Source: Aggregicoccus sp. 17bor-14
GTDB lineage: Bacteria > Myxococcota > Myxococcia > Myxococcales > Myxococcaceae
DNA length: 64,000 nt
NCBI RefSeq assembly: GCF_009659535.1
Contig: NZ_VJZZ01000007.1
Coordinates: 310,001 to 374,000 of the forward strand
Direction: 5' to 3'
Shown here: positions 1-64,000 of the stretch, one piece after another
Position numbering within the stretch: the stretch's first letter is position 1
Layout of the letters: each line of letters begins with the position of its first letter
Notes under the pieces: generated by a model
The model's input: the letters and a program-made list of their open reading frames with translations, nothing else
What the model was told of the DNA's origin: nothing
Database searches by the model: none
Made by a program: the position numbers and the translations under genes

Positions 1-25
1 GCTGGCTGAAGCGCTTCTTGGACAT
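1..25 (-). CDS. 5' end of a leftward gene (truncated by window edge)
   Basis: A leftward ATG ends at position 25, preceded by a strong GGAGG five to six bases upstream (35-30 on the plus strand, read in reverse). Only eight codons are inside the window, giving MSKKRFSQ, so the product cannot be named. It diverges from the giant gene starting at 242, and the 14-bp palindromic operator at 43-56 sits 18 bases upstream of this start, so the gene may encode a regulator or a target of one. That is inference from position only. Confidence 0.5.
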
Positions 26-42
26 GGCGGACCTCCGACTTC

Positions 43-90
43 CCTAGATGTCTAGGCAAGAGTGCGCCCGCGCATACCTAGACGTCAAGG
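43..90. promoter_or_regulatory. Paired palindromic operator in divergent promoter
   Basis: CCTAGA-TG-TCTAGG at 43-56 is a perfect inverted repeat with 6-bp arms. CCTAGA-CG-TCAAGG at 77-90 is a second, slightly decayed copy in the same orientation. Their starts are exactly 34 bp apart, about three helical turns. Both lie between two divergent genes. This is the pattern of two dimer sites bound cooperatively, but I do not know the regulator. A weak sigma70-like promoter for the rightward gene (TTGACT at 159-164) lies further downstream. The rest of 91-241 shows nothing else. Confidence 0.5.
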
Positions 91-241
91 TATTGCGCGA
101 TCCGGCGAAAAAGCGGCCGGCCCCCGTCTCGGGGCGGGGGGCATGGGCTGGGTGCAGTTTGACTCATTGTGAACGCATGTGCTTCAACCCCGCCGGTGTC
201 GGATCGCAGAGCACATCCGGCGCAGGGAGCTGGGAGGGGAC

Positions 242-3200
242 ATGCCTGGAGTTGGACGTCGCGTGGGAAGCGTGCTGCGCCTGAGCGCAGTGCTGCTGGG
301 GGTGCTGGCGTCGTTGGGAGCTTCAGCGGTCCGGGCCGAGGAGCCGGCGCTCGGCGCGGGGCTCGCCTGGCTTGCCTCGCAGCAGGCGGCAGACGGCAGC
401 TACGGGCAATCCCCTGGCGCGCTGGCCACGCCGGTGCAGTCCACCTGCGAGGTGCTGCGCGCCCGGCTGCTGCTGGGCGAGCGCGGGGCGGTGGGCTTCA
501 ACGAGGCGCTCGGCTACCTCGACTCGCACGGCGACGCCGACACTGAGGTGCTCGCGCGCCGCATCGCGCTCGACGCGCAGCTGGGCCTGCCCGTGCCGCC
601 CGCCGCGCTGCAGCGGCTCTCGCAGCTGCGCGCGAACCAGCGCCCGAACGGCGGCTTCGGCGCGCGCGCAGGCTGGGACCCCAGCGCGTTCGACACGTCG
701 GTGGCGCTGGATGCGCTCTCGCTCGCGGCGTCGGCCGGAGATGCGACGGCGGCGCGCGCGGTGGGCTTCCAGCTCGGGCGCCAGCAGTCCAGCGGCGCGT
801 GGGTGAGCCCGGGCAACCCGGCGTCCGTGTACGTCACGGCGCTCGGCATGCGCTCGCTCGTGGGCTACCGGGACACCTCCGTGGGCGTGAAGGATGCACT
901 GGGCCGGGCCCAGGCTTTCCTCCTCTCCGCACGGGGGCCGGACGGGCTGTGGGGCGAGGACTACAAGAGCGCCACCGTGCTGCTCGCGCTGCTGCCCTTC
1001 GTGAGCGACCTCTCGCTGGTGGAGGCGAGCGCGGGCGCGCTGCAGGCGCGCCAGCTCGCGGACGGCAGCTGGGCGGAGGACCCCTTCACCACGGCGCTCG
1101 CGCTGCAGGCGCTCAAGGCGTACGCGGCGCGCAAGGCAGGCCCCGGCCCCGCGGCCTCGGGCTCGGTGAGCGGCTACGTGGTGCGCGCGGGCAGCACCGA
1201 GCCAGTGGTGGGCGCCACGGTGACGGTGGACCAGGTGCCGGGCGTGGCGGTGCTAACCAACGGTGACGGCTACTACGTGGTGGGCGGGCTGCCCGAGGGC
1301 AGCTACACGGTGACGGCCCAGAAGGCGGGCCTCAGCTCCGCGAGCGCGGTGGTCAGCACCCGGTCGGGCCAGGTGAGCGTGGCGCCGGCGCTGGTGCTGC
1401 AGCTGCTGGACGGCTCGGGGCTCGTGTCCGGGCTCGTCTTCGACGCGGAGACGCACCAGCCGCTGCAGGCGGTGCAGGTCTCGCTCGCGGGGGCCACCGG
1501 CTACTCGGTGCTGACCAACGCGGCGGGCGCCTTCGACTTCGGCCCGGTGGCTCCGGGGGCGTACACGCTGCGCTTCGAGAAGCAGGGCTACCTCGCGATG
1601 AGCGGCGCGGTGACGGTGGTGGCCGGCCAGCCGCTCAGCGCGCAGCTGGGCCTCACCCGCGCGGGCGGCGCCGTGGATGGCTCGCCCGGCGTTGTGAGCG
1701 GCAGGGTGGTGGACGGCAAGACGGGCCTCGCGCTCGCCGGAGCCCTCTTCGACCTGGGCGGCGGGCTGAGCGGCACGTCGGCCGCGGATGGCACCGTGCG
1801 CCTCGCCTCCGTGCCGCGCGGGACCTACGCGGGCACGCTGAGCGCGGCGGGCTACCAGTCCGTCACCTTCAGCCTCGTGTTCGCGCCGGGGGCGAGCGGG
1901 GACGTGGGCACGCTCACGCTGTACCCGGCCACGGCCACCACGCCGCCCACCTCGCTCACCCTGCGCGGGCTGGTGGCGGACGGGGTGAGCGGCGCGCCGG
2001 TCGCGGGCGCCACGGTCACCCTGGTGGAGACGGGCGCGAGTGCCACCACCGGCGCGGACGGGCGCTTCGCGCTCTCCGGCATCACGCTCAAGAGCTTCCA
2101 GCTCGCGCTGAGCGCGGGCGGCTACGTGGCCGCCACCTACGGGATGCAGGTGGCCGCCTACGGCGAGGCGGACGTGACGCTGAAGCTCTCGCCTCCGGGC
2201 ACGGGCGCCAGCTCCACCCAGCTGGTGGGCCAGGTGACGGACGCCGAGACGGGCGCCCCGCTCGCCGGGGCGCAGGTGGCGGTGCCGGGCAGCAGCCTGA
2301 GCGCCACCACCGGCGCGGATGGGCACTACGCGCTGCTGGGCATCGACAAGCTCGAGTTCACCCTGAGCATCTCCGCGGTGGGCTACAGCCAGCAGCAGCA
2401 GGGCGTGCGGCTCTCGGCCCACGGCCAGTACACGCTGGACGCGGCGCTCTCGCCCGTGCCGGACGACAGCTTCCAGGTCGTCACGGTGGCGGCGCGCCAG
2501 GCGGAGTACCCGGGCGGGGGCACCGCGCTCTTCGACGTGCGGGTGGCGAGCCTGCTGAACGGGGCGAAATTGGTGGGCGTGCTGGGCGAGGTGCAGGACG
2601 TGAACGGCAACCCCGTGGCCACGGTGCGCCCCTACGCGCCCGGCACGGGCGTGCCGGTGAGCCAGCTGGGCTTCGACCCGCACGAGGTGAAGGAGCTCAC
2701 CGTTGCGTGGGACACGCAGCAGTTCTCGCCGGGCACCTACCGGCTCGTGATGCGGGTGTCCGAGCCGGGCACCACGAGCCGCGCGCTGCCCTACGGCGAG
2801 GTGCTCGCGGAGAACGCCGGCAGCACCCGCATCACCTCCACGCTGGCGCTCGGCGGCGCGCTGAGCATCGACCCGCCCCTCACCCAGGCGGGCCTGCCCA
2901 CGCCGGTGAACCTGGGCGCGCTCGTGCGCAACGCGGGCAACACGACGCTTTCGCCCGGCCGCTACGTGCTCACGGTGAAGAGCGCGAAGACGGGCGCGGT
3001 GCTCTACACCGCCGAGGCGCAGGCCGAGGCGCTCCCGGTGGGCAACAGCGCCGCGGTGGCGTTCGGCAGCTGGGTGCCCACCGAGAACGGGAACCTGCCC
3101 GTCGCGGTGAGCGCGAAGGACCCGGCGGTGCCCGGCGTGCTCTCCGGCACGCTCTACGTGGGTGACAAGGCCAGCGGCACCTTCACGGTGAGCCGCACCG

Positions 3201-6200
3201 CGGTCCCCGAGGGCAACCAGACGGTGCGCGGCACGGTGCGGATGCAGGGCGTGGACACCACGGTCGGCACCGGCACCGACCCGCTCTTCGCGCTGGTGAA
3301 GGAGGCGGTGCGCCGCGGCGGCGTGTACACGGGTGCCCAGGCCATCGCCTGGCACGACACCAACAACAACGGCGCGGGCTGCCTGGGCTGCCACATCGAG
3401 ACCCAGAGCCTGCTGGGGCTCTCCTCGGCGCAGCAGAAGGCCACCATCGATCCGCAGAGCGTGCAGTACCTGTTCAACGCGGTGAGCACCTCGCTCAACG
3501 CGGACGGCTCGCTGCGCCTCTCGCACCCGGAGTTCGCGCTCACCCAGGCGCCGCTGGGCCTGTGGTCGCTGAGCGCCTGGGCGGACGTGGCCGCCACCTT
3601 CCGCGCGAAGTACCGCGTGGCCCAGTACATCAACGGCCGCAAGGTGCGCGTGGGCAACCAGACGCGCTGGGACAACGACCACGGCTCGGCGGGCTGGTGG
3701 GCGACGTCCCCCGCGCTCACCGCGCTCACGGTGAAGGGCTTCGTGGACGTGGTGCAGAACGCCGGCAAGCTGCAGCCCGGCGAGGTGCCCGACTACGCGC
3801 TGGGCGCCGCGATGTCGCTGGGCGCGGGCGGCACCTCCGAGGGCGTGGCGACGGGACCCGACGGGATGCTCTACGTGGTGCGCACCGGCGGCACCATCAC
3901 CCGGATGGATCCCGCGACGGGCGCGGTGGCCACGGTGGCCACCGGCCTGGGCAGCATCCGCGGCATCGCGGTGGCGGCGGACGGAACGCTCTACGTCACG
4001 CGCTACGGCTCGGCGAGCAGCATCTGGAAGATCCTCCCCGACGGCACCCGCAGCACCATCGCCGTCTCCGGCAACATCCCCAACGCGAACTTCGGACCGG
4101 ACGGCTGGCTGTACCTGCCGGACTGGGACGGCAACCGCGTCGTGCGCGTGAGCCCGGCGGGCCAGGTGGAGACCTACGTGAGCGGCGGCCTCCTCAACCG
4201 CCCCTACACGGTGGCCTTCGACCAGGCCGGCAACCTCGTGGTCGCCAACTACTACGCGAAGGAGCTGCTGCGCGTGGACGCTGCGAGTCGCAGCGTGAGC
4301 AAGCTCGCGGACGGCCTGGGCTACGAGCCCACGCACATGGCCCGCGCGGCCGACGGCAGCATCTACTACGCAGCCCCCGCGGGCCGTGGCCTGCTGCGGG
4401 TGCGCCCGGACGGCACCGCCGAGCGCGTCATCGACTCACCGAACGCCCTGTACGGGCTGGCGGCGGTGGGCGACAGGGTCTACGTGGTGGACAACAGCAC
4501 GAACGCCATCCGCGAGGTGGTGGCGAGCCCGCTGGACACCCTCGCGCTCGGTGCGCTGCGCGACGAGGTGACGCCCGCCGTGCGCTACCTCGCGGCGAAC
4601 ACCGAGTCGGACAACGACAACACCGTGCACGCGATGCGCCTCATCGGACTCGAGGAGGGGCGCGCGCTCGTCACCGATACGGCGCTGCTCGCGCAGCTGG
4701 ACGCGAAGGTGAGCGCCGAGGCGGCGCTGCTGCGCGCGCGCCAGAAGGCCACCGGCGCCTGGTCCCGCTACAACTCCAACGGCGGTGGCGACCCGCTCAC
4801 CACGGCGCTGGTGGGCATCGCGCTCGAGTACACGAACCCGAGCCCCAAGGACCTGCAGATCCGCAACGCCATCACCTACCTGCTCAACGCGCAGACGCAG
4901 GATGGCTCCTGGGACAACTACGACAACGGGCTGACCACGCGCCTCGCGTCCACCAGCTTCGTGATGGTGTTCATGCCCAAGGCGCTGGATCGCCTCGGCG
5001 GCATCGACATCGACCTCTACGTGGAGACGCCGGGCAACATCCAGCTGGCCAACGCCTCCGTGGCGCCCACCACCACGCCGGGAGCGGGCGGCAGCGCCAC
5101 CCACCTGTGGAAGCTGCCGGGTGTGACGGGGGATGGGCGCGAGGTGCAGTTCGACCTCGGGCTGCTGGGCATGCAGCTGGGCGAGGAGCGCCCGGCCGCG
5201 AGCCGCGCCTACCTCGTCTTCAAGAACTCCTTCGTGGACGAGCCCGTGCAGCTGCCCCTGGAGGTGCCGGTGGTGCGCACCACCAGCGGCGCGGCCCTGA
5301 CGGTGGCCACGGACCGGCCGCGCTACGGCGCGCACGAGACGGTGCAGCTCGCCGCCACGGTGACCAACACCAGCGCGGCCCCGTCCTCGGGCCGGGTGGC
5401 GCTGAGCATCGTGCCGCGCGGGGGAGGGGAGCCGCTCGCGCTGCTGCCCGCGCTGCCCTTCTCGGGGCTCGCTCCGGGCGCCCAGCTCCCGCTGCTCAGC
5501 GCGTGGGAGAGCGGCGCGGCGCTCGCCGGTGACTACCAGGTGGACGCGCTGGTGCTGGACGCCGCGGGCCGCGTGCTCGCGAGCGCATCGGCGCCCTTCT
5601 CCATCGACGCGCCCGCGCAGCTCGCGGCCGCGAGCGTGGCGAGCGACAAGCCCGTGTACGAGGCCTGGGACCGGGTGGGGCTGCTGGCGCGCGTGCGCAA
5701 CGCGGCCCCCAACGCGCTGCTGCCTGCCTCGCAGGCCACGGTGACGGTGCAGGCGCCGGACGGCCACACGGTGTTCACCGGCAGCGCGCCGGTGAACCAG
5801 CTGCTGCCCGGGGCGCTCGAGGACCTGCCCTTCGCCTTCGCGCTGCAGGACGCGCCCGAGGGCAACTACCGGGTGACCCTGCAGCTGGATGACGCCTTCA
5901 CCCGCGAGCCGCTCGCGAGCGCCACCGCGGGCTTCCAGGTGGTGCGCCACCCGGCCGCGAGCCTCAGCGGCAGCGTCTCGGTGCGCGCGAGCAGCGTGTA
6001 CCTGGGCGAGAGCAACCTGTGCACCGACACCGCGGGCACCGGCGCGGCCTCGGGCCTGAGCGGGGTGCGCCTCCTCCACCAGGTGGTGCAGGTGGACACC
6101 GGCCGCGTGGTGGACGAGGCGAGCGAGACGGTGGCGCTCACGGCCAGCGCGCCGCTCACCCGCACGCACGGGGTCTCCACGCAGGGGCTCTCCGTGGGCG

Positions 6201-7522
6201 GCTATGCCTGCCTCCTGCTCGCCGAGCTGGACGGCACCCGCCGCACGCTGGGCTACGCGGGCTTCCAGGTGGTGGAGCCCCCCATCCGCTTCACCGCGGC
6301 GCTCTCGCAGGCCGGGCGCGGACGGCTGCTGGTGCTGGTGGACAACGTGGGCGGCGGCACGGCGGACCCCAACGGGCCCGCGAGCGCTCCGGACCTGGTG
6401 GCGCAGCGCCGCTTCCTCGTGGAGTTGCTCACCCGCGCGGGCTGGTCCTTCACCCTCACGGACACGGCGGACGCCTTCACGCGCGAGCTGCGCACCGGCG
6501 ACTACTCCGAGTACGCGCTCTTCCACGAGCGCGAGAAGCTGGACACCCAGCTGTTGCGCGAGCTGCGCGAGGCGGTGTACCGCGGAGAGGGGCTGCTCGT
6601 GTCGGGCGGCCACGACTCGCGCGACTACATCCACGACGACGCGCTGGGCATCTGCTTCACCGGGCGGCTCGAGGGCATCGGCGCGGTGGACCTCGCCGCG
6701 CCCTCCTTCCCGCTGCTCTACGGCCGCATCCCCACGCTCTCCGGGGAGAAGCCCATCCGCTTCCTGCTCGAGGGCGCGGAGGGGCTGGGCACCTACTTCC
6801 CGGCCACCCAGTACGGCGCCGAGCCGGCGCTCTCGCTCAACGCCTTCGGGCGGGGGCAGGCGGCCTTCTCGGGCGCGGACCTGCTGGCCATCGCCACCCG
6901 CGACGGCCAGGCGAGCACCGCGGCGACGGTGCTGCGCGCGATGCTCGAGAAGGTGCAGCCGGAGTCGCTCGCGGCCGTGGGCGGCGCGGTGGTGCCGGTG
7001 CGGCTCGAGGTGGCGAACCAGGGCATCGCGGTGAGCGTGGCCGCCTCGCTCGCCCTGCCCGCGGGCCTGCGTGTGGTGGACCCCGGGCCGGGCGCGGTCT
7101 CGGGTGGGGTGCTCGGCTTCTCCTTCCCGCTCGCGGAGGGAGAGACGCACGCCTCCACCTTCTGGGCGCGCCTGCCCACCACGCCCGGCCCGCTGCTGCT
7201 CGCGGGCCAGGTGACGGCGAGCCAGGGCGGCCAGAGCAAGGTGCAGCCCGTCTCGCTCGCGCTCGCGGTGGCGGCGCCCCAGGCGCTGCAGCCGGTGCTG
7301 GCCCAGCTGGATGCGCTGGGTAAGGCGGCGCGCGACGATGCCTGGGTGTTCAGCAACGCGGCCACCCACGTGCGCAACGCGCTCAAGCGCACCTCGCCGG
7401 AGCTCGCGGTGAAGGACGCGCTGCTGGCCACCGAGCGGCTTGCGGACACCTCCAGCGCGGAGGCCGTGGAGCTGCGCATCGCCATCGACCAGTGGATGCG
7501 CCGCGCCTACTCGCAGCCGTGA
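242..7522 (+). CDS. Giant exported multidomain toroid/propeller surface protein
   Basis: The 2,426-residue product starts at ATG 242, chosen over an upstream GTG at 179 because GGAGGGG lies just before it and the next residues form a Sec signal (Arg-rich, then a hydrophobic run ending near AVRA-EE). Modules in order: squalene-cyclase-like alpha/alpha toroid repeats (about 30-295, QxxDGSYG/GSWxED motifs); five carboxypeptidase-regulatory-like beta domains (about 305-740); CARDB-like Ig domains; a c-heme type motif CLGCH at 1047-1051 at the start of a second toroid half; an NHL/SMP-30-like propeller (about 1191-1430); the remaining toroid repeats (about 1435-1590); more CARDB-like domains; a GATase/DUF4350-like segment beginning near 2025; and a DUF11-like domain (about 2250-2370). 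No single enzyme is obvious. It probably acts outside the cytoplasm as a scaffold or polymer-binding protein. It is followed 90 bp later, same strand, by a transglutaminase-like gene. Confidence 0.85.
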   Translation: MPGVGRRVGSVLRLSAVLLGVLASLGASAVRAEEPALGAGLAWLASQQAADGSYGQSPGALATPVQSTCEVLRARLLLGERGAVGFNEALGYLDSHGDADTEVLARRIALDAQLGLPVPPAALQRLSQLRANQRPNGGFGARAGWDPSAFDTSVALDALSLAASAGDATAARAVGFQLGRQQSSGAWVSPGNPASVYVTALGMRSLVGYRDTSVGVKDALGRAQAFLLSARGPDGLWGEDYKSATVLLALLPFVSDLSLVEASAGALQARQLADGSWAEDPFTTALALQALKAYAARKAGPGPAASGSVSGYVVRAGSTEPVVGATVTVDQVPGVAVLTNGDGYYVVGGLPEGSYTVTAQKAGLSSASAVVSTRSGQVSVAPALVLQLLDGSGLVSGLVFDAETHQPLQAVQVSLAGATGYSVLTNAAGAFDFGPVAPGAYTLRFEKQGYLAMSGAVTVVAGQPLSAQLGLTRAGGAVDGSPGVVSGRVVDGKTGLALAGALFDLGGGLSGTSAADGTVRLASVPRGTYAGTLSAAGYQSVTFSLVFAPGASGDVGTLTLYPATATTPPTSLTLRGLVADGVSGAPVAGATVTLVETGASATTGADGRFALSGITLKSFQLALSAGGYVAATYGMQVAAYGEADVTLKLSPPGTGASSTQLVGQVTDAETGAPLAGAQVAVPGSSLSATTGADGHYALLGIDKLEFTLSISAVGYSQQQQGVRLSAHGQYTLDAALSPVPDDSFQVVTVAARQAEYPGGGTALFDVRVASLLNGAKLVGVLGEVQDVNGNPVATVRPYAPGTGVPVSQLGFDPHEVKELTVAWDTQQFSPGTYRLVMRVSEPGTTSRALPYGEVLAENAGSTRITSTLALGGALSIDPPLTQAGLPTPVNLGALVRNAGNTTLSPGRYVLTVKSAKTGAVLYTAEAQAEALPVGNSAAVAFGSWVPTENGNLPVAVSAKDPAVPGVLSGTLYVGDKASGTFTVSRTAVPEGNQTVRGTVRMQGVDTTVGTGTDPLFALVKEAVRRGGVYTGAQAIAWHDTNNNGAGCLGCHIETQSLLGLSSAQQKATIDPQSVQYLFNAVSTSLNADGSLRLSHPEFALTQAPLGLWSLSAWADVAATFRAKYRVAQYINGRKVRVGNQTRWDNDHGSAGWWATSPALTALTVKGFVDVVQNAGKLQPGEVPDYALGAAMSLGAGGTSEGVATGPDGMLYVVRTGGTITRMDPATGAVATVATGLGSIRGIAVAADGTLYVTRYGSASSIWKILPDGTRSTIAVSGNIPNANFGPDGWLYLPDWDGNRVVRVSPAGQVETYVSGGLLNRPYTVAFDQAGNLVVANYYAKELLRVDAASRSVSKLADGLGYEPTHMARAADGSIYYAAPAGRGLLRVRPDGTAERVIDSPNALYGLAAVGDRVYVVDNSTNAIREVVASPLDTLALGALRDEVTPAVRYLAANTESDNDNTVHAMRLIGLEEGRALVTDTALLAQLDAKVSAEAALLRARQKATGAWSRYNSNGGGDPLTTALVGIALEYTNPSPKDLQIRNAITYLLNAQTQDGSWDNYDNGLTTRLASTSFVMVFMPKALDRLGGIDIDLYVETPGNIQLANASVAPTTTPGAGGSATHLWKLPGVTGDGREVQFDLGLLGMQLGEERPAASRAYLVFKNSFVDEPVQLPLEVPVVRTTSGAALTVATDRPRYGAHETVQLAATVTNTSAAPSSGRVALSIVPRGGGEPLALLPALPFSGLAPGAQLPLLSAWESGAALAGDYQVDALVLDAAGRVLASASAPFSIDAPAQLAAASVASDKPVYEAWDRVGLLARVRNAAPNALLPASQATVTVQAPDGHTVFTGSAPVNQLLPGALEDLPFAFALQDAPEGNYRVTLQLDDAFTREPLASATAGFQVVRHPAASLSGSVSVRASSVYLGESNLCTDTAGTGAASGLSGVRLLHQVVQVDTGRVVDEASETVALTASAPLTRTHGVSTQGLSVGGYACLLLAELDGTRRTLGYAGFQVVEPPIRFTAALSQAGRGRLLVLVDNVGGGTADPNGPASAPDLVAQRRFLVELLTRAGWSFTLTDTADAFTRELRTGDYSEYALFHEREKLDTQLLRELREAVYRGEGLLVSGGHDSRDYIHDDALGICFTGRLEGIGAVDLAAPSFPLLYGRIPTLSGEKPIRFLLEGAEGLGTYFPATQYGAEPALSLNAFGRGQAAFSGADLLAIATRDGQASTAATVLRAMLEKVQPESLAAVGGAVVPVRLEVANQGIAVSVAASLALPAGLRVVDPGPGAVSGGVLGFSFPLAEGETHASTFWARLPTTPGPLLLAGQVTASQGGQSKVQPVSLALAVAAPQALQPVLAQLDALGKAARDDAWVFSNAATHVRNALKRTSPELAVKDALLATERLADTSSAEAVELRIAIDQWMRRAYSQP

Positions 7523-7529
7523 TTGCAGC

Positions 7530-7549
7530 GGGGGGAGCCCGCTCCCCCC
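7530..7549. terminator. GC hairpin after the giant gene
   Basis: GGGGGGAGC-CC-GCTCCCCCC is a perfect 9-bp-arm hairpin starting seven bases after the stop codon. A second perfect palindrome of 16 bp (GCCCCCCG/CGGGGGGC, 7576-7591) lies between it and the next start. No U-tract follows. The pair could attenuate or stabilise the 3' end rather than terminate fully, because the next gene on the same strand looks functionally linked. Confidence 0.4.
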
Positions 7550-7612
7550 GCCCCCGCCCTTTCCCCTCTCTGCCGGCCCCCCGCGGGGGGCTCCACCTTC
7601 GGGACACCTCTC

Positions 7613-10600
7613 ATGAAGAAGCCTGACGCCGAGCGGCGCCGCATCAGCTCCACGATGAAGCTCAACGCCCTGCTGGTGAGCGTCACCATGCTGGGCATGT
7701 GCTACCACCCGCCGCAGCTGCGGCTCGCCGAGGCGGTGATGGCCTCGGCGCCGCGCCGCCCGGTGGGTGCGGGCCCGCGCGCGATGCTGCCGCCCAGCAA
7801 GGAGCTGGTGCTCGCCGCCACGATGGAGAACGTGACCGGCGCGCTGGACCAGGCGCTCGCGAAGAAGGCCCCGCGCGCCGAGGCCGACGCGCAGCTGGCC
7901 ACGCTGGCCAAGACGCTGGACACGGTGGAGCGAGACAGCCTCGCCTCCTTCGCGCAGGTGGAGCAGGAGCTCACCGCGCGGCAGCTGCCGCCGCTGATGC
8001 TCGAGCGCCACCGCGAGGCAGTGCGCGACTTTCAGGCCAAGGTGGGCCAGCTGCGCACGGATCTGGTGGCGGTGCAGGGCGCGCGCAGCACGGCGGCGCG
8101 CGACGCGCTCACCGAGCGCATGCGCGCGCTGCTCGCCTCCAACCGCGGCGCGGCGCCCGTGCGCCGGGTGGACCCCTCCCACCTGCCGGTGCGCTCGGCG
8201 AGCCGCGAGCCGATGGCGCCCGCGCTGGATGTGGCCTCTCTCTCCCGCCGCCTGGCGACCCTGGCGGTGGCGGCCCGCACCCGAAGCAGCAGCGCCCGCG
8301 GGGGCAAGGTCTCGGCGCTCGGCGCGGCGCCCAGCGCTTCCACTTCGGGCAGCGCGGCCGCTGCGCCCGCCGGCACCGCCGCGGCGCTGGACGCGGATCT
8401 GCCGCCGGACCTCGCCGCCACCGAGGATGTGCAGCTGACGCCCGCGGTGCGCGAGCTCGCGGCCTCGCTCGGCAACAGCCCGGTGCGCATCTACAACTGG
8501 GTGCGCGACAACATCCGCTACGTGCCCACCTACGGCTCGGTGCAGGGCTCCGAGCTGACCCTGGTGAACAAGCAGGGCAACGCCTTCGACACGGCGAGCC
8601 TGCTCATCGCGCTGCTGCGCGCGGCCCACGTGCCGGCCCACTACGTGTATGGCACGGTGCAGGTGCCGGCCGCCCAGGTGCGCGCCTGGGTAGGAGACGC
8701 GCCGAGCGTGGGCGTGGCCCAGGAGCTGATGGCCACCGGCGGCATCCCCAACGTGGCGCTGGTGGCCGGCGGCACCATCGCCGCGCTGAAGCTCGAGCAC
8801 GTGTGGGTGGAGGCGCTGGTGGACTTCGAGCCCTCGCGCGGGGCGGTGAACAAGCAGGGGGACACGTGGGTACCCCTGGACGCCTCGTTCAAGCCGCACA
8901 CGCGCGTGGCCCCGCTCGACCTGCGCACCGAGACGGACGTCAGCCTGCAGGGCATGTTCGACGACATCTTCGCCGTGGCCCAGCGCAACGCGGACGGGAG
9001 CGTGACGCAGCTCTTCCCCGACTACGCGCAGGTCAAGGGGCTGGAGGCGGCGCAGCAGGCGATGGCGCAGCTGAGCGCGAAGTACCCGGACCTGCGCCTG
9101 GAGCAGCTGGTGGGCGGGGTGAGCATCGCGCCGCGCAGCGCGCAGGTGCTGGATGCGAGCCTGCCCTATGACGTGGTGGCGCGCGGCACGACCTTCAACG
9201 CGCTGCCGGCGGGCCTGCGCCACACGGTGACGCTGCGGCTGTATGCCAACGAGTTCGACCGGGCGATGGAGAGCCCGGACCTGGAGACCACGCTCAGCCT
9301 CGCGCGGCTGGGCAGCGGGCGCCTCAGCGTCATCTACGCGCCGGCGAGCGCCGCGGACGCACAGCTCATCCAGAGCTACAAGGACGCCCACGCCTCCTCG
9401 CTGCCGGTGTACCTGGTGCATGTGGTGCCGCAGGTGCAGCTGGACGGCGCAGTGCTCGCCACCGGCAGCGTGACCACCATGGGCACCAGCCAGAGCTGGG
9501 AGCTCACGCTGGGCGGGGCCAATGAGCCTTCGAGCATCCCGGACGTGTACGACATCCCCGCCGGCAGCGTGAGCGTGTTCGGCATCGACGGCAACGGCCT
9601 CACGGCGGAGGCGGTGCAGGCGCGGCAGCAGGCCCGCGACGAGCTGAGCGTGGCGGAGAACATGCACCAGGTGGCGCTGCGCTACTTCACCGAGTACGAC
9701 CAGTTCGACGAGATCATCGCGCGCCCGCTCGGCGTGACCAAGCTCCGCCTGCCCTCCGCCGGCCTCTTCGCCGCGCCGCTGCAGGTGCGCTACCTCTTCG
9801 GCATGCCGCGTTCCGGCTCGTTCAACGGCCCCATGATGGACGTGAAGCACGTGCTGGTGGGCGTCGCGGGAGGCACGGCGGACGAGCGCTTCCGCTTCAT
9901 GTCCCAGAGCGGGGTGCAGGGCTCGTACCTGGAGGGCTCGGTGATCGACCAGGTTTTCTCGCGGCGCCAGGGGGCGGCCCACTCGACTGCCCAGGTGTTG
10001 ATCGACGCCGCCCGCGAGCAGGTGCCCATCTACACGCTGGATGCGGGCAACGTGGCGGCGGTGCTGCCTACCTTGCAGGTCTCCGCGGACTTGCGCAGCG
10101 AGCTCGCGGCGGCGGTGGCCGCGGGCAAGATCGTGGTGATCCCGAAGTACGCGCCGCGCGGGGTGGTGGGCTACATCCTCCAGGACCGCGAGACGGGTGC
10201 CGGCGCCTACATGATCGACAGCGGCGCGAACGGCGGCGTGGGCGAGTCGTGCGACCAGCAGCCGGAGCCGGAGCCGGTGCGGGTGCCGGTCTTCAAGATC
10301 CTCGCGTACCTCGCCGCCGCGTTCATCATCCTCGCGATGATCGCCGCGGCGTTCGGCCCGGGCACCCAGGCGGCGGAGCCCGCGCTCGCCGCGGGGCTGG
10401 CCGCGATCGTGTTCGGCATCATGCTCGCGCCCAGCAATGCGTACGCGGCCGAGCCCCGCGTCTGCTGCATCCCCAAGCCCGTGCCGCACCTCGGCGGCAA
10501 CCTGGTCCACAACATGTGCGCGGACGTGGTGCCCCCCAACGACTACCCGGGCAACGACGCGCGGGTGGATGGCAAGAACTTCGACGCCTTCAATGCGCTG

Positions 10601-10840
10601 GAGCGGTCGCTCTGGGAGGCGAAGACCTACAATCCGGCCAACTGCACCTCGAAGTTCTGCCAGGAGAAGCTGCAGCCCATGTGGTACGCGGCGGACCTCG
10701 CGGAGCTTGCGTCGGAGCGGGCGATCGCCCACAAGTGCGAGTACTCCTTCGGCCTGGCTGCGGGAGACAACGGCTACGCGCTGGCGATGTCCCCGTCGAT
10801 CGACTTCGCGAACGTCCAGAGCATCTGCCTCCAGCCCTGA
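7613..10840 (+). CDS. Transglutaminase-like exported protein with nuclease-like C-terminal tail
   Basis: The 1,075-residue product has a basic N-terminus and a hydrophobic segment; ATG 7655 is an alternative start and neither has a clear ribosome site. A papain-like transglutaminase core spans about 285-430. The usual GxCxD nucleophile motif reads G322-N-A-F-D326, so the catalytic Cys is Ala, while the His (LEHVW, H396) and Asp (WVPLD, D423) remain. Two membrane-like segments follow (about 893-915 and 925-947). The last ~125 residues are Cys-rich and carry D991, then WEAKT with E1002 and K1004, the spacing of a PD-(D/E)XK nuclease core. They resemble, from memory, the myxobacterial DUF6310 family. 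The next gene (10 bp downstream) is DUF5953-like. I infer a surface/secreted protein with a toxin-like tail; the nuclease assignment is not proven. Confidence 0.75.
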   Translation: MKKPDAERRRISSTMKLNALLVSVTMLGMCYHPPQLRLAEAVMASAPRRPVGAGPRAMLPPSKELVLAATMENVTGALDQALAKKAPRAEADAQLATLAKTLDTVERDSLASFAQVEQELTARQLPPLMLERHREAVRDFQAKVGQLRTDLVAVQGARSTAARDALTERMRALLASNRGAAPVRRVDPSHLPVRSASREPMAPALDVASLSRRLATLAVAARTRSSSARGGKVSALGAAPSASTSGSAAAAPAGTAAALDADLPPDLAATEDVQLTPAVRELAASLGNSPVRIYNWVRDNIRYVPTYGSVQGSELTLVNKQGNAFDTASLLIALLRAAHVPAHYVYGTVQVPAAQVRAWVGDAPSVGVAQELMATGGIPNVALVAGGTIAALKLEHVWVEALVDFEPSRGAVNKQGDTWVPLDASFKPHTRVAPLDLRTETDVSLQGMFDDIFAVAQRNADGSVTQLFPDYAQVKGLEAAQQAMAQLSAKYPDLRLEQLVGGVSIAPRSAQVLDASLPYDVVARGTTFNALPAGLRHTVTLRLYANEFDRAMESPDLETTLSLARLGSGRLSVIYAPASAADAQLIQSYKDAHASSLPVYLVHVVPQVQLDGAVLATGSVTTMGTSQSWELTLGGANEPSSIPDVYDIPAGSVSVFGIDGNGLTAEAVQARQQARDELSVAENMHQVALRYFTEYDQFDEIIARPLGVTKLRLPSAGLFAAPLQVRYLFGMPRSGSFNGPMMDVKHVLVGVAGGTADERFRFMSQSGVQGSYLEGSVIDQVFSRRQGAAHSTAQVLIDAAREQVPIYTLDAGNVAAVLPTLQVSADLRSELAAAVAAGKIVVIPKYAPRGVVGYILQDRETGAGAYMIDSGANGGVGESCDQQPEPEPVRVPVFKILAYLAAAFIILAMIAAAFGPGTQAAEPALAAGLAAIVFGIMLAPSNAYAAEPRVCCIPKPVPHLGGNLVHNMCADVVPPNDYPGNDARVDGKNFDAFNALERSLWEAKTYNPANCTSKFCQEKLQPMWYAADLAELASERAIAHKCEYSFGLAAGDNGYALAMSPSIDFANVQSICLQP

Positions 10841-10850
10841 GGAGGGCGTC

Positions 10851-11669
10851 GTGACGAACGCGGGGCCCCTGCGCATCGAGTTCCAGGTGGCCCCGCTCGG
10901 GGGCGCTCCGGCGTCTTCCGTGCTACGCCTGCTCGAGGCGCTCGAGCGCGCGCTGGCGCCCGTGCGCCTCGCGTGGCGCGGCGAGGTCGCGGGGGCCTTC
11001 GAGGCCACCGACGATCCGCGCTGGCGCAGGGCCTTCCAGCTGGTGGAGGTCCCGGACCGGGAGGCCTGGGTCGGCGCTCAGCTTCAGGCCCGCAGGACCG
11101 TGTTGCTCTACGGGGGCCCCGAGCTGCCCGGGCTCTCGGTGACGGCACAGCCGGCGCTGGACGTGCAGCTCGCGAGCGGGGAGTCGGTGGGGACGGTGAT
11201 CGTGGCCTTCACCCCGGGCTCGGTCGCGATGCAGGCCGTGCCGGCGCTCGTCGAGGCAATGGGTGATGCGCTCTCTGCCTGGACCTGTGCGCTGACGCCG
11301 CCCGCGTCCGCTGTGCTCGCGCTGCAGGTGCAGCGCGCTCCCCCGGGGCCCGTGCGCCCGGGCGTGCAGGCGCTGCTCGCGAAGTCGCCCCGCCTGGCGG
11401 AGCTGCCGCGCCTGCGCGGCACGGCGCGCCTGTCCTGCGCCGTGGCGCCGCCGTCCATCGGGTGGCTCAACTACTGGTCGGACGCGACTGCGCAGTGGCT
11501 CGGCTTCCCGGACCCGGCGCGGGATGCCGAGTGGCTCGCGCGGGCGCACCGCACGCCCGCGGGCGCCTGGCTGCTGCAGCTCACCGAGGCGCCGCTGGAC
11601 CTGGAGCGCCCCGAGCATCTGGACCTGCTCATCCGGGCGTACCGGCGCTTCGAGCGCATCGGGGCCTGA
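10851..11669 (+). CDS. DUF5953-like protein, candidate immunity partner
   Basis: The 272-residue soluble protein starts at GTG 10851 behind GAGGAGG. It has no signal peptide or membrane segment. The C-terminal half contains the pattern APPSIGWLNYWS followed by GFPD and a closing YRRFERI, which I recall from DUF5953 proteins of Myxococcaceae. It begins 10 bp after the gene with the nuclease-like tail and is surely cotranscribed with it. DUF5953 genes often sit beside DUF6310-tailed proteins in myxobacteria (recollection), which fits an effector-immunity pair. No biochemical function is known to me. Confidence 0.7.
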   Translation: MTNAGPLRIEFQVAPLGGAPASSVLRLLEALERALAPVRLAWRGEVAGAFEATDDPRWRRAFQLVEVPDREAWVGAQLQARRTVLLYGGPELPGLSVTAQPALDVQLASGESVGTVIVAFTPGSVAMQAVPALVEAMGDALSAWTCALTPPASAVLALQVQRAPPGPVRPGVQALLAKSPRLAELPRLRGTARLSCAVAPPSIGWLNYWSDATAQWLGFPDPARDAEWLARAHRTPAGAWLLQLTEAPLDLERPEHLDLLIRAYRRFERIGA

Positions 11670-11723
11670 GCGGGAGCGCTCGGGTGGGCGGAGCGCCAGA
11701 TCTCGAGCACCCCGTGGAGCAGA

Positions 11724-11753
11724 GGGCGGGTCGCGCCGGAGCGTGACCCGCCC
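11724..11753. terminator. Hairpin between convergent genes
   Basis: GGGCGGGTC (11724-11732) pairs perfectly with GACCCGCCC (11745-11753) around a 12-base loop. It lies between the convergent stops at 11669 and 11761, so it can serve both directions. There is no U-tract. Confidence 0.5.
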
Positions 11754-11760
11754 ATGGCTC

Positions 11761-11892
11761 TCAGCTGTTGAAGACCTGGCCCTCGTGCTGCATGTCCTCC
11801 TGGGCCTTGACGGTGCGGCCCGTGGACGGCGCGCAGGTGGAGACGGTGAGGGTGGCACCGGCGAGGAGGACAATGAGGCGGCGAAGGTTCAT
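11761..11892 (-). CDS. Small exported peptide, lipoprotein-like (43 aa)
   Basis: The 43-codon frame encodes MNLRRLIVLLAGATLTVSTC then a short polar tail ending HEGQVFNS. The Arg-rich start, hydrophobic core and a Cys at residue 20 look like a lipoprotein signal, although Thr at -1 is unusual for a lipobox. AGG seven bases before the ATG is a weak ribosome site. The frame is bounded by a hairpin downstream and AT-richer sequence upstream, which supports a real gene. Function unknown. Confidence 0.5.
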   Translation of the reverse strand: MNLRRLIVLLAGATLTVSTCAPSTGRTVKAQEDMQHEGQVFNS

Positions 11893-12008
11893 GGGACTCG
11901 ACCTGTGTGAGATGGAAAGCCTTCAAATCAGGCTAAACCTGCTTAGGCGAGAGCCCGTGCGAGGGCAAGCCTTTGCGCCGCGCGTCCCGGCCTCGGGGGT
12001 TGCGCCGC

Positions 12009-12035
12009 TGTAACGCGCGGGGCCCGCCAGACGTG
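12009..12035 (+). promoter_or_regulatory. Candidate ECF41-type promoter
   Basis: TGTAACG (12009-12015), 16 bases, then CGTG (12032-12035) resembles the ECF41 target consensus as I remember it (TGTCACA-N16-CGTC). It lies 38 bases before the start codon of the oxidoreductase-sigma factor operon, as expected for autoregulation. Five of seven and three of four positions match. Confidence 0.4.
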
Positions 12036-12073
12036 GACACGGCAGACGCAGCACTTCTGCCGGAAGGTGCACG

Positions 12074-13339
12074 ATGGCGCAGCATGCAGACGCAGACGTG
12101 GTGGTGGTGGGCGGTGGGCTCGCGGGGCTGAGCGCGGCGGTCCACGTGGCGCGCGGGGGGCGGCGCGTGGTGTTGCTCGAGCGGGCGAAGTCCCTGGGCG
12201 GGCGCGCGCGCAGCCAGGAGCAGGGCGGCTTCCGCTTCAACCTGGGGCCGCATGCGCTGTACCGCCACGGCGCGGCCGCGCGGCTCCTCGCGGAGCTGGG
12301 CGCCGAGGCCACGGGCGGCGTTCCGGGGGCCGGGGCCTTCGCGCTGCAGGGCGGGCGGCTGCACACGCTGCCCTCGGGCCCGGTGTCCCTGCTCACCACG
12401 GACCTGCTCCCCCCGCTGCAGAAGCTCGAGCTCGCGCGGGCGCTCGCGGCGCTGATGCGTACCCCTCACGGCGCGTTCAGCGGGCTGCCGCTCAGCGAAA
12501 TTCTCCAGATGCGCGTGCGCGGCGACCGCGCGCGCGCCGTAGCCGCGATGCTCTTCCGCCTCGCCACCTACTGCGCGGAGGCCGAGCACCTGGACGCGGG
12601 CATCGCGCTGGCCCAGCTGCAGCACGCGCTCTCCGGCAACGTCCTCTACGTGGACGGCGGGTGGCAGACGCTGGTTGACGGGCTCGCCGCGCGCGCCCGG
12701 GAGGCGGGAGTCGCCTGGCACACGGGCGCTCGCGCGGTGGCCGCGGATGCGCAGGGGGTACAGCTCGCGGACGGCGGCCGCGTGTGGGCGGCGTGCGTGG
12801 TGCTCGCCGTCCCGCCTGCCGAGGCCGCGCAGCTCGTCCCGCAGGATGCGGCGCTCGCCGCGCCCGTGCGCCCCGTGCGCGCCGCCTGCCTCGACGTGGC
12901 CCTGCGCCGGCTGCCCCGGCCGCGCCACCTCATCTTGCTCGGCGTGGACGCGCCGCTGTACACGTCCGTGCACTCGCTGGCCGCACGGCTCGCGCCTCCC
13001 GGGGGCGCGGTGGTGCAGGCGGCGCGCTACCTGCGGGCGGACGAGCCGGCGCCCGCGCGGGAGGAGCTGGAGATGATGCTGGACACCCTGCAACCCGGCT
13101 GGCGCGAGGAGGTGGAGTCCGCGCGCTTCCTGCCCTCGCTCACCGTGATGAACGCGCTGCCCGAGGCCTCGCGGCGCGGCGCCCGGGTGCCGGTGTCCTC
13201 GCCCGCGCGCCCGGGCGTGCTGGTGGCTGGCGACTGGGTGGGCGCGGAGCCGGGGCTGCTCGTAGACGTGGCACTGGCGAGCGCGCACGAAGCGGCGCAG
13301 CGGGCGCTCGAGCTCGTGGCCGTGCAGGCCGCTGCATGA
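12074..13339 (+). CDS. FAD-dependent amine-oxidase/phytoene-desaturase-like oxidoreductase
   Basis: The 421-residue protein opens with the dinucleotide-binding motif VVVVGGGLAGLSAAVHVA and the ERAKSLGGRARS segment typical of the flavin amine oxidase/phytoene dehydrogenase superfamily. A C-terminal FAD motif (VAGDWVGAEPGLLVDVALAS) follows at about 375-395. GGAAGG sits nine bases upstream of ATG 12074. Its stop overlaps the start of the ECF sigma factor gene by four bases (ATGA), so they form one unit. Oxidoreductases are among the classes of gene habitually linked to ECF41 sigma factors. Substrate unknown; a carotenoid or quinone-type hydrophobic substrate is possible. Confidence 0.85.
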   Translation: MAQHADADVVVVGGGLAGLSAAVHVARGGRRVVLLERAKSLGGRARSQEQGGFRFNLGPHALYRHGAAARLLAELGAEATGGVPGAGAFALQGGRLHTLPSGPVSLLTTDLLPPLQKLELARALAALMRTPHGAFSGLPLSEILQMRVRGDRARAVAAMLFRLATYCAEAEHLDAGIALAQLQHALSGNVLYVDGGWQTLVDGLAARAREAGVAWHTGARAVAADAQGVQLADGGRVWAACVVLAVPPAEAAQLVPQDAALAAPVRPVRAACLDVALRRLPRPRHLILLGVDAPLYTSVHSLAARLAPPGGAVVQAARYLRADEPAPAREELEMMLDTLQPGWREEVESARFLPSLTVMNALPEASRRGARVPVSSPARPGVLVAGDWVGAEPGLLVDVALASAHEAAQRALELVAVQAAA

Positions 13340-14268
13340 AGAGCGCAGAGCAGCGGCCGCACGCGCGGCACCTGTGGGGCCTGCTGTACCGGATGACGGG
13401 CGTGGCCGCGGATGCGGACGAGCTGCTGCAGGAGACTTACCTGCGCGCGCTCGAGCACCCGCCCCAGGGCGAGCCGCGCCCCTACCTCACGCGGGTGGCC
13501 CTCAACCTCGCGCGCGACCGGCTGCGCCGCCGGCGTCGCGAGGGCTACGTGGGGCCCTGGCTTCCCTCACCGCTGCCGACGGAGGAGGAGGTGCCGCCGG
13601 GCGTGGAGGCGCGGCTCGCGGACGGCGCCTCCACCGAGGCGCGCTACGAGCTGCTCGAGAGCGTGAGCTGGGCCTTCCTGCTCGCGCTCGAGGCGCTGCT
13701 GCCCGTGCAGCGCGCGGTGCTGCTGCTGCGGGACGTGTTCGACCAGGAGGTGGGCGAGGTCGCCGAGGCGCTGGGCCTGAGCGAGGGCAACGTGCGCGTC
13801 ATCCATCACCGGGCCCACGCGCGCATGGCCGCCTACGACGCCGCCCGCGAGCCGCTGGTGGGGGCGCGGCAGCGCGCCTCCCGCGAGGCGCTCGAGGGCT
13901 TCCTCACGGCGCTGGCGCAGGGGGACGTGGAGGCCGCGCGCAGCCTGCTCGCCGAGGACGTGGTGGTGCTGCAGGACGGCGGCGGGGTGGTCAACGCCGC
14001 ACGCGTGCCGCTGGTGGGACCCGAGCGCGCGCTGCTCTTCTTCCAGCGCATCACCGCGCTGCGCGGGCTTCCCGAGTCCTTCGCCTGGCGCGAGCTCAAC
14101 GGCCTTCCCGCGCTGGTCATGCGTTGGACGCAGCCCGCCACGCTGGCCACCTATCCCACGCGGGCGGTGACGGCGGTGCAGGTCGACGCGAAGGGGCGCA
14201 TCCGGCGGCTCTGGTCCCAGATGGCCCCGCGCAAGCTCGAGGGCAGCGGGGACCTGTTCGCCCCCTGA
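13336..14268 (+). CDS. ECF41-type RNA polymerase sigma factor with SnoaL-like tail
   Basis: The 310-residue protein has sigma region 2 (LLYRMTGVAADADELLQETY), a region 4 helix-turn-helix (GEVAEALGLSEGNVRVIHHR) and a long C-terminal SnoaL-like extension from about residue 185. The extension carries the DGGG motif at 214-217, diagnostic of the ECF41 group, in which the tail senses or restrains the sigma core instead of a separate anti-sigma factor. No anti-sigma gene is adjacent, as expected. It overlaps the upstream oxidoreductase gene by four bases; its likely target promoter lies upstream at 12009. Confidence 0.9.
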   Translation: MKSAEQRPHARHLWGLLYRMTGVAADADELLQETYLRALEHPPQGEPRPYLTRVALNLARDRLRRRRREGYVGPWLPSPLPTEEEVPPGVEARLADGASTEARYELLESVSWAFLLALEALLPVQRAVLLLRDVFDQEVGEVAEALGLSEGNVRVIHHRAHARMAAYDAAREPLVGARQRASREALEGFLTALAQGDVEAARSLLAEDVVVLQDGGGVVNAARVPLVGPERALLFFQRITALRGLPESFAWRELNGLPALVMRWTQPATLATYPTRAVTAVQVDAKGRIRRLWSQMAPRKLEGSGDLFAP

Positions 14269-14275
14269 ACGCGCT

Positions 14276-15445
14276 TCAGCGCACGACGGGGAGGGGGAAG
14301 CGGTCGGGGCGCAGGTCCGGGCGCGGGCCCACCTGGCCCTGGACCTCGGCGGCGCCCAGGCCCTCGCGCTGGGCGCGGAAGGTGGCCTGCGGGTCTCTCG
14401 CGCTCGCCTTGCCCGCGTAGAAGATGCCGTAGCGCATCCCGAGCGAGCCGAGCTGCGTGAGCACGCTCGCGGCAACGCGCTTCGCACGTGTGCGGCCGGG
14501 CAGCAGCGAGAGCGCGAGCCCCGCCGCGGTGCACGCCTTCGCCGCGCGCCACAGCGCTCCGCCCACGCCCGCATGCAGGTGCTTGGACACGGACTCGGAG
14601 CGAGCGGCCTCGCGCTCCACCGCGTACGTCGCCGCGAGCGCTGCCGCGCTCCCCACGGTGCCGTAGAGGTGCAGCGCGCGCCCCTCCGCGCGCGTGCCCG
14701 GCAGCAGCGAGAGCAGCGACGCGGCGCTCGCCACGCCTGCGCTCATGAAGAGCAGGGGCAGGCCGAAGCGGGTGCCCTGCCACACCGGCACCGCGGTGTT
14801 CGCGAGCAGCACCGCGGTGTAGCCCGCGAGCGGCAGGCCGAGCACCCCTCCCACCACGCTCGCCGCGTCGCCGCTGCGGCCGAGGACGCCGCCCTCGAAG
14901 CCGCTCGTCACGGCGGCGAGCCCGTTGGCCGCGCCCGACACCGAGAGCACCCAGGAGCCCATGCTCATGGGCGAGCTGGGGCGAAAGACGCGCATCATGT
15001 TGAGGAAGCGCTCGGGCCGCCCGAGGTCCGTGATGAGCAGCACCGCGCTCACGGCGTCTCCCACCGCGCCCGTCCAGCGGGTGCGCGCGCGGAGCCGGCG
15101 GAAGCGGCGGCCCCCCGCCAGCTCCGCCGAGACGCCGAGCACGCTCGCGGCGCCCGCGAGCCCGCCCACGTGGAAGTAGAGCGGGATGGTCCAGATCCAC
15201 ACCGTCTCCTTGATGACCGGCAGCCCGTAGTAGCTGGGGTGCAGCGGGTCCGCCGTCTCCGCGCGAGAGGCGATCGCGTGCTCCGTCTTGCGCCGCTCGC
15301 GCCGCGGCTCGGGGGCCCCGCGCACGCGCTGCTGCGCGCCCTCGCCCTCGAGCAGCCCCAGCGCGGGCTCGATGTTGCGCCCGTCTCCCGTGCGCTCCAT
15401 GCGCTCGAGCAGCGTGCTCTTCCCTTGCTCCGAGTCCTCGCGCAT
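14276..15445 (-). CDS. NrfD-family membrane subunit of formate dehydrogenase
   Basis: The 389-residue protein has a ~90-residue polar N-terminus and then about eight hydrophobic helices with NrfD features (HPSYYGLPVIKETVWIW, LITDLGRPERFLNMMRVF, SPMSMGSWVL). NrfD subunits anchor molybdopterin/Fe-S oxidoreductases and exchange electrons with quinone without heme. It begins five bases after the stop of the ferredoxin-like subunit gene, so it takes the place of the cytochrome b556 (FdnI) of the E. coli complex. The start is the only ATG placed between the two genes with a GAGGG upstream. Confidence 0.85.
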   Translation of the reverse strand: MREDSEQGKSTLLERMERTGDGRNIEPALGLLEGEGAQQRVRGAPEPRRERRKTEHAIASRAETADPLHPSYYGLPVIKETVWIWTIPLYFHVGGLAGAASVLGVSAELAGGRRFRRLRARTRWTGAVGDAVSAVLLITDLGRPERFLNMMRVFRPSSPMSMGSWVLSVSGAANGLAAVTSGFEGGVLGRSGDAASVVGGVLGLPLAGYTAVLLANTAVPVWQGTRFGLPLLFMSAGVASAASLLSLLPGTRAEGRALHLYGTVGSAAALAATYAVEREAARSESVSKHLHAGVGGALWRAAKACTAAGLALSLLPGRTRAKRVAASVLTQLGSLGMRYGIFYAGKASARDPQATFRAQREGLGAAEVQGQVGPRPDLRPDRFPLPVVR

Positions 15446-15450
15446 GTCCC

Positions 15451-16281
15451 TCACCGCCCCGCCCCGCGCCCGAAGAGCACCGCGCCCAGCGCGAGCGCCA
15501 CCATGCCCAGGGAGCCCCAGCCCACCTGGCGCCAGGCCTGGTGCCCCTTCACGGTGGGCACGACGGGGTCGGGCGGCAGGTTGTAGACCTCGGGCTTGTC
15601 CACCAGCAGGAAGAAGGCGTTGAGGCCGCCGGTGCCCGGCTGGCTCTCGGCGTCCGCGCCGTAGAGGTACGCGTCGCTCACGCCCAGCTCGTGCAGGCGC
15701 TCGAGCCGCACCTTCGCGCGCTCCTTGAGCTCGTCCAGGTCCCCGAACTGGATGGACTCGGTGGGGCAGTGCTTCGCGCACGCGGGCGTCATGTCGTCGC
15801 CGAGGCGGTCGTAGCAGAGGGTGCACTTCCAGGCCCGGCCGTCGTCCTCGCGCCGCTCCACCACGCCGAAGGGGCAGGCCGTGACGCAGTAGCCGCAGCC
15901 GTTGCACACGTCCGGCTGGATGTAGACCGAGTCGAACTCGGTGCGGATGATGGCGCCGGTGGGGCAGGCCTCGAGGCAGCCCGCGCGCTGGCAGTGCTTG
16001 CACACGTCGCTCGCCATCAGCCAGCTGAAGGAGGCGGGCAGGGCGGTGTTCACGCCCGGGGTGGGCACGGGGCGCTGCGGCCCGCTGTCTGCCGAGCGCT
16101 CCACGAACGCCACGTGGCGCCAGGTGCTCGCGCCCAGGTGTCCCGTGTTGTCGTAGGACATCCCGGTGAAGTTGAAGCCGTCATCGGGGAGCTGGTTCCA
16201 CTGCTTGCACGCGACCTCGCAGGCCTTGCAGCCGATGCAGAGCGTGGTGTCGGTGAAGAAGCCCTTCTGACCTTGACCCAT
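15451..16281 (-). CDS. fdhB: Formate dehydrogenase iron-sulfur (beta) subunit
   Basis: The 276-residue protein carries four [4Fe-4S] Cys sets: CIGCKACEVAC (15-25), CKHCQRAGCLEAC, CNGCGYCVTAC with CP after it, and CTLCYDRLGDDMTPAC. This matches FdnH-type four-cluster ferredoxin subunits that wire the catalytic subunit to the membrane partner. A single C-terminal helix (GSLGMVALALGAVLF) would fix it in the membrane. There is no Tat or Sec signal. It lies seven bases after the catalytic-subunit gene and five before the NrfD gene. Confidence 0.93.
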   Translation of the reverse strand: MGQGQKGFFTDTTLCIGCKACEVACKQWNQLPDDGFNFTGMSYDNTGHLGASTWRHVAFVERSADSGPQRPVPTPGVNTALPASFSWLMASDVCKHCQRAGCLEACPTGAIIRTEFDSVYIQPDVCNGCGYCVTACPFGVVERREDDGRAWKCTLCYDRLGDDMTPACAKHCPTESIQFGDLDELKERAKVRLERLHELGVSDAYLYGADAESQPGTGGLNAFFLLVDKPEVYNLPPDPVVPTVKGHQAWRQVGWGSLGMVALALGAVLFGRGAGR

Positions 16282-16288
16282 GGCGTGG

Positions 16289-19200
16289 CTACTCCCGTGG
16301 CTCCTGCTGCGGCTGCGCTGCGGCGTGGGCCGCGCCCCGGTCCGGGATGCGGGTGTGGGCGGGCAGCTCCGGAGCGCGCTCCCAGCTGAAGGCTTTGCTT
16401 GCGCGGCTGCGCCGGCCGGCGGTGATGTTGCCGGTGAAGGCCTTGGACTCCTGGATGGTGACGTTGGGGTCCGCGACGTACACGGTGAGATCGTTGGTGC
16501 TGTCGCCCTGCACGCGCCCCACCGCGCCCCAGTGGTAGGGCAGGCCAATCTGGTGCACCCACTGGCCGCGGATGCGCAGCGGGCGCATCCGCTCGGTGAC
16601 GAGCACGCGCGCTTCGATCTCCGCGCGCGCGGTGGCGATGGTGGCCCAGCCGCCATTCACCAGGCCGCGCTCCTTCGCGAGCTCGGGGGACACCTCGCAG
16701 AACATCTCGGGCTGCAGCTCGCTCAGCCAGCTGAGCCAGCGGCTCATGCCGCCCGCCGTGTGGTGCTCGGTGAGCCGGTAGGTGGTGAGCAGGTAGGGGT
16801 AGCGCGGGTCGCCCCAGGCGAGGTGGTAGGGGTTGTCCCTGCGGCGCCACTCGCGGCGCGCCGGGTTGCACTGCTGGCGCGGGTAGAGCGCGTTGGGGAC
16901 CACGGACTCCTGCGGCTCGTAGTGCGTGGGCAGGGGCCCGTCGAGGATGCCCGAGGGCGCGAAGAGCCAGCCCTTGCCGTCCGCCTGCATCAGGAAGGGG
17001 TCGATGCCCGAGAGGCTCGCGGTGCCCGTGGCGCCCTTCGGCGGGCGGTAGGAGGGCGGGCGGTCCTTGATGAAGTCGGGCACGTCGTGGCCCGTCCACT
17101 GGGCCTTCTCGGCGTCCCACCACACGTACGCCTTGCGCGCGCTCCAGGGCCGGCCCTCGGGGTCCGCGGAGGCGCGGTTGTAGAGCAGGCGGCGGTTGGC
17201 GGGCCACGCCCAGCCCCACTCGGGGGCGACCCAGCTCTGCTCCTGGCCAGGCTTGCGGCGCGCGGGCTGGTTCACCCCGTCCGCGTAGCAGCCCGAGTAG
17301 ATCCAGCAGCCGCACGCGGTGGAGCCGTCGTCCTTCAGCTGCGCGAAGCCGGGCACGGGCTTTCCGTCGTGCACGGTGTAGCCGTTGATCTCCTTCAGCA
17401 CGGCCTCCGCGTCCGGCTCCCCGCGCGGGCCGTGCATGGGGTAGTCCCACTTCAGGTCCAGCAGCGGGCGGTCCTTCGGGTCGGTGGAGCCCGCGTACAG
17501 GCGCTTGAGGCGGCGGCCGAGGTGGAACATGAAGTGCAGCTCGCTGCGCGCATCGCCCGGCGCCTCCACCGCCTTCTCGCGCCACTGCAGCAGGCGCTGG
17601 GTGTTGGTGAAGGTGCCCTCCTTCTCGGTGTGCGCGGCGGCCGGGAAGACGAAGACCTCGGTCTGGATGTCCTCGGCGCGCACCTCGCCGCGCTCGTGCT
17701 CGGGGCTGCGGCGCCAGAACTCCGCCGTCTCGATGAGCGTCAGGTCGCGCACCACCAGCCACTCGAGCTTGCGCAACCCCTTGCGCTCGAGCGTGCCCTG
17801 GAAGGAGCCCACCGTGGGGTTCTCGCCCATCACGAAGTAGCCCTTCACCTTGCCGTCCGCCATGTCCGTGACCGTGGTCATGTGCGAGTGGTCGCCGGTG
17901 AGGCGCGGCAGGTAGTTGAAGCGGTAGTCGTTCTCCGGCTGCGCGGCGTCGCCGAAGTACGCCTTGAGCAGCGAGACCATGTACTTGGGCAGCTCGCTCC
18001 ACCACCCGGTCGCGCTCTGGTGCGCGTGGAGGTAGGCCTTGAGCGTGTCCGGCTGCCCCGCGCTGGGCATGGAGAGGTAGCCGGGCAGGATGTTGTAGAG
18101 CGTGGGGATGTCGCTCGAGCCCTGGATGGAGGCGTGGCCGCGCATCGCGAAGATGCCGCCGCCGGGCCGCCCGATGTTGCCGAGCAGCAGCTGCAGGATG
18201 GCCGCGGTGCGGATGTACTGCACGCCGATGGAGTGCTGAGTCCAGCCCACCGCGTAGACGAAGGCGCTGGTGCGCTCGCGGCCGGAGTTCTGGCACAGGG
18301 CCTCGGCCACCTCGAGGAACTGCGCCTCGGGGACGCCGCAGATCTCCTCCACGATGGCGGGCGTGTAGCGCGCGTAGTGCTTGCGCAGCAGCTGGTACAC
18401 GCAGCGCGGGTGCTGCAGCGTCTCGTCGCGCAGGTGCTCGGTGGCCAGGGTGCGCTTCGTGTCGTCCGCGCCCGCGCCCTGCTCGGCGAAGAGCTGCTTC
18501 TGGCCGGCCGCCGGCACCGTGCCCTCGAGCCCCTCGTACTGCCAGCTGCGGATGTCGTACTTGCCCTCGCCGTGGAAGCCGCTGAAGAGCCCCTCCAGGT
18601 CCTCCGTGTCACGGAAGTCCTCGCGGATGACGCTGGCCGCGTTGGTGTAGCTCACCACGTAGTCGCGGAAGACCTTGTCGTTCTCCAGCACGTAGCGCAC
18701 GAGCCCGCCGAGGAAGGCCACGTCCGTGCCTGCGCGGATGGGAACGAAGGAGTCCGCCATCGCGCTGGTGCGGGTGAAGCGCGGGTCCACGTGGATGACC
18801 TTCGCGCCCCGCGCCTTCGCCTCCATCACCCACTGGAACCCCACCGGATGGCACTCGGCCATGTTGGAGCCCTGGATGACGATGCAGTCCGCGTTCTGCA
18901 GGTCCTGCTGGAAGTCGGTGGCGCCGCCTCTACCGAAGGAGATGCCCAGACCGGGCACCGTGGAGCTGTGTCATATGCGCGCCTGGTTCTCGACCTGGAC
19001 GACGCCCAGCGCGGTGAACAGCTTCTTGATGAGGTAGTTCTCCTCGTTGTCCAGCGTCGCGCCGCCCAGGTGCGCGAGGCCCAGCGTGCGGCGCACGGAC
19101 TCGCCCGAGGGGGAGTTCTCCTCCCACGTCTCGTCGCGCACGCGCTTCACGCGCTCGGCCACCATGTCCATGGCGCGCTCCAGCGGGAGCGTCTCCCACT

Positions 19201-19540
19201 CGAGCCCGCCGGGCCGCCGGTAGAGCACCTGCTGCAGGCGGTGCGTGCCGGTGACGAGCTGGAAGCTCGCTGCGCCCTTGGGGCAGAGCCGGCCGCGCGA
19301 GATGGGGCTGTCCGGGTCACCCTCGATGTCGAGGATCTTCTCGTCCTTCACGTACACGCGCTGCCCGCAGCCCACCGCGCAGTAGGGGCAGATGGACTTC
19401 GCAACCCGGTCGGCGCGCCGCGTGCGCGGGTGCAGCGCGTGGGTGCGGGCGCTCTTCGCGCTCTCGCCGAGCCCTGCGGGGTCGCGGTCGCGCAGCTGCC
19501 GCACCACGGGCCAGCGCGACAACAGATCCTTGAGCTTCAT
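16289..19540 (-). CDS. fdhA: Selenocysteine-containing formate dehydrogenase alpha subunit
   Basis: One frame of 1,084 codons is interrupted by a single in-frame TGA at 18973-18971, codon 190. Flanks read NQARI-U-HSSTVPGLG, matching E. coli FdnG/FdhF around their selenocysteine. A SECIS hairpin follows at the canonical distance. The start ATG 19540 has GGAGGAG upstream. Residues C51, C54, C58 and C86 bind the [4Fe-4S] cluster; molybdopterin domains follow (GRGGATDF, GSNMAECHPVGF), with a dinucleotide-binding domain near the C-terminus. It oxidises formate to CO2 at a Mo/W-bis-MGD centre. There is no twin-arginine signal at the N-terminus, so unlike FdnG it probably works on the cytoplasmic side. 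It heads a tight three-gene operon with the Fe-S and NrfD subunits. A pipeline would wrongly split it into two genes or call a pseudogene. Confidence 0.95.
18943..18973 (-). other. Bacterial SECIS element and UGA-Sec codon
   Basis: On the minus strand the TGA (18973-18971) is followed after exactly 18 bases by the pentaloop GGTCT (18952-18948), closed by a perfect 5-bp stem TGCCC/GGGCA (18957-18953 with 18947-18943). E. coli fdhF has the same loop GGUCU at the same 18-base distance after its UGA, where SelB binds. The coding sequence is thus constrained twice here, as protein and as RNA. Confidence 0.92.
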
Positions 19541-19635
19541 GCGGGGCTCCTCCCGAGACGGCCTCCCGGGAGGATTGGGACTGCGGGACCGGGGGGCAGG
19601 AGGGGGGAGCACGGTTGCCTGGTGGGAGACCAGGC

Positions 19636-19670
19636 TCCCTCACCCCGACCCTCTCCCAGGGGGAGAGGGA
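19636..19670. repeat. REP-like palindromic intergenic element
   Basis: CCCTCTCCC (19649-19657) and GGGAGAGGG (19661-19669) form a perfect 9-bp hairpin preceded by CTCCCTCACCCCGA. Elements of this CCCTCACCCCGACCCTCTCCC type are widespread between genes of GC-rich bacteria (general knowledge). Only one copy is evident in this window. It lies between the formate dehydrogenase start and the ahpD end. Confidence 0.6.
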
Positions 19671-19681
19671 GGACGCGGGAC

Positions 19682-19721
19682 AAAAAAAGAGCGCCCCCGT
19701 CCTCGAGAGGAGCGGGGGCGC
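19682..19721 (-). terminator. Rho-independent terminator of ahpC-ahpD
   Basis: Read leftward, GCGCCCCCG (19721-19713) pairs perfectly with CGGGGGCGC (19699-19691). The stem is extended inside by TCCTC/GAGGA, and it is followed by TCT-type bases and seven U (A-run at 19682-19688 on the plus strand). It lies 30 bases past the ahpD stop. This is the only classic stem plus U-tract found in the window. Confidence 0.9.
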
Positions 19722-19750
19722 CCAGGTGAAGCTTCAGCAGACGCTCGGGG

Positions 19751-20275
19751 CTACGACTCGAGCCCCACCGCTGCGGCGTGGATGACCGACGCGATTCGCA
19801 CCGCGTCGTGCACCTGGTCCTCGGTCAGGCCGCCGTCGATGACGACCTTCTCGTGGCTCTGCACGCACATCTCGCAGCCGTTGATGGCGCTGACCGCGAG
19901 GCAGACCAGCTCGAAGTCCACCTTGTTGGTCTGCACCTGCGCCATGCGGTTCATCCGCAGGCCGGGCCGCTTGGTGGAGTAGCTCTCCTTCCCCACCATG
20001 TGGCGGAACCGGTAGTAGATGTTGTTCATCCCCATGAGGGACGCGGCAGCGCGCGCGTCCTCGAGGACCGGCTCGGCATTGGGCAGCGCCTTCTTCGCCT
20101 CCTCGAGGATCGCCTCCTTCAGGCGCTCGTTGCGGGCGGCGTAGGCGCACGCGACCGCCACGCCCCAGCGCTGCTCGGGCGTGAGGCTGTTGCTCTCGAT
20201 GACGCTGGAGAGGTTGAGCCGCGTGTCCTTGTGGGCGTCCGCGAGCGAGCCGCGGATCTCTTCGAGCGAGGCCAT
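19751..20275 (-). CDS. ahpD: Alkyl hydroperoxide reductase AhpD
   Basis: The 174-residue protein is a full-length AhpD of the carboxymuconolactone decarboxylase fold. The active-site set is present: C134-E-M-C137 with H141 (CEMCVQSHE). In mycobacteria AhpD reduces AhpC, drawing electrons from a lipoylated dihydrolipoamide acyltransferase and lipoamide dehydrogenase. It begins six bases after the ahpC stop, and no AhpF gene is nearby, which fits that scheme. A strong terminator follows. Confidence 0.95.
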   Translation of the reverse strand: MASLEEIRGSLADAHKDTRLNLSSVIESNSLTPEQRWGVAVACAYAARNERLKEAILEEAKKALPNAEPVLEDARAAASLMGMNNIYYRFRHMVGKESYSTKRPGLRMNRMAQVQTNKVDFELVCLAVSAINGCEMCVQSHEKVVIDGGLTEDQVHDAVRIASVIHAAAVGLES

Positions 20276-20281
20276 GGTTCC

Positions 20282-20836
20282 TTACCCCGCCTTCGCGAGC
20301 TTCTGGGTGAGGGTCTCCTGACCCTTCTCCCAGTTGCAGGGGCAGAGCTCGTCGGTCTGGAGCGCGTCCAGGGTGCGCACGGTCTCGGAGATGTTGCGGC
20401 CCGCGCTCAGGTCGTTCACGGTCACGTGGCGGATGATGTTGTCCGGGTCCACGATGAAGGTGGCGCGCAGCGCGACGCCCTCCTCCTTGTGCAGCACGCC
20501 CATGGCGCTGGAGATCTCGCGCTTGATGTCCGCGAGCATCGGGAAGGGGAGGTTCTTCAGGTCCGCGTGGTGGGTGCGCCACGCGTGGTGCACGAACTCA
20601 GAGTCGGTGGACACGCCGAGGACCTGCGCGTCGCGGTCCTGGAAGTCCTTGTTCTTGCGGCCGAACTCCGCGATCTCGGTCGGGCAGATGAAGGTGAAGT
20701 CCTTCGGCCAGAAGAAGATGACCTTCCACTTGCCCTTGTAGTCCTTGTCCGTGATGTCCTGGAACTCCTTGCCCTTCTCCATGGACACGACGGCCTTGAC
20801 CTTGAACTCGGGGATCTTGTCGCCAACGGTAAGCAT
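20282..20836 (-). CDS. ahpC: Peroxiredoxin AhpC (AhpD-dependent type)
   Basis: The 184-residue 2-Cys peroxiredoxin has the peroxidatic Cys at 51 (FTFICPTE) and a C-terminal DELCPCNW motif with C165 and C167. The extra Cys pair matches mycobacterial AhpC, which is recycled by AhpD, rather than the AhpF-linked enterobacterial type. It reduces hydrogen peroxide, organic peroxides and peroxynitrite in the cytoplasm. ATG 20836 has AAGGAG nine bases upstream; the frame is open further upstream but without homology. It is first in the ahpC-ahpD operon and diverges from a sigma54 activator gene. Confidence 0.95.
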   Translation of the reverse strand: MLTVGDKIPEFKVKAVVSMEKGKEFQDITDKDYKGKWKVIFFWPKDFTFICPTEIAEFGRKNKDFQDRDAQVLGVSTDSEFVHHAWRTHHADLKNLPFPMLADIKREISSAMGVLHKEEGVALRATFIVDPDNIIRHVTVNDLSAGRNISETVRTLDALQTDELCPCNWEKGQETLTQKLAKAG

Positions 20837-21143
20837 CTGGATGTGCTCCTTGGGGGGTTGAGGCCGGCCCCTTTCCACGTGTCTGGGACCAGTCCGGGTT
20901 GAGTGGCTTCTTGTCAGCACCCACCGGTCAGTGCCACCGGGAAGTGCGGCTTGTGTTGAGGACTGCGACTGCAGACGGCAACGGAGGTTCACTTAAGCAG
21001 CAGCCATGCCACATGGGCCGCTGCCGTGATTCCAGGGGCTTATGAAACCGGCTCCCTGGGGTGCCGCCGACGTCTCGGTAGATAACGAAATGTCGGTGTG
21101 AGGCGCCACTGCAATCTCGGTGTTTCCACGCTAGAGAAGACGC
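20837..21143. promoter_or_regulatory. Divergent ahpC / sigma54-activator intergenic region
   Basis: This 307-bp gap separates ahpC (leftward) from the activator (rightward) and must hold both promoters. It contains an AT-richer stretch (GTAGATAACGAAATGTC near 21078-21094). I looked for a TGGCAC-N5-TTGC sigma54 promoter on both strands and found no convincing match, nor a clear OxyR or palindromic operator. Confidence 0.4.
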
Positions 21144-22778
21144 ATGGCGGACGACAAGGTTGCGCAGGTTTCTGCTCAGGGCTCCCAGGTCGCGAGGGTG
21201 CCCAACGCGCTGGCTCCGGACGTGCGGGACCTGACCGAGCTGGCGAGCAGCGAGCCCACGGTGGGGGAGCTGCTGCGGCGGGGGCTCGAGTGGCTGGGGC
21301 GCGTGGCGCGCTTCGACCTGGCCACGCTGTTCCTCCTCAAGGACGGCCGGCTGGTGGCCACCGCGGCGCGCGGCCCCCTGGCCAGCGCCCAGGTGCGCGA
21401 GCACGCCTTGAGCCTGCAGGACTTCCCCAGTCTGCGCGACGCGCTGGAGAGCCGCCGCGCGCGCGCCTTCACGGAAGAGGACCACGCGCACGGGGATGGC
21501 GATCCCTTCGACGGCGTGCTGGACCTGCCGCCGGGCCACGCGTGCATGGTGGTGCCCTTGTGCGCGGGGGAGCGCTGCTACGGCGTGCTCACCCTGGACC
21601 GCGCCGAGTGCGAGGCCTACCCGCAGAGCGTGGTGGACCTGGTGGAGGTGTACGGCCAGATGCTCGCCACGGCGCTGCAGGCGGCCGAGCAGCGCGCGGC
21701 CTTCGAGCGGCTGCACCAGCAGGACCACGACCACGCGAAGCTGCTCGAGGCGCAGCTGGGCGGCGAGAGCGAGGGCGTGCTGGAGACCAGCCGCAGCCCC
21801 GCGATGCGCGAGCTCGCGCGGCGCGCGCGCCAGGTGGCCGAGACGGACACGCCGGTGCTGCTGCTGGGCGAGACGGGCACGGGCAAGGAGCGGCTCGCGC
21901 GCGCCATCCACCGCTGGAGCGCGCGCGCGGACCACCCCTTCGTGACGCTCAACTGCGCGGCGATTCCCGCGGGGCTGCTGGAGAGCGAGCTGTTCGGCCA
22001 CGTGAAGGGGGCCTTCACCGGCGCCACGCGCGACCGAGCCGGGCGCTTCCAGATGGCGCACGGGGGCACGCTGCTGCTGGATGAAGTGGGCGAGCTGCCG
22101 GTGGAGCTGCAGGCGAAGCTCCTGCGCGCGCTGCAGGAGAAGAGCTTCGAGCCGGTGGGCTCGGACCGCACGGTGCGCGCGGACGTGCGCATCCTCGCGG
22201 CGACCCACGTGGACCTGCAGCAGGCGATTGCCCAGCGGCGCTTCCGCGAGGACCTCTTCTACCGGCTCAGCGTCTTCCCGCTGCGCCTGCCGCCCCTGCG
22301 CGAGCGGCGCGAGGACCTGCCGCTGCTGTGCAGCTTCCTGCTCGAGGAGCAGGCGATGCGCACGGGGAGGCGCGGGATGCGCGTCACGCGCGACGGCCTG
22401 CAGCGGCTCGCCGCCTACGACTGGCCGGGCAATATCCGCGAGCTCGCGAACGCGCTGGAGCGCGCCACCATCCTCGCCACCCGCAGGGAGCTGGGTGCGG
22501 ACGCCTTCGACCTGCCCACGCGCGAGGCCGGGGAGGAGGGCGAGGAGGAGCTGGAGGAGATGCAGGCGAGCGTGGCGCTTCCGCTCGAGCGCGGCCGGGT
22601 GCCCACGCTCGCCGCCGTGCAGCGCGAGCACATCCTGCGCGTGCTCGCGCTCACCCGGGGCCGGGTCTACGGGGAGGGCGGGGCGGCGGCGCTGCTCGGC
22701 CTCAAGCCCAGCACCCTGCAGAGTCGGATGAAGAAGCTGGGCATCGAGCGCGCGCCCGCCTTCAGCGCGACGGAGTAG
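21144..22778 (+). CDS. Sigma54-dependent activator with GAF sensor domain
   Basis: The 544-residue protein is a NorR-like enhancer-binding protein. A GAF domain occupies about 25-190, and an AAA+ domain about 205-440 has Walker A GETGTGKE (242-249), the GAFTGA sigma54-contact loop (289-294) and Walker [11 protein letters not shown] Fis-type helix-turn-helix follows near the C-terminus ([21 protein letters not shown]). It lacks a receiver domain, so it senses a ligand through GAF rather than by phosphorylation. It is divergent from ahpCD, which makes peroxide or nitrosative control possible, but no sigma54 promoter could be seen in the gap. Confidence 0.92.
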
Positions 22779-22945
22779 CGCACAAGATCGAACGTTTCGA
22801 CCCGTCCGTGACGGCAGGGGTGTGGGTGTCCGGAGGATAACGCCGGGCCGCGGAGAGCACCTGGGCGCCCCATCCGGGGCGGGGTGCAGACCGCACGTCG
22901 CACCCCTAGCGCCCGCGCCCTCCCGGGCGGGCAAGGCCGGTCACC

Positions 22946-24253
22946 ATGAATCTGCAGCCCCGTTACGTCCTGCCCCTCCTGCTCGCCCTCGCCGCCTGCG
23001 GAGGCCCCGAAGACTTCGACGCTCCCGCCGACGCCGTGGGCCAGAGCGAGGCCGCGCTCACCACCACGCGCGTGCGCCTGATGGCCGCGAACATCTCGAG
23101 CGGCAACCTGCAGAGCTACGACCCCGGCGAGGGCATCCGCATCTTCCAGGGCGTGAAGCCGGACGTGGTGATGATCCAGGAGTTCAACTACGGGGACAAC
23201 TCGGCCACCGCCATCCGCGGCTTCGTCAATACGGCCTTCGGCACCGGCTTCTCGTACTTCCGCGAGGCGGGCGCGCAGATCCCCAACGGCGTCATCAGCC
23301 GCTGGCCCATCCTCGCCGCGGGCGAGTGGGACGACACCGCCGTCACCAACCGCGACTTCGCCTGGGCGCGCATCGACGTGCCGGGCCCCAAGGACCTCTG
23401 GGTGGTGAGCGTGCACCTGCTCACGGCGGACGCCGCGACCCGCAACGGCGAGGCCCAGCAGCTGGTGAACCTCATCAAGGCGAACATCCCCACGGGCGAC
23501 TACCTGGCCATCGCCGGTGACTTCAACACCGACTCGCGCTCGGAGGCCTGCCTCACCACCTTCTCGCAGGTGGTGAGCACCGCGAGCCCCTATCCGGCGG
23601 ACCGCAACGGCAACACCAACACGAACGCCGCGCGCGCCAAGCCCTACGATCACGTGCTGGTGGACGCGGACCTCAAGGCCTACCAGACGGCCACCGTCAT
23701 CGGCGCGAGCAGCTTCTCAGGCGGCCTCGTCGCCGACACGCGCGTGTACTCGCCCATCAGTGAGATTACGCCCGCGCGCTCTACCGACAGCGGCGCGACC
23801 AACATGCAGCACATGGCCGTGGTGAAGGACTTCCTCATCCCGAGCGACACCACGACGACGCCTCCGCCCACGGGCTCCACCGCCATCACCGCGGAGAGCG
23901 AGGACAACGGCACCGCGGCGAGCGCGGACGGGCGCGTGGGCAACGGCGTGGCGGTGAGCGGCGCGGTGGGCTCCAGCACGGACGCGGACTGGTTCAGCTT
24001 CGACGCCAAGGCGGGCGGCAGCGTCACCGTGAGCCTGAGCATCAGCGGCACCGCGGACCTGGACTGGTACCTCTACCCGGCCTCCAACACCTCCAGCTAT
24101 CTCGCGCGCGGCTACACCGCGAACAACCCCGAGACCGGCAGCGCCACGCTGCCCTCCGCCGGCACCTACCTGGTGAAGGTGGTGGGCTACTCGGGGGCCA
24201 CCGGGAGCTACTCGCTCAAGGTAACGGCCTCCACCACGGTCATCGACCCGTAG
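22946..24253 (+). CDS. Exported endonuclease/exonuclease/phosphatase-fold lipoprotein
   Basis: The 435-residue protein has a lipoprotein signal with Cys at 18 (LLALAACGG). A DNase I-like fold spans about 40-305: MIQEFNY (metal Glu), VVSVHL, AGDFNTDS, AKPYDHVLV and the terminal His in MQHMAVV are all present, so it should be active as a nuclease or phosphodiesterase. After a Thr/Pro linker comes a bacterial pre-peptidase C-terminal (PPC) domain (about 325-430, DADWFSFDAKAGG). It is probably a surface or secreted DNase, plausible for a predatory myxobacterium. It converges on the AI-2E-type permease gene. Confidence 0.88.
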   Translation: MNLQPRYVLPLLLALAACGGPEDFDAPADAVGQSEAALTTTRVRLMAANISSGNLQSYDPGEGIRIFQGVKPDVVMIQEFNYGDNSATAIRGFVNTAFGTGFSYFREAGAQIPNGVISRWPILAAGEWDDTAVTNRDFAWARIDVPGPKDLWVVSVHLLTADAATRNGEAQQLVNLIKANIPTGDYLAIAGDFNTDSRSEACLTTFSQVVSTASPYPADRNGNTNTNAARAKPYDHVLVDADLKAYQTATVIGASSFSGGLVADTRVYSPISEITPARSTDSGATNMQHMAVVKDFLIPSDTTTTPPPTGSTAITAESEDNGTAASADGRVGNGVAVSGAVGSSTDADWFSFDAKAGGSVTVSLSISGTADLDWYLYPASNTSSYLARGYTANNPETGSATLPSAGTYLVKVVGYSGATGSYSLKVTASTTVIDP

Positions 24254-24268
24254 CGGCGCGCGCCCGCG

Positions 24269-24294
24269 GACCCTACCCCTGGTGGGGCAGGGTC
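24269..24294. terminator. Bidirectional hairpin between convergent genes
   Basis: GACCCT-A-CCCC (24269-24279) pairs with GGGG-C-AGGGTC (24284-24294) across a TGGT loop with one A/C mismatch. It overlaps the last codons of the leftward permease gene and lies 16 bases past the rightward stop at 24253. No U-tract. Confidence 0.5.
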
Positions 24295-25400
24295 TGCGTG
24301 GCCGGCGGCGGCAAGGGCACGGCGCCCGGGGGCGGCGGCTTCGCCCGGCCCACCGCGCGCTGGCGCATGCGGAACAGCGCGAGGAAGAAGGACACGATGA
24401 GGGGCCCGATGAGCAGGCCCACCGTGCCGAACACCGCGAGCCCGCCGAGCAGGGCGAAGAACACCACCGCGCCGTGCATCTCCATGCCCTTCTTCGCGAG
24501 CACCGGCTTGAGCAGGTTGTCCACCAGGCCCACCACCGTCACGCCCCAGATGGCCAGGAACAGCGCCATCCACGTCTTGCCCAGCGCGAGCAGGATGAGC
24601 GCGGCGAAGAGGCAGACGCCGGCCGCCCCGATGGCCGGGATGAAGGCGACGAAGAAGGTCATCACCGCGAAGAAGACGGGGTAGGGGACGCGGGCGATGA
24701 AGTAGCCGATGAGCGCCGCCACCGCCTGCACGCCGCTGGTGGCGATGGTGCTCACCATCACCGAGACGCTCACCTTGCGAAACTCCTCCAAGAGCTCCGT
24801 CACCTGGCCGGGGAGCAGCGGAGACACGTCCTCGAGCCAGCCCACCAGCGCGCGCCCGTCCACGAGGAAGAAGAAGAAGGCGATGAGCATCATCGTCGCC
24901 TGCACCGCGAAGGAGCCCGTGGCCGCCACCGCGCTCGTCACGGCCGCTGCCGCGCGCCCACTCTGGCTCTGGGCGCGCTTCTGGATCTCCTCGTCCAGCT
25001 GCCCCTCCTCCACCGGGATGCGGTCCAGCGCCTTGCGGGCGAGCTTCTGGGCGCTGGGCGGCAGCCGGTCCACCAGCCCCGTCACGCCCTCGCTGCGCAC
25101 CGTCTGGCTCACGTACTTCACGCCGGTGGAGATCTCGGAGACCACGAAGGTGGCGATGCCCGCGATGGGCCCCACCAGCACCAGGATGATCCCGATGCAC
25201 ATCAGCGCCGCGGACACGTTCTTGCGCCCGCGCAGCTTGCGGGTGAGCCAGGTCTGCACGGGCCGCAGGGCGCCGGCCAGCACCGCCGCGAGGAAGAAGG
25301 CGCTGGCGAAGGGCTGGATGATCAGCGCGAGCAGCACCAGCGCGATGATGAGGAGCACTGCGAGCGCGCGCTGCGCCGTCTGCGGGTTCTGGGTGGCCAT
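24273..25400 (-). CDS. AI-2E (TqsA/PerM) family membrane permease
   Basis: The 375-residue protein has about eight transmembrane helices in the AI-2E family arrangement: a hydrophobic pair at the N-terminus, a long soluble stretch (about 95-175, with PVEEGQLDEEIQ), then a helix cluster including FFFFLVDGRALVGWL, FFVAFIPAIGAAG and the closing VGLLIGPLIVSFFLALFR. The family contains the E. coli AI-2 exporter TqsA but most members have unknown substrates, including Na+/H+ antiport. A Pro-rich cytoplasmic tail ends the protein. The frame extends upstream, but ATG 25400 precedes the first helix directly. Confidence 0.85.
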   Translation of the reverse strand: MATQNPQTAQRALAVLLIIALVLLALIIQPFASAFFLAAVLAGALRPVQTWLTRKLRGRKNVSAALMCIGIILVLVGPIAGIATFVVSEISTGVKYVSQTVRSEGVTGLVDRLPPSAQKLARKALDRIPVEEGQLDEEIQKRAQSQSGRAAAAVTSAVAATGSFAVQATMMLIAFFFFLVDGRALVGWLEDVSPLLPGQVTELLEEFRKVSVSVMVSTIATSGVQAVAALIGYFIARVPYPVFFAVMTFFVAFIPAIGAAGVCLFAALILLALGKTWMALFLAIWGVTVVGLVDNLLKPVLAKKGMEMHGAVVFFALLGGLAVFGTVGLLIGPLIVSFFLALFRMRQRAVGRAKPPPPGAVPLPPPATQTLPHQG

Positions 25401-25518
25401 AGGTATTTCACGATAGGGGCGGAAGGCCGGAAGGGAAGGCCGCTCGTTCGCCCCCGCGGCCACTGGTGCACGCTTCCCTGGCCCCCAGGCGCGCGGGGGC
25501 GCTAAGAGTGGGGCCCTC

Positions 25519-25938
25519 ATGCCCGCTCTCGACGCCCCCCACCTCCCCCTCTGGTTCGCCCAGGCGCTCACCGCCGCCTTCTTCGCGGTGCTCTTCCTCC
25601 AGTCGGGCCTGGACAAGTTCTTCGACTGGAAGGGGAACCTGGGCTGGCTCACCGGGCACTTCGCCAAGAGCCCCCTGCGCGCCGTGGTGCCGCTGATGCT
25701 CGCGGTGGTCACGCTGCTCGAGGTGGGGGCGGGGGCCCTGAGCGCGGTGGGCTTCGTGCAGTTGCTCGCCTCGGGCGAGGGGCGCGTGGCGCTGTTCGGG
25801 GTCGCGCTCGCGGGGGTCGCGCTGCTCAGCCTCTTCTTCGGCCAGCGGCTCGCGAAGGACTACGCGGGGGCGGGCGCGCTGGTGCCCTACTTCCTGATGG
25901 TGCTCGCGGGGCTGTGGCTGCTGCGCGGCGGGGCGTGA
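25519..25938 (+). CDS. DoxX-like small membrane protein
   Basis: The 139-residue protein has four hydrophobic helices with the DoxX/SURF4-like signature LFLQSGLDKFFDWKGNLGWL near the N-terminus. Members act in thiosulfate:quinone oxidoreductase or as uncharacterised membrane partners of redox proteins. The gene stands alone, divergent from the AI-2E-type permease gene and convergent with the large lipoprotein gene, so the context says little. Confidence 0.75.
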   Translation: MPALDAPHLPLWFAQALTAAFFAVLFLQSGLDKFFDWKGNLGWLTGHFAKSPLRAVVPLMLAVVTLLEVGAGALSAVGFVQLLASGEGRVALFGVALAGVALLSLFFGQRLAKDYAGAGALVPYFLMVLAGLWLLRGGA

Positions 25939-25967
25939 GCCCCCCGCTCCACCCGTGACGGGGGGGC
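25939..25967. terminator. GC hairpin after DoxX-like gene
   Basis: GCCCCCCG (25939-25946) pairs with CGGGGGGGC (25959-25967), one G looped out, around a 12-base loop. It begins directly at the rightward stop and lies 30 bases beyond the leftward stop of the large lipoprotein gene, so it can serve both. Confidence 0.45.
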
Positions 25968-25997
25968 GGGGCGGTCATCGTCCCGGGGGCCGCGGTC

Positions 25998-28900
25998 TCA
26001 GTAGATCTCCGTCGGGCTCACCGAGCTCTGCGGCTGGCGGACGGCCCGGGTGACGAAGTCCTTCGAGTTGTCGTCGGTGTCCTGGCTGTTGCCGCGCAGA
26101 GCGTCCGCTCCGCCCACGGCCATCGTCGCCGAGGTCGAGGTGCTGACTGCCTTGCGCTCGAGGCTGCCACCCACGGCGGGGTGGGCTGGGGCCGCGGTGC
26201 CCTCGGGGGAATTCCCGGTGCCCCATCCCAGCTTGTCCACGTCCACGTACGTCCCGCTCACGAGGCGCTGGAGCCGCACGTGGCCGCCGGCCGTCGTGGA
26301 GGAGGAGGCGTCGAAGGTGTACGGAACGTCCCTGGGGGCGGTGGCACCGCCGCTGTAGTTGGCTCCGGCCAGCAGGAAGTACCCGTGGGCACGGATGATC
26401 TTCCCGGCCGGAATGGTGACGGTCGAGCTCCAGGTGGTCCCGGTCGCGGACTTGTAGCCGACCTGCCAGTTGGACAGGTCCACGTCCGCGTTGGTCGGGT
26501 TGTAGAGCTCGATGAACTCGTCCGTGGCGGCGGTGCCCGTGCCGTTTCCACCCGAGAACTCGCTGATGACCACGTGGTTCGTCAGGGGCGGCTGCAGGGC
26601 CGCCACCGTCACCGTGCCGTAGTTGCCCGCGGAAGGCGTCGCGACGCCGTCCTGGTCACAGTACGTGTAGGGCGAGAGCGCCCCAGTGGCCGGGTCACGC
26701 ACCTGGTAGCGGAAGCCGTAGAGGTAGCTACCCGAGTTGGGGATGCTCAGCGTGCCCACCACCTGGTCGTTGTTTCCGGTGGTCACGAAGCCCGCGTCGA
26801 AGGGCGCCGCGCCCCACGTCCAGGTACTGACGTCCGTGCTCGTGCCGTAGCCCAGCTCCGCGAAGACGTGGGGGTAGCCGTCGTTGCCGGAGAGGTTCCG
26901 GTCCGTGGCGCCCGGCTCGTAGAACTGGCCGTACACGGAGGTGGACGCACCCGGTGCCACGGACGCGATGGTCTTCGGCGACTGGATGGCGCAGAAGTCC
27001 ACCGGTGCCTGCACCGCGATTCCGCAGCTGCCGTTGGCGGCGCCGGGCGTGCCCCGGTCTCCGCCCGCGAGCACGTCCGTGGCGTCGCACCAGTACCAGG
27101 GGTGCGCGCTCGCGCTCGTGCCCACGATGGAGGCCGCGAGGCTCATCGCGCGGCCGGGTGTCTGGGGGAAGCTGGGGGTGTACGCGAGGGAGTCGAGCGA
27201 GGTGCTGCCCCGCTTCACGTCCAGCGTGCCCTGGCCGTCGAGGAGGAAGGCCTCACCGTACGCAGCGTTCGCCGCCACGCCGCCATTGGTGTCCGCGCCT
27301 GCGCTCTGCGCGAGCACGAAGCGCCCGCCCGCGCCCAGGACGACGGGGACGCCCGTGCCCACGGTGAAGCTGCCCGGGGTGCCCGTCCCCGCGTAGCTGA
27401 GCGTCACACCGTTCAGGTTCAGCAGGTGCTGGGTGGTGTTGGTGAGCTCCACGTACTCGGTCGTGCCCACGGAAGGCGTGTGCATCACCTCGGAGATGAC
27501 GAGCTCGGAGGCGGCGGGCGGGGGCGCCGCGGTGCAGGCGCCCTGCACGCAGACGGCGTTCGCGCCCGTGCAGGCCACGGACGTGGACTGCTCCTGGCAG
27601 CTGGGTGCGTCGTTCACGACGGCGCAGCTCGCGCTGTAGGTGAGGCGCGTGACGCCGTCCGCGGCGCAGCTGTCCGCGGACGGGGTGCAGGTGACGCCCG
27701 CGCAGGGGTCTGCGGCCGTCGAGGCATCGAGGAAGGCGTAGCTCACGTTGCCCGCGTCGTCGCTCACGCGCAGCGCGAAGTGGTACGCGGTGCCTGCGGC
27801 GAGCCCGGCCATGGTGACGGACTCGGAGGTGCCGCTTGCCGCGGGCGCGCCCAGGGCCACCTGCTGGCCCGAGCCGAAGGTCTCGGCGGTGAGCGCGCTG
27901 GTGGCGTAGCGCAGCTCCTGCGCGGAGGCCTGGCCCGCGCTCCCGTCGTCACCGACGGCGAGCCACGAGAGCGTGAGGCGGTCGCTGTACACCTCGCTCG
28001 CGGAGAGGGAGGGGGTCGCCGGCGCCTGGTCGTCCACGATGGAGAAGGGGGCGCTCGTCGCGCCCGCGAGCCCCGTCACGCTGGCCACGAGCACGAAACC
28101 CGTGCCCTGCTGGTCCACCGAGAGGTCCGGGTAGCTGGCCACGCCGCTGGAGGGCGCCACGGCGCGCGTGCCGGACAGCGTCGCCGCGGCGTTGCCCCCC
28201 GCGAGGCTCAGCGTGATGGCGGACGCGCTCTCCGTCACCCGGTTCGCGTAGGCATCCAGCACCTCCACCTGTACGGTGGAGAGCGCAGTGCGCACGGTGC
28301 CGCTGGCCGGAGCGTCTGCGAAGCGCAGCGTGCTGGGGGCGGCGGGCACCACCTCGCGCTGCAGCTGGGCGCGCAAGGTGACCTGCGCCAGGTCCACGGC
28401 GGCGAGCTGCCGGGTGCCCGCAGTGCGCAGCTCGGCGCTGAAGGCGTGCTGGCCCGCGTCCGCGGCCGAGAACGCGGAGTCCCCGGGCAGCACCGCCTGC
28501 GTGTCGTCGGAGGTGAAGTGCACGGTGCCCGTGTAGCCGGGGACGAGATTGCCCCACGCGTCGCGCGCGCTCAGCGTGAGGGACAGCGGGGTGCCGGCCG
28601 TCACGGGGCCCGCGGCGGCCGCGAGCTCCAGCCCGGAGGCCGCGCCCGCGTCCACCGCGAGGGTGGCCGCATCGCCCAGGCCCGCGGCCGCGTCCGCCAC
28701 GCTCAGCACGGTGCTGCCAGCGCGCACGAGCGTTACCGGGAAGCGGCGGTTGCCCTCGTCCAGGGACGTGAAGGTGTAGTCCGCGGGCAGCACGGCCTGC
28801 GCGTCCGCGGAGCTGAAGTGCACCGTGCCGGCGTAGTCCCGCACCGCGTTGCCGAAGGCGTCGCGCGCGAGGAGGCTCACGGTGACGGGGCTGCCGGCGG

Positions 28901-31532
28901 TGGCCTTCGCGGGGCCCTGCAGCGTGAGCGAGGCGAGCGGCGCCCAGCGCACGGTGGTGCCGGCCGAAGCGCTGAAGCCCGCGCTCGCGGTGTCCGTCGC
29001 GGTGACGCTGTGGGTTCCGGCGCTGCGCAGGGCGAGGGAGAAGGCGTGCTGGCCCGCGTCGGCCTCGGTGAAGGTGTAGTCCGCGGGAAGAGTCGCCTGC
29101 GCGTCGTCCGTGGTGAAGTGCACCGTGCCGCGGTAGCCTGGCGCGACGCGGCCCATCGCGTCGCGGGCCTCGAGCGTGACGGTGACGGAGTCGCCCGCCG
29201 TCCCCTGGGAGGCGAGGCCCGAGAGCACCAGCCCGCGCGGCGTGGGGTCATCCACCTCGGTGGTCTGGGCCGCGCTGGTGAGCCCTGCCGCGGAGACCGT
29301 GAGGCGCTGCGAGCCCCCGGTCTCGAAGACGATGCCCGTGAAGGTGTGCTCGCCACCCTCCGCCGCCGTCAGCGTGTGCGCGGCGGGCAGCGTGGCGGCG
29401 CCGTCCGTGGAGGAGAGGGTGAGCGCGTTCGTCGCGTCCACCACCGTGTTGTCGAAGGCGTCCTTCACCGTGACGCCGACGCTCTGCGCGTCGCCCACCA
29501 CGACGCCCGAGGGCAGCCCGCTCAGCGCGAGCCGCGCCGCAGCGGCGTGCCCGATGGCGAAGGGCTGGCTCGCGGCGCCCGTGAGGCCTCCGGAGCTCGC
29601 GACGAGGCGGTAGTCCGCGCCGGCGCGGTCGATGCGCACGTTCGAGAAGGTGGCGATGCCGCCGCTGGCCGAGACCGTCCAGGGACCGAAGCCGCTCACG
29701 CCCTCCACGCTCAGCGTCACCGCGGAGTCCGCCTGGTCCACCCCGAGCCCCTCCGCGTCCTGCACGGCAACGCGCAGGCCGGGCAGTGCCGCGCCGGCCG
29801 TGCCCGCGGAGGGCTGGTCGAGGAAGGCCAGCTTCGCCGCAGTGGCGAAGGCGGTAGAGACGGGCAGGGTGGCGGAGCGCACGCGGTTGCCCGCGTCGTC
29901 CGTCACCTGCAGCGCGACGTAGTAGGTGGTGTGGGGTGCGAGGCCGCTGAGCGACGCGGACTCCGCGCCTCCCGAGGCCCTGGGCGCGCCGAGCGCGACC
30001 GGCGTCGCCCCGGCGAAGTCCGCGTCGGACGCGATGTCCTGCAGCGAGTAGCGCAGCTCGTGCTGCGCCGCCGTCCCCTCGGAGCCATCGTCACCCACGG
30101 CCGTCCAGGCCACCGTGAGCGAGGTGGCGGTGGCCTGCCCGGCGAGCGCGAGCACCGGCAGGGCGGGGGCCACGTCGTCGGTGACGGAGAAGGCGGGCGT
30201 GGCGCTGGACTCGAGCCCCGCTGCGGACGCGACCAGCACCCAGTCCGCGCGCTCCTGCGCGATGGAGAGGCCGAAGAAGTGGGCGACGCCGGACTCCGCG
30301 CTCAGCGTGGAGGTACCGGAGAGCGTGCCCGAGGGGCCGAGCGCGAGGCTCACGGCGGCGCTGCTCGAAGGCACGAGGTTGCCGTAGGCATCCTGCACCG
30401 AGACATCGAGGGTGAAGGGCTGGCGCACGCGCAGGCCCGTGGGCAGCACCGCGGTGGACAGGCGCTGGGCCTCGGCGGGGAGCACGGTGAGCTGCGCCGT
30501 TCCGGCGACGAGCGGGCTCGCCGCGACGTCGACCACCGTCAGCGGATGCACGGCGGCGCGCGTGAGCGCGGCTCCGCCCGGGAAGGTGTGGTGGCCGAGG
30601 TCCGCCGCGGTGAAGGTGTAGTCCGCCGGCAGCCCCTCGGCGAGCGCGCCCGGGTTGAACGCCACCGTGCCGCGGAAGCCCGTGACCGTGTTGCCGAAGG
30701 TGTCGAGCGCCGTCACCTCGAGGTCCGCCGGGGTACCGGCCTCCACCGTCGCCGGCGAGACGCGCAGCGCGAGCTGCGCGACCGGCGCCGGGGTCACCGC
30801 GAAGGGGGCGCTCGTCGCGCCCGTGAGGCCCGCGGCGCTCGCCAGCAGCGAGTAGCCCTCGCCCGCGCGCTCGAGCGTGAGCCCGGGGAAGTGCGCGACG
30901 CCCTCCACCGCCTCGGCCGTGAGCGTGCCCTGCAGCGCCGCGTCCGCGGGGCCGGAGCCCAGCGCGAGCGTGACGCTGCCGGTGGCGTCCGTCACCGTCC
31001 TACCGTCCGCGTCCTGCAGCCGCACCGCCACCTCGGCGAGGGGCGCGCCCGCCACCGCGTCCGGCGGCGGCGCGGCGAAGGCGAGCCGCGAGGCGGGGAG
31101 GGCAGCGAAGGTGACGGTGGGGTGGCTCGCGAGCTCCACGGAGCTGCCCTGCGCCGCCACGCGGGCGGTCACGGCGCCGGTCCCTGCCACGGTCGACGTG
31201 ACGCGCGCGGTGGCCACGCCCTGCGCATCGGTGGGGGCCGCGGGCTGCTGCACGCTGCGGCCCTCGCCCTCCGCGCTCAGCGTCACGGTGAGGCCCGGCA
31301 GCGCAGCGCCCGCCGCCGTGCGCACCGTGACCTTCACCTCCACCGCGTCCACGCCATTCGCCAGCGCGTGCGCGGTCGGGCTCACCTCCACGCTCGAGCG
31401 CGCGGCGTCCGGTGCGCTCGCGCCCGGGTCCACCTTCGGGGGCGGGGTGGCACCGTCGCACCCCGCCATGACGAGCACACCGAGCAGGAGCAGCGCGGCG
31501 ATGCGCGCCGCGGAGGGGGAGGTGGGCTTCAT
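25998..31532 (-). CDS. Very large Ig-like / FN3 / lamin-tail surface lipoprotein
   Basis: The 1,844-residue lipoprotein has its Cys at 25 (LLGVLVMAGC). An invasin-like Big_1 domain (about 45-150) is followed by many tandem ~100-residue Ig-like/filamin-like units with repeated signatures (GTVHFTS, LPADYTFT, DAGQHAFS), and two fibronectin-type segments (about 447-545 and 1166-1270, both with VGDDGS...ELRY). A Cys-rich EGF-like stretch follows (about 1273-1335, DPCAGVTCTP). Two lamin-tail domains come next (about 1341-1460, ISEVMHTPSVGTTEYVEL; about 1652-1790, ISEFSGG...EFIELYNP). No enzyme motif is seen. A long adhesive or scaffold protein on the cell surface is the likely role. ATG 31532 is chosen because the lipobox follows it. 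A sigma70-type promoter lies 63 bases upstream. Confidence 0.85.
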   Translation of the reverse strand: MKPTSPSAARIAALLLLGVLVMAGCDGATPPPKVDPGASAPDAARSSVEVSPTAHALANGVDAVEVKVTVRTAAGAALPGLTVTLSAEGEGRSVQQPAAPTDAQGVATARVTSTVAGTGAVTARVAAQGSSVELASHPTVTFAALPASRLAFAAPPPDAVAGAPLAEVAVRLQDADGRTVTDATGSVTLALGSGPADAALQGTLTAEAVEGVAHFPGLTLERAGEGYSLLASAAGLTGATSAPFAVTPAPVAQLALRVSPATVEAGTPADLEVTALDTFGNTVTGFRGTVAFNPGALAEGLPADYTFTAADLGHHTFPGGAALTRAAVHPLTVVDVAASPLVAGTAQLTVLPAEAQRLSTAVLPTGLRVRQPFTLDVSVQDAYGNLVPSSSAAVSLALGPSGTLSGTSTLSAESGVAHFFGLSIAQERADWVLVASAAGLESSATPAFSVTDDVAPALPVLALAGQATATSLTVAWTAVGDDGSEGTAAQHELRYSLQDIASDADFAGATPVALGAPRASGGAESASLSGLAPHTTYYVALQVTDDAGNRVRSATLPVSTAFATAAKLAFLDQPSAGTAGAALPGLRVAVQDAEGLGVDQADSAVTLSVEGVSGFGPWTVSASGGIATFSNVRIDRAGADYRLVASSGGLTGAASQPFAIGHAAAARLALSGLPSGVVVGDAQSVGVTVKDAFDNTVVDATNALTLSSTDGAATLPAAHTLTAAEGGEHTFTGIVFETGGSQRLTVSAAGLTSAAQTTEVDDPTPRGLVLSGLASQGTAGDSVTVTLEARDAMGRVAPGYRGTVHFTTDDAQATLPADYTFTEADAGQHAFSLALRSAGTHSVTATDTASAGFSASAGTTVRWAPLASLTLQGPAKATAGSPVTVSLLARDAFGNAVRDYAGTVHFSSADAQAVLPADYTFTSLDEGNRRFPVTLVRAGSTVLSVADAAAGLGDAATLAVDAGAASGLELAAAAGPVTAGTPLSLTLSARDAWGNLVPGYTGTVHFTSDDTQAVLPGDSAFSAADAGQHAFSAELRTAGTRQLAAVDLAQVTLRAQLQREVVPAAPSTLRFADAPASGTVRTALSTVQVEVLDAYANRVTESASAITLSLAGGNAAATLSGTRAVAPSSGVASYPDLSVDQQGTGFVLVASVTGLAGATSAPFSIVDDQAPATPSLSASEVYSDRLTLSWLAVGDDGSAGQASAQELRYATSALTAETFGSGQQVALGAPAASGTSESVTMAGLAAGTAYHFALRVSDDAGNVSYAFLDASTAADPCAGVTCTPSADSCAADGVTRLTYSASCAVVNDAPSCQEQSTSVACTGANAVCVQGACTAAPPPAASELVISEVMHTPSVGTTEYVELTNTTQHLLNLNGVTLSYAGTGTPGSFTVGTGVPVVLGAGGRFVLAQSAGADTNGGVAANAAYGEAFLLDGQGTLDVKRGSTSLDSLAYTPSFPQTPGRAMSLAASIVGTSASAHPWYWCDATDVLAGGDRGTPGAANGSCGIAVQAPVDFCAIQSPKTIASVAPGASTSVYGQFYEPGATDRNLSGNDGYPHVFAELGYGTSTDVSTWTWGAAPFDAGFVTTGNNDQVVGTLSIPNSGSYLYGFRYQVRDPATGALSPYTYCDQDGVATPSAGNYGTVTVAALQPPLTNHVVISEFSGGNGTGTAATDEFIELYNPTNADVDLSNWQVGYKSATGTTWSSTVTIPAGKIIRAHGYFLLAGANYSGGATAPRDVPYTFDASSSTTAGGHVRLQRLVSGTYVDVDKLGWGTGNSPEGTAAPAHPAVGGSLERKAVSTSTSATMAVGGADALRGNSQDTDDNSKDFVTRAVRQPQSSVSPTEIY

Positions 31533-31594
31533 GGCGGGGAGCTCCAGCGGGGAGGGTCGAGCGCGCACCGAGGCGCGCTCGCAACGCCCGACCT

Positions 31595-31623
31595 CTATAA
31601 GGAGAATCCCGGCCAACACGCAA
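31595..31623 (-). promoter_or_regulatory. Sigma70-like promoter of the large lipoprotein gene
   Basis: Read leftward, TTGCGT (31623-31618), a 17-base spacer and TTATAG (31600-31595) form a good -35/-10 pair. An A/T-rich run (31631-31642) lies just upstream like an UP element, striking in such GC-rich DNA. The start codon is 63 bases downstream of the -10. Confidence 0.5.
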
Positions 31624-31832
31624 TGTAGGTGAAAAAATATAACTCCACTGTGTGAGTGCGGGTCCTACGCCGGGAGGAGAGCGGGGGGAGTGACTCTTGG
31701 CGGACAGTCAAAGCGCCCCTCACCTGGAGTGCGAGTCGTGCCCTGAGCGGGCGCTGCCATCCTCCGGCGTCCCGGGGGCGCGGCGCCGACCCGGGGTGCG
31801 TCCTCTCCGGCGCCTTCCCGTGGAGCTTCCCC

Positions 31833-31982
31833 ATGGCGTACCTGCTGATCCTCTGGTCCTTCTTCGGCTTCGGCCACCCGCAGCCCCGTCCTGCAGCCTC
31901 CACTGCCTCGCGCACCGTGGTGGCGCAGGATGACGGGGACGGCATCATCAAGGTCCCCTGCCCCAAGTGCACGAGGTGGTGA
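31833..31982 (+). CDS. Possible 49-aa peptide with CPKC motif
   Basis: The frame encodes a hydrophobic start (MAYLLILWSFFGFG), a polar middle and an end with CPKC. GGAG lies eight to nine bases before the ATG. It fills part of the otherwise empty 31,624-32,055 gap between the lipoprotein promoter and the GH5-like gene. It could be a small exported peptide, but a chance open frame is equally possible at this GC content. I see nothing else in this gap. Confidence 0.28.
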   Translation: MAYLLILWSFFGFGHPQPRPAASTASRTVVAQDDGDGIIKVPCPKCTRW

Positions 31983-32055
31983 GTCCCCGGCGCAGCCGGA
32001 GGCGCTGAGTGCGGGGGCGCGCAACTTCCGCGCGTCTGCGCGGTTCGAGGAGGCG

Positions 32056-33204
32056 ATGACGCCTCCTCGCCGCGCGCTCGCAGTGTCCTGCCCGGTGCGC
32101 TCCACCGGGCTCCTCCTGCTGCTCGTGCTCGCCTGCGGCCCGGCGTCCTCCGGACGCGGCGGAGGCCTGCCGGATGCCGGCGCCGTCATCCCCTCCTGCC
32201 TCGAGGTGGACGCAGGCCCCGTGACGCGCCTCGCGGTGAGTGGCCCGCGCATCCTGGACGAGCACGGGCAGGAGGTGGTGCTGCGGGGGTGGAACTGGGG
32301 CGAGTGGGGCAGCGGCACGGAGCAGGACGCCATCGACAACGCCGCCCAGGGCGCCACGGTGGTGCGCCTGCCCTTGCGCTGGTGGGGGGACTACCCGGAC
32401 GGCGCAGACGCCTATGACCCGAGCGGTCCTCCGTACCTGGACGCGGCGCACCTGTGCCAGCTGGACCGGAACATCTCCTGGGCGGTGCGGCACGGCCTCT
32501 GGGTGGTGCTCTTCGTGGACAGCAACTGCGGGCAGGGCAGCCGCGAGCGCGACACGGTGGCTGCCTGCGGCGCGGCGGAGGGCGGCGCGGCGGCGAACTT
32601 CTCCAACGACCCGGAGATGAAGCGGCGCTTCGCTGCGGCCTGGGCCTTCCTCGCCGCGCGCTACGCGGGCGTGCCGCGCATGGGCATGTACGAGCTGCTG
32701 CCCGAGCCCAACTTCACCTGCGGCGCCCACGCCGCCTGCCCGGACTGGAGCCTCTTTCCCGCCTTCTACGCCTCGCTGCTGCCGAGCATCCGCGCCTCCG
32801 AGCCGAGCATCCCGGTGCTGGTGGGCGCGGGCGCGGGCTACGACCTGCAGCACCTCGACACGGCGTACATCGACGGGGGCACCTCGCTCGTCTACACGGG
32901 AGACCTGTTCCTGCAGGCCGCGAGCGACCCGGGTTGGTACGCCGCGCTGGCGGAGTTCCGCAGCCGCCACGACGCGCCGGTGTTCGTGCAGCAGGTGGGC
33001 ATCCGCAAGTCGGTGCCTGACGCCGGAAACATCGTGGACGGGCTGCTGGAGCAGCTGGGCGACGGTGGCATCGGCTGGACTTGGTGGACCTACCGCGAGC
33101 CCAACGCGCCCCAAGGGCAGGGCTACGCGCCCTGGTTCAAGGGGGCGAGCACGCCGTGGACGCTGGACCGGGACTGGCTGCAGCGCATCACGCACCACTT
33201 CTGA
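32056..33204 (+). CDS. Glycoside hydrolase family 5-like lipoprotein, nucleophile missing
   Basis: The 382-residue protein has GAGGAGG before ATG 32056 and a lipoprotein signal (LLLLVLACGP). From about residue 60 it follows a GH5/cellulase TIM barrel: ILDEHGQEVVLRGWNWGEW, ATVVRLPLRWWG, HGLWVVLFVD, and the acid/base position in MYELLPEPNF (E217). The strand that normally carries the nucleophile (PVFVGEFG) reads PVFVQQVG with Gln at 313, so hydrolysis by the normal mechanism is doubtful. It may bind carbohydrate rather than cut it. Its 3' end overlaps the convergent TetR gene by 17 bp. Confidence 0.72.
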   Translation: MTPPRRALAVSCPVRSTGLLLLLVLACGPASSGRGGGLPDAGAVIPSCLEVDAGPVTRLAVSGPRILDEHGQEVVLRGWNWGEWGSGTEQDAIDNAAQGATVVRLPLRWWGDYPDGADAYDPSGPPYLDAAHLCQLDRNISWAVRHGLWVVLFVDSNCGQGSRERDTVAACGAAEGGAAANFSNDPEMKRRFAAAWAFLAARYAGVPRMGMYELLPEPNFTCGAHAACPDWSLFPAFYASLLPSIRASEPSIPVLVGAGAGYDLQHLDTAYIDGGTSLVYTGDLFLQAASDPGWYAALAEFRSRHDAPVFVQQVGIRKSVPDAGNIVDGLLEQLGDGGIGWTWWTYREPNAPQGQGYAPWFKGASTPWTLDRDWLQRITHHF

Positions 33205-33889
33205 CGGCGCGCCGCGGCTCCAGCGGCAGGGGCGGCACGGGGCCCCCCTCCGGGGCGAGCCCCGCCTGCAGGATGCGCAGCATCGCGCGGCGGGCTCGCG
33301 CACACAGCGCCGGCGTCACCTTGCCCTGGGCGTGCAGCTGCACGTTCACCTCGGTGAGCCCCGCGAGCAGCCCCATCATCAGCCAGCGCTCGGGGCGGCG
33401 GCCGTGCACCGCCTGCACCTCGTCCGAGAGGCGCTCCGCGATCGTCTCCACCACCCTTGCGCGCTCGCGGGCGAGCGGCGTGTCCGGCCGCAGCGCCTCG
33501 GCCTGGAGGGTGCGGAAGAGCTCGAGGTCCGTGCGGTTGAAGGAGAGGTAGGTGTCCACGAAGGCTTCGAGCTTGCCGGGCAGGTCCGGCGCCGCCTCCA
33601 TCGCCTCGCGCGTGCGCTCGAGCAGGTACTGCAGCGAGACCGCGTGCAGGGCCTGCAGCACGTCCTCCTTGCTGCGGAAGTACTTGTAGAAGGTGCGGCG
33701 CGAGACCGAGCCCGCCTCCAGCAGCTCCTCCACGCTCACCTGGCGAAAGCCGCGCTTCGCGAACACCCGGGCCGCGCCCTCGAGGATGCGGTTGCGGTGC
33801 AGGAAGCTGGCGATCGAGCCATTCGCGCGCGAGGAATCATTCGGGTATACAGGCTGTATACTCGGGCCTGCTGGGGTCCTCCTGCTCAC
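33188..33889 (-). CDS. TetR-family transcriptional regulator
   Basis: The protein has a TetR N-terminal DNA-binding domain (ILEGAARVFAKRGF, then the helix-turn-helix VEELLEAGSVSRRTFYKYF) and a helical ligand domain of usual size. GTG 33889 gives 233 residues but leaves a 33-residue extension before helix 1 and would put the operator copy at 33843-33863 inside the coding sequence. No ATG lies downstream; a CTG just before HRNRIL would give a normal-length protein with the operator upstream. The operator inside or at its start argues for autorepression. The target genes are not obvious. Confidence 0.85.
   Translation of the reverse strand: MSRRTPAGPSIQPVYPNDSSRANGSIASFLHRNRILEGAARVFAKRGFRQVSVEELLEAGSVSRRTFYKYFRSKEDVLQALHAVSLQYLLERTREAMEAAPDLPGKLEAFVDTYLSFNRTDLELFRTLQAEALRPDTPLARERARVVETIAERLSDEVQAVHGRRPERWLMMGLLAGLTEVNVQLHAQGKVTPALCARARRAMLRILQAGLAPEGGPVPPLPLEPRRAVRSGA
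33843..33863. promoter_or_regulatory. TetR-type operator, copy 1
   Basis: GTATACAG-G-CTGTATAC (33845-33861) is a perfect 17-bp palindrome extended outward by GG and TC. It lies at the 5' end of the TetR gene. The core GTATAC-N5-GTATAC recurs at 34132-34152 with the same 5-base spacing, and I saw no third copy nearby. Confidence 0.65.
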
Positions 33890-33913
33890 GGTCGATCCTC
33901 CGGCTGCCCGTCC

Positions 33914-34192
33914 ATGTCCGAAGTGCTGATCTCCATCCTCGACGCTCCCCCTGCGACCCTGCCTGCTGCGCTGCTCCGGTCGCCCGTGCGGGACTGGACG
34001 ACTCTCCTGCCCGCCTGGCAGCCGAGGGCGCCGGGCTCGGGTGCTCTCCTGCCTCCGGTCCATCCCGGTGGACAGGAGCCGAGGGCCGCCGTCCGCAGCG
34101 CCCCTGAGAGCCGGGCCCCAGGCGAACCGGTGGGTATACGGACAGTATACCCGGCTCCGGACGTGGCGCACTTCAAGTTGGCCCGGCGCTGA
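33914..34192 (+). CDS. Doubtful 92-aa frame between the two operators
   Basis: An open frame (MSEVLISILDAP... to HFKLARR) divergent from the TetR gene could be the regulated gene or the remnant of one. No domain, signal peptide or convincing ribosome site is seen, and its 3' part contains operator copy 2. I record it because it occupies the 33,890-34,337 gap; the remainder of that gap shows only a small hairpin (CTCGGGA/TCCCGAG near 34,320-34,337). Confidence 0.22.
   Translation: MSEVLISILDAPPATLPAALLRSPVRDWTTLLPAWQPRAPGSGALLPPVHPGGQEPRAAVRSAPESRAPGEPVGIRTVYPAPDVAHFKLARR
34132..34152. promoter_or_regulatory. TetR-type operator, copy 2
   Basis: GGGTATAC-N5-GTATACCC has perfect 8-bp arms and the same core and spacing as copy 1, 289 bp away. 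It lies upstream of the small lipoprotein gene at 34429 and of its leader element, so it may mark that promoter or a lost gene's promoter. Confidence 0.6.
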
Positions 34193-34337
34193 TCGCGCCG
34201 GGGTCGGGTCTGCGACGGCGACGGAACGGGGAGTTCGCGCCGTCACAGCGTCCTCGGGGGCGCCACCCCTCTGCCCGGTGGTGGCGCTCCCGAGGGTTGT
34301 TTCCCGCTCCGCGCTCGCCTCGGGACCCTTCCCGAGA

Positions 34338-34428
34338 CGGGAGCACGGGCGGCGGGTAGGCCGGGTGGCTGCTGCAGAGCGGCCCCACCCTCGCCACCTT
34401 TCCCTGGGCTCGACCCAAGGAGGACACC
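34338..34428 (+). repeat. Shared leader element, copy B
   Basis: This 91-bp stretch directly before the lipoprotein start matches, without gaps, the leader of the DUF4142 gene at 35599-35692 in opposite orientation: 76 of 86 compared bases by eye. Fully conserved parts are its first 20 bases (GGGAGCACGG onward) and the last block CTCGACCCAAGGAGGA containing the ribosome site. The coding regions after it are unrelated. TGGG-CTCGA-CCCA forms a hairpin abutting the ribosome site. Confidence 0.85.
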
Positions 34429-34791
34429 ATGAAGGGATTCATCGGCCTGCTCGCAGGTCTCGCGCTGCTCGGCTCCGGCTGTGCGCACAAGTCGTCCGGT
34501 GCGGAGGGGATGGACAACGCCAAGAGCACCGTGCACGAGGAACACACCCCGCCGCCCGCGAGCGGTGGCTCGGGTGCGGCTCCCGCGGCGGAGCCGGCGC
34601 CGCCCCCGGCCGCGGAGCCTGCGCCTGCTCCCGAGCCCGCGCCGGCTCCCGAGCCCGGCACCGGTGGCTCGGGGGCAGCAGCCGCCGCGCCGCAGGAGCC
34701 CCAGGCCGAGCCTGCGCCGGAGCCCGAGCCCGCGCCAGCCCCGGCTCCCGCGACGGGTGGCTCGGGTGCGAACGAGGGCGGCGGCGGGTAG
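34429..34791 (+). CDS. Pro/Ala/Glu-rich small lipoprotein
   Basis: The 120-residue product has a lipoprotein signal with Cys at 18 (ALLGSGCAH) and then a low-complexity tail of PAPEP/AEPAP runs punctuated by three near-identical (T/S)GGSGA units. AAGGAGGACACC precedes the ATG. Such a tail is an extended spacer through periplasm or peptidoglycan; no catalytic domain is present. Its leader is shared with the DUF4142 gene, so the two are probably co-regulated. Confidence 0.8.
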   Translation: MKGFIGLLAGLALLGSGCAHKSSGAEGMDNAKSTVHEEHTPPPASGGSGAAPAAEPAPPPAAEPAPAPEPAPAPEPGTGGSGAAAAAPQEPQAEPAPEPEPAPAPAPATGGSGANEGGGG

Positions 34792-34800
34792 CCCCGCGCC

Positions 34801-34923
34801 TCAGGTCGGCGAGCGCTCCGGGCGCTCCTGCGCGGTGGCCACGCTGTGGCGGGGCAGGGTGACGAGGAAGCGGGTGCCCTCGCGCGCATCCGAGCGGGCC
34901 CCCACCGCGCCGCCGTGCGCGGT
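34801..34923 (-). pseudogene. C-terminal remnant of a histidine kinase
   Basis: A 40-codon leftward frame with its own stop (TGA at 34803-34801) reads TAHGGAVGARSDAREGTRF then LVTLPRHS, which is the last part of a HATPase_c domain (AHGG, S..GTxF.V.LP). Everything before this point is gone: the sequence upstream does not encode the G1 box or other kinase domains. It is a decayed gene end, caught between the convergent ends of the lipoprotein and DUF4142 genes. Confidence 0.7.
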
Positions 34924-34959
34924 GTAAGGCGCTCTCCCGGGCGGAGAGGGGGCAGCCGC

Positions 34960-35598
34960 TCAGAGCATGTCCTTGAGCGACTTCGCCTGCGCGATGTGGG
35001 CGTCGATGGTGGGCTGGCCCTTGGCGAGGACTGATGCGAGCGTGTGGTCCGCCTCGAACTCGTCGCCCCCCTGCTTCAGCAGCTTCTTGCCCTCCTCCTG
35101 CGACTTGACGACGGCCGAGAGGAACTCCTTGTCGAACTTCTCGGGCGGGAGCGCGCCGAGCGTCTGGCGCTGCTGCTCGGTCTTCTTGCTGTACTCGTTG
35201 TTCGCCTGGGCCCCCTTGGCGCTCGTCTGGGCGATGGTCCCCATCGCAGCGCCACTGTTGGTGCCGCTGCCGCCGGTGCCCTGGTTTGCATCCTCGTTGA
35301 GGGCCGCCACCTGCATCGCGCGGCCTTCGGCCCAGGTCTGGATGGTCTTGAGGCTGGCCTTGTGATCGTTGATGAGGCGGTTGGCGAACTCGCGCACGCG
35401 CGGCTGCTGGCTGTGCGCCAGCGCGAGCTGCCCGAGCTGGATCTGATCGCGCTCGAAGCGGGTGACGCGGTCGAGGTAGTCCATCTTCTTCTCGACCGCC
35501 TTCTGCATCTTCTGGTGCTCCCCGCCGGCACGGGCTGCCGAGCCAAAGAGAAGTCCCACCGCCATCAGCGCCAGCCCCACAGCCTTGAAGTTCTTCAT
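34960..35598 (-). CDS. DUF4142-family exported protein
   Basis: The 212-residue protein has a Sec signal (ALMAVGLLFGSAARAGG) and a ferritin-like four-helix DUF4142 region: YLDRVTRFERDQIQLGQLAL, FANRLINDHKASLKTIQTWA, then, after a Gly/Asn-rich insert (about 105-125), EKFDKEFLSAVVKSQEEGKK and a C-terminal helix. Family members are periplasmic and stress-linked, without known activity. AAGGAGG precedes ATG 35598. The leader is the second copy of the element found at 34338. Confidence 0.85.
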   Translation of the reverse strand: MKNFKAVGLALMAVGLLFGSAARAGGEHQKMQKAVEKKMDYLDRVTRFERDQIQLGQLALAHSQQPRVREFANRLINDHKASLKTIQTWAEGRAMQVAALNEDANQGTGGSGTNSGAAMGTIAQTSAKGAQANNEYSKKTEQQRQTLGALPPEKFDKEFLSAVVKSQEEGKKLLKQGGDEFEADHTLASVLAKGQPTIDAHIAQAKSLKDML

Positions 35599-35692
35599 GG
35601 CACATCCTCCTTGGGTCGAGCCCAAAGGAAGGTGGCGTGGGAGGGGCCGCTTCGCAGCAGGCGCCCGGGCTACCCGCCGCCCGTGCTCCCGG
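35599..35692 (-). repeat. Shared leader element, copy A
   Basis: This is the leftward copy of the leader described at 34338-34428, ending at the DUF4142 start codon. Here the hairpin before the ribosome site is longer: CTTTGGG pairs with CCCAAGG, taking in part of the AAGGAGG. Homology stops abruptly at the GGGAGCACGG end and just after AAGGAGGA. Confidence 0.85.
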
Positions 35693-35729
35693 GTCCAGAC
35701 TCCCCCCGAGAGGGAAACCCCGGAGGCGC

Positions 35730-37154
35730 TCAGCGAAGCTCCGGAAAGCGGCCCGGGTCGGCCTCGCGGTTGAGCTGCCGGGAGGCGCTGGCGGCGGCGC
35801 GGCCGAGGATGCCCGTGTAGGTGGGGAACGAGAGGGGCACGAGCGCGAGCGCGTCCACCCGCATGCCCGCGGCCATGGCGATGGCCGCCGTCTGCACGAT
35901 GTCCACCGCCCGCTCGCCCACCACGTGGCAGCCCAGGAGGGTGCGCATGCTGCGGTCCACGACGAGCTTGCAGAAGCCCGTGGTGCGCCCGTCGATGAGC
36001 GTGCGCGTCGTCGAGTCGAAGGGCACCCGCGCCACCACCACGTCGCGCGTCGCGCGCGCCTTCGCCTCGGTGAGGCCCACCTGGGCGTACTCGGGATCGG
36101 TGAAGCTGCCGATGGGGGACACGCCGTAGTCGCACTGCAGCGTGGGCCCGCGCACCGCGTTGGTCGCCGCCACGAAGCCATCCTGCAGCGCCTGGGGCAC
36201 CAGCATGAGGCGCCCCGTCACGTCTCCGGCCGCGAAGACGTGCGGCGCCGAGGTGCGCAGGTGCGCGTCCACCTGCACGAAGCCGCGGGGGTTGGTCTCC
36301 ACGCCTGCGGCCTCGAGCGCGAGCCCGCCCGTCTCCGCCACCCAGCCCACCGCCACCACCGCGAGCGCGGCCTCGGCGCTGCCGCGCGCTCCGTCCTTCG
36401 TGAAGTGCATCCGCACGCCCTGCGGGGTCTTCTCGAAGGACTCGATCGCGCCGAAGGCCTCGTGCACCGCGATGCCCGAGCGGCGGAAGGCCTCCGCCAC
36501 CGCGGCCGACACGTCCTCGTCCTCGGTGGGCAGGATGCGCGCGCCCGCCTGGAAGAGCTGCACGCGCGTGCCGAAGGCGCTGAAGATGGAGGCCACCTGC
36601 GCCCCGGTGGCGCCCCCGCCGATGACCAGCATCGAGGGGGGCACGGCGCTGAGGCCCCACGCGTCGCTGTGCGTGTTCGTCAGCTCGAAGCCGGGCACGC
36701 TCAGGCGGCGGCTCTTGCCCCCCGTGCAGAGGATGAGCTTCTCGGCGCGCACGCGCAGCCCGCTCGCCGTCTCCACGGTGTGCGGGTCCAGGAAGCGCGC
36801 GGTGCCCACCTGCTCGTGCACGGTGACGCCGGCCGCGTCGATCTGCGGCTGCAGCGCGGCGTGGGCGCGCACCTCGCCCACCACCTCGCGCACGCGGGCG
36901 AGCAGCCGCGGGTAGTCCAGCGCGGGCTCGGGCACGGCGATGCCGTAGCGGCCGAGCTGCCGGGCATCGCGCAGCAGCCGGGCCGCGTGCGCGAGCGTGC
37001 GCACCGGCACCGGACCGTCGTGCGCCGCCATGCCGCCGAACGCCTCCCGCGTGAGCAGCACCGTGCGCGCGCCCAGGTCGCCTGCGCGCAGCGCCGCGAG
37101 CACGCCCGCAGGCCCCGCACCCAGCACCAGCACGTCTGCCTGCACGGGCGTCAC
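35730..37154 (-). CDS. Disulfide-less flavoprotein of the pyridine nucleotide-disulfide reductase family
   Basis: The 474-residue protein has full FAD (VLVLGAGPAGVLAALRA), NAD(P) (MLVIGGGATGAQVASIF) and second FAD (VFAAGDVTG) motifs and a dimerisation domain. The active-site segment that normally reads GGTCLNVGCIPSK reads GGMAAHDGPVPVR: both redox cysteines are replaced (A43, P48). It therefore cannot act as a classic disulfide reductase and may be a direct NAD(P)H:quinone- or peroxidase-linked flavoenzyme, or a soluble-transhydrogenase-like protein. GTG 37154 overlaps the DyP stop by four bases, so it is the last gene of that operon. Confidence 0.85.
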   Translation of the reverse strand: MTPVQADVLVLGAGPAGVLAALRAGDLGARTVLLTREAFGGMAAHDGPVPVRTLAHAARLLRDARQLGRYGIAVPEPALDYPRLLARVREVVGEVRAHAALQPQIDAAGVTVHEQVGTARFLDPHTVETASGLRVRAEKLILCTGGKSRRLSVPGFELTNTHSDAWGLSAVPPSMLVIGGGATGAQVASIFSAFGTRVQLFQAGARILPTEDEDVSAAVAEAFRRSGIAVHEAFGAIESFEKTPQGVRMHFTKDGARGSAEAALAVVAVGWVAETGGLALEAAGVETNPRGFVQVDAHLRTSAPHVFAAGDVTGRLMLVPQALQDGFVAATNAVRGPTLQCDYGVSPIGSFTDPEYAQVGLTEAKARATRDVVVARVPFDSTTRTLIDGRTTGFCKLVVDRSMRTLLGCHVVGERAVDIVQTAAIAMAAGMRVDALALVPLSFPTYTGILGRAAASASRQLNREADPGRFPELR

Positions 37155-38464
37155 GGGGAGAGTTCCGCGAGCCAGCGCAGCGCGCTCAGGCTCGGCATGA
37201 AGGCGTACTCGCCGCCGAGGGTGACCACGAAGCGGGACAGGCCGCGCAGGCGCCGGGGCACGGGCTTCTTCGGGAAGGCGTAGCTGCCCTCCGCGTCGTT
37301 GCTCCCCGTGACCGGGTCCTTCGCGTCCCCGAGGCCGAGGAAGTCCCCGCCCTCGATCCACTCGGACTGGACGAACTCGAACTGCCGCCCGAGGTGCGTG
37401 CCGAGGAAGGCGAACATCAGCCCGCGGTCCGCGCCGTCGTCCTCGAGCACGCCCTCCGGGAGCTGGGGGCCGTAGGCCGTGCCGCGGCGGATCATCCGGT
37501 GCAGCCGCACCACGCCGGCCACCTTCGCGTCGCGCGGGTTGCAGCGGCGGATGTGGGAGCCGGGGGGCGTGTGGTAGCCCGTGGCGTCGTCGCCGTAGAG
37601 GAAGTGGTTGTTGCGCGTGCGGTCCTCGCCCAGCGCCGGGTCGTCGTGGAAGGGGCAGAGGGCGAGCGGCGCGCCGCTGCGCCAGCGGCCCATCAGCTTC
37701 GCGGCGATGAGCTCCTCCTCCTCGGCAGTCCTGGCGCTCTCCTTGAGGAAGCGGCGGAACTCCGCCACGCGCTGGTGCAGCTTGCGGAACACCACGTAGG
37801 TGCCGTTGCGGCCGAGGATGTCCGGACGGGGCATCGGGGGAGGGTTGCCGGTCTCGTCGGGGTAGCCGAGCACGAACTCGCCCGCCTTGAAGGGCGCCTC
37901 GTGCCGGTTGCTGCCGGCGATGCCGCTGCCCTCGATGGCGGGGTGGGCGATGCCGTCGCGGAAGCCGAAGGGCTCGGTGTCGGTGGGCAGCGCGTGGCAG
38001 TCCTGGCGCCAGAGGGCGGTGATGCCGGAGAGGCCCTGGTACACCTTGCGCGCCCGCTCGAGCGCGGCCTCCAGGTGCGTCTGGTCCGGCGAGAGCGCGG
38101 TGAGCACCACGTGGACCTCGCCCGTCCCGAAGGGGCGCTCCCAGTGCTCGGGGGCGCTCTCGCCCTCGTCTCCCAGCGCCTTCGCGCGCGCGGCCATCCC
38201 CTGCTGGAACTCCCAGGCGAAGCTGTCCAGCGACTCCTGCGGCACGCCCAGGGCCCGCAGGCCGGGATAGGTGAGCGAGACGCTGACCCAGGTGGCCCCC
38301 GCGGGGCTCTCGGGGTGCGCGGCGGAGGCCACCACGCGCGAGAGGCGCCCCATCAGCTCGCGCCCCGCGCGGGCCTCATCGATGCGGAAGAGGATGTACG
38401 TCGCCGCGTACGGCGAGGGCCGGGGCCGCAGCACGCCACTCTGGATGTCGTCGAGCTGGAGCAC
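37151..38464 (-). CDS. DyP-type heme peroxidase
   Basis: The 437-residue protein carries the DyP catalytic GxxDG motif (FGFRDGIAHP, D170) and the proximal heme-ligand region (PPGSHIRRCNPRD, H304), with the second Arg downstream. There is no Tat or Sec signal, so it is cytoplasmic or encapsulated, but no encapsulin gene lies in the window. It oxidises phenolics or dyes, or acts on porphyrin-like substrates, with H2O2. It starts with GTG 38464, four bases after the preceding gene's stop, and overlaps the following flavoprotein gene. Confidence 0.92.
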   Translation of the reverse strand: MLQLDDIQSGVLRPRPSPYAATYILFRIDEARAGRELMGRLSRVVASAAHPESPAGATWVSVSLTYPGLRALGVPQESLDSFAWEFQQGMAARAKALGDEGESAPEHWERPFGTGEVHVVLTALSPDQTHLEAALERARKVYQGLSGITALWRQDCHALPTDTEPFGFRDGIAHPAIEGSGIAGSNRHEAPFKAGEFVLGYPDETGNPPPMPRPDILGRNGTYVVFRKLHQRVAEFRRFLKESARTAEEEELIAAKLMGRWRSGAPLALCPFHDDPALGEDRTRNNHFLYGDDATGYHTPPGSHIRRCNPRDAKVAGVVRLHRMIRRGTAYGPQLPEGVLEDDGADRGLMFAFLGTHLGRQFEFVQSEWIEGGDFLGLGDAKDPVTGSNDAEGSYAFPKKPVPRRLRGLSRFVVTLGGEYAFMPSLSALRWLAELSP

Positions 38465-38468
38465 GAGG

Positions 38469-39539
38469 TCACGCCGTGGCGAGGTTCTTCCAGAAGCGCT
38501 CCAGGCTCTCGTCGCTGCCGAACAGCGTGCTGAAGACCGTGGAGTCGACCACCAAGACGTCGCCGGCCCTCCCGCTGCCGCGCGGCACCCACACCAGCGT
38601 GTTGAACTCCTTGTTCCCTGCGCGGGTGAAGGGGTGTGGCCGGGAGAGGTCGATGGGCTGGCGGGCGAGGACGTGGGCGGCGCGCGGGTCGTCGGACGTG
38701 ACGGCGTAGTGCGGCAGGTGCAGGTGGAAGTTGAAGTTGCGCACGCCCTGCAGCCACCCGCGGGTGTCCAGGTCCTTGGCGATGCTCAGCGGCGCAATGC
38801 GGGTGGCCTTGCCGGGGACGCCCGAGATCGCGCCCTCCTTCTCCAACTCGCTCACCCCGCTCGCGCCGACCACTGCGGGGCGCAGGCCCCACTGGTTCTC
38901 CACCGGGATGCCCAGCCCCTTCAGCAGCGCGCGCGTGTAGCCGCCGAAGCGCTGCTGGCGGGGCACCAGCGCGTCGCCGTGGTGCAGGTACTCGAGGTTG
39001 CGCTGCTCCAGGTCCTCCGAGTGCCCCACGTCGTGGTGCGGCCCGATGACGAGGCAGGTGCCCTCGCGCTGGAGGAAGTGGCGCACGGCCTCGATCTCCG
39101 CGGGGGAGGGCAGCTGCTCGGTGACGCTGTGGTCCAGCCCGAACACGAAGAGGGTGTCCGTGTCCGCGAGCACGCGCTCGTCGAGCGGGAGGAAGAAGCC
39201 CGCCTGGTCCACGCGCTGGAACATGGGGACTGCGTTTCCTGTGGTCTCCTCCACCACTCGCTGGAAGCGCACCCAGGCCCAGAAGAAGAGCTCGAGCGAG
39301 CCGGCGATGCCCTGCTGGAAGCGCCCCGGGTCCGCCCACTGCGGCGTCTCGTACGCGGGCCAGAGCACGCGGCGCACCTCGGTCATCGTGGAGAAGCGGT
39401 TGTCGAGCGTCGTCGCGTCCCGGTTGGCCTCGGCGGGGTAGCTCCACGCGATGTACACACTCACGCGCCGGTGGCCGCGCGCGTACTTCCGGGCGCGGTG
39501 GTCCTGGTTGTACGTGCGGGCGGTCGTGGCTTCGGACAT
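38469..39539 (-). CDS. Unrecognised His-rich protein of the DyP operon
   Basis: The 356-residue soluble protein is not recognised. A central part (about 130-175, DTLFVFGLDHSVTEQ, then a helix and GTCLVIGPHHDVG) has the alternating strand/helix pattern of a GATase1/DUF4350-like fold, but without a nucleophile-elbow Cys that I can identify. It is rich in His and Trp. It is second in the four-gene operon, eight bases after the 177-residue gene and four before the DyP gene. A partner, substrate-handling or maturation role for the peroxidase is possible but unproven. Confidence 0.8.
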   Translation of the reverse strand: MSEATTARTYNQDHRARKYARGHRRVSVYIAWSYPAEANRDATTLDNRFSTMTEVRRVLWPAYETPQWADPGRFQQGIAGSLELFFWAWVRFQRVVEETTGNAVPMFQRVDQAGFFLPLDERVLADTDTLFVFGLDHSVTEQLPSPAEIEAVRHFLQREGTCLVIGPHHDVGHSEDLEQRNLEYLHHGDALVPRQQRFGGYTRALLKGLGIPVENQWGLRPAVVGASGVSELEKEGAISGVPGKATRIAPLSIAKDLDTRGWLQGVRNFNFHLHLPHYAVTSDDPRAAHVLARQPIDLSRPHPFTRAGNKEFNTLVWVPRGSGRAGDVLVVDSTVFSTLFGSDESLERFWKNLATA

Positions 39540-39547
39540 GGCGGCCT

Positions 39548-40081
39548 CTACTGCATCTGCTCGAGGGCCTCGGAGAGGGCGGCCTTCATCTTCAGGGCCT
39601 TCTTGATCTCGTCGGCCGTGAAGTAGGGGTACTCGCCGTACTCGAGGAAGCTGGGACACTGGTGGGCGCGGATGAAGCGGACGAACGCCTCGGTGTTCGT
39701 CTTCCAGTCCGTGGGGAAGTCCTGGAGGTGCTCGAAGGCCGTGTCGATGCCCGTCTTCTTGAACAGGGCGACGGCGTCCTCGGTGTACTTGTCGAAGTCC
39801 GTGTCGAAGATGCCCTGGTACATGAAGCGGGTGTCGTCGTCGAAGAGCACCCAGCGCAGGTAGTGCAGCTTGAGGGGCGCGAGGATCTCCGGGTTGGGCT
39901 CGAGCGCCTTCGCCAGGCGCTCGCCGTAGGCGCGCAGCGCGTCCGCATGGCCCGGCTTCACGTTGGCGATGATGGTGAACCCGTAGCACGCGGGGGTCTT
40001 CGGGTAGATGGGGCCGTACTTCCCCTTCTCGAGGTGCTCGGTCGACTTCGGGATCGCGACAGCGGCGGGCTTGATGTCCAT
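39548..40081 (-). CDS. Unrecognised 177-aa protein, first gene of the DyP operon
   Basis: The protein is soluble and acidic. The segment CYGFTIIANVKPGHADALRAY, followed by LKLHYLRWVLFDDDTRFMYQ, suggests a ferredoxin-like alpha/beta barrel of the Dabb/ABM kind, a fold shared with DyP peroxidases and chlorite dismutases themselves. That is inference from pattern only. It starts at ATG 40081 and diverges from an outer-membrane protein gene; the 124-bp gap between them must hold the operon promoter. Confidence 0.78.
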   Translation of the reverse strand: MDIKPAAVAIPKSTEHLEKGKYGPIYPKTPACYGFTIIANVKPGHADALRAYGERLAKALEPNPEILAPLKLHYLRWVLFDDDTRFMYQGIFDTDFDKYTEDAVALFKKTGIDTAFEHLQDFPTDWKTNTEAFVRFIRAHQCPSFLEYGEYPYFTADEIKKALKMKAALSEALEQMQ

Positions 40082-40205
40082 GTTGCAGAGCTAAGAGCGC
40101 CGCCTCGCGCCGACAACAGCACCGGGGCAACGGCCTCCACGGCAGGCTGACTCGGGACAAGTTCGGAGCATCGGTCAGGCCGCTGCCTGGCTGCATGAGC
40201 ACCTC

Positions 40206-41108
40206 ATGGCACCTCTGCAGCTCGGTCGAATCCTCCTGCTGGTGGGCCTCGGCCTCGCGGGCGCGGCAGGCGCGCAGGTACCGGTGACCGGCCACTACCC
40301 TCCGGGGCAATCAGGAATCCGCGGGGCGAGCACGCCCGGTCCGGGCTTTGCGTACACGAACTTCAGCCGGCTCTTCACCAACCTGCAGCTCGCGGATGCT
40401 TCGGGTGCGGAGGCGCAGTCACTCGACGAGCTGCGCTACGCGAACATCAGCATGTTCACCTGGACTACGGACCGCGAGCTGCTCGGCCTGCGCTACGGCG
40501 CGCTCGCCGGGGTGCCCGTCGCCACCGGCGACCTCTCCACGCCCTCGGCCGAGTCCGGCTTCGGGCTGGGGGACGTGCTCCTCACGCCAGTGTCGCTCTA
40601 CGGCGCGAGCCGCTCCTTCGACTACCAGCTGCAGTTCACGGTGTGGACGCCCTCGGGACACTTCTCGCCGGGCTCGGCGCGCAACCGCGGCACCGGCTTC
40701 TGGGCGCTCGTCTATTCGCTCGGCGGCGTCTTCTACCCGGGGGGGGCGCGCGATGCGTGGAGCCTCTCCGCCGTGGCGCGCTTCGAGCAGAACTTCGAGC
40801 AGCGCGGCAGCGGCATCCAGCCCGGCCACGACGTGGTGGTGGACTGGGGCGTGGGGCGGGTGCTGCGGCTGGGCTCGGTCCCCGTGGACGTGGGGCTCTC
40901 GGGCTTCGGCGCGTGGCAGCTCACGGCGCAGGAGGGGGGACCTCCGGGCACCGAGGACCTGCGCTACCGGCTCCTCGGGCTCGGCCCCGAGGTGAGCGCC
41001 GCGCTGCTCGAGCCGCTCACGCTGCGCATGCGCGCGCACTTCGAGGTCGAGGCCCGCAACATCGTGCAGGGCAACAACCTCTGGCTCATCCTCAACTGGC
41101 GCTTCTAG
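40206..41108 (+). CDS. Outer-membrane beta-barrel, phenol MetA-degradation family-like
   Basis: The 300-residue protein has a Sec signal (LLLVGLGLAGAAGAQ), then alternating amphipathic strands and a terminal Phe (LILNWRF), the outer-membrane assembly signal. GFAYTNFSRLFT, the GLGDVLLTP block and SLGGVFYPGG resemble the SphA/MetA-pathway transporter family that admits aromatic compounds. It diverges from the DyP peroxidase operon, which might share an aromatic substrate. Its stop overlaps the convergent ThrE-like gene by four bases (CTAG). Confidence 0.75.
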   Translation: MAPLQLGRILLLVGLGLAGAAGAQVPVTGHYPPGQSGIRGASTPGPGFAYTNFSRLFTNLQLADASGAEAQSLDELRYANISMFTWTTDRELLGLRYGALAGVPVATGDLSTPSAESGFGLGDVLLTPVSLYGASRSFDYQLQFTVWTPSGHFSPGSARNRGTGFWALVYSLGGVFYPGGARDAWSLSAVARFEQNFEQRGSGIQPGHDVVVDWGVGRVLRLGSVPVDVGLSGFGAWQLTAQEGGPPGTEDLRYRLLGLGPEVSAALLEPLTLRMRAHFEVEARNIVQGNNLWLILNWRF

Positions 41109-42352
41109 AGCACCTTGCGCGCCGGCACGATCGCGTTGGCCACGAGCAGGCCCGCCGCGAGCGCCACCGCGACCATCAGCATGTTGAAGGCGGTGTCCAC
41201 GCCGGCCACCACGTTGCGCTCGAGGAGGCTCGAGAGCGAGCGGAAGCCGATGGAGCCCGGCACCAGCAGCATCAGCCCGGGCACGATGGTGACGAGCGCG
41301 GGCTTGTTGCGCAGCGTGGAGACGGCGTTGCTCGCCATGCCCAGGATGACCGCGCCGACGAAGGCGCCAAGCTCGGGGCCCAGCAGGTACGCGCCGAAGC
41401 GCGTGCCCACGTACGCGAGCGCGCCGGCGAGCAGGATCCACCCGGCGTCCCGGCGCCGCGCGTTGAAGATGACGCACACCGAGAGCGCGAGCCCCGCGAG
41501 GGCCGCGAGCTCCGTCCAGTGCGCGAGCGGGCCGGGAAGGGGCGACTGCACCGGCGGCAGCAGGACCTGGAGCCGGCTGCCCAGCGCCACGCCGAAGCCC
41601 AGCTGCAGGAACACCAGCGCCGCGCTCATCATGCGCGAGGTGCCGGAGAGCAGGTTGCGCGTGGCCATCTCGGTCATGGCCACCGTGAGCGTGAGCCCCG
41701 GCAGCAGCACGATGAGCGAGGCCAGCGTCACCACCTTGCCGGCGAGCGGGCCCACCAGCGCCCCGGCCACCACCGCGATGGTGCTCGCGAGCAGCGCGGA
41801 CACCGGCACCAGCACCCGGGCCACCGCGGGGCGGCTGCGCGAGAGCAGGTCCAGCCCGCCGATGAGCAGGCTCGCGAAGCCCGAGACGCTCATCTCCATC
41901 AGCCCGCCGCCGAAGAGGCGCGCCCCGGCGAAGGCCGCGAGCGCCCAGCACAGGAGCAGCAGGAAGGGGCCATAGGCCTGCGGCGCGGCGAGGATCTCCT
42001 CCACCCGCTGCGAGCCGTCCTCGGGCGTGCGCGTGCCGAGGATGACCTCGTCCGCGAGCGTGTCCAGGCGCACGAGCTTCCCCAGGTCCATCTCGCCGGG
42101 GTCCACGCGGATGAGGGCGGTCTGCAGCGCCTCCGGGGGGCCGAAGGAGGCGATGATGGAGGTGGGGCTGGAGAAGAAGCGCGCCTCCAGCCCGAGCCGC
42201 TCCGACACCAGCCGCATCGCCTCCTCGAGGCGGTGCGCCGGCATGCCGTAGTGGTGCAGCGCCCGGCCCAGCTTGATGGTGAAGGCCACGGCCGAGGCCG
42301 GAGCGGGCATCGCCACGGGGTAGGGCTGGTACAGGTCCTCGGCGACGCGCAC
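41105..42352 (-). CDS. Threonine/serine exporter-like (ThrE) membrane protein
   Basis: The 415-residue protein has an N-terminal soluble DUF1212 part (ALHHYGMPAHRLEEAM, FFSSPTSIIASF) and about ten hydrophobic helices, the YjjP-like and YjjB-like halves fused as in Corynebacterium ThrE. It probably exports small amino acids or dicarboxylates (YjjPB exports succinate). GTG 42352 is preferred because AAGGAG lies nine bases upstream; ATG 42310 is an alternative that still keeps the domain. Confidence 0.85.
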   Translation of the reverse strand: MRVAEDLYQPYPVAMPAPASAVAFTIKLGRALHHYGMPAHRLEEAMRLVSERLGLEARFFSSPTSIIASFGPPEALQTALIRVDPGEMDLGKLVRLDTLADEVILGTRTPEDGSQRVEEILAAPQAYGPFLLLLCWALAAFAGARLFGGGLMEMSVSGFASLLIGGLDLLSRSRPAVARVLVPVSALLASTIAVVAGALVGPLAGKVVTLASLIVLLPGLTLTVAMTEMATRNLLSGTSRMMSAALVFLQLGFGVALGSRLQVLLPPVQSPLPGPLAHWTELAALAGLALSVCVIFNARRRDAGWILLAGALAYVGTRFGAYLLGPELGAFVGAVILGMASNAVSTLRNKPALVTIVPGLMLLVPGSIGFRSLSSLLERNVVAGVDTAFNMLMVAVALAAGLLVANAIVPARKVL

Positions 42353-42522
42353 GGCGGGGGGCTCCTTCAAGGGATCCCGCGCGCGAGTGGCGCGGGGCGG
42401 GGCAAGTACCCGCGACCCGCAGGGGCTGTCAAACCGGCGGCGGCCGCCCGCTCGCTGCCGTGTCCTGCGCTGGGCAGCACACGCACCCACCGGCGCCCAC
42501 CCTCGTGCTATGGCGCGGCGCC

Positions 42523-43692
42523 ATGAGCGACTTCGCCCACGGCCTCCTCGTCCTCGGCGCCACCCGCGCCGCCCTGCAGAAGGCGCTCGCCGCGCGCGGG
42601 CTTTCCGCCTTCCTCGCCGCGGGGCCCGGCAAGGTGCTGCGCCTGTGGCCGGACACGGCCGAGCCCGGCCCCCTCGCCGACTCCCTGAGCGCCGAGCTGC
42701 CGGGCAGCCGCATCCTGCGCCACGCGACGGGCGAGGACGGGCTGGAGGTCTCGGTGCACGTGGGCGGGACGCGGGCCGCCGAGGCGCAGGTGGCCCTGCG
42801 GTTGAAGACGGCGAAGCAGCTCTCCCAGGCGCACGCCGCGCTGCAGCGGGTGGCCGCGGCGCTGGACTACCCGGGCCGGCTCCCCACGCTGCTGCGGGAC
42901 GGCCCGAGCCGCCCCACCTTCCTCGCACTCGTCGGCGTGAAGGACCAGGACGTAGCGCTCCTGCACTTCGGGCTGCTGCAGTCGCTGCGAGGTGAGCCCG
43001 CGGAGGCCGAGCGCCTCTCCGCGCTGCGCTTCCTCCCGGCCCGCGGCAAGGCGGAGCCCTTCGCGCGCGCGGGGGCAGGGGAGGGCGGGGGGCTCTCGGG
43101 AGCGAGGGACTTCCGCGCCTGGATGGAGGCGAGCCGTCCGCTGCGCCCCGAGGCGCTGGAGGAGGCCGCACTCGCGCCGCTGCTCGCCGCGCTCTCGCCC
43201 GCGGGGCCGGGCTTCGCGCTCACGGCGGCGCAGGCTGCGCAGGTGCGCGAGCGCGCGTCAGGGCTGCTGCGTGCGGTGGCCGAAGCGCAGGTGGGCGTGC
43301 GCCCGCAGCTGATGGCGCGCGCGCTCGAGGGGCTGCGCGCGGCGCAGGACAGCGGCGAGCGGGCGGCGTGGGCGGAGGTGCTCCTGGCGGAGCCGCCGGG
43401 CGGCGCGGTGCGCGAGGCGCTCGCGGTCGCGCTGCGGCAGGAGGAGGACCTCGCGGCGGTGCGCGCGCTGTACCGCGCGTGGGCGCATGCCGTGGGTACG
43501 TTGGAAGAGGAGGAGCTGCTGCGCGCGGCGCACGCGGCCGACGCCCTGGAGCGCAAGGGGGCCTACGCGCTGCTCGAGCACACCGAGTCCACCCGCGCAG
43601 TGGTCGCGCTGCGCGGGCGGGTGGCAGAGGAGCACGACGCGGCGGCGCGCGCCGTGCTCCTGCGGGTGGTGGAGGCGATGACCAGCCTCTGA
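42523..43692 (+). CDS. Unrecognised Ala-rich helical protein
   Basis: The 389-residue soluble protein is almost entirely helical, Ala/Glu/Arg-rich, with HEAT-like spacing in the C-terminal half (REALAVALRQEEDLAAVRAL, LLRAAHAADALERKGAYALL). I do not recognise a family. The N-terminal half has mixed strand/helix character (FAHGLLVLGATRAALQKALA). It stands alone, divergent from the ThrE-like gene (170-bp gap) and convergent with the envelope cluster. Codon use is like its neighbours. Confidence 0.7.
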   Translation: MSDFAHGLLVLGATRAALQKALAARGLSAFLAAGPGKVLRLWPDTAEPGPLADSLSAELPGSRILRHATGEDGLEVSVHVGGTRAAEAQVALRLKTAKQLSQAHAALQRVAAALDYPGRLPTLLRDGPSRPTFLALVGVKDQDVALLHFGLLQSLRGEPAEAERLSALRFLPARGKAEPFARAGAGEGGGLSGARDFRAWMEASRPLRPEALEEAALAPLLAALSPAGPGFALTAAQAAQVRERASGLLRAVAEAQVGVRPQLMARALEGLRAAQDSGERAAWAEVLLAEPPGGAVREALAVALRQEEDLAAVRALYRAWAHAVGTLEEEELLRAAHAADALERKGAYALLEHTESTRAVVALRGRVAEEHDAAARAVLLRVVEAMTSL

Positions 43693-43724
43693 ACCTGCGT
43701 CCCTCACCACCCAGGCTCAGCGCC

Positions 43725-44900
43725 TCAGTGGACCTTCGTCACCTCGTCGAGGGGCGGCAGCTGGGGGATGCCCGCGCTGCTGCCCGCCGAGGTGGGGCCG
43801 GCGAGCGAGAGCTCCTCGGAGTCGCTCTCCTCCTCGCTGCTGCCCTCGAGCTTCTGGCTCACCTGCTCGCCGAGCTGCGAGATGCCCTCCTGGGCGCGGC
43901 GCTTCGCGGGCTCGATGAGCTGGCGCTCCTTGTCGCTCACCGGCAGCAGGCTCGCGGCGAGCATGCCGAGCGCGACCGCGCCGAGCGCGAGCGCGAGGGG
44001 CTGCTCCTCGAGGGCCCGGCCGTACCAGTCCGAGCCGCGGCTCTTGAGCTCGCCCGCGGAGGGCACGCGCTCGCGCAGGTGGCTCGCGCGCTCGCGCACG
44101 CTGTCGGCCGCGCCGTGCACGCGCTCGCGCACCGTGTCCGCCGCGCCGTGCACGCGCTCCTTCACGTTGTCCGCCGCGCCGCTCACGCGCTCCTTCACGT
44201 TGTCCGCGGCACCGCTCACGCGCTCCTTCGCGCTGCCCAGGGCGTCCTGGGCGCGGTCCTTCAGGTTCGCGCCGCTGCGGTCCGCGTCGCTGTAGTCCGA
44301 GCCGTAGCCCACGCCGGCGCTGCCGGTGGCAGACGGGTAGGCGCTGTACTCGGAGTCGGGGATGGCGCTGCTCGCCTCGGTGGAGCCGTAGGCGCCGGAG
44401 CCATAAGCGCCGTAGCTGCGCTCGCCCTCGAGCGGGCTGTAGCGGTCGTCACGCGCGTAGCTCACCGGCACGCGGCCGTAGTCGCGTCCGCCGCGGTAGC
44501 CGTACGCCCCGTAGCTGCGCTCCTCGATGCGCGAGCGGAACGCCCGCTTCATCAGCATGGAGCCCAACCCTGCCCCCAGCAGCCCGCCCAGCAGCCCCAG
44601 GCCGCGGGGGGTATGCGTCGCCTGGTCCGTCCACTCGTACGTCTTCCGCATTGCCGTCTCCTTTGCCTGCGATTTCCACTGGAGCGCCTTGTCGCGCGCC
44701 TGTTGTTTGAGGTCCTCCCGCTTCTGTGCGGCGAGCTGCTTCGCGTGCTCCGTCAGCTCGTCCTTCTTCTCGAGCGCGAACTCCTTGGCTCGCGCCTTCA
44801 GCAGCTCGGGGTTCGCGCGGCGGCCGAGCTCCTCCGCCAGCTCGCTCATGCGTGTCCGTGCATCTGCGATGTCGCGGAGCGCATCGTCGTGCTCGCCCAT
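43725..44900 (-). CDS. DUF3618/LEA-like membrane-associated repeat protein
   Basis: The 391-residue protein has a DUF3618-like N-terminus (helical, Lys/Glu-rich), a glycine-rich hydrophobic hairpin (GLGLLGGLLGAGLGSMLM), a Tyr/Gly/Ser-rich linker, then about four tandem 11-mers (VKERVSGAADN, VRERVHGAADS) forming an LEA-type amphipathic helix. A C-terminal membrane segment follows (LALALGAVALGMLAASLLP). AAGGAGG stands before ATG 44900. Its start lies inside the preceding holin-like gene (55-bp overlap), so translation is probably coupled. Likely an envelope stress or stationary-phase protein. Confidence 0.75.
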   Translation of the reverse strand: MGEHDDALRDIADARTRMSELAEELGRRANPELLKARAKEFALEKKDELTEHAKQLAAQKREDLKQQARDKALQWKSQAKETAMRKTYEWTDQATHTPRGLGLLGGLLGAGLGSMLMKRAFRSRIEERSYGAYGYRGGRDYGRVPVSYARDDRYSPLEGERSYGAYGSGAYGSTEASSAIPDSEYSAYPSATGSAGVGYGSDYSDADRSGANLKDRAQDALGSAKERVSGAADNVKERVSGAADNVKERVHGAADTVRERVHGAADSVRERASHLRERVPSAGELKSRGSDWYGRALEEQPLALALGAVALGMLAASLLPVSDKERQLIEPAKRRAQEGISQLGEQVSQKLEGSSEEESDSEELSLAGPTSAGSSAGIPQLPPLDEVTKVH

Positions 44901-45355
44901 TGGCTGTCCTCCTTGAGGGTCTGGATGGTCTTGGTTGGGGCGTGGATCGTCTTCAGCCGCTTCGCACCGGCCATGGCCACGCCGGCGCCCACGGCGAGCA
45001 GCACCACCGTGACGATGAGTGCGGACGCCCACAGGGGGATCGCATAGGCGAGCGCGATGATCAGGAAGGCCACGAGCGCCATGGCGCCCAGCAGCAGCAC
45101 CACGCCGCCGGCTGCCAACATGCCGGAGCCCGCGGTGGCCTTCTTCGCCTCGGCCTTGAGCTCGGCCCGGGCGAGCTTCGCCTCGGCGCGCAGGAGCTGC
45201 CGCCCCTGCTCGAAGAACTCCGACACCAGGCTCTTGAGCGGGCGCTCGTGCACGTCGCCCGTGGCGAAGGCGGTGTCGTCCTCGGGGATCGCGCGCGTGG
45301 AGTCGCCGTCACTCACCACGCGGTAGCTTCGGGTTCGGGAGGGATCGGTTTCCAT
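44846..45355 (-). CDS. YqjE/holin-superfamily-like membrane protein
   Basis: The 169-residue protein has a polar N-terminus, an amphipathic helix (SEFFEQGRQLLRAEAKLARA) and two strong membrane helices (MLAAGGVVLLLGAMALVAFL, IPLWASALIVTVVLLAVGAG). This is the layout of the Phage_holin_3_6/YqjE family, which despite the name is usually chromosomal and neighbours DUF883 genes, as here. It lies nine bases after the DUF883-like gene. Confidence 0.8.
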   Translation of the reverse strand: METDPSRTRSYRVVSDGDSTRAIPEDDTAFATGDVHERPLKSLVSEFFEQGRQLLRAEAKLARAELKAEAKKATAGSGMLAAGGVVLLLGAMALVAFLIIALAYAIPLWASALIVTVVLLAVGAGVAMAGAKRLKTIHAPTKTIQTLKEDSQWASTTMRSATSQMHGHA

Positions 45356-45364
45356 CGATCCCCC

Positions 45365-45802
45365 TTAGGCCTTGAGGAAGCGCGCGGCGACGAAGCCGAG
45401 CAGCGCGCAGCCGGCGAGTGCCACCGCGGGACGCTCGCGCATCCGCGTCTGTGCCTGGCGGAGCAGATCCTCGGTGGAGCTGTTCTCCAGGGTGCTGCTG
45501 GCCTTGCGCACGAAGCCCACCGCGCTGCCGATCAGCTGCTGTGGGAGCTGGGGACCGTTCTGGCCCGCCTGGTTGGCGAAGCCCTCGAGCTGCTGGGCGA
45601 AATCATTGAGCCCGCTCACCAGCGTGCCCTTGCGCGCGTCCACCGTGGAGAAGGCGCGCTGACGGGTGAGCCCGCCGATGCGCTTCACCTGCTCCTTGCT
45701 CTCCTGCTTGAGGCTGACGCCTCCGTTCGAGCCCGAGTTGCCCTGGCCTTCACCATAGAAACCCGTGGTGCCGACCTGGCCTCCTTCCATGCCGCTGCCC
45801 AT
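45365..45802 (-). CDS. DUF883 (ElaB/YqjD)-like membrane-anchored protein
   Basis: The 145-residue protein has a Gly/Ser-rich start, a long amphipathic helical region (FAQQLEGFANQAG, QTRMRERPAVALAG) and one C-terminal membrane helix (CALLGFVAARFLKA). This is the plan of E. coli YqjD/ElaB, which tether ribosomes to the inner membrane in stationary phase. ATG 45802 is chosen for AGGAGG seven bases upstream. It leads the three-gene DUF883-YqjE-DUF3618 cluster. Confidence 0.7.
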   Translation of the reverse strand: MGSGMEGGQVGTTGFYGEGQGNSGSNGGVSLKQESKEQVKRIGGLTRQRAFSTVDARKGTLVSGLNDFAQQLEGFANQAGQNGPQLPQQLIGSAVGFVRKASSTLENSSTEDLLRQAQTRMRERPAVALAGCALLGFVAARFLKA

Positions 45803-45957
45803 GCTGCGACCTCCTGTAGGGGTTGTTGACTGTGGTTCAAGGTATGCATCAGGCATTTCGTGCCCGAAGCGAGCGCGGCGCTGGTTGCAGAGCAGGCGGC
45901 AGCGCAGTCGGGCCGGCAGACCAATGGCGGAATAAAAATGGGAGAAGGGTTCTGGCG

Positions 45958-46764
45958 ATGAAGCGCACCCGGGTGCCGCGCTGGCTGCAGGCTGCGCGGC
46001 TGAGGCCCCCAGGGCAGGAGGCAGAGAGCGAGGGTCGCTGGCTCACGCGGGCGCTCGCTCGCGCCGGGGTGCTGCCACTCGCCGAAGCGGAGGCCGCCGT
46101 GCGCGCGGGCCGCGTGGAGGTGGCGGGGAGCGTGGAGCGCGAGCCGCTGCGGCCGCTCGCTCCGGGGGCAGCCGTGCGCCTGGACGGGCGCCTGCTCGAG
46201 CTGGAGGCCGCTCCCGCCCACGTGCTGCTGCTGCACAAGCCCGCGGGGCTCGTGGTGGCGGGCGCGGACCCGGAGGGGAGGGGGACGGTGTTCGAGCACC
46301 TGCGCCGCGTGCTGCCGCCCGCGCTGCAGGGCTTCGAGTGGTACGCCGTGGGGCGGCTGGACCGCGACACGACGGGGCTGCTGCTCTTCACCAACGCCCC
46401 GGAGCTCATCTCCCGCATCGCCGCGCCCGACCGCGCGCTGCCCAAGCGCTACGTGGCGGGCGTGGAGGGGCTCCCCGCGGAGGCGGCACTCGCGCGCCTG
46501 CGCGACGGGCTGGTGCTCGAGGACGGCCCCACCCGGCCCGCGCTCGCGCGCCTGCGCGACGACGGGCGCGTGGAGCTCACCCTCACCGAGGGCCGCCACC
46601 ACCAGGTGAAGCGCATGCTCGCCGCCGTGGGGCACCCGGTGCGCACGCTGCACCGCGAGGCCGTGGGCGAGGTGGCGCTCGACGTGCCCGAGGGGGGCTG
46701 GAGGCTGCTCACCGAGGCCGAGCGGGAGCAGGGCCTGCGGCTCGTGGAGCCCGGAGGCGCCTAG
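45958..46764 (+). CDS. rRNA pseudouridine synthase (RsuA/RluB/E family)
   Basis: The 268-residue protein has an N-terminal S4-like RNA-binding segment (RALARAGVLPLAEAEAAVRAGRVEV) and a catalytic domain with GRLDRDTTGLLLFTN, where D135 is the catalytic aspartate, plus the late motif EGRHHQVKRMLAAVGHPV. It isomerises one uridine in ribosomal RNA. The frame runs upstream but ATG 45958 with GGAGAAGG is the natural start. It ends in a four-base CTAG overlap with the convergent GFA gene. Confidence 0.92.
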   Translation: MKRTRVPRWLQAARLRPPGQEAESEGRWLTRALARAGVLPLAEAEAAVRAGRVEVAGSVEREPLRPLAPGAAVRLDGRLLELEAAPAHVLLLHKPAGLVVAGADPEGRGTVFEHLRRVLPPALQGFEWYAVGRLDRDTTGLLLFTNAPELISRIAAPDRALPKRYVAGVEGLPAEAALARLRDGLVLEDGPTRPALARLRDDGRVELTLTEGRHHQVKRMLAAVGHPVRTLHREAVGEVALDVPEGGWRLLTEAEREQGLRLVEPGGA

Positions 46765-47138
46765 AAGGAGCGCCCGTCGATGACCGCGACCTCGAGCGCG
46801 AGCGGGTCCACTCCGTCCAGGCAGCCGAGGTTCACGCGGCACTTCCCGGGATGCTCCACGACCTCCCCGAAGGGGTGGATGCCGCAGGTCCCACAGAACC
46901 AGTGGTTCATCATGTGGTCGCCGAACTGGTAGAGCCGCAGCGCCTCGCGGCCCGACACCCACGCGAAGTCCTCGGGCAGCACGTAGTGCGAGGACATCAC
47001 CGCGCCGCGGCGGATGCAGATGGAGCAGTTGCAGCGGATGCCGGTGCGGATGGGCGGGCTCCTCACGCGAAAGCGCACCGCGCCGCAGTGGCAGCTGCCG
47101 TCGTAGGTCCTCACGTCGGTCTTCACGTCCTCGGCCAT
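46761..47138 (-). CDS. GFA/CENP-V-fold zinc protein
   Basis: The 125-residue protein carries the zinc ligands of the glutathione-dependent formaldehyde-activating (GFA) fold: C16-H-C18, CNCSIC around 36-41 and CGTCG around 82-86. Despite the family name most members have no proven formaldehyde role. Formate dehydrogenase elsewhere in the window is too far away to claim a link. It overlaps the pseudouridine synthase stop by CTAG. Confidence 0.88.
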   Translation of the reverse strand: MAEDVKTDVRTYDGSCHCGAVRFRVRSPPIRTGIRCNCSICIRRGAVMSSHYVLPEDFAWVSGREALRLYQFGDHMMNHWFCGTCGIHPFGEVVEHPGKCRVNLGCLDGVDPLALEVAVIDGRSF

Positions 47139-47140
47139 GC

Positions 47141-47170
47141 AGGGCTCCCTTCGGCGCGTCCGAAGGCCCT
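47141..47170. terminator. Hairpin between two leftward genes
   Basis: CCTTCGG (47148-47154) pairs perfectly with CCGAAGG (47160-47166) around a five-base loop, with AGGG and CCCT able to pair outside. It lies 30 bases past the stop of the 99-residue gene and directly before the GFA start. No U-tract. Confidence 0.4.
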
Positions 47171-47199
47171 CATACTCCAGCCCCGTGACACGGCGCGCC

Positions 47200-47499
47200 C
47201 TAGCGCGGCTCGAGCCGGAAGCGGCAGAACTCGAGCCCCAGCAGCAGGCCGCGCCCCTCCCAGCTGCCGTCCGCGCGCGGCGAGAGCTCGTCGCGGATGG
47301 GCAGCACGCGGTAGCGCAGCACGCGATCCGCCGAGGGAGCGCCCTGCGCCCCCAGCACGCGGAAGGGCGCGACCGGCAGGCCGAGCAGCAGCGTCCAGCC
47401 GCTGCCCACGCCGATGCGCTTCGTCACGCCGGGCGGCAGCAGCCCCGACACGCGGCGCACGTACCACCGGCCCTCCAGGCTCGCCCTGTGCTCTGCCAT
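47200..47499 (-). CDS. Small hypothetical protein, possibly lipocalin-like
   Basis: The 99-residue protein starts at ATG 47499. It is rich in beta-type sequence with LEGRWYVRRVSG near the start (a G-x-W as in lipocalins) and alternating hydrophobic strands to the end (LLLGLEFCRFRLEP). No signal peptide. The frame upstream of 47499 is open but low in homology-like character. The fold suggestion is weak inference. Confidence 0.5.
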   Translation of the reverse strand: MAEHRASLEGRWYVRRVSGLLPPGVTKRIGVGSGWTLLLGLPVAPFRVLGAQGAPSADRVLRYRVLPIRDELSPRADGSWEGRGLLLGLEFCRFRLEPR

Positions 47500-47691
47500 G
47501 CCCCGGAAGGTGTGCGCCCCAAGGCCGCAGCGCCATGGCCCCGACGCCCGCCCGCCCTGCCGCAGGCCCTGCGCGCGCGAGGTGCCCCCGTCCCCCTGCC
47601 GTGCAGGTAGGCAGCAGAGCGCCCTGGGCGCCGCGTGCATAGCCATGAGGGACGGGCACAGGCCCCTCACCCACGCACGGAGAGCACGACG

Positions 47692-48021
47692 ATGGCGAGC
47701 AAGCCGGTCAGCGGGAAGGACGGGACGCGGGACGACGACCAGGAGGGCACGATCAAGCAGGAGGCGGAGCGGGGCGCCCACCGCGGCGAGCGGGGCATCA
47801 CCCCGGAGCGCTGGGCGGAGAGCGAGCGCGCGAATGCGGACAGCGGGGAGCTCACCCGGGCCGGGCGCCATGCCCAGCAGCCCACGGGCCGCGAGGGCAC
47901 CGCGGCGCTGCGAGGCGAGGAGGAGGCCGAGGAGGCCATGGACCGGCGCGTGGAGGAGCAGGCCGAGGTGGGCCGGCGCGCCGCGGAGAGTGGAGACGGC
48001 TCTCCGCGGCGGCTCGAGTAG
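47692..48021 (+). CDS. Small highly charged hydrophilic protein
   Basis: The 109-residue protein consists almost only of charged and small residues (about half Glu, Arg, Asp, Lys), with no hydrophobic core. GGAGAGCACGACG precedes the ATG. Sequences such as QEGTIKQEAERGAHRGERG recall intrinsically disordered stress hydrophilins. Family not recognised; it may be a desiccation or stress protein. It converges on the prolyl oligopeptidase gene with a 24-bp gap. Confidence 0.6.
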   Translation: MASKPVSGKDGTRDDDQEGTIKQEAERGAHRGERGITPERWAESERANADSGELTRAGRHAQQPTGREGTAALRGEEEAEEAMDRRVEEQAEVGRRAAESGDGSPRRLE

Positions 48022-48045
48022 CGCGCGGCGCTGCGTCGGCCGGAG

Positions 48046-50247
48046 CTACTTGGACGGCGGCGCGGGCACCTGCCCGCTGACGGGGCGGTACTTCACCCCG
48101 AGCGTGTCGAAGAGGAAGGAGTAGGCGTCCACCTCCTCCTCGATCTTCGCCGACAGCGGGGTGCCCATGCCGTGGCCCGTCTCGCCGCTCTCGCGCAGGA
48201 GGATGAAGCCCTTGCCGCCCATGGCCTCCTGCAGCCGCGCGACCATCTTGCGCGAGTGGAAGGGGTCCACGCGCGGATCGTTCGCGCCCGAGGTGAAGAG
48301 CGTGGGCGGGTAGCGCTGCCCTTCCTTCACGTGGTGGTAGGGCGAGTAGGCGCGCAGGGCCTCGAGCTGGGCGGGGTCCTTCGTGCTGCCGTACTCGGTG
48401 ACGTTGAACTGCCCGTTGGGCGTGCGCTCCACCCGCAGCATGTCGTAGATGCCCACGCGCGCGACGACGGCGCCGTAGGCCTCCGGGTGCTGGGTGAGGG
48501 CGGCGCCCATGAGCAGGCCGCCGTTGCTGCCGCCCTGGATGGCGAGCCGCTGGGGCTTCGTGTAGCGCTGCTTCGCCAGCAGCTGCGCGCAGGCGTAGAA
48601 GTCGTCGAACACGTTCTGCTTGTTCGTGCCCGCGCCCGCCTGGTGCCAGGCCTCGCCGAACTCCGAGCCGCCGCGCAGGTTGGCGATGGCCATCACGCCG
48701 CCCTGCTCGAGCCAGGCGCGGCTCAGCTTGCTGAAGTTGGGGTTCACCGAGAGGTTGAAGCCGCCGTAGCCGGTGAGCAGGGTGGGGTTGTTGCCGTTGA
48801 GCTTCAGGCCGCGCGGCTTGAGGATGGTGAGCGGCACCTTGGTGCCGTCCTTGCTCGTGGCCTCGGTGCGCACCACCTCCACGTCGCTCATGTCTGCGGG
48901 CGCGGTCTGCGCGAGCGCCGTCTTGGTGGCCTTGCCGCTGGCGGCGTCGTAGCGGTACCAGGCGAGCGGCTGCACGAAGCTCACGTTGGCGAAGAGGATG
49001 TCGTCACCGCTCCCGCCGGCGACGCGCACGGGGTCCGCCACGGTGCTCACGGGCAGGGTCGGCACGAGGCCGAGGCTCTTGCCCTGCAGGTCCACCGCGC
49101 GCAGCTGCGAGGGGCCGCCCAGCTGCTCCACCAGGTAGAGGCGCGTGCGCGTGGGCATCAGCTCCTGGATGGAGGCCTCGCCCTCGGGCACCACCACCTT
49201 CGCGCTCGAGAGCGCGGGCGTCTGCAGCGGCAGGCGCAGCACCTTGCCGCGCGGCGCCTCCTGGCGGCTGAGCGCGTAGAGCGCGCCGTCCAGGCCGAAC
49301 TCCGCGCCCACCACCTTGTCCTCGAAGCGCGACACCTGCTGCCAGCGCCCGTCCGGCGAGCGCAGGTGCAGGGCGAACTGGCCGCCGTCCCCGTTGGCCA
49401 CCAGCGCGCTGATGTACTGGCCGTCCTCGGAGGTCTTCAGCTTCGTCATCGCGATGCGCGGGAAGTCCTTGCCCAGCGCGTAGGTGTCCTTCTCGGTGGG
49501 GGTGCCCAGCGCGTGGAAGTACACCTGCTGGAAGAAGTCGCGGTCGGCCGGCGGGCGCTCCTCGCCGCGCGGGTAGCGCGTGTAGAAGAAGCCCTTGCCG
49601 TCCCCCGTCCACGCGAGGCTGCCGCCCGCGGTGCCGCCCTGCACGTGCGGCACCACCTCGTTCGCCACGGGCTGGCCGCTCGCCACCTCGTACACGTGCA
49701 CGTCGCCGCTCTCGGTGCCGCCCTTGGAGAGGCTCACCGCCACGCGCTTGCCGTCCGGCGAGGGGACGAACCAGTCGATGGTGGTGTGGCCGCTGGGGTC
49801 GAGCACCGCGGGGTCGAGCAGCACGCGCTCGGCCTTCGGCTGGTCCGCGCCGGGCATCACCACCAGCATCGGCTGCTGGCGCGGCGGCTGGTTCTTCATC
49901 GCGAAGAGCTGGCCGCCCTTCTCCTCGAGCAGGTAGTAGCCCGGGGACTGCCAGCTGAGCAGCTGCGTCACGCGCTTGCGGATGGCCTCGCGGCCCGGGA
50001 GCTTGTCCAGCACGGCGCGCGTGCGCTTGTTCTGCGCGTCGCTCCACGCCTTCACCTCGGGCGCGCCCGCGGCCTCGAGCCACTGGTAGGGGTCCTGCAC
50101 CTCGAGGCTTCCGTAGGTGTCGGTGACGGGGTGCTTCGGGGTGGGGGGCGGCGGGGGCAACTTCGGGGCGCTGAGCGCCGTGAAGGGCAGGAGCAGGGAC
50201 ACCAGCAGGGAGGAGCGCGCGGCCCTCCGCTTCCATCCATCCGTCAT
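48046..50247 (-). CDS. Exported prolyl oligopeptidase (S9A)
   Basis: The 733-residue protein has a Sec signal (LLVSLLLPFTALSAP), then the S9 N-terminal propeller (DPYQWLEA, DWFVPSPDGKRVAVSLSKGG) and a C-terminal alpha/beta hydrolase domain. The triad is intact: S574 in GGSNGG, Asp in GANDPRVDP and His in TGHGMG. LLTGYGGFNLS and NLRGGSEFGEAWH are typical. It cleaves short peptides after proline, here probably in periplasm or outside, as in predatory myxobacteria. It begins three bases after the RNase D-like gene. Confidence 0.95.
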   Translation of the reverse strand: MTDGWKRRAARSSLLVSLLLPFTALSAPKLPPPPPTPKHPVTDTYGSLEVQDPYQWLEAAGAPEVKAWSDAQNKRTRAVLDKLPGREAIRKRVTQLLSWQSPGYYLLEEKGGQLFAMKNQPPRQQPMLVVMPGADQPKAERVLLDPAVLDPSGHTTIDWFVPSPDGKRVAVSLSKGGTESGDVHVYEVASGQPVANEVVPHVQGGTAGGSLAWTGDGKGFFYTRYPRGEERPPADRDFFQQVYFHALGTPTEKDTYALGKDFPRIAMTKLKTSEDGQYISALVANGDGGQFALHLRSPDGRWQQVSRFEDKVVGAEFGLDGALYALSRQEAPRGKVLRLPLQTPALSSAKVVVPEGEASIQELMPTRTRLYLVEQLGGPSQLRAVDLQGKSLGLVPTLPVSTVADPVRVAGGSGDDILFANVSFVQPLAWYRYDAASGKATKTALAQTAPADMSDVEVVRTEATSKDGTKVPLTILKPRGLKLNGNNPTLLTGYGGFNLSVNPNFSKLSRAWLEQGGVMAIANLRGGSEFGEAWHQAGAGTNKQNVFDDFYACAQLLAKQRYTKPQRLAIQGGSNGGLLMGAALTQHPEAYGAVVARVGIYDMLRVERTPNGQFNVTEYGSTKDPAQLEALRAYSPYHHVKEGQRYPPTLFTSGANDPRVDPFHSRKMVARLQEAMGGKGFILLRESGETGHGMGTPLSAKIEEEVDAYSFLFDTLGVKYRPVSGQVPAPPSK

Positions 50248-50250
50248 GCG

Positions 50251-51282
50251 TCACCTCGGGCTGAAGAGCGGGCCCAAGCTAGCGCCTCCGTCCTCCGTCG
50301 TCTGCTGCGGCGTCGAGGCCTGCGCCGGCGCCTCCGCGCTCTGTTCGGCGGACGCCAGGCCCGGGACAGGGGTGGGGGCACCCGCCGCAGGAGCGCCCAG
50401 CGCGGCGAGCAGCGTCGCGCCGAAGCGCTTCACCTTCGCCTCGCCCAGCCCGTGAATCTGGAGCAGCGCCTCGCTCGTGGTGGGCTGCGCGCGCGCGATG
50501 AGCTCCAGCGTGCGGTCGTGGCAGACCATGTACGCGGGGAGCCGCTCGCGCTTCGCCTGCTCGAGGCGCCAGCCCTTGAGCCGCTGCACCCGCTCCAGCT
50601 CCTCCTCGGTGAGGGGCGTGGTGGGCAGGGGCGGCGCGGCCTTGCGCTTCTTCGTACCGGGCGGGGCCTTCTCGCCCAGCAGGTCGCGCTCGCGCGGCGC
50701 GAGGCTCGCGCGCTTGCTCGCGCGCTCCCAGTGCCCGGCGAGCTGCAGCCGCTCGCGCAGCGTGTGGTAGGCGCGCAGGGTCCAGTACGCATCCGCCGCG
50801 GCGTACGCGAGCTGCTCGGGGCTGAGCGGGCGGCGGCCCCACGCGGACTTCTGCAGGCTCTTGTCCAGCTCCACGCCGAACAGCTCCTGCACCACGCCGA
50901 GCAGGCCGTAGCTGGGCAGCCACAGCGCATCCTGCGCGAGCCGCAGCGTGTCCACGAAGCCCTGGGGGTTGAGCCCCACCTCCTGCAGCACGCCCTCGTC
51001 GTAGCGCGCGTTGTGCGCGGCGAGCAGCGGGGTGGGGGCCTCCACGAAGTCGCGCAGCACCTGCGCGGGGACGCTCAGCGCGTCGATGAGCAGCACCGGG
51101 CCGCTCGCGGCGGCCACCTGGGTGAGGCCGTGCTTCCAGCGCTTCGTCGGCGGGTCGTAGAAGGTCTCGGTGTCCAGCGACACCACGTCCTCGGAGGCGA
51201 AGCGCGCGAGCGCCTCGCGCGCCTCGTCCTCGCGCGTGAGGAAGCGGAACTCCGGGATGCCTCGGGGGGGCGGGCTCTGCAC
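50251..51282 (-). CDS. RNase D-like 3'-5' exonuclease with HRDC domain
   Basis: The 343-residue protein has the DEDD exonuclease core: D37-T-E39 (SLDTET), AHNARYDEGVL, and YAAADAYWTLRAY as the third motif. One HRDC domain follows near 220-300 (LKGWRLEQAKRERLPAYMV, LLQIHGLGEAKVKRFG) and the tail is Pro/Ala-rich. It should trim structured RNA such as tRNA 3' ends. GTG 51282 is the start. It is immediately upstream of the exported peptidase gene, an operon without obvious functional logic. Confidence 0.9.
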   Translation of the reverse strand: MQSPPPRGIPEFRFLTREDEAREALARFASEDVVSLDTETFYDPPTKRWKHGLTQVAAASGPVLLIDALSVPAQVLRDFVEAPTPLLAAHNARYDEGVLQEVGLNPQGFVDTLRLAQDALWLPSYGLLGVVQELFGVELDKSLQKSAWGRRPLSPEQLAYAAADAYWTLRAYHTLRERLQLAGHWERASKRASLAPRERDLLGEKAPPGTKKRKAAPPLPTTPLTEEELERVQRLKGWRLEQAKRERLPAYMVCHDRTLELIARAQPTTSEALLQIHGLGEAKVKRFGATLLAALGAPAAGAPTPVPGLASAEQSAEAPAQASTPQQTTEDGGASLGPLFSPR

Positions 51283-51450
51283 GCGGCGGTCTCCGAGAGG
51301 AAGGGATGCGCAGGGCGGAACGCACCCGCGCTCGGAGTGGAACCCGTGGGGCTCCCCTCCTATTCGGCCGGGCAGGCGCTCCTCGTCACGCGCGCGGCGC
51401 CCGGCCGTGCGGCAGTAGATGCGCAGGGCCTGACGCGGGTGCGCAGCGGG

Positions 51451-51471
51451 GGTGCCCTGGAGCAGGGCACC
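51451..51471. terminator. Hairpin downstream of the histidine kinase gene
   Basis: GGTGCCCT (51451-51458) pairs perfectly with AGGGCACC (51464-51471) around GGAGC. It lies 7 bases past the leftward kinase stop and before the RNase D-like gene, so it could separate the two. No U-tract. The rest of 51283-51450 shows no gene. Confidence 0.4.
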
Positions 51472-51478
51472 GCGCCCC

Positions 51479-53506
51479 TCAGGTAGGCGAGCGGCCGGCC
51501 CGCGCGCGCTCGGGGGGCTCGTCGGCGCCCGCTGCGGCCTCGAGCGCGGCGCGCGGCAGCTCCACGCGGAAGGTGGTCCCGCTGCCCTCGTCCGAGTGCA
51601 CGCGGATGCTGCCGCCGTGCGCCTGGAGGATCTCCCGCACGATGTAGAGCCCCAGCCCCACCGACACGCGCACGGTGTCCTGCGACTGGGGCCCCCGCAC
51701 GAAGGGCTGGAACAGCTGCGCCACCAGCTCGGGCGGGATGGGCGCGCCCTCGTTGTGCACGCAGAAGCGCAGTGCCTGCGCGTCCCCCTCGCAGGTGAGC
51801 TGCACGGGCCGGTCGGGCGCGCCGTACTTGAGCGCGTTCTCCAGCAGGTTCACCGCCACCTGCGCGAGCCGCCCCTCATCGAAGAGGCCGCGGGTGTCGC
51901 CCTGGTGCGCGTAGCGCAGCTCGCGCCCCGGGTAGGTGACGCGCACCTCCTCGAGCGCCTGGCGCAGGGTGGCGTCCAGGTCCGCGGGCGCGGGGGCCAC
52001 GGGGAAGCCGCGCCCGGAGCGCGCCCGGGTGAGGTCCAGCAGCGAGGTGATGACCGCCTGGATGCGGCGCGCCCCGCGCTCCACCCGCGCCACCGCGCGC
52101 TCCTGCGCGCCGCTCAGGCCCGGGGCGAGCGCGCCCGGCGCCTGCAGCTGGCTCGCGCTCATGCGCACCGCGGCGAGCGGGCTGCGCAGGTCGTGCCCCA
52201 CGATGCCGATGAGCCGCTCCTCGAAGGCGAGCCGCGCCTGCGCCTCCTGCCGCGCGTGCACCGCCTCGGTCACGTCCGTGCCGGTGATGAGCACGCCGTC
52301 GAAGGTGCCGCTCGCGCCCTGCACCGGCTGGTAGACGAAGCTCACCCGCCGCTCCTCGAGCGCCCCGTCCTCCTGCTCCAGCACCACCGGCATCTCGCGG
52401 CCGGTGAAGGGCCGGCCCGTGGCGATCACCTCGGCGATGAGCGCATCGAAGCCCTGGCCGCGCAGCTCCGGCGCCGCCTCCAGCAGCGGCTTGCCCACCA
52501 GGTCGCGCCCGCCGAACAGCTTGCGGTAGCCCGAGTTGGTCATCTCGAACACCAGCTCGGGCCCGCGCACCAGCGCCACGAACACGAGCGACTGGGCGGC
52601 GAGCGCCTGCAGCAGCCCCGCCTGCGCCTGCTGCGCGGCCTCCGCCTCCTTGCGCGCGCGCACCAGCTCCGTCACCTCCACCGCGTGGATGAGGATGCCG
52701 TCCACCTGGCCGCCGGGCGCGCGCGTGGGCTGGAAGACGAAGGTGACCAGCACCTCGCTCACCGTGCCGTTGCCCTCGCGGTCCAGGCGCGCCGGCATCT
52801 CGCGCGCGGTGAAGGGCTCGCCCGTCGCGTACACGCGGTCCAGCAGCTCGAAGTAGGGCTGCCCCTCCAGCTCCGGCAGGACCTCGCGCAGCGGCTTTCC
52901 CAGCAGCGCGCGGCCTCCGAAGAGGCGCACGTAGGCGGCGTTCGCCATGTCGAACACGTGCGTGGGGCCGGAGACGTGGGCGATGAAGGCGGGCGCCTGC
53001 TCGAAGAGCGCCGCGAGCGAGTGGCGCTGCAGGTGCGCGAGCTGCCCCAGGCGCACCAGCGTGGAGACCCGCGCGCACAGGGCCGCGCGGGCGCCCGGCG
53101 CACGGAGCTCGAGGGCGCCTGCGTCCAGCCGATCGTTCGCGCCCGCCTCCACCAGCGCCTCGAGGTCCGCTGCACCCCCGAGCACCAGCAGGGGCAAGGC
53201 GAGCGCATCGTGGCGCTCGCGCACGCGGCGGCACAGGTCCGCGCAGTCCTCGAGCGCTCCGTCCAGCAGCACCGCGTCCGGGCGGGCGCCTGGGTCCTGC
53301 CCCCGGGGTGCGCCGGAGGGGCCGGCGGGGAGCCGGGCGAGGAGCGCCGGGGCGCCGACGAGTGGCTCCGCGCGCAGGTCGGGCGGGAGCGCGTGCGCCA
53401 TCGCCGCGGCCGCCTCCGCGCTCGCCCCCACCACCCAGGCCCGCCCCGGCACGGAGGCAGGGGGCTCGGCGGAGAGGGGAAGGGGCTGGAGCAGGAGTGG
53501 AGGCAT
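51479..53506 (-). CDS. PAS-domain sensor histidine kinase with receiver-like N-terminus
   Basis: The 675-residue soluble protein has a degenerate receiver-like domain (about 20-145, DAVLLDGALEDCADLC), two PAS domains (both with FGGR.L.GKPL and FTxREMP), a HisKA domain with H438 (IGIVGHDLRSPLAAV) and a HATPase domain ending GLGLYIVREILQAHGGS and GTTFRVELPR. There are no membrane helices, so it senses a cytoplasmic signal. No response regulator gene is adjacent. It diverges from the MFS transporter gene across 169 bp. Confidence 0.92.
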   Translation of the reverse strand: MPPLLLQPLPLSAEPPASVPGRAWVVGASAEAAAAMAHALPPDLRAEPLVGAPALLARLPAGPSGAPRGQDPGARPDAVLLDGALEDCADLCRRVRERHDALALPLLVLGGAADLEALVEAGANDRLDAGALELRAPGARAALCARVSTLVRLGQLAHLQRHSLAALFEQAPAFIAHVSGPTHVFDMANAAYVRLFGGRALLGKPLREVLPELEGQPYFELLDRVYATGEPFTAREMPARLDREGNGTVSEVLVTFVFQPTRAPGGQVDGILIHAVEVTELVRARKEAEAAQQAQAGLLQALAAQSLVFVALVRGPELVFEMTNSGYRKLFGGRDLVGKPLLEAAPELRGQGFDALIAEVIATGRPFTGREMPVVLEQEDGALEERRVSFVYQPVQGASGTFDGVLITGTDVTEAVHARQEAQARLAFEERLIGIVGHDLRSPLAAVRMSASQLQAPGALAPGLSGAQERAVARVERGARRIQAVITSLLDLTRARSGRGFPVAPAPADLDATLRQALEEVRVTYPGRELRYAHQGDTRGLFDEGRLAQVAVNLLENALKYGAPDRPVQLTCEGDAQALRFCVHNEGAPIPPELVAQLFQPFVRGPQSQDTVRVSVGLGLYIVREILQAHGGSIRVHSDEGSGTTFRVELPRAALEAAAGADEPPERARAGRSPT

Positions 53507-53675
53507 CGGGCTCCATCCCCTAGCGGTGGGACGAAGCCTGGACAACGCTGTTTGCGCTGGGCAGGCAGGCGGGCGAGGGCAGGGTGGCTCCGGGCCGCCC
53601 CGGGGCTCCAGCCGTGCGCCGCGTGCTCCGGGCGGGCGTTGCACGGCCGGGCGGCGGGGGCGAACGTTGGAGCCG

Positions 53676-55001
53676 ATGCCGCCCTCCGGCCACCTGCTGC
53701 GCGCGCTGCGCCACCGCAACTACCGGCTCTTCTTCTCCGGCCAGAGCGTGTCCCTGTGCGGCACCTGGATCACCCGCATCGCGACGAGCTGGCTCGTCTA
53801 CCGGCTCACCGGCTCGGCGCTGCTGCTCGGGGTGGTGGGCTTCTGCGGGCAGATCCCCACGCTGCTGCTCGCCCCGCTCGCCGGCGTGTTCGTGGACCGG
53901 TGGGACCGCCACCGCGTGCTGCTCGTCACCCAGGTGCTCTCGCTGCTGCAGAGCGCCGCGCTCGCGGCGCTCTCGCTCGCGGGCGTCATCACCGTGCCGC
54001 AGGTGCTCGCGCTGCAGCTGGTGCAGGGGGTCATCAACGCCTTCGACACGCCGGCGCGCCAGGCCTTCGTGGTGACGATGATCGAGGACCGCGCGGACCT
54101 GCCCAACGCCATCGCGCTCAACTCCACCATGGTGAACGGCAGCCGCATCGTGGGCCCCTCCATCGGCGGCGCCCTCATCGCGGTCGTCGGCGAGGGCTGG
54201 TGCTTCGCGCTCGACGCGCTCTCCTACTTCGCGGTGATCGGCACGCTGCTCGCGATGCGTGGCGTGCGGCGCGAGGGGCGCCCCCCTGCGGCGCCCAGCC
54301 ACGTGGGCGAGGAGCTGCGCGCAGGGCTGCGCTACGTGACCGGCTTCGTGCCGGTGCGCACCGTGCTCCTGCTGCTCGCGGTGGTGAGCACCATGGGCAT
54401 GCCCTACACGGTGCTGATGCCGCTCGTCGCCACGCGCGTGCTCGCGGGCGGCCCGCACCTGCTGGGCTTCCTGATGACCGCCTCGGGGGTGGGGGCACTG
54501 GGCGGCGCGCTGTACCTCGCGAGCCGTCGCACGGTGCTGGGGCTGGGGCGCGCCATCTCCGTGGCCACGCTCACCTTCGGCCTCGGGCTCGCGCTCTTCG
54601 CCCTCTCGCGCTCCATCCCGCTCTCGCTCGCGCTCATGCCCTTCATCGGCGCGGGCTTCATGGTGGCCATGGCCTCCACCAACACCTTCTTGCAGACGGT
54701 GGTGGACGAGCACCTGCGCGGCCGGGTGATGGCCTTCTACACCATGGCCTTCCTCGGCACGGCGCCGCTCGGCAGCCTGCTGGCCGGCTCGCTGGCCGAG
54801 CGTTTCGGGGCCCCCCTCACCATCGGGCTCGGCGGCGCGGTATGCCTCCTCGCGGGGCTGCTCTTCACCCTGCGCCTGCCGCACCTGCGGGCCCTGGTGC
54901 GTCCCGTGTACGTCCAGCGCGGCATCCTCGCCGAAGGCCCTCTAATGGTTCCCAGCCAACGCCCCGAGGGGCTGCCGGGCGGGCCGGCACGCCGTCTTTG
55001 A
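53676..55001 (+). CDS. MFS exporter (EntS-like, MFS_3)
   Basis: The 441-residue protein has twelve helices and the family motifs LFFSGQSVSLCGTWITRIA, GVFVDRWDRHRVLL and ALNSTMVNGSRIVGPSIGG. These place it with EntS-type exporters of siderophores and small molecules. Its stop TGA forms part of the -35 of the feoAB promoter, so an iron link (siderophore export beside ferrous uptake) is attractive but rests on position alone. ATG 53676 directly precedes the first conserved helix. Confidence 0.88.
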   Translation: MPPSGHLLRALRHRNYRLFFSGQSVSLCGTWITRIATSWLVYRLTGSALLLGVVGFCGQIPTLLLAPLAGVFVDRWDRHRVLLVTQVLSLLQSAALAALSLAGVITVPQVLALQLVQGVINAFDTPARQAFVVTMIEDRADLPNAIALNSTMVNGSRIVGPSIGGALIAVVGEGWCFALDALSYFAVIGTLLAMRGVRREGRPPAAPSHVGEELRAGLRYVTGFVPVRTVLLLLAVVSTMGMPYTVLMPLVATRVLAGGPHLLGFLMTASGVGALGGALYLASRRTVLGLGRAISVATLTFGLGLALFALSRSIPLSLALMPFIGAGFMVAMASTNTFLQTVVDEHLRGRVMAFYTMAFLGTAPLGSLLAGSLAERFGAPLTIGLGGAVCLLAGLLFTLRLPHLRALVRPVYVQRGILAEGPLMVPSQRPEGLPGGPARRL

Positions 55002-55026
55002 CTTTGCGATGCGTTCTCAATTACCT
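54998..55026 (+). promoter_or_regulatory. feoAB promoter with possible Fur site
   Basis: TTGACT (54998-55003), 17 bases, TTACCT (55021-55026) is a sigma70-like pair 9 bases before the feoA start, giving a near-leaderless mRNA. The stretch between them, ending TTCTCAATTA, is unusually AT-rich and its right half resembles a Fur half-site. Only about eight of 19 positions match the consensus, so the Fur call is tentative. Confidence 0.4.
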
Positions 55027-55035
55027 TCGCTGTCT

Positions 55036-55332
55036 ATGCAGACCCTGCGAGAGACCCGGGTGGGCCAGAGCGTGCGCGTCGTCGGCCTGCGGGCGGGGCT
55101 CGCGGCCTCCGAGCAGCGCCGCCTGGGCGAGCTGGGCTTCTGCGAGGGCGCGCGGGTGCGCTTCCTGTGCCGGGCGCCGCTGGGCGGCCCCTACGTGTAC
55201 GAGGTGAGCGGCAGCGTGTTCTCGCTCGAGCCCCGGCTCGTCGCGCACATCGACGTGCACGATGTGCCCGCCGAGCTGCACACCGCACCTGCCGTGACCC
55301 GCACGGGCGTGACCTCCGATGTCGCAGCCTGA
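55036..55332 (+). CDS. feoA: Ferrous iron transport protein FeoA
   Basis: The 98-residue protein is an SH3-like FeoA: VGQSVRVVGLRAG, RRLGELGFCEGARVRFL, and a closing strand (EPRLVAHIDV). It binds the FeoB complex on the cytoplasmic side. ATG 55036 is preferred to 55009 because the promoter -10 covers the latter. It overlaps feoB by 14 bases. Confidence 0.9.
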   Translation: MQTLRETRVGQSVRVVGLRAGLAASEQRRLGELGFCEGARVRFLCRAPLGGPYVYEVSGSVFSLEPRLVAHIDVHDVPAELHTAPAVTRTGVTSDVAA

Positions 55333-57229
55333 GCCGCAGTCCCCGCCGGGAAATACGGCGGTGCAGCGGGCTGCGTCCCCTCGCGCGGCCCCGCGCGACG
55401 TGCTGCTGGTGGGCAACCCCAACTGCGGCAAGAGCCTGCTCTTCAACCGGCTCACCGGCCTGCAGCAGCGCGTGGCGAACTACCCGGGCGTGACGGTGGA
55501 CGTGCGCAGCGGGCAGATGGGCGAGCTGCGGCTGCGCGACTTCCCCGGCATCTACTCCCTCAGCCCGCTCACCCTGGACGAGCAGGTGGCGGTGCGCGAG
55601 CTGCGCGCGGGGCTCGCGAGCGAGGGCACCTGCGGGCTGCTCTACGTGCTGGACGCGACCCGGCTCGAGCGCAGCCTCTACCTGCTGCTGCAGCTGCTGC
55701 CCGAGGCGGTGGCCGCGCGCGTCCCGGTGCTGGTGCTCGCCAACGTGATGGACGAGCTCGTCTCGCGCGGGGCGCGCCTGGATCTCGAGGGGCTGCAGGC
55801 CGCGCTCGGCTGCCCCGTGCTGGGCATCTCCGGGCGCACGGGGCAGGGCGTGCCCGAGCTGCAGCGCGCGCTCGAGAGCTGGAAGGACGCGGGGCACGCC
55901 TCGCGCCTGCTGCCCACGCTCACTCCGGATGCTCCCTCGGACGTCGGCGCGCTGAAGGCGCGGGCGCGCGCGCTCGCCCAGGCGCACGGCCCCAACGCGG
56001 ACGTGCTGCTCAAGAGCCAGCACCGGCTGGACCGCTTCTTCCTCTCGTCTCTCGGCGGGCCGCTCGCCTTCCTGCTCCTGATGGCGGTGCTGTTCCAGGC
56101 GGTGTTCAGCTGGGCCGCGCCGCTGATGGACGCGGTGGAGTGGGCCACCACGGCGCTGGGCGCGCTCGTGGCGGGGTGGATGCCGGGCGCGCTGCTGCAG
56201 GACTTCGTGCGCGACGGGCTCTTCGCCGGCATGGGCTCCTTCCTCGTCTTCGTGCCGCAGATCTTCGTGCTCTTCGTGGTCATCGGCGTGCTCGAGGACT
56301 CGGGCTACCTCGCGCGCGCCGCCGTCATCCTGCACCGGCCGCTCAGCGCCTTCGGGCTCTCGGGCAAGAGCTTCGTGCCGCTGCTCTCCGGGCACGCCTG
56401 CGCCATCCCCGCGATGATGGCCGCGCGCACCATCGAGTCGCCGCGCCGCCGCCTGCTCACCATCCTGAGCATTCCCTTCATGTCCTGCTCGGCGCGCCTG
56501 CCCATCTACGGGCTGCTCATCGGCGCGTTCATCCCGGCGCACGCCGTGCTGGGCGGGCTGCTCGGGCTGCAGGGGCTGGTGCTCACCGGGCTCTACGTGC
56601 TGGGCGTGACGGCGGCGCTCCTCGTCTCCGCCACGCTGCACGCGGCGCTGCCCAAGCGCCAGGGCGTGCTGGGCGATGCGCCCTTCGTGCTGGAGCTGCC
56701 GCCCTACCGCCTGCCCAGCGCGCGCGCCATCCTGCGCGCCGCGCTCAGCCGCTCCTTCAGCTTCGTGCGCCGCGCCGCGCCGGTCATCTTCTCGGTCACC
56801 ATCATCGTCTGGGTGCTCGGCTACTTCCCGCACGGCGCGGGGCACCTCGAGAGCTCCTGGCTCGCGCAGCTGGGCAAGCTCATCGCCCCGGTGCTCGCGC
56901 CCATCGGCGCGGACTGGAAGGTGACGGTGGGCGTGCTCACCTCCTTCGTCGCGCGCGAGGTGTTCGTGGGCACGCTGGGCACGCTCTACGGCCTGCAGGC
57001 CGGCGGGGACACGGTGCCCACGGCCCTGCTGCAGCAGGGGATGAGCACCGCCACCGCCATCTCCCTGCTCGTCTTCTACGCGCTGTCCCTGCAGTGCGCC
57101 TCCACGCTCGCGGTGATGCGCAAGGAGACGGGCAGCGGCCGCATCGCGGCGGGCGCCTTCGTGGGCATGTCGCTCATCGCCTACGCGGCGGCCTGCGCGG
57201 CCTACCAGCTCGCGCACCTGCTCGGCTGA
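55319..57229 (+). CDS. feoB: Ferrous iron transporter FeoB
   Basis: The 636-residue protein has an N-terminal G domain (G1 GNPNCGKSLLFN, switch GVTVDV, G3 DFPGIYSL, G4-like ANVMDE) and a membrane part with two Gate motifs (SGHACAIPAM, FMSCSARLPIYG) and LQCASTLAVMRKETGS. It imports Fe2+ driven by nucleotide hydrolysis. The G1 Cys in place of the usual Ser and the non-NKxD G4 are common in the family. It is shorter than E. coli FeoB because the linker and C-terminal Cys tail are reduced. No feoC follows. Confidence 0.95.
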   Translation: MSQPEPQSPPGNTAVQRAASPRAAPRDVLLVGNPNCGKSLLFNRLTGLQQRVANYPGVTVDVRSGQMGELRLRDFPGIYSLSPLTLDEQVAVRELRAGLASEGTCGLLYVLDATRLERSLYLLLQLLPEAVAARVPVLVLANVMDELVSRGARLDLEGLQAALGCPVLGISGRTGQGVPELQRALESWKDAGHASRLLPTLTPDAPSDVGALKARARALAQAHGPNADVLLKSQHRLDRFFLSSLGGPLAFLLLMAVLFQAVFSWAAPLMDAVEWATTALGALVAGWMPGALLQDFVRDGLFAGMGSFLVFVPQIFVLFVVIGVLEDSGYLARAAVILHRPLSAFGLSGKSFVPLLSGHACAIPAMMAARTIESPRRRLLTILSIPFMSCSARLPIYGLLIGAFIPAHAVLGGLLGLQGLVLTGLYVLGVTAALLVSATLHAALPKRQGVLGDAPFVLELPPYRLPSARAILRAALSRSFSFVRRAAPVIFSVTIIVWVLGYFPHGAGHLESSWLAQLGKLIAPVLAPIGADWKVTVGVLTSFVAREVFVGTLGTLYGLQAGGDTVPTALLQQGMSTATAISLLVFYALSLQCASTLAVMRKETGSGRIAAGAFVGMSLIAYAAACAAYQLAHLLG

Positions 57230-57349
57230 GCGGGCGCGCTCGGAGGGCACCCCCGGTACCGGACGGGGAGTGAACTCGGGCCTTCCCCTGCAGGCGGCCG
57301 CGTGACATGCCTCCGGGCGAGGCCCCACTCCCTCCGCCCGAGCATCCGC

Positions 57350-58948
57350 ATGACCGACGCCGCGCATCCACCGCCCGCTCCGCTCTCGCCCGCGCTCGAG
57401 CGCTTCCCCACCGGCGTCCCCGGCCTGGACACGGTGCTGCACGGCGGGCTGTTCCGCGGCGGCATCTACATCGTCGCGGGCACACCGGGAGCCGGGAAGA
57501 CCATCCTCGCGAACCAGATCTGCAGCCACCACGTGCGCGGGGGCGGGAGGGCCGTCTACCTCACCCTGCTCACCGAGACGCACGGGCGCATGCTCGCGAA
57601 CCTGCGCACGCTCTCCTTCTTCGACGTGGGCCGCGTGGGCGAGAGCCTCTTCTACGTCAGCGCCCACCGCGAGCTCGAGCAGCAGGGGCTCACGGGCCTG
57701 CTGCAGCAGCTGCGCGCGGCGGTGCGCGAGCACAAGTCCAGCCTGCTCGTGGTGGACGGGGTGGTGACGGCCGAGCACTTCGCCGAGTCCCCCTTCGCCT
57801 TCAAGCGCTTCATCCAGGACCTGCAGACCTGGGTGGGGCTGCAGGGCTGCACGGTGCTGCTGCTCAAGAGCGCGGGCACCCAGGGCGACGACGAGGCGGG
57901 GCAGGTGCAGCCCGAGCACACCATGGTGGACGGCATCCTGCAGCTGCGCGTGCACTCGCTGCGCCAGCGCCGGGTGCGCGAGCTGCTCGTCAGCAAGCTG
58001 CGCGGCAGCGGCTTCCTCGAGGGCAGCCACTCCTACGCGATCGGCACGGACGGCGTGCGCGTCTACCCGCGCCTCGAGGCGCTGCTGGGCGGCATGAGCG
58101 CCGAGGCGCCGCCCGAGTCGCGCGACGACGTGGGCTCGGGCGTGCCGGGGCTGGACGCGGTGCTGGGCGGAGGCCTGCAGCGCGGCTCCACCACGCTGGT
58201 GCTGGGCTCCTCGGGCGCGGGCAAGACCATCCTGGGCGTGCAGTTCCTCGCCTCCGGCGCGCGCGAGGGGGAGAAGGGGCTGTTCTACGGCTTCTTCGAG
58301 AACCCGCAGGCGCTGCTCTACAAGGCCGAGCGCCTGGGGCTGGGGCTCGCGGAGCACGTGCGCTCGGGGCGCGTCACCCTGCGCTGGCAGCTGCCGGTGG
58401 AGCGCATGCTGGACGCGCTCGCGCACGACCTGCTGGAAGGCGTGGAGCGCACCGGCGCGCGCCGGCTCGTCATCGACGGGCTGGTGGGCTTCTTCACCTC
58501 CTCGCCCTATCCCGAGCGCCTCAGCGGCCTCTTCTCCGCGCTCACCGAGCGGCTGCACCGCGAGGGCGTCACCACGCTGCTCACCGAGGAGACGCGCGAG
58601 CTCTTCGTGCAGGAGATCGAGGCGCCCGTGCCGGGCATCTCCGGCGTCTGCGAAAACATCCTCTTCCTGCGCAAGGTGGAGTCCGGGGCGCGGCTGCTGC
58701 GGCTGCTCTCGGTGATGAAGACGCGCGACCGCGACAACGACAACGCCCTCTACGGCTTCGACATCGCGCAGGGCGGCCTGCGCCTGGGCAAGGCGTTCCG
58801 TCCCGGCCACGCGGTGTTCACCGGCGTCTCCACCCCCAGCTCCGGCGAGATGAGGGCGGATGCGCGCAAGCCCGCGGCCAGCAAGCGCAAGGGCGTGGGG
58901 AGCCGCAGCGGCTCGCGCCCGCCCTCCCCCCGCAAGAGCGGGCGCTAG
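57350..58948 (+). CDS. Tandem KaiC-like RecA ATPase
   Basis: The 532-residue protein has two KaiC-type domains: TGVPGLDTVLHGGL with Walker A GTPGAGKT (44-51), and SGVPGLDAVLGGGL with Walker A GSSGAGKT (286-293), each with a VVDG/VIDG Walker B. A basic, Ser-rich tail ends it. Outside cyanobacteria such proteins are signalling ATPases that often pair with receivers and kinases. A stand-alone receiver gene follows 27 bp later. No KaiB is present. ATG 57350 is chosen because homology starts there. Confidence 0.88.
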   Translation: MTDAAHPPPAPLSPALERFPTGVPGLDTVLHGGLFRGGIYIVAGTPGAGKTILANQICSHHVRGGGRAVYLTLLTETHGRMLANLRTLSFFDVGRVGESLFYVSAHRELEQQGLTGLLQQLRAAVREHKSSLLVVDGVVTAEHFAESPFAFKRFIQDLQTWVGLQGCTVLLLKSAGTQGDDEAGQVQPEHTMVDGILQLRVHSLRQRRVRELLVSKLRGSGFLEGSHSYAIGTDGVRVYPRLEALLGGMSAEAPPESRDDVGSGVPGLDAVLGGGLQRGSTTLVLGSSGAGKTILGVQFLASGAREGEKGLFYGFFENPQALLYKAERLGLGLAEHVRSGRVTLRWQLPVERMLDALAHDLLEGVERTGARRLVIDGLVGFFTSSPYPERLSGLFSALTERLHREGVTTLLTEETRELFVQEIEAPVPGISGVCENILFLRKVESGARLLRLLSVMKTRDRDNDNALYGFDIAQGGLRLGKAFRPGHAVFTGVSTPSSGEMRADARKPAASKRKGVGSRSGSRPPSPRKSGR

Positions 58949-58975
58949 GGAAGGGGAGGGCCTCGAGCGCGCGCC

Positions 58976-59347
58976 ATGAAGCCCACCGTCCTCATCGTCG
59001 ACGACGAGCTGACCATCGTCGAGTCGCTCCAGGAGTTGCTCGAGTACGAGGGCTACGGCGTGGTGACCGCGCCCAACGGCCGGCGAGCGCTCGAGGAGCT
59101 CGAGCGCGCGCGCCCCTCGCTCGTGCTCACCGACTACATGATGCCGCAGATGAACGGGCTGCAGCTGCTGGAGGCGGTGCGCGCGAGCCCCTCCTTGCGC
59201 GACCTTCCCGTGGTGGTGATGAGCGCGGTGCACGGGCAGCCCTCGCGCGTGGCCGAGCTGGGGGCCCAGTTCCTCGGCAAGCCCTTCGAGCTGGAGCACC
59301 TGCTGCGGGTGCTCGCGGGCGCGCTGCAGCGCCTGCCGCCTCCCTGA
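58976..59347 (+). CDS. Stand-alone response-regulator receiver
   Basis: The 123-residue protein is a single CheY-like domain: acidic pair D9-D10, phospho-acceptor D53 (LTDYMMPQMNG), Ser83 and Lys102 (LGKPFE). It has no output domain, so it works by protein contact, perhaps with the KaiC-like ATPase encoded just upstream, with which it seems cotranscribed. Confidence 0.92.
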   Translation: MKPTVLIVDDELTIVESLQELLEYEGYGVVTAPNGRRALEELERARPSLVLTDYMMPQMNGLQLLEAVRASPSLRDLPVVVMSAVHGQPSRVAELGAQFLGKPFELEHLLRVLAGALQRLPPP

Positions 59348-59423
59348 CCGAGTCCCTTGATTCCCCCGGGCCCGGGACGGAGCATGGCAGGCCCGCGTCA
59401 CCGCAAAGCACCTCGGAGCGCAC

Positions 59424-61970
59424 ATGCTGCAGGTAGGCCTCGACGACATCCGGCTCGGCGGCAGCGCCCGCGACCGCGACGAGGCCATCGCGCTCGTGGG
59501 CCAGGCGCTGGTGGAGCGCGGCTTCATCGCCCCCGGCTACGTGCAGGCCATGCTCGGCCGCGAGCGCCAGGGCAGCACGCTGCTGGGCCATGGCATCGCC
59601 ATCCCGCACGGGCTGCCCGAGGCGCGCGACCAGGTGCACCGCACCGGCATCGTGGTGGTGCAGTTCCCGGACGGCGTCCCCTGGGGCGAAGGGGGAAGGG
59701 CCCACCTCGCGGTGGGCATCGCCGCGCGCTCGGACGAGCACATCCAGGTGCTCGCGAACCTCACCGGCGTGCTGGGGGACGCGGCCGTCGCCGCGCGGCT
59801 CGCGGTGACCACCGACCCCGCGGAGGTGGCCCTGCACCTCAACGGCCGGGCCGCAGCGCCCGCGCCGCCTGCGCCGGTGCCCCGCACGGAGCGCAGCGTG
59901 GCGGTGCGCGCCCCTTCGCCCCACGGCCTGCACGCACGGCCCGCCACGCTGCTGGTGGCGACGGCGCGCCGCTTCCAGGCGGACGTCTCCCTGCGCCTCG
60001 GCGAGCGCGTGGCGAATGCGAAGAGCGTGCTGTCGCTGCTGCGCCTCGGGGCCGCGGGCGGCTGCGAGCTCACGGTGAGCGCCGAGGGCCCGGACGCGGA
60101 GGCCGCGCTGCAGGCGCTGGTGGAGGCCTTCGCGCGCGGGCTGGGCGATGGCCCCGCGCCCGCGCCCGAGGCGTCCCCGGCCCCCGCCGCCCCGCCCCGG
60201 CCCATCGCGGCCTACGAGGGGCGGGTGCTCGCGGGGGTGAGCGCCTCGCCCGGCATCGCCGCGGGGCCGGTGTGGCACTTCAAGCGCGAGCGGCTCGTGG
60301 TGCGCGAGCGCGCCGCGGACCCCGCCGCCGAGCGGCTGCGGCTGCAGCAGGCGCAGGCCGGCGCCGCGGCGGAGCTGCGCACGCTCCACGACTCCTTCCA
60401 GCAGAAGGCGGGCGAGGCGCGCGCCGCGATCTTCCGCGCGCACGGAGAGCTGCTCGCGGACCCCGAGCTCGCGGAGGAGGCCCAGCGGCGCATCGCCGCG
60501 GGCGAGAGCGCGGGCTTCGCGTGGCGCGCCGCCTACGAGGAGCGCGCGGCAGCGCTCGCCTCGCTCCACGACCCGCTGCTCGCCGCGCGCGCCGGGGACC
60601 TGCGGGACGTGGGGCGGCGCGTGCTGCGCCTCCTCGCGGACGAAGTCTCCGGGAGCACGCGGCCGCCGGACCACCCGGTCATCATCGTGGCCGAGGACCT
60701 CGAGCCCTCGGACACCGCGAAGCTGGACCCGCGCCAGGTGCTGGGGCTGTGCACCGCGAGCGGCGGCGCCACCTCGCACACCGCCATCATCGCGCGCTCG
60801 CTGGACCTGCCCGCGGTAGCCGCGGTGGGGCCGGCGGCGCTGGACCTCCCGGACGGGCTGCCCTGCATCCTGGATGGCGACGGGGGCGTGCTGGTGGTCG
60901 AGCCCACGGAGGCGGACCTGCGGACGGCGGCGGCGCAGCGCGAGGCCTCGGCCCGGCTGCGCGAGGAGGAGCGGCGCCGCGCCTACGAGCCGGCGCTCAC
61001 GACGGACGGGGTGCGCGTGGAGGTGGGCGCGAACATCTCCGCGCCCGGCCAGGCGCAGGCCGCGGTGGACGCGGGCGCCGAGGGCATCGGGCTGATGCGC
61101 ACCGAGTTCCTCTTCCTCGAGCGCGACACGCCTCCCGGCGAGCAGGAGCAGCTCGCCGCCTACGAGGCCATCCTCTCGGCGTTCAATGGGCTGCCGGTCA
61201 TCCTGCGCACGATGGACATCGGCGGCGACAAGGCGGTGCCCTACCTGGACCTGCCGGCCGAGGCGAACCCCTTCCTCGGGGTGCGCGGGCTGCGGCTGAG
61301 CCTGCAGCGCCCGGACCTGCTGCGCACCCAGCTGCGCGCCATCCTGCGCGCCTCGCGCCGGGGGCTCGCGCGGGTGATGTTCCCCATGGTCACGAGCCTC
61401 GACGAGCTGCTGCAGGCGCGCGCCATCCTCGAGGAGGTGCGGCGCGAGGTGGGCGCCCCGCCGCTCGAGGTGGGGATCATGATCGAGGTGCCAGCGGCCG
61501 TGGTGATGGCCGACCAGCTGGCGCAGCACGTGGACTTCTTCTCCATCGGCACCAACGACCTGACGCAGTACGTGCTCGCCATGGATCGGCTGCACCCGGT
61601 GCTCGCGCCGCAGGCGGACGGCCTGCACCCGGCGGTGCTGCGCATGGTGCGCCAGACGGTGGAGGCGGCGCGGGGCGCGGGCATCTGGGTGGGCGCCTGC
61701 GGAGGCATCGCGGGAGAGCCCGCGGGCGCGCTGGTGCTCGCGGGGCTGGGCGTGACGGAGCTGAGCGTGAGCATCCCCAGCGTGGCGGCGATCAAGGCGA
61801 AGCTGCGCAGCCGCTCCATGCGCGAGCTCGAGCAGCTCGCGCAGCGGGCCCTGCAGTGCCGCACCGCCGCCGAGGTCCGCGCCCTCCTCTGTCCTCCCTC
61901 CTTCGACACAGGCGCAGCCCGAGTGCCTCAGTCCCCCAGGAGCCCGCCATGGAACCCGCAGGCGCAGTGA
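59424..61970 (+). CDS. fruB: Fused PTS EIIA(Fru)-HPr-EI phosphoryl transfer protein
   Basis: The 848-residue protein joins EIIA (1-140; H62 in AIPHG), HPr (about 155-240; H170 in HGLHARPAT) and Enzyme I (about 265-835; H452 in GGATSHTAIIAR, with the PEP-site motifs GLMRTEFLFL and GTNDLTQY). It carries phosphate from PEP to the fructose IIBC permease in one polypeptide, like Pseudomonas FruB and unlike E. coli FruB, which lacks EI. All phosphorylated His are present. It overlaps fruK by 22 bases. Confidence 0.95.
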   Translation: MLQVGLDDIRLGGSARDRDEAIALVGQALVERGFIAPGYVQAMLGRERQGSTLLGHGIAIPHGLPEARDQVHRTGIVVVQFPDGVPWGEGGRAHLAVGIAARSDEHIQVLANLTGVLGDAAVAARLAVTTDPAEVALHLNGRAAAPAPPAPVPRTERSVAVRAPSPHGLHARPATLLVATARRFQADVSLRLGERVANAKSVLSLLRLGAAGGCELTVSAEGPDAEAALQALVEAFARGLGDGPAPAPEASPAPAAPPRPIAAYEGRVLAGVSASPGIAAGPVWHFKRERLVVRERAADPAAERLRLQQAQAGAAAELRTLHDSFQQKAGEARAAIFRAHGELLADPELAEEAQRRIAAGESAGFAWRAAYEERAAALASLHDPLLAARAGDLRDVGRRVLRLLADEVSGSTRPPDHPVIIVAEDLEPSDTAKLDPRQVLGLCTASGGATSHTAIIARSLDLPAVAAVGPAALDLPDGLPCILDGDGGVLVVEPTEADLRTAAAQREASARLREEERRRAYEPALTTDGVRVEVGANISAPGQAQAAVDAGAEGIGLMRTEFLFLERDTPPGEQEQLAAYEAILSAFNGLPVILRTMDIGGDKAVPYLDLPAEANPFLGVRGLRLSLQRPDLLRTQLRAILRASRRGLARVMFPMVTSLDELLQARAILEEVRREVGAPPLEVGIMIEVPAAVVMADQLAQHVDFFSIGTNDLTQYVLAMDRLHPVLAPQADGLHPAVLRMVRQTVEAARGAGIWVGACGGIAGEPAGALVLAGLGVTELSVSIPSVAAIKAKLRSRSMRELEQLAQRALQCRTAAEVRALLCPPSFDTGAARVPQSPRSPPWNPQAQ

Positions 61971-62896
61971 CGGTGACGCTGAATGCGGCGCTCGATCACT
62001 CCCTCGAGTGCGCGCACTTCCGCGCGGGCGAGGTGAACCGCGTCAGCGCGCACTGGCAGACGCCGGGGGGCAAGGGGGTGAACGTGGCGGCCTTCCTCTC
62101 CGGCTGGGTGAAGCCGGTGGCCGCGGCGGGCTTCCTCGGCCGGGACAACGCCGCACCCTTCGAGGCCCTCTTCCGCGAGCGCGGCATCGAGGACCGCTGC
62201 GTGCGGGTGGCCGGCGAGACGCGGGCGAACCTCAAGGTCCTCGACCGGGAGCGCGACGCCGTCACGGACCTGAACCTGCCGGGCGTGCGCGTGGGGCCCT
62301 CCGAGTGGAGCGCGCTGCTCGCGCAGGTGGACGCGCTCGCGCACCGCCAGCCCCTCTTCGTGCTGGCGGGAAGCCTGCCCGAGGGCCTGCCCGGGGACGC
62401 GTACGCACAGCTGGTGCGCCGCCTGCGCGCGGCGGGGTGCCGGGTGGCGCTGGACGCGAGTGGCGCGCCCCTGCGCCACGGCGTGCGCGAGCGTCCGCAC
62501 CTCCTCAAGCCGAACCTGCGCGAGCTCGAGGAGCTGGTGCAGCGCCGCCTTCCGGATCGCGCCGCGGTGCTCGCAGCGGCGCGCGGCCTCGTCGCGGACG
62601 GCGTGGAGCAGGTGGTGGTCTCCCTCGGCGCCGAGGGCGCGCTCTGGGTGGAGGCGCGCCAGGCCCTGTACGCGCGGCCCCCCGCGCCCGAGCGCCTCGT
62701 GAGCACCGTGGGCGCGGGGGACGCGCTGCTCGCGGGCGTGCTCGCGGGCCTCGCGCTGGGCGAGCCAGCGGCGGCTGCACTGCGGCGGGGCACGGCCTTC
62801 GCGGTGGGGACGCTCGGGTGCGCGGGCCCGGTGCTTCCCGGGCACGCGGAGCTCGAGGCGCTGGGGGCGCGGGTGCAGGTGGAAGAAGTCCGCTAA
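61949..62896 (+). CDS. fruK: 1-phosphofructokinase
   Basis: The 315-residue PfkB-family kinase shows VTLNAALDHSLE at the start, the substrate loop GGKGVNVAAFLSG, and the ATP/catalytic-base motif VGAGDALLAG. It turns fructose 1-phosphate, delivered by the PTS, into fructose 1,6-bisphosphate. It lies between fruB and the permease gene; the start with AGGAG overlaps the fruB end. Confidence 0.94.
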   Translation: MEPAGAVTVTLNAALDHSLECAHFRAGEVNRVSAHWQTPGGKGVNVAAFLSGWVKPVAAAGFLGRDNAAPFEALFRERGIEDRCVRVAGETRANLKVLDRERDAVTDLNLPGVRVGPSEWSALLAQVDALAHRQPLFVLAGSLPEGLPGDAYAQLVRRLRAAGCRVALDASGAPLRHGVRERPHLLKPNLRELEELVQRRLPDRAAVLAAARGLVADGVEQVVVSLGAEGALWVEARQALYARPPAPERLVSTVGAGDALLAGVLAGLALGEPAAAALRRGTAFAVGTLGCAGPVLPGHAELEALGARVQVEEVR

Positions 62897-62908
62897 GGAG
62901 GGGTCACC

Positions 62909-64000
62909 GTGGCCAAGCTCGTCGCCGTCACCGCCTGTCCTACCGGCATCGCCCACACCTTCATGGCCGCCGAGGCGCTCGTGCGCGTGGCGGCGGCGCG
63001 CGGGCATGCCTTGCGGGTGGAGACCCAGGGCGCGCAGGGGCCGCGCACGCCGCTCACCCCCGAGGAGATCGCCGAGGCGGACGCCGTCATCATCGCCGCG
63101 GACACCTTCGTCGAGGAGCGGCGCTTCGTGGGCAAGCCCTTGCACCGCACCTCCACCGCGCAGGCCATCCGGGACACGGAGGGCGTGCTCACCGAGGCGC
63201 TGCGCCTGGCGGGGCTCGCGCTCACCTCCGAGCCGGCAGCGCAGGCCCAGGTCATCCCGCTCGCCTCGCGCCGCCGGCACCTGGTGGCGGTGACGGCGTG
63301 CCCCACCGGCATCGCGCACACCTTCATGGCGGCCGAGGCGCTCAAGCGGGCGGCGGAGGCGGCCGGCTGCGACATCAAGGTGGAGACGCAGGGCAGCGTG
63401 GGGGCGCGCAACACGCTCACGCCCGAGGAGATCTCCTCCGCGGACGCGGTCATCATCGGCGCGGACACGCACGTCTCGCTCGAGCGCTTCGCGGGAAAGC
63501 GCCTGCTGCAGACCTCGGTGGGCGATGCGCTCAAGCGCGCGCGGGGCGTGGTGGACGAGGCCCTCGCGCTCCCCCCTCCGCAGGCTACGGCCGCACCCGT
63601 GCAGGCAGCGCCCGCGGCGCGGCGCCCTGCCGAGGGCGGCCCCTACACGCACCTGCTCACGGGCGTCTCCTTCATGCTGCCCGTGGTGGTGGCCGGCGGC
63701 CTGCTGCTCGCGCTCTCCTACGTCTTCGGCCTCGAGGCGGCGCGCCAGCCGGGCACGCTCGCCGCCGCGCTCTCGCAGGTGGGGGCGGCGGCGTTCGCGC
63801 TCATGGTGCCGGTGCTCGCGGGCTACATCGCCTTCTCCATCGCGGACCGGCCAGGGCTCACCCCGGGCCTGGTGGGAGGCCTGCTCGCGATGCAGCTGCA
63901 GGCGGGCTTCCTCGGCGGAATCGTGGCGGGCCTGCTCGCCGGCTACCTCGCGCGCTGGCTGCGCGCGGCCATCCGCCTGCCCGCGAACCTGGAGGGGCTC
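62909..64000 (+). CDS. fruA: Fructose PTS permease IIB'-IIB-IIC (3' end outside window)
   Basis: From GTG 62909 (AAGGAG upstream) 364 codons reach the window edge without a stop. Two IIB domains are in tandem, each with an intact phospho-Cys motif ACPTGIAHTFMAAEA (C10 and C131). After an Ala/Pro linker the IIC membrane domain begins (about 250, LLTGVSFMLPVVVAGG). In E. coli FruA the first, IIB' domain has lost its Cys, whereas here both keep it. It transports and phosphorylates fructose at C1. Confidence 0.94.
   Translation, partial: MAKLVAVTACPTGIAHTFMAAEALVRVAAARGHALRVETQGAQGPRTPLTPEEIAEADAVIIAADTFVEERRFVGKPLHRTSTAQAIRDTEGVLTEALRLAGLALTSEPAAQAQVIPLASRRRHLVAVTACPTGIAHTFMAAEALKRAAEAAGCDIKVETQGSVGARNTLTPEEISSADAVIIGADTHVSLERFAGKRLLQTSVGDALKRARGVVDEALALPPPQATAAPVQAAPAARRPAEGGPYTHLLTGVSFMLPVVVAGGLLLALSYVFGLEAARQPGTLAAALSQVGAAAFALMVPVLAGYIAFSIADRPGLTPGLVGGLLAMQLQAGFLGGIVAGLLAGYLARWLRAAIRLPANLEGL

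Follow-up and report, generated by a model that had tools for sequence, protein, structure and literature searches.

The gene at 16289-19540 on the minus strand of the window, the 64,000-nucleotide stretch of DNA analysed here, is interrupted by an in-frame UGA, and the question is whether this codon terminates translation or is decoded as selenocysteine (Sec). The gene, denoted fdhA, almost certainly codes for a bacterial selenoprotein, the catalytic (alpha) subunit of a molybdenum- or tungsten-dependent formate dehydrogenase (FDH), in which UGA codon 190 would be read as Sec. A gene of this kind, with Sec encoded by UGA, is well supported here and represents a known type; what is gained is, in the first place, a corrected annotation for a gene that is divided into two ORFs by standard gene finders.

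An in-frame UGA in a formate dehydrogenase gene

When TGA is read as Sec, positions 16289-19540 form a single open frame of 1084 codons, from an ATG start to a TAG stop, that encodes 1083 amino acids and contains exactly one internal TGA, codon 190 (18971..18973, minus strand), identified by translation and by alignment with homologues. Downstream of this codon, 893 conserved codons follow without a stop. Under the standard code the same gene breaks into two ORFs (18971-19612 and 16289-18958), as was anticipated in the first-pass annotation, according to which automatic annotation would split the gene.

The product matches the NCBIfam model NF041513 (formate_DH_Act) with 1890.6 bits over 1044 residues (cut-off 1400) and also TIGR01553 (993 bits, cut-off 814), and contains the molybdopterin oxidoreductase domains PF04879, PF00384 and PF01568. 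Its best solved relative is E. coli FDH-N (1kqf_A), and its similarity in sequence to FDHs of solved structure settles the predicted fold. The UGA aligns with the Sec codons of E. coli FdnG and D. gigas FDH; the UGA codons of E. coli, read directly from the genes, are codon 196 in both fdnG and fdoG and codon 140 in fdhF. The earlier assignment of the TGA to the codon at which FdnG and FdhF of E. coli have Sec is thus borne out by the single open frame and the alignment with the Sec of FdnG.

The codon is a TGA in all 28 Myxococcaceae-like copies of the gene, including a second copy in the source genome; the proteins are 71-76% identical to the window protein where identity was measured. Eighty further homologues were compared, from named genomes of Myxococcus, Anaeromyxobacter, Acidobacteria, Citrifermentans, many Actinomycetota, Dormiibacterota and others. 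Among these, the corresponding codon is TGA in 61, TAG in 7 and TGC (Cys) in 12, so that the residue aligned with 190 would be either Sec or Cys, as expected for a bacterial selenoprotein. The seven TAG copies all belong to Blastococcus, Geodermatophilus or Modestobacter (loci L083, L094, L097, L102, L105, L109 and L117). The presence of UGA, UAG and UGC at one and the same codon amounts to a natural experiment that isolates the RNA features which track Sec decoding.

The second copy in the source genome belongs to another Sec-type FDH operon (contig C24:67208-70405; locus L052:5149-8421, minus strand), where homologues of the beta and NrfD genes adjoin it; the two proteins are 76% identical. 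The 47 bases 3′ of the UGA are identical in the two copies, down to a rare AGA codon.

The SECIS hairpin and the selenocysteine machinery

Downstream of the UGA, folding and comparison identify the apical hairpin of a bacterial SECIS (18941..18959, minus strand; GGUGCCC-GGUCU-GGGCAUC), with a five-nucleotide GGUCU loop (18948-18952) that begins 18 nt after the UGA. The seven-base-pair stem has a folding energy of -11.1 kcal/mol, and in loop, stem length, spacing and energy the hairpin lies within the published bSECIS constraints as far as these are quoted in PMC13188914. The first-pass annotation had described a GGUCU loop on a perfect stem, placed 18 bases on as in fdhF: loop and spacing stand, but the stem is not perfect, one of its seven pairs being G-U.

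Taken as a single sequence, the hairpin is modest evidence. Stems of this kind easily form by chance because the coding sequence is GC-rich: when the same peptide is recoded synonymously with the codon usage of the gene itself, 12.5% of the recodings form all seven pairs, although only 0.4% combine them with the GGUCU loop. The 81-nt region surrounding the hairpin shows no extra folding stability over shuffled sequences (z 0.61). With this z value and a chance stem in 12.5% of recodings, single-sequence folding was rejected as proof of a SECIS.

It is the comparison across relatives that provides strong support for the predicted hairpin. All 96 Sec copies retain at least six of the seven stem pairs together with an [AG]GU[CU]U loop. 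The pair +15/+27, both bases of which are third codon positions, occurs among the Sec copies as C-G, G-C, U-A and, in a few cases, G-U. In the 56 distinct Sec rows, 94% of the stem positions are paired, compared to a mean of 87% and a maximum of 90% after shuffling (a procedure that ignores relatedness). By contrast, 11 of the 12 Cys copies form only 3-5 stem pairs and GGUCU is found in only 2 of the 12. Codons +3 to +10 are highly conserved, with a mean entropy of 0.16 against 0.64 elsewhere, but this measure does not single out the hairpin by itself, since a few other stretches of the gene reach the same level. In the wider set, conservation does not extend to the outermost pair (+12/+30), leaving a core of six pairs.

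The earlier designation of the element as a canonical SECIS therefore holds in part: loop sequence and spacing are those of E. coli, but other expected features are missing. The bulged U of the E. coli type is absent, U +14 being paired with A +28 (U-A in 52 and U-G in 4 of the 56 distinct Sec rows), and no conserved lower stem is detectable under the hairpin across the compared copies. The Rfam model SECIS_3 (RF01989) finds the right place (18914-18976) with only 22.4 bits, below the gathering threshold of 63.

The source genome (6.9 Mb, 99.95% complete) was searched for the genes required for Sec incorporation, which the first-pass annotation had predicted to lie elsewhere in the genome, naming the absence of selB and selC as the outcome that would speak against it. 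All four genes are present: one tRNA-Sec with the anticodon UCA (75.1 bits), SelA (567.1 bits), SelB (326.9 bits) and SelD (382.5 bits). SelB was detected in 65 of 76 genomes of the bacterial family. The SelD gene of the source genome (locus L049, contig C4:375067-375993) contains an in-frame UGA of its own (HCAG-U-AAK) and is itself predicted to encode a selenoprotein; across the family, both UGA and Cys forms of SelD occur. This Myxococcaceae-like bacterium thus combines two Sec-type FDH operons with a Sec-type SelD. A search of the open literature yielded nothing useful on selenoproteins in Myxococcus or in myxobacteria with FDH.

With this set of components, SelA and SelD would produce Sec-tRNA-Sec(UCA), which SelB would bind together with the GGUCU hairpin 18 nt past the UGA and carry to the ribosome, competing there with release factor 2. 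The incorporated Sec would then ligate the metal.

Two other explanations of the UGA have to be weighed. Were it a real stop, arising from a nonsense mutation or a sequencing error, the locus would be a pseudogene or a split gene, which is what the two separate ORFs called under the standard code look like. This is extremely improbable given that the TGA is shared by all of the family copies including the paralogue in the same genome, that the long stop-free continuation of the frame is itself conserved, and that the codon sits at a known Sec position in a genome with the complete Sec machinery. Low-level misreading of UGA is general in bacteria, and the codon could accordingly be read through independently of SelB, with a near-cognate tRNA inserting a standard amino acid such as Trp or Cys. 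Such readthrough is very unlikely, given that the hairpin is maintained with compensatory synonymous changes in the Sec copies and lost in the Cys copies. The hairpin is also retained in the Geodermatophilaceae copies in which the codon is UAG, and Sec encoded by UAG, with a tRNA-Sec(CUA), is already known in this family (Mukai et al., 2016, to the extent that it is cited in PMC5330540).

Decoding of the UGA as Sec is favored despite the Rfam score, the shuffles of the 81-nt region and the lack of a bulged U because the comparative evidence outweighs these. The earlier interpretation, that frame, homology and RNA element agree on Sec, is strengthened by the machinery genes, the invariant UGA in the Myxococcaceae-like copies and the Cys homologues devoid of the hairpin.

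The codon preceding the Sec codon

The codon immediately 5′ of the Sec codon is ATA (18974..18976, minus strand), an uncommon codon in this gene family: in the Myxococcaceae-like copies it accounts for 0.8% of the Ile codons, and yet it occupies this position in all 28 of them. Among the Sec copies as a whole, the preceding codon is ATA, ATT, GTT or CTT in 92 of 96, whereas the 12 Cys copies all have GTC or GTG there (none A/U-ending); the background in these GC-rich genes is 6-8% of codons ending in A or T. The difference persists after thinning at 85% protein identity, with an A/U-ending preceding codon in 54 of 58 Sec and 0 of 8 Cys copies. Four of five Sec-type SelD genes have GGT at this position, though the same codon is found there in three SelD genes of the Cys type as well.

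Slow decoding ahead of the UGA and weakened termination are both possible reasons for the bias. It is conceivable, albeit rather doubtful, that the Sec signal of this FDH family includes an A/U-ending, slowly decoded preceding codon (AUA, AUU or GUU), which selection would favor in GC-rich genomes because it makes the ribosome pause or weakens termination. Such a codon is not universal, because the FDH genes of E. coli have GTC before the UGA. A limited literature search found no description of a preceding-codon signal; this observation and that on the Tat signal (see below) are worth a modest note.

The operon and its relation to known formate dehydrogenases

Two further genes follow fdhA on the minus strand. 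The first, fdhB (15451..16281), encodes a 4Fe-4S electron-transfer (beta) subunit, for which a single helix is predicted, hydrophobic and at the C-terminus (residues 252-271); its match to TIGR01582 reaches 177 bits, below the cut-off of 335. The second (14277..15400, with further in-frame starts upstream) encodes an NrfD-type membrane subunit (PF03916, E 1.7e-12), probably a quinone-reactive membrane anchor. The arrangement recurs in relatives, with beta homologues in 72 and NrfD homologues in 69 of 81 homologous loci. The natural reading of this three-gene operon is a membrane-bound formate:quinone oxidoreductase, in which electrons from formate would pass through the iron-sulphur centers of the beta subunit to the NrfD-type subunit and from there, probably, to the quinone pool. 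The FDH operon is immediately preceded by a gene for an AhpD-family alkylhydroperoxidase (19751-20275, minus strand; TIGR00777), and beyond it, on the same strand, a gene for an AhpC-type peroxiredoxin was recognized by eye (approximately 20282-20850).

The N-terminus of the alpha subunit bears on the topology of the putative complex. A simple motif scan found neither a twin-arginine motif nor a strong hydrophobic stretch in any of the 75 homologues with a readable N-terminus (some start codons being uncertain); in place of these, an RWPLLRQL-like motif is conserved in the N-terminal region of the window fdhA family. Enzymes of the FdnG type have a Tat signal, and it is present in the FdnG-type copies from the same bacterial family (loci L045 and L053). 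The lack of a Tat signal across the fdhA family raises a testable question, namely on which side of the membrane formate would be oxidized.

A similar gene set has recently been described in Rhodococcus equi as a membrane-bound FDH (PMC13332983). Common to both are the alpha subunit, an FdnH-like 4Fe-4S beta subunit and an NrfD gene, and judging by its length and gene set the R. equi protein appears to be of the NF041513 type. For the R. equi alpha subunit, too, predictors call no Tat signal; its authors argue for a degenerate one (PMC13332983), a proposal that finds no support in the wider comparison of predicted N-termini. The R. equi paper makes no mention of Sec, whereas the enzyme described here would be a Sec-type one, present in two copies in a Myxococcaceae-like genome.

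FDH-N and FDH-O of E. coli (FdnGHI and FdoGHI) share with this enzyme a homologous alpha subunit, an aligned Sec, the predicted Sec-dependent decoding and the register of the loop. The gamma subunit of FDH-N, FdnI, is a cytochrome b, whereas the membrane subunit encoded here is NrfD-type rather than a cytochrome b. E. coli FdnG, furthermore, is a periplasmic protein with a Tat signal (PMC13332983), in contrast to the alpha subunit described here, which is devoid of the Tat motif. As in the SECIS of E. coli fdhF, the GGUCU loop starts exactly 18 nt past the UGA, but here it caps a continuous stem of 7 bp. Finally, the UAG-Sec formate dehydrogenases of Geodermatophilaceae have both the enzyme family and the hairpin in common with fdhA, and differ from it in the codon itself, UAG in theirs and UGA here.
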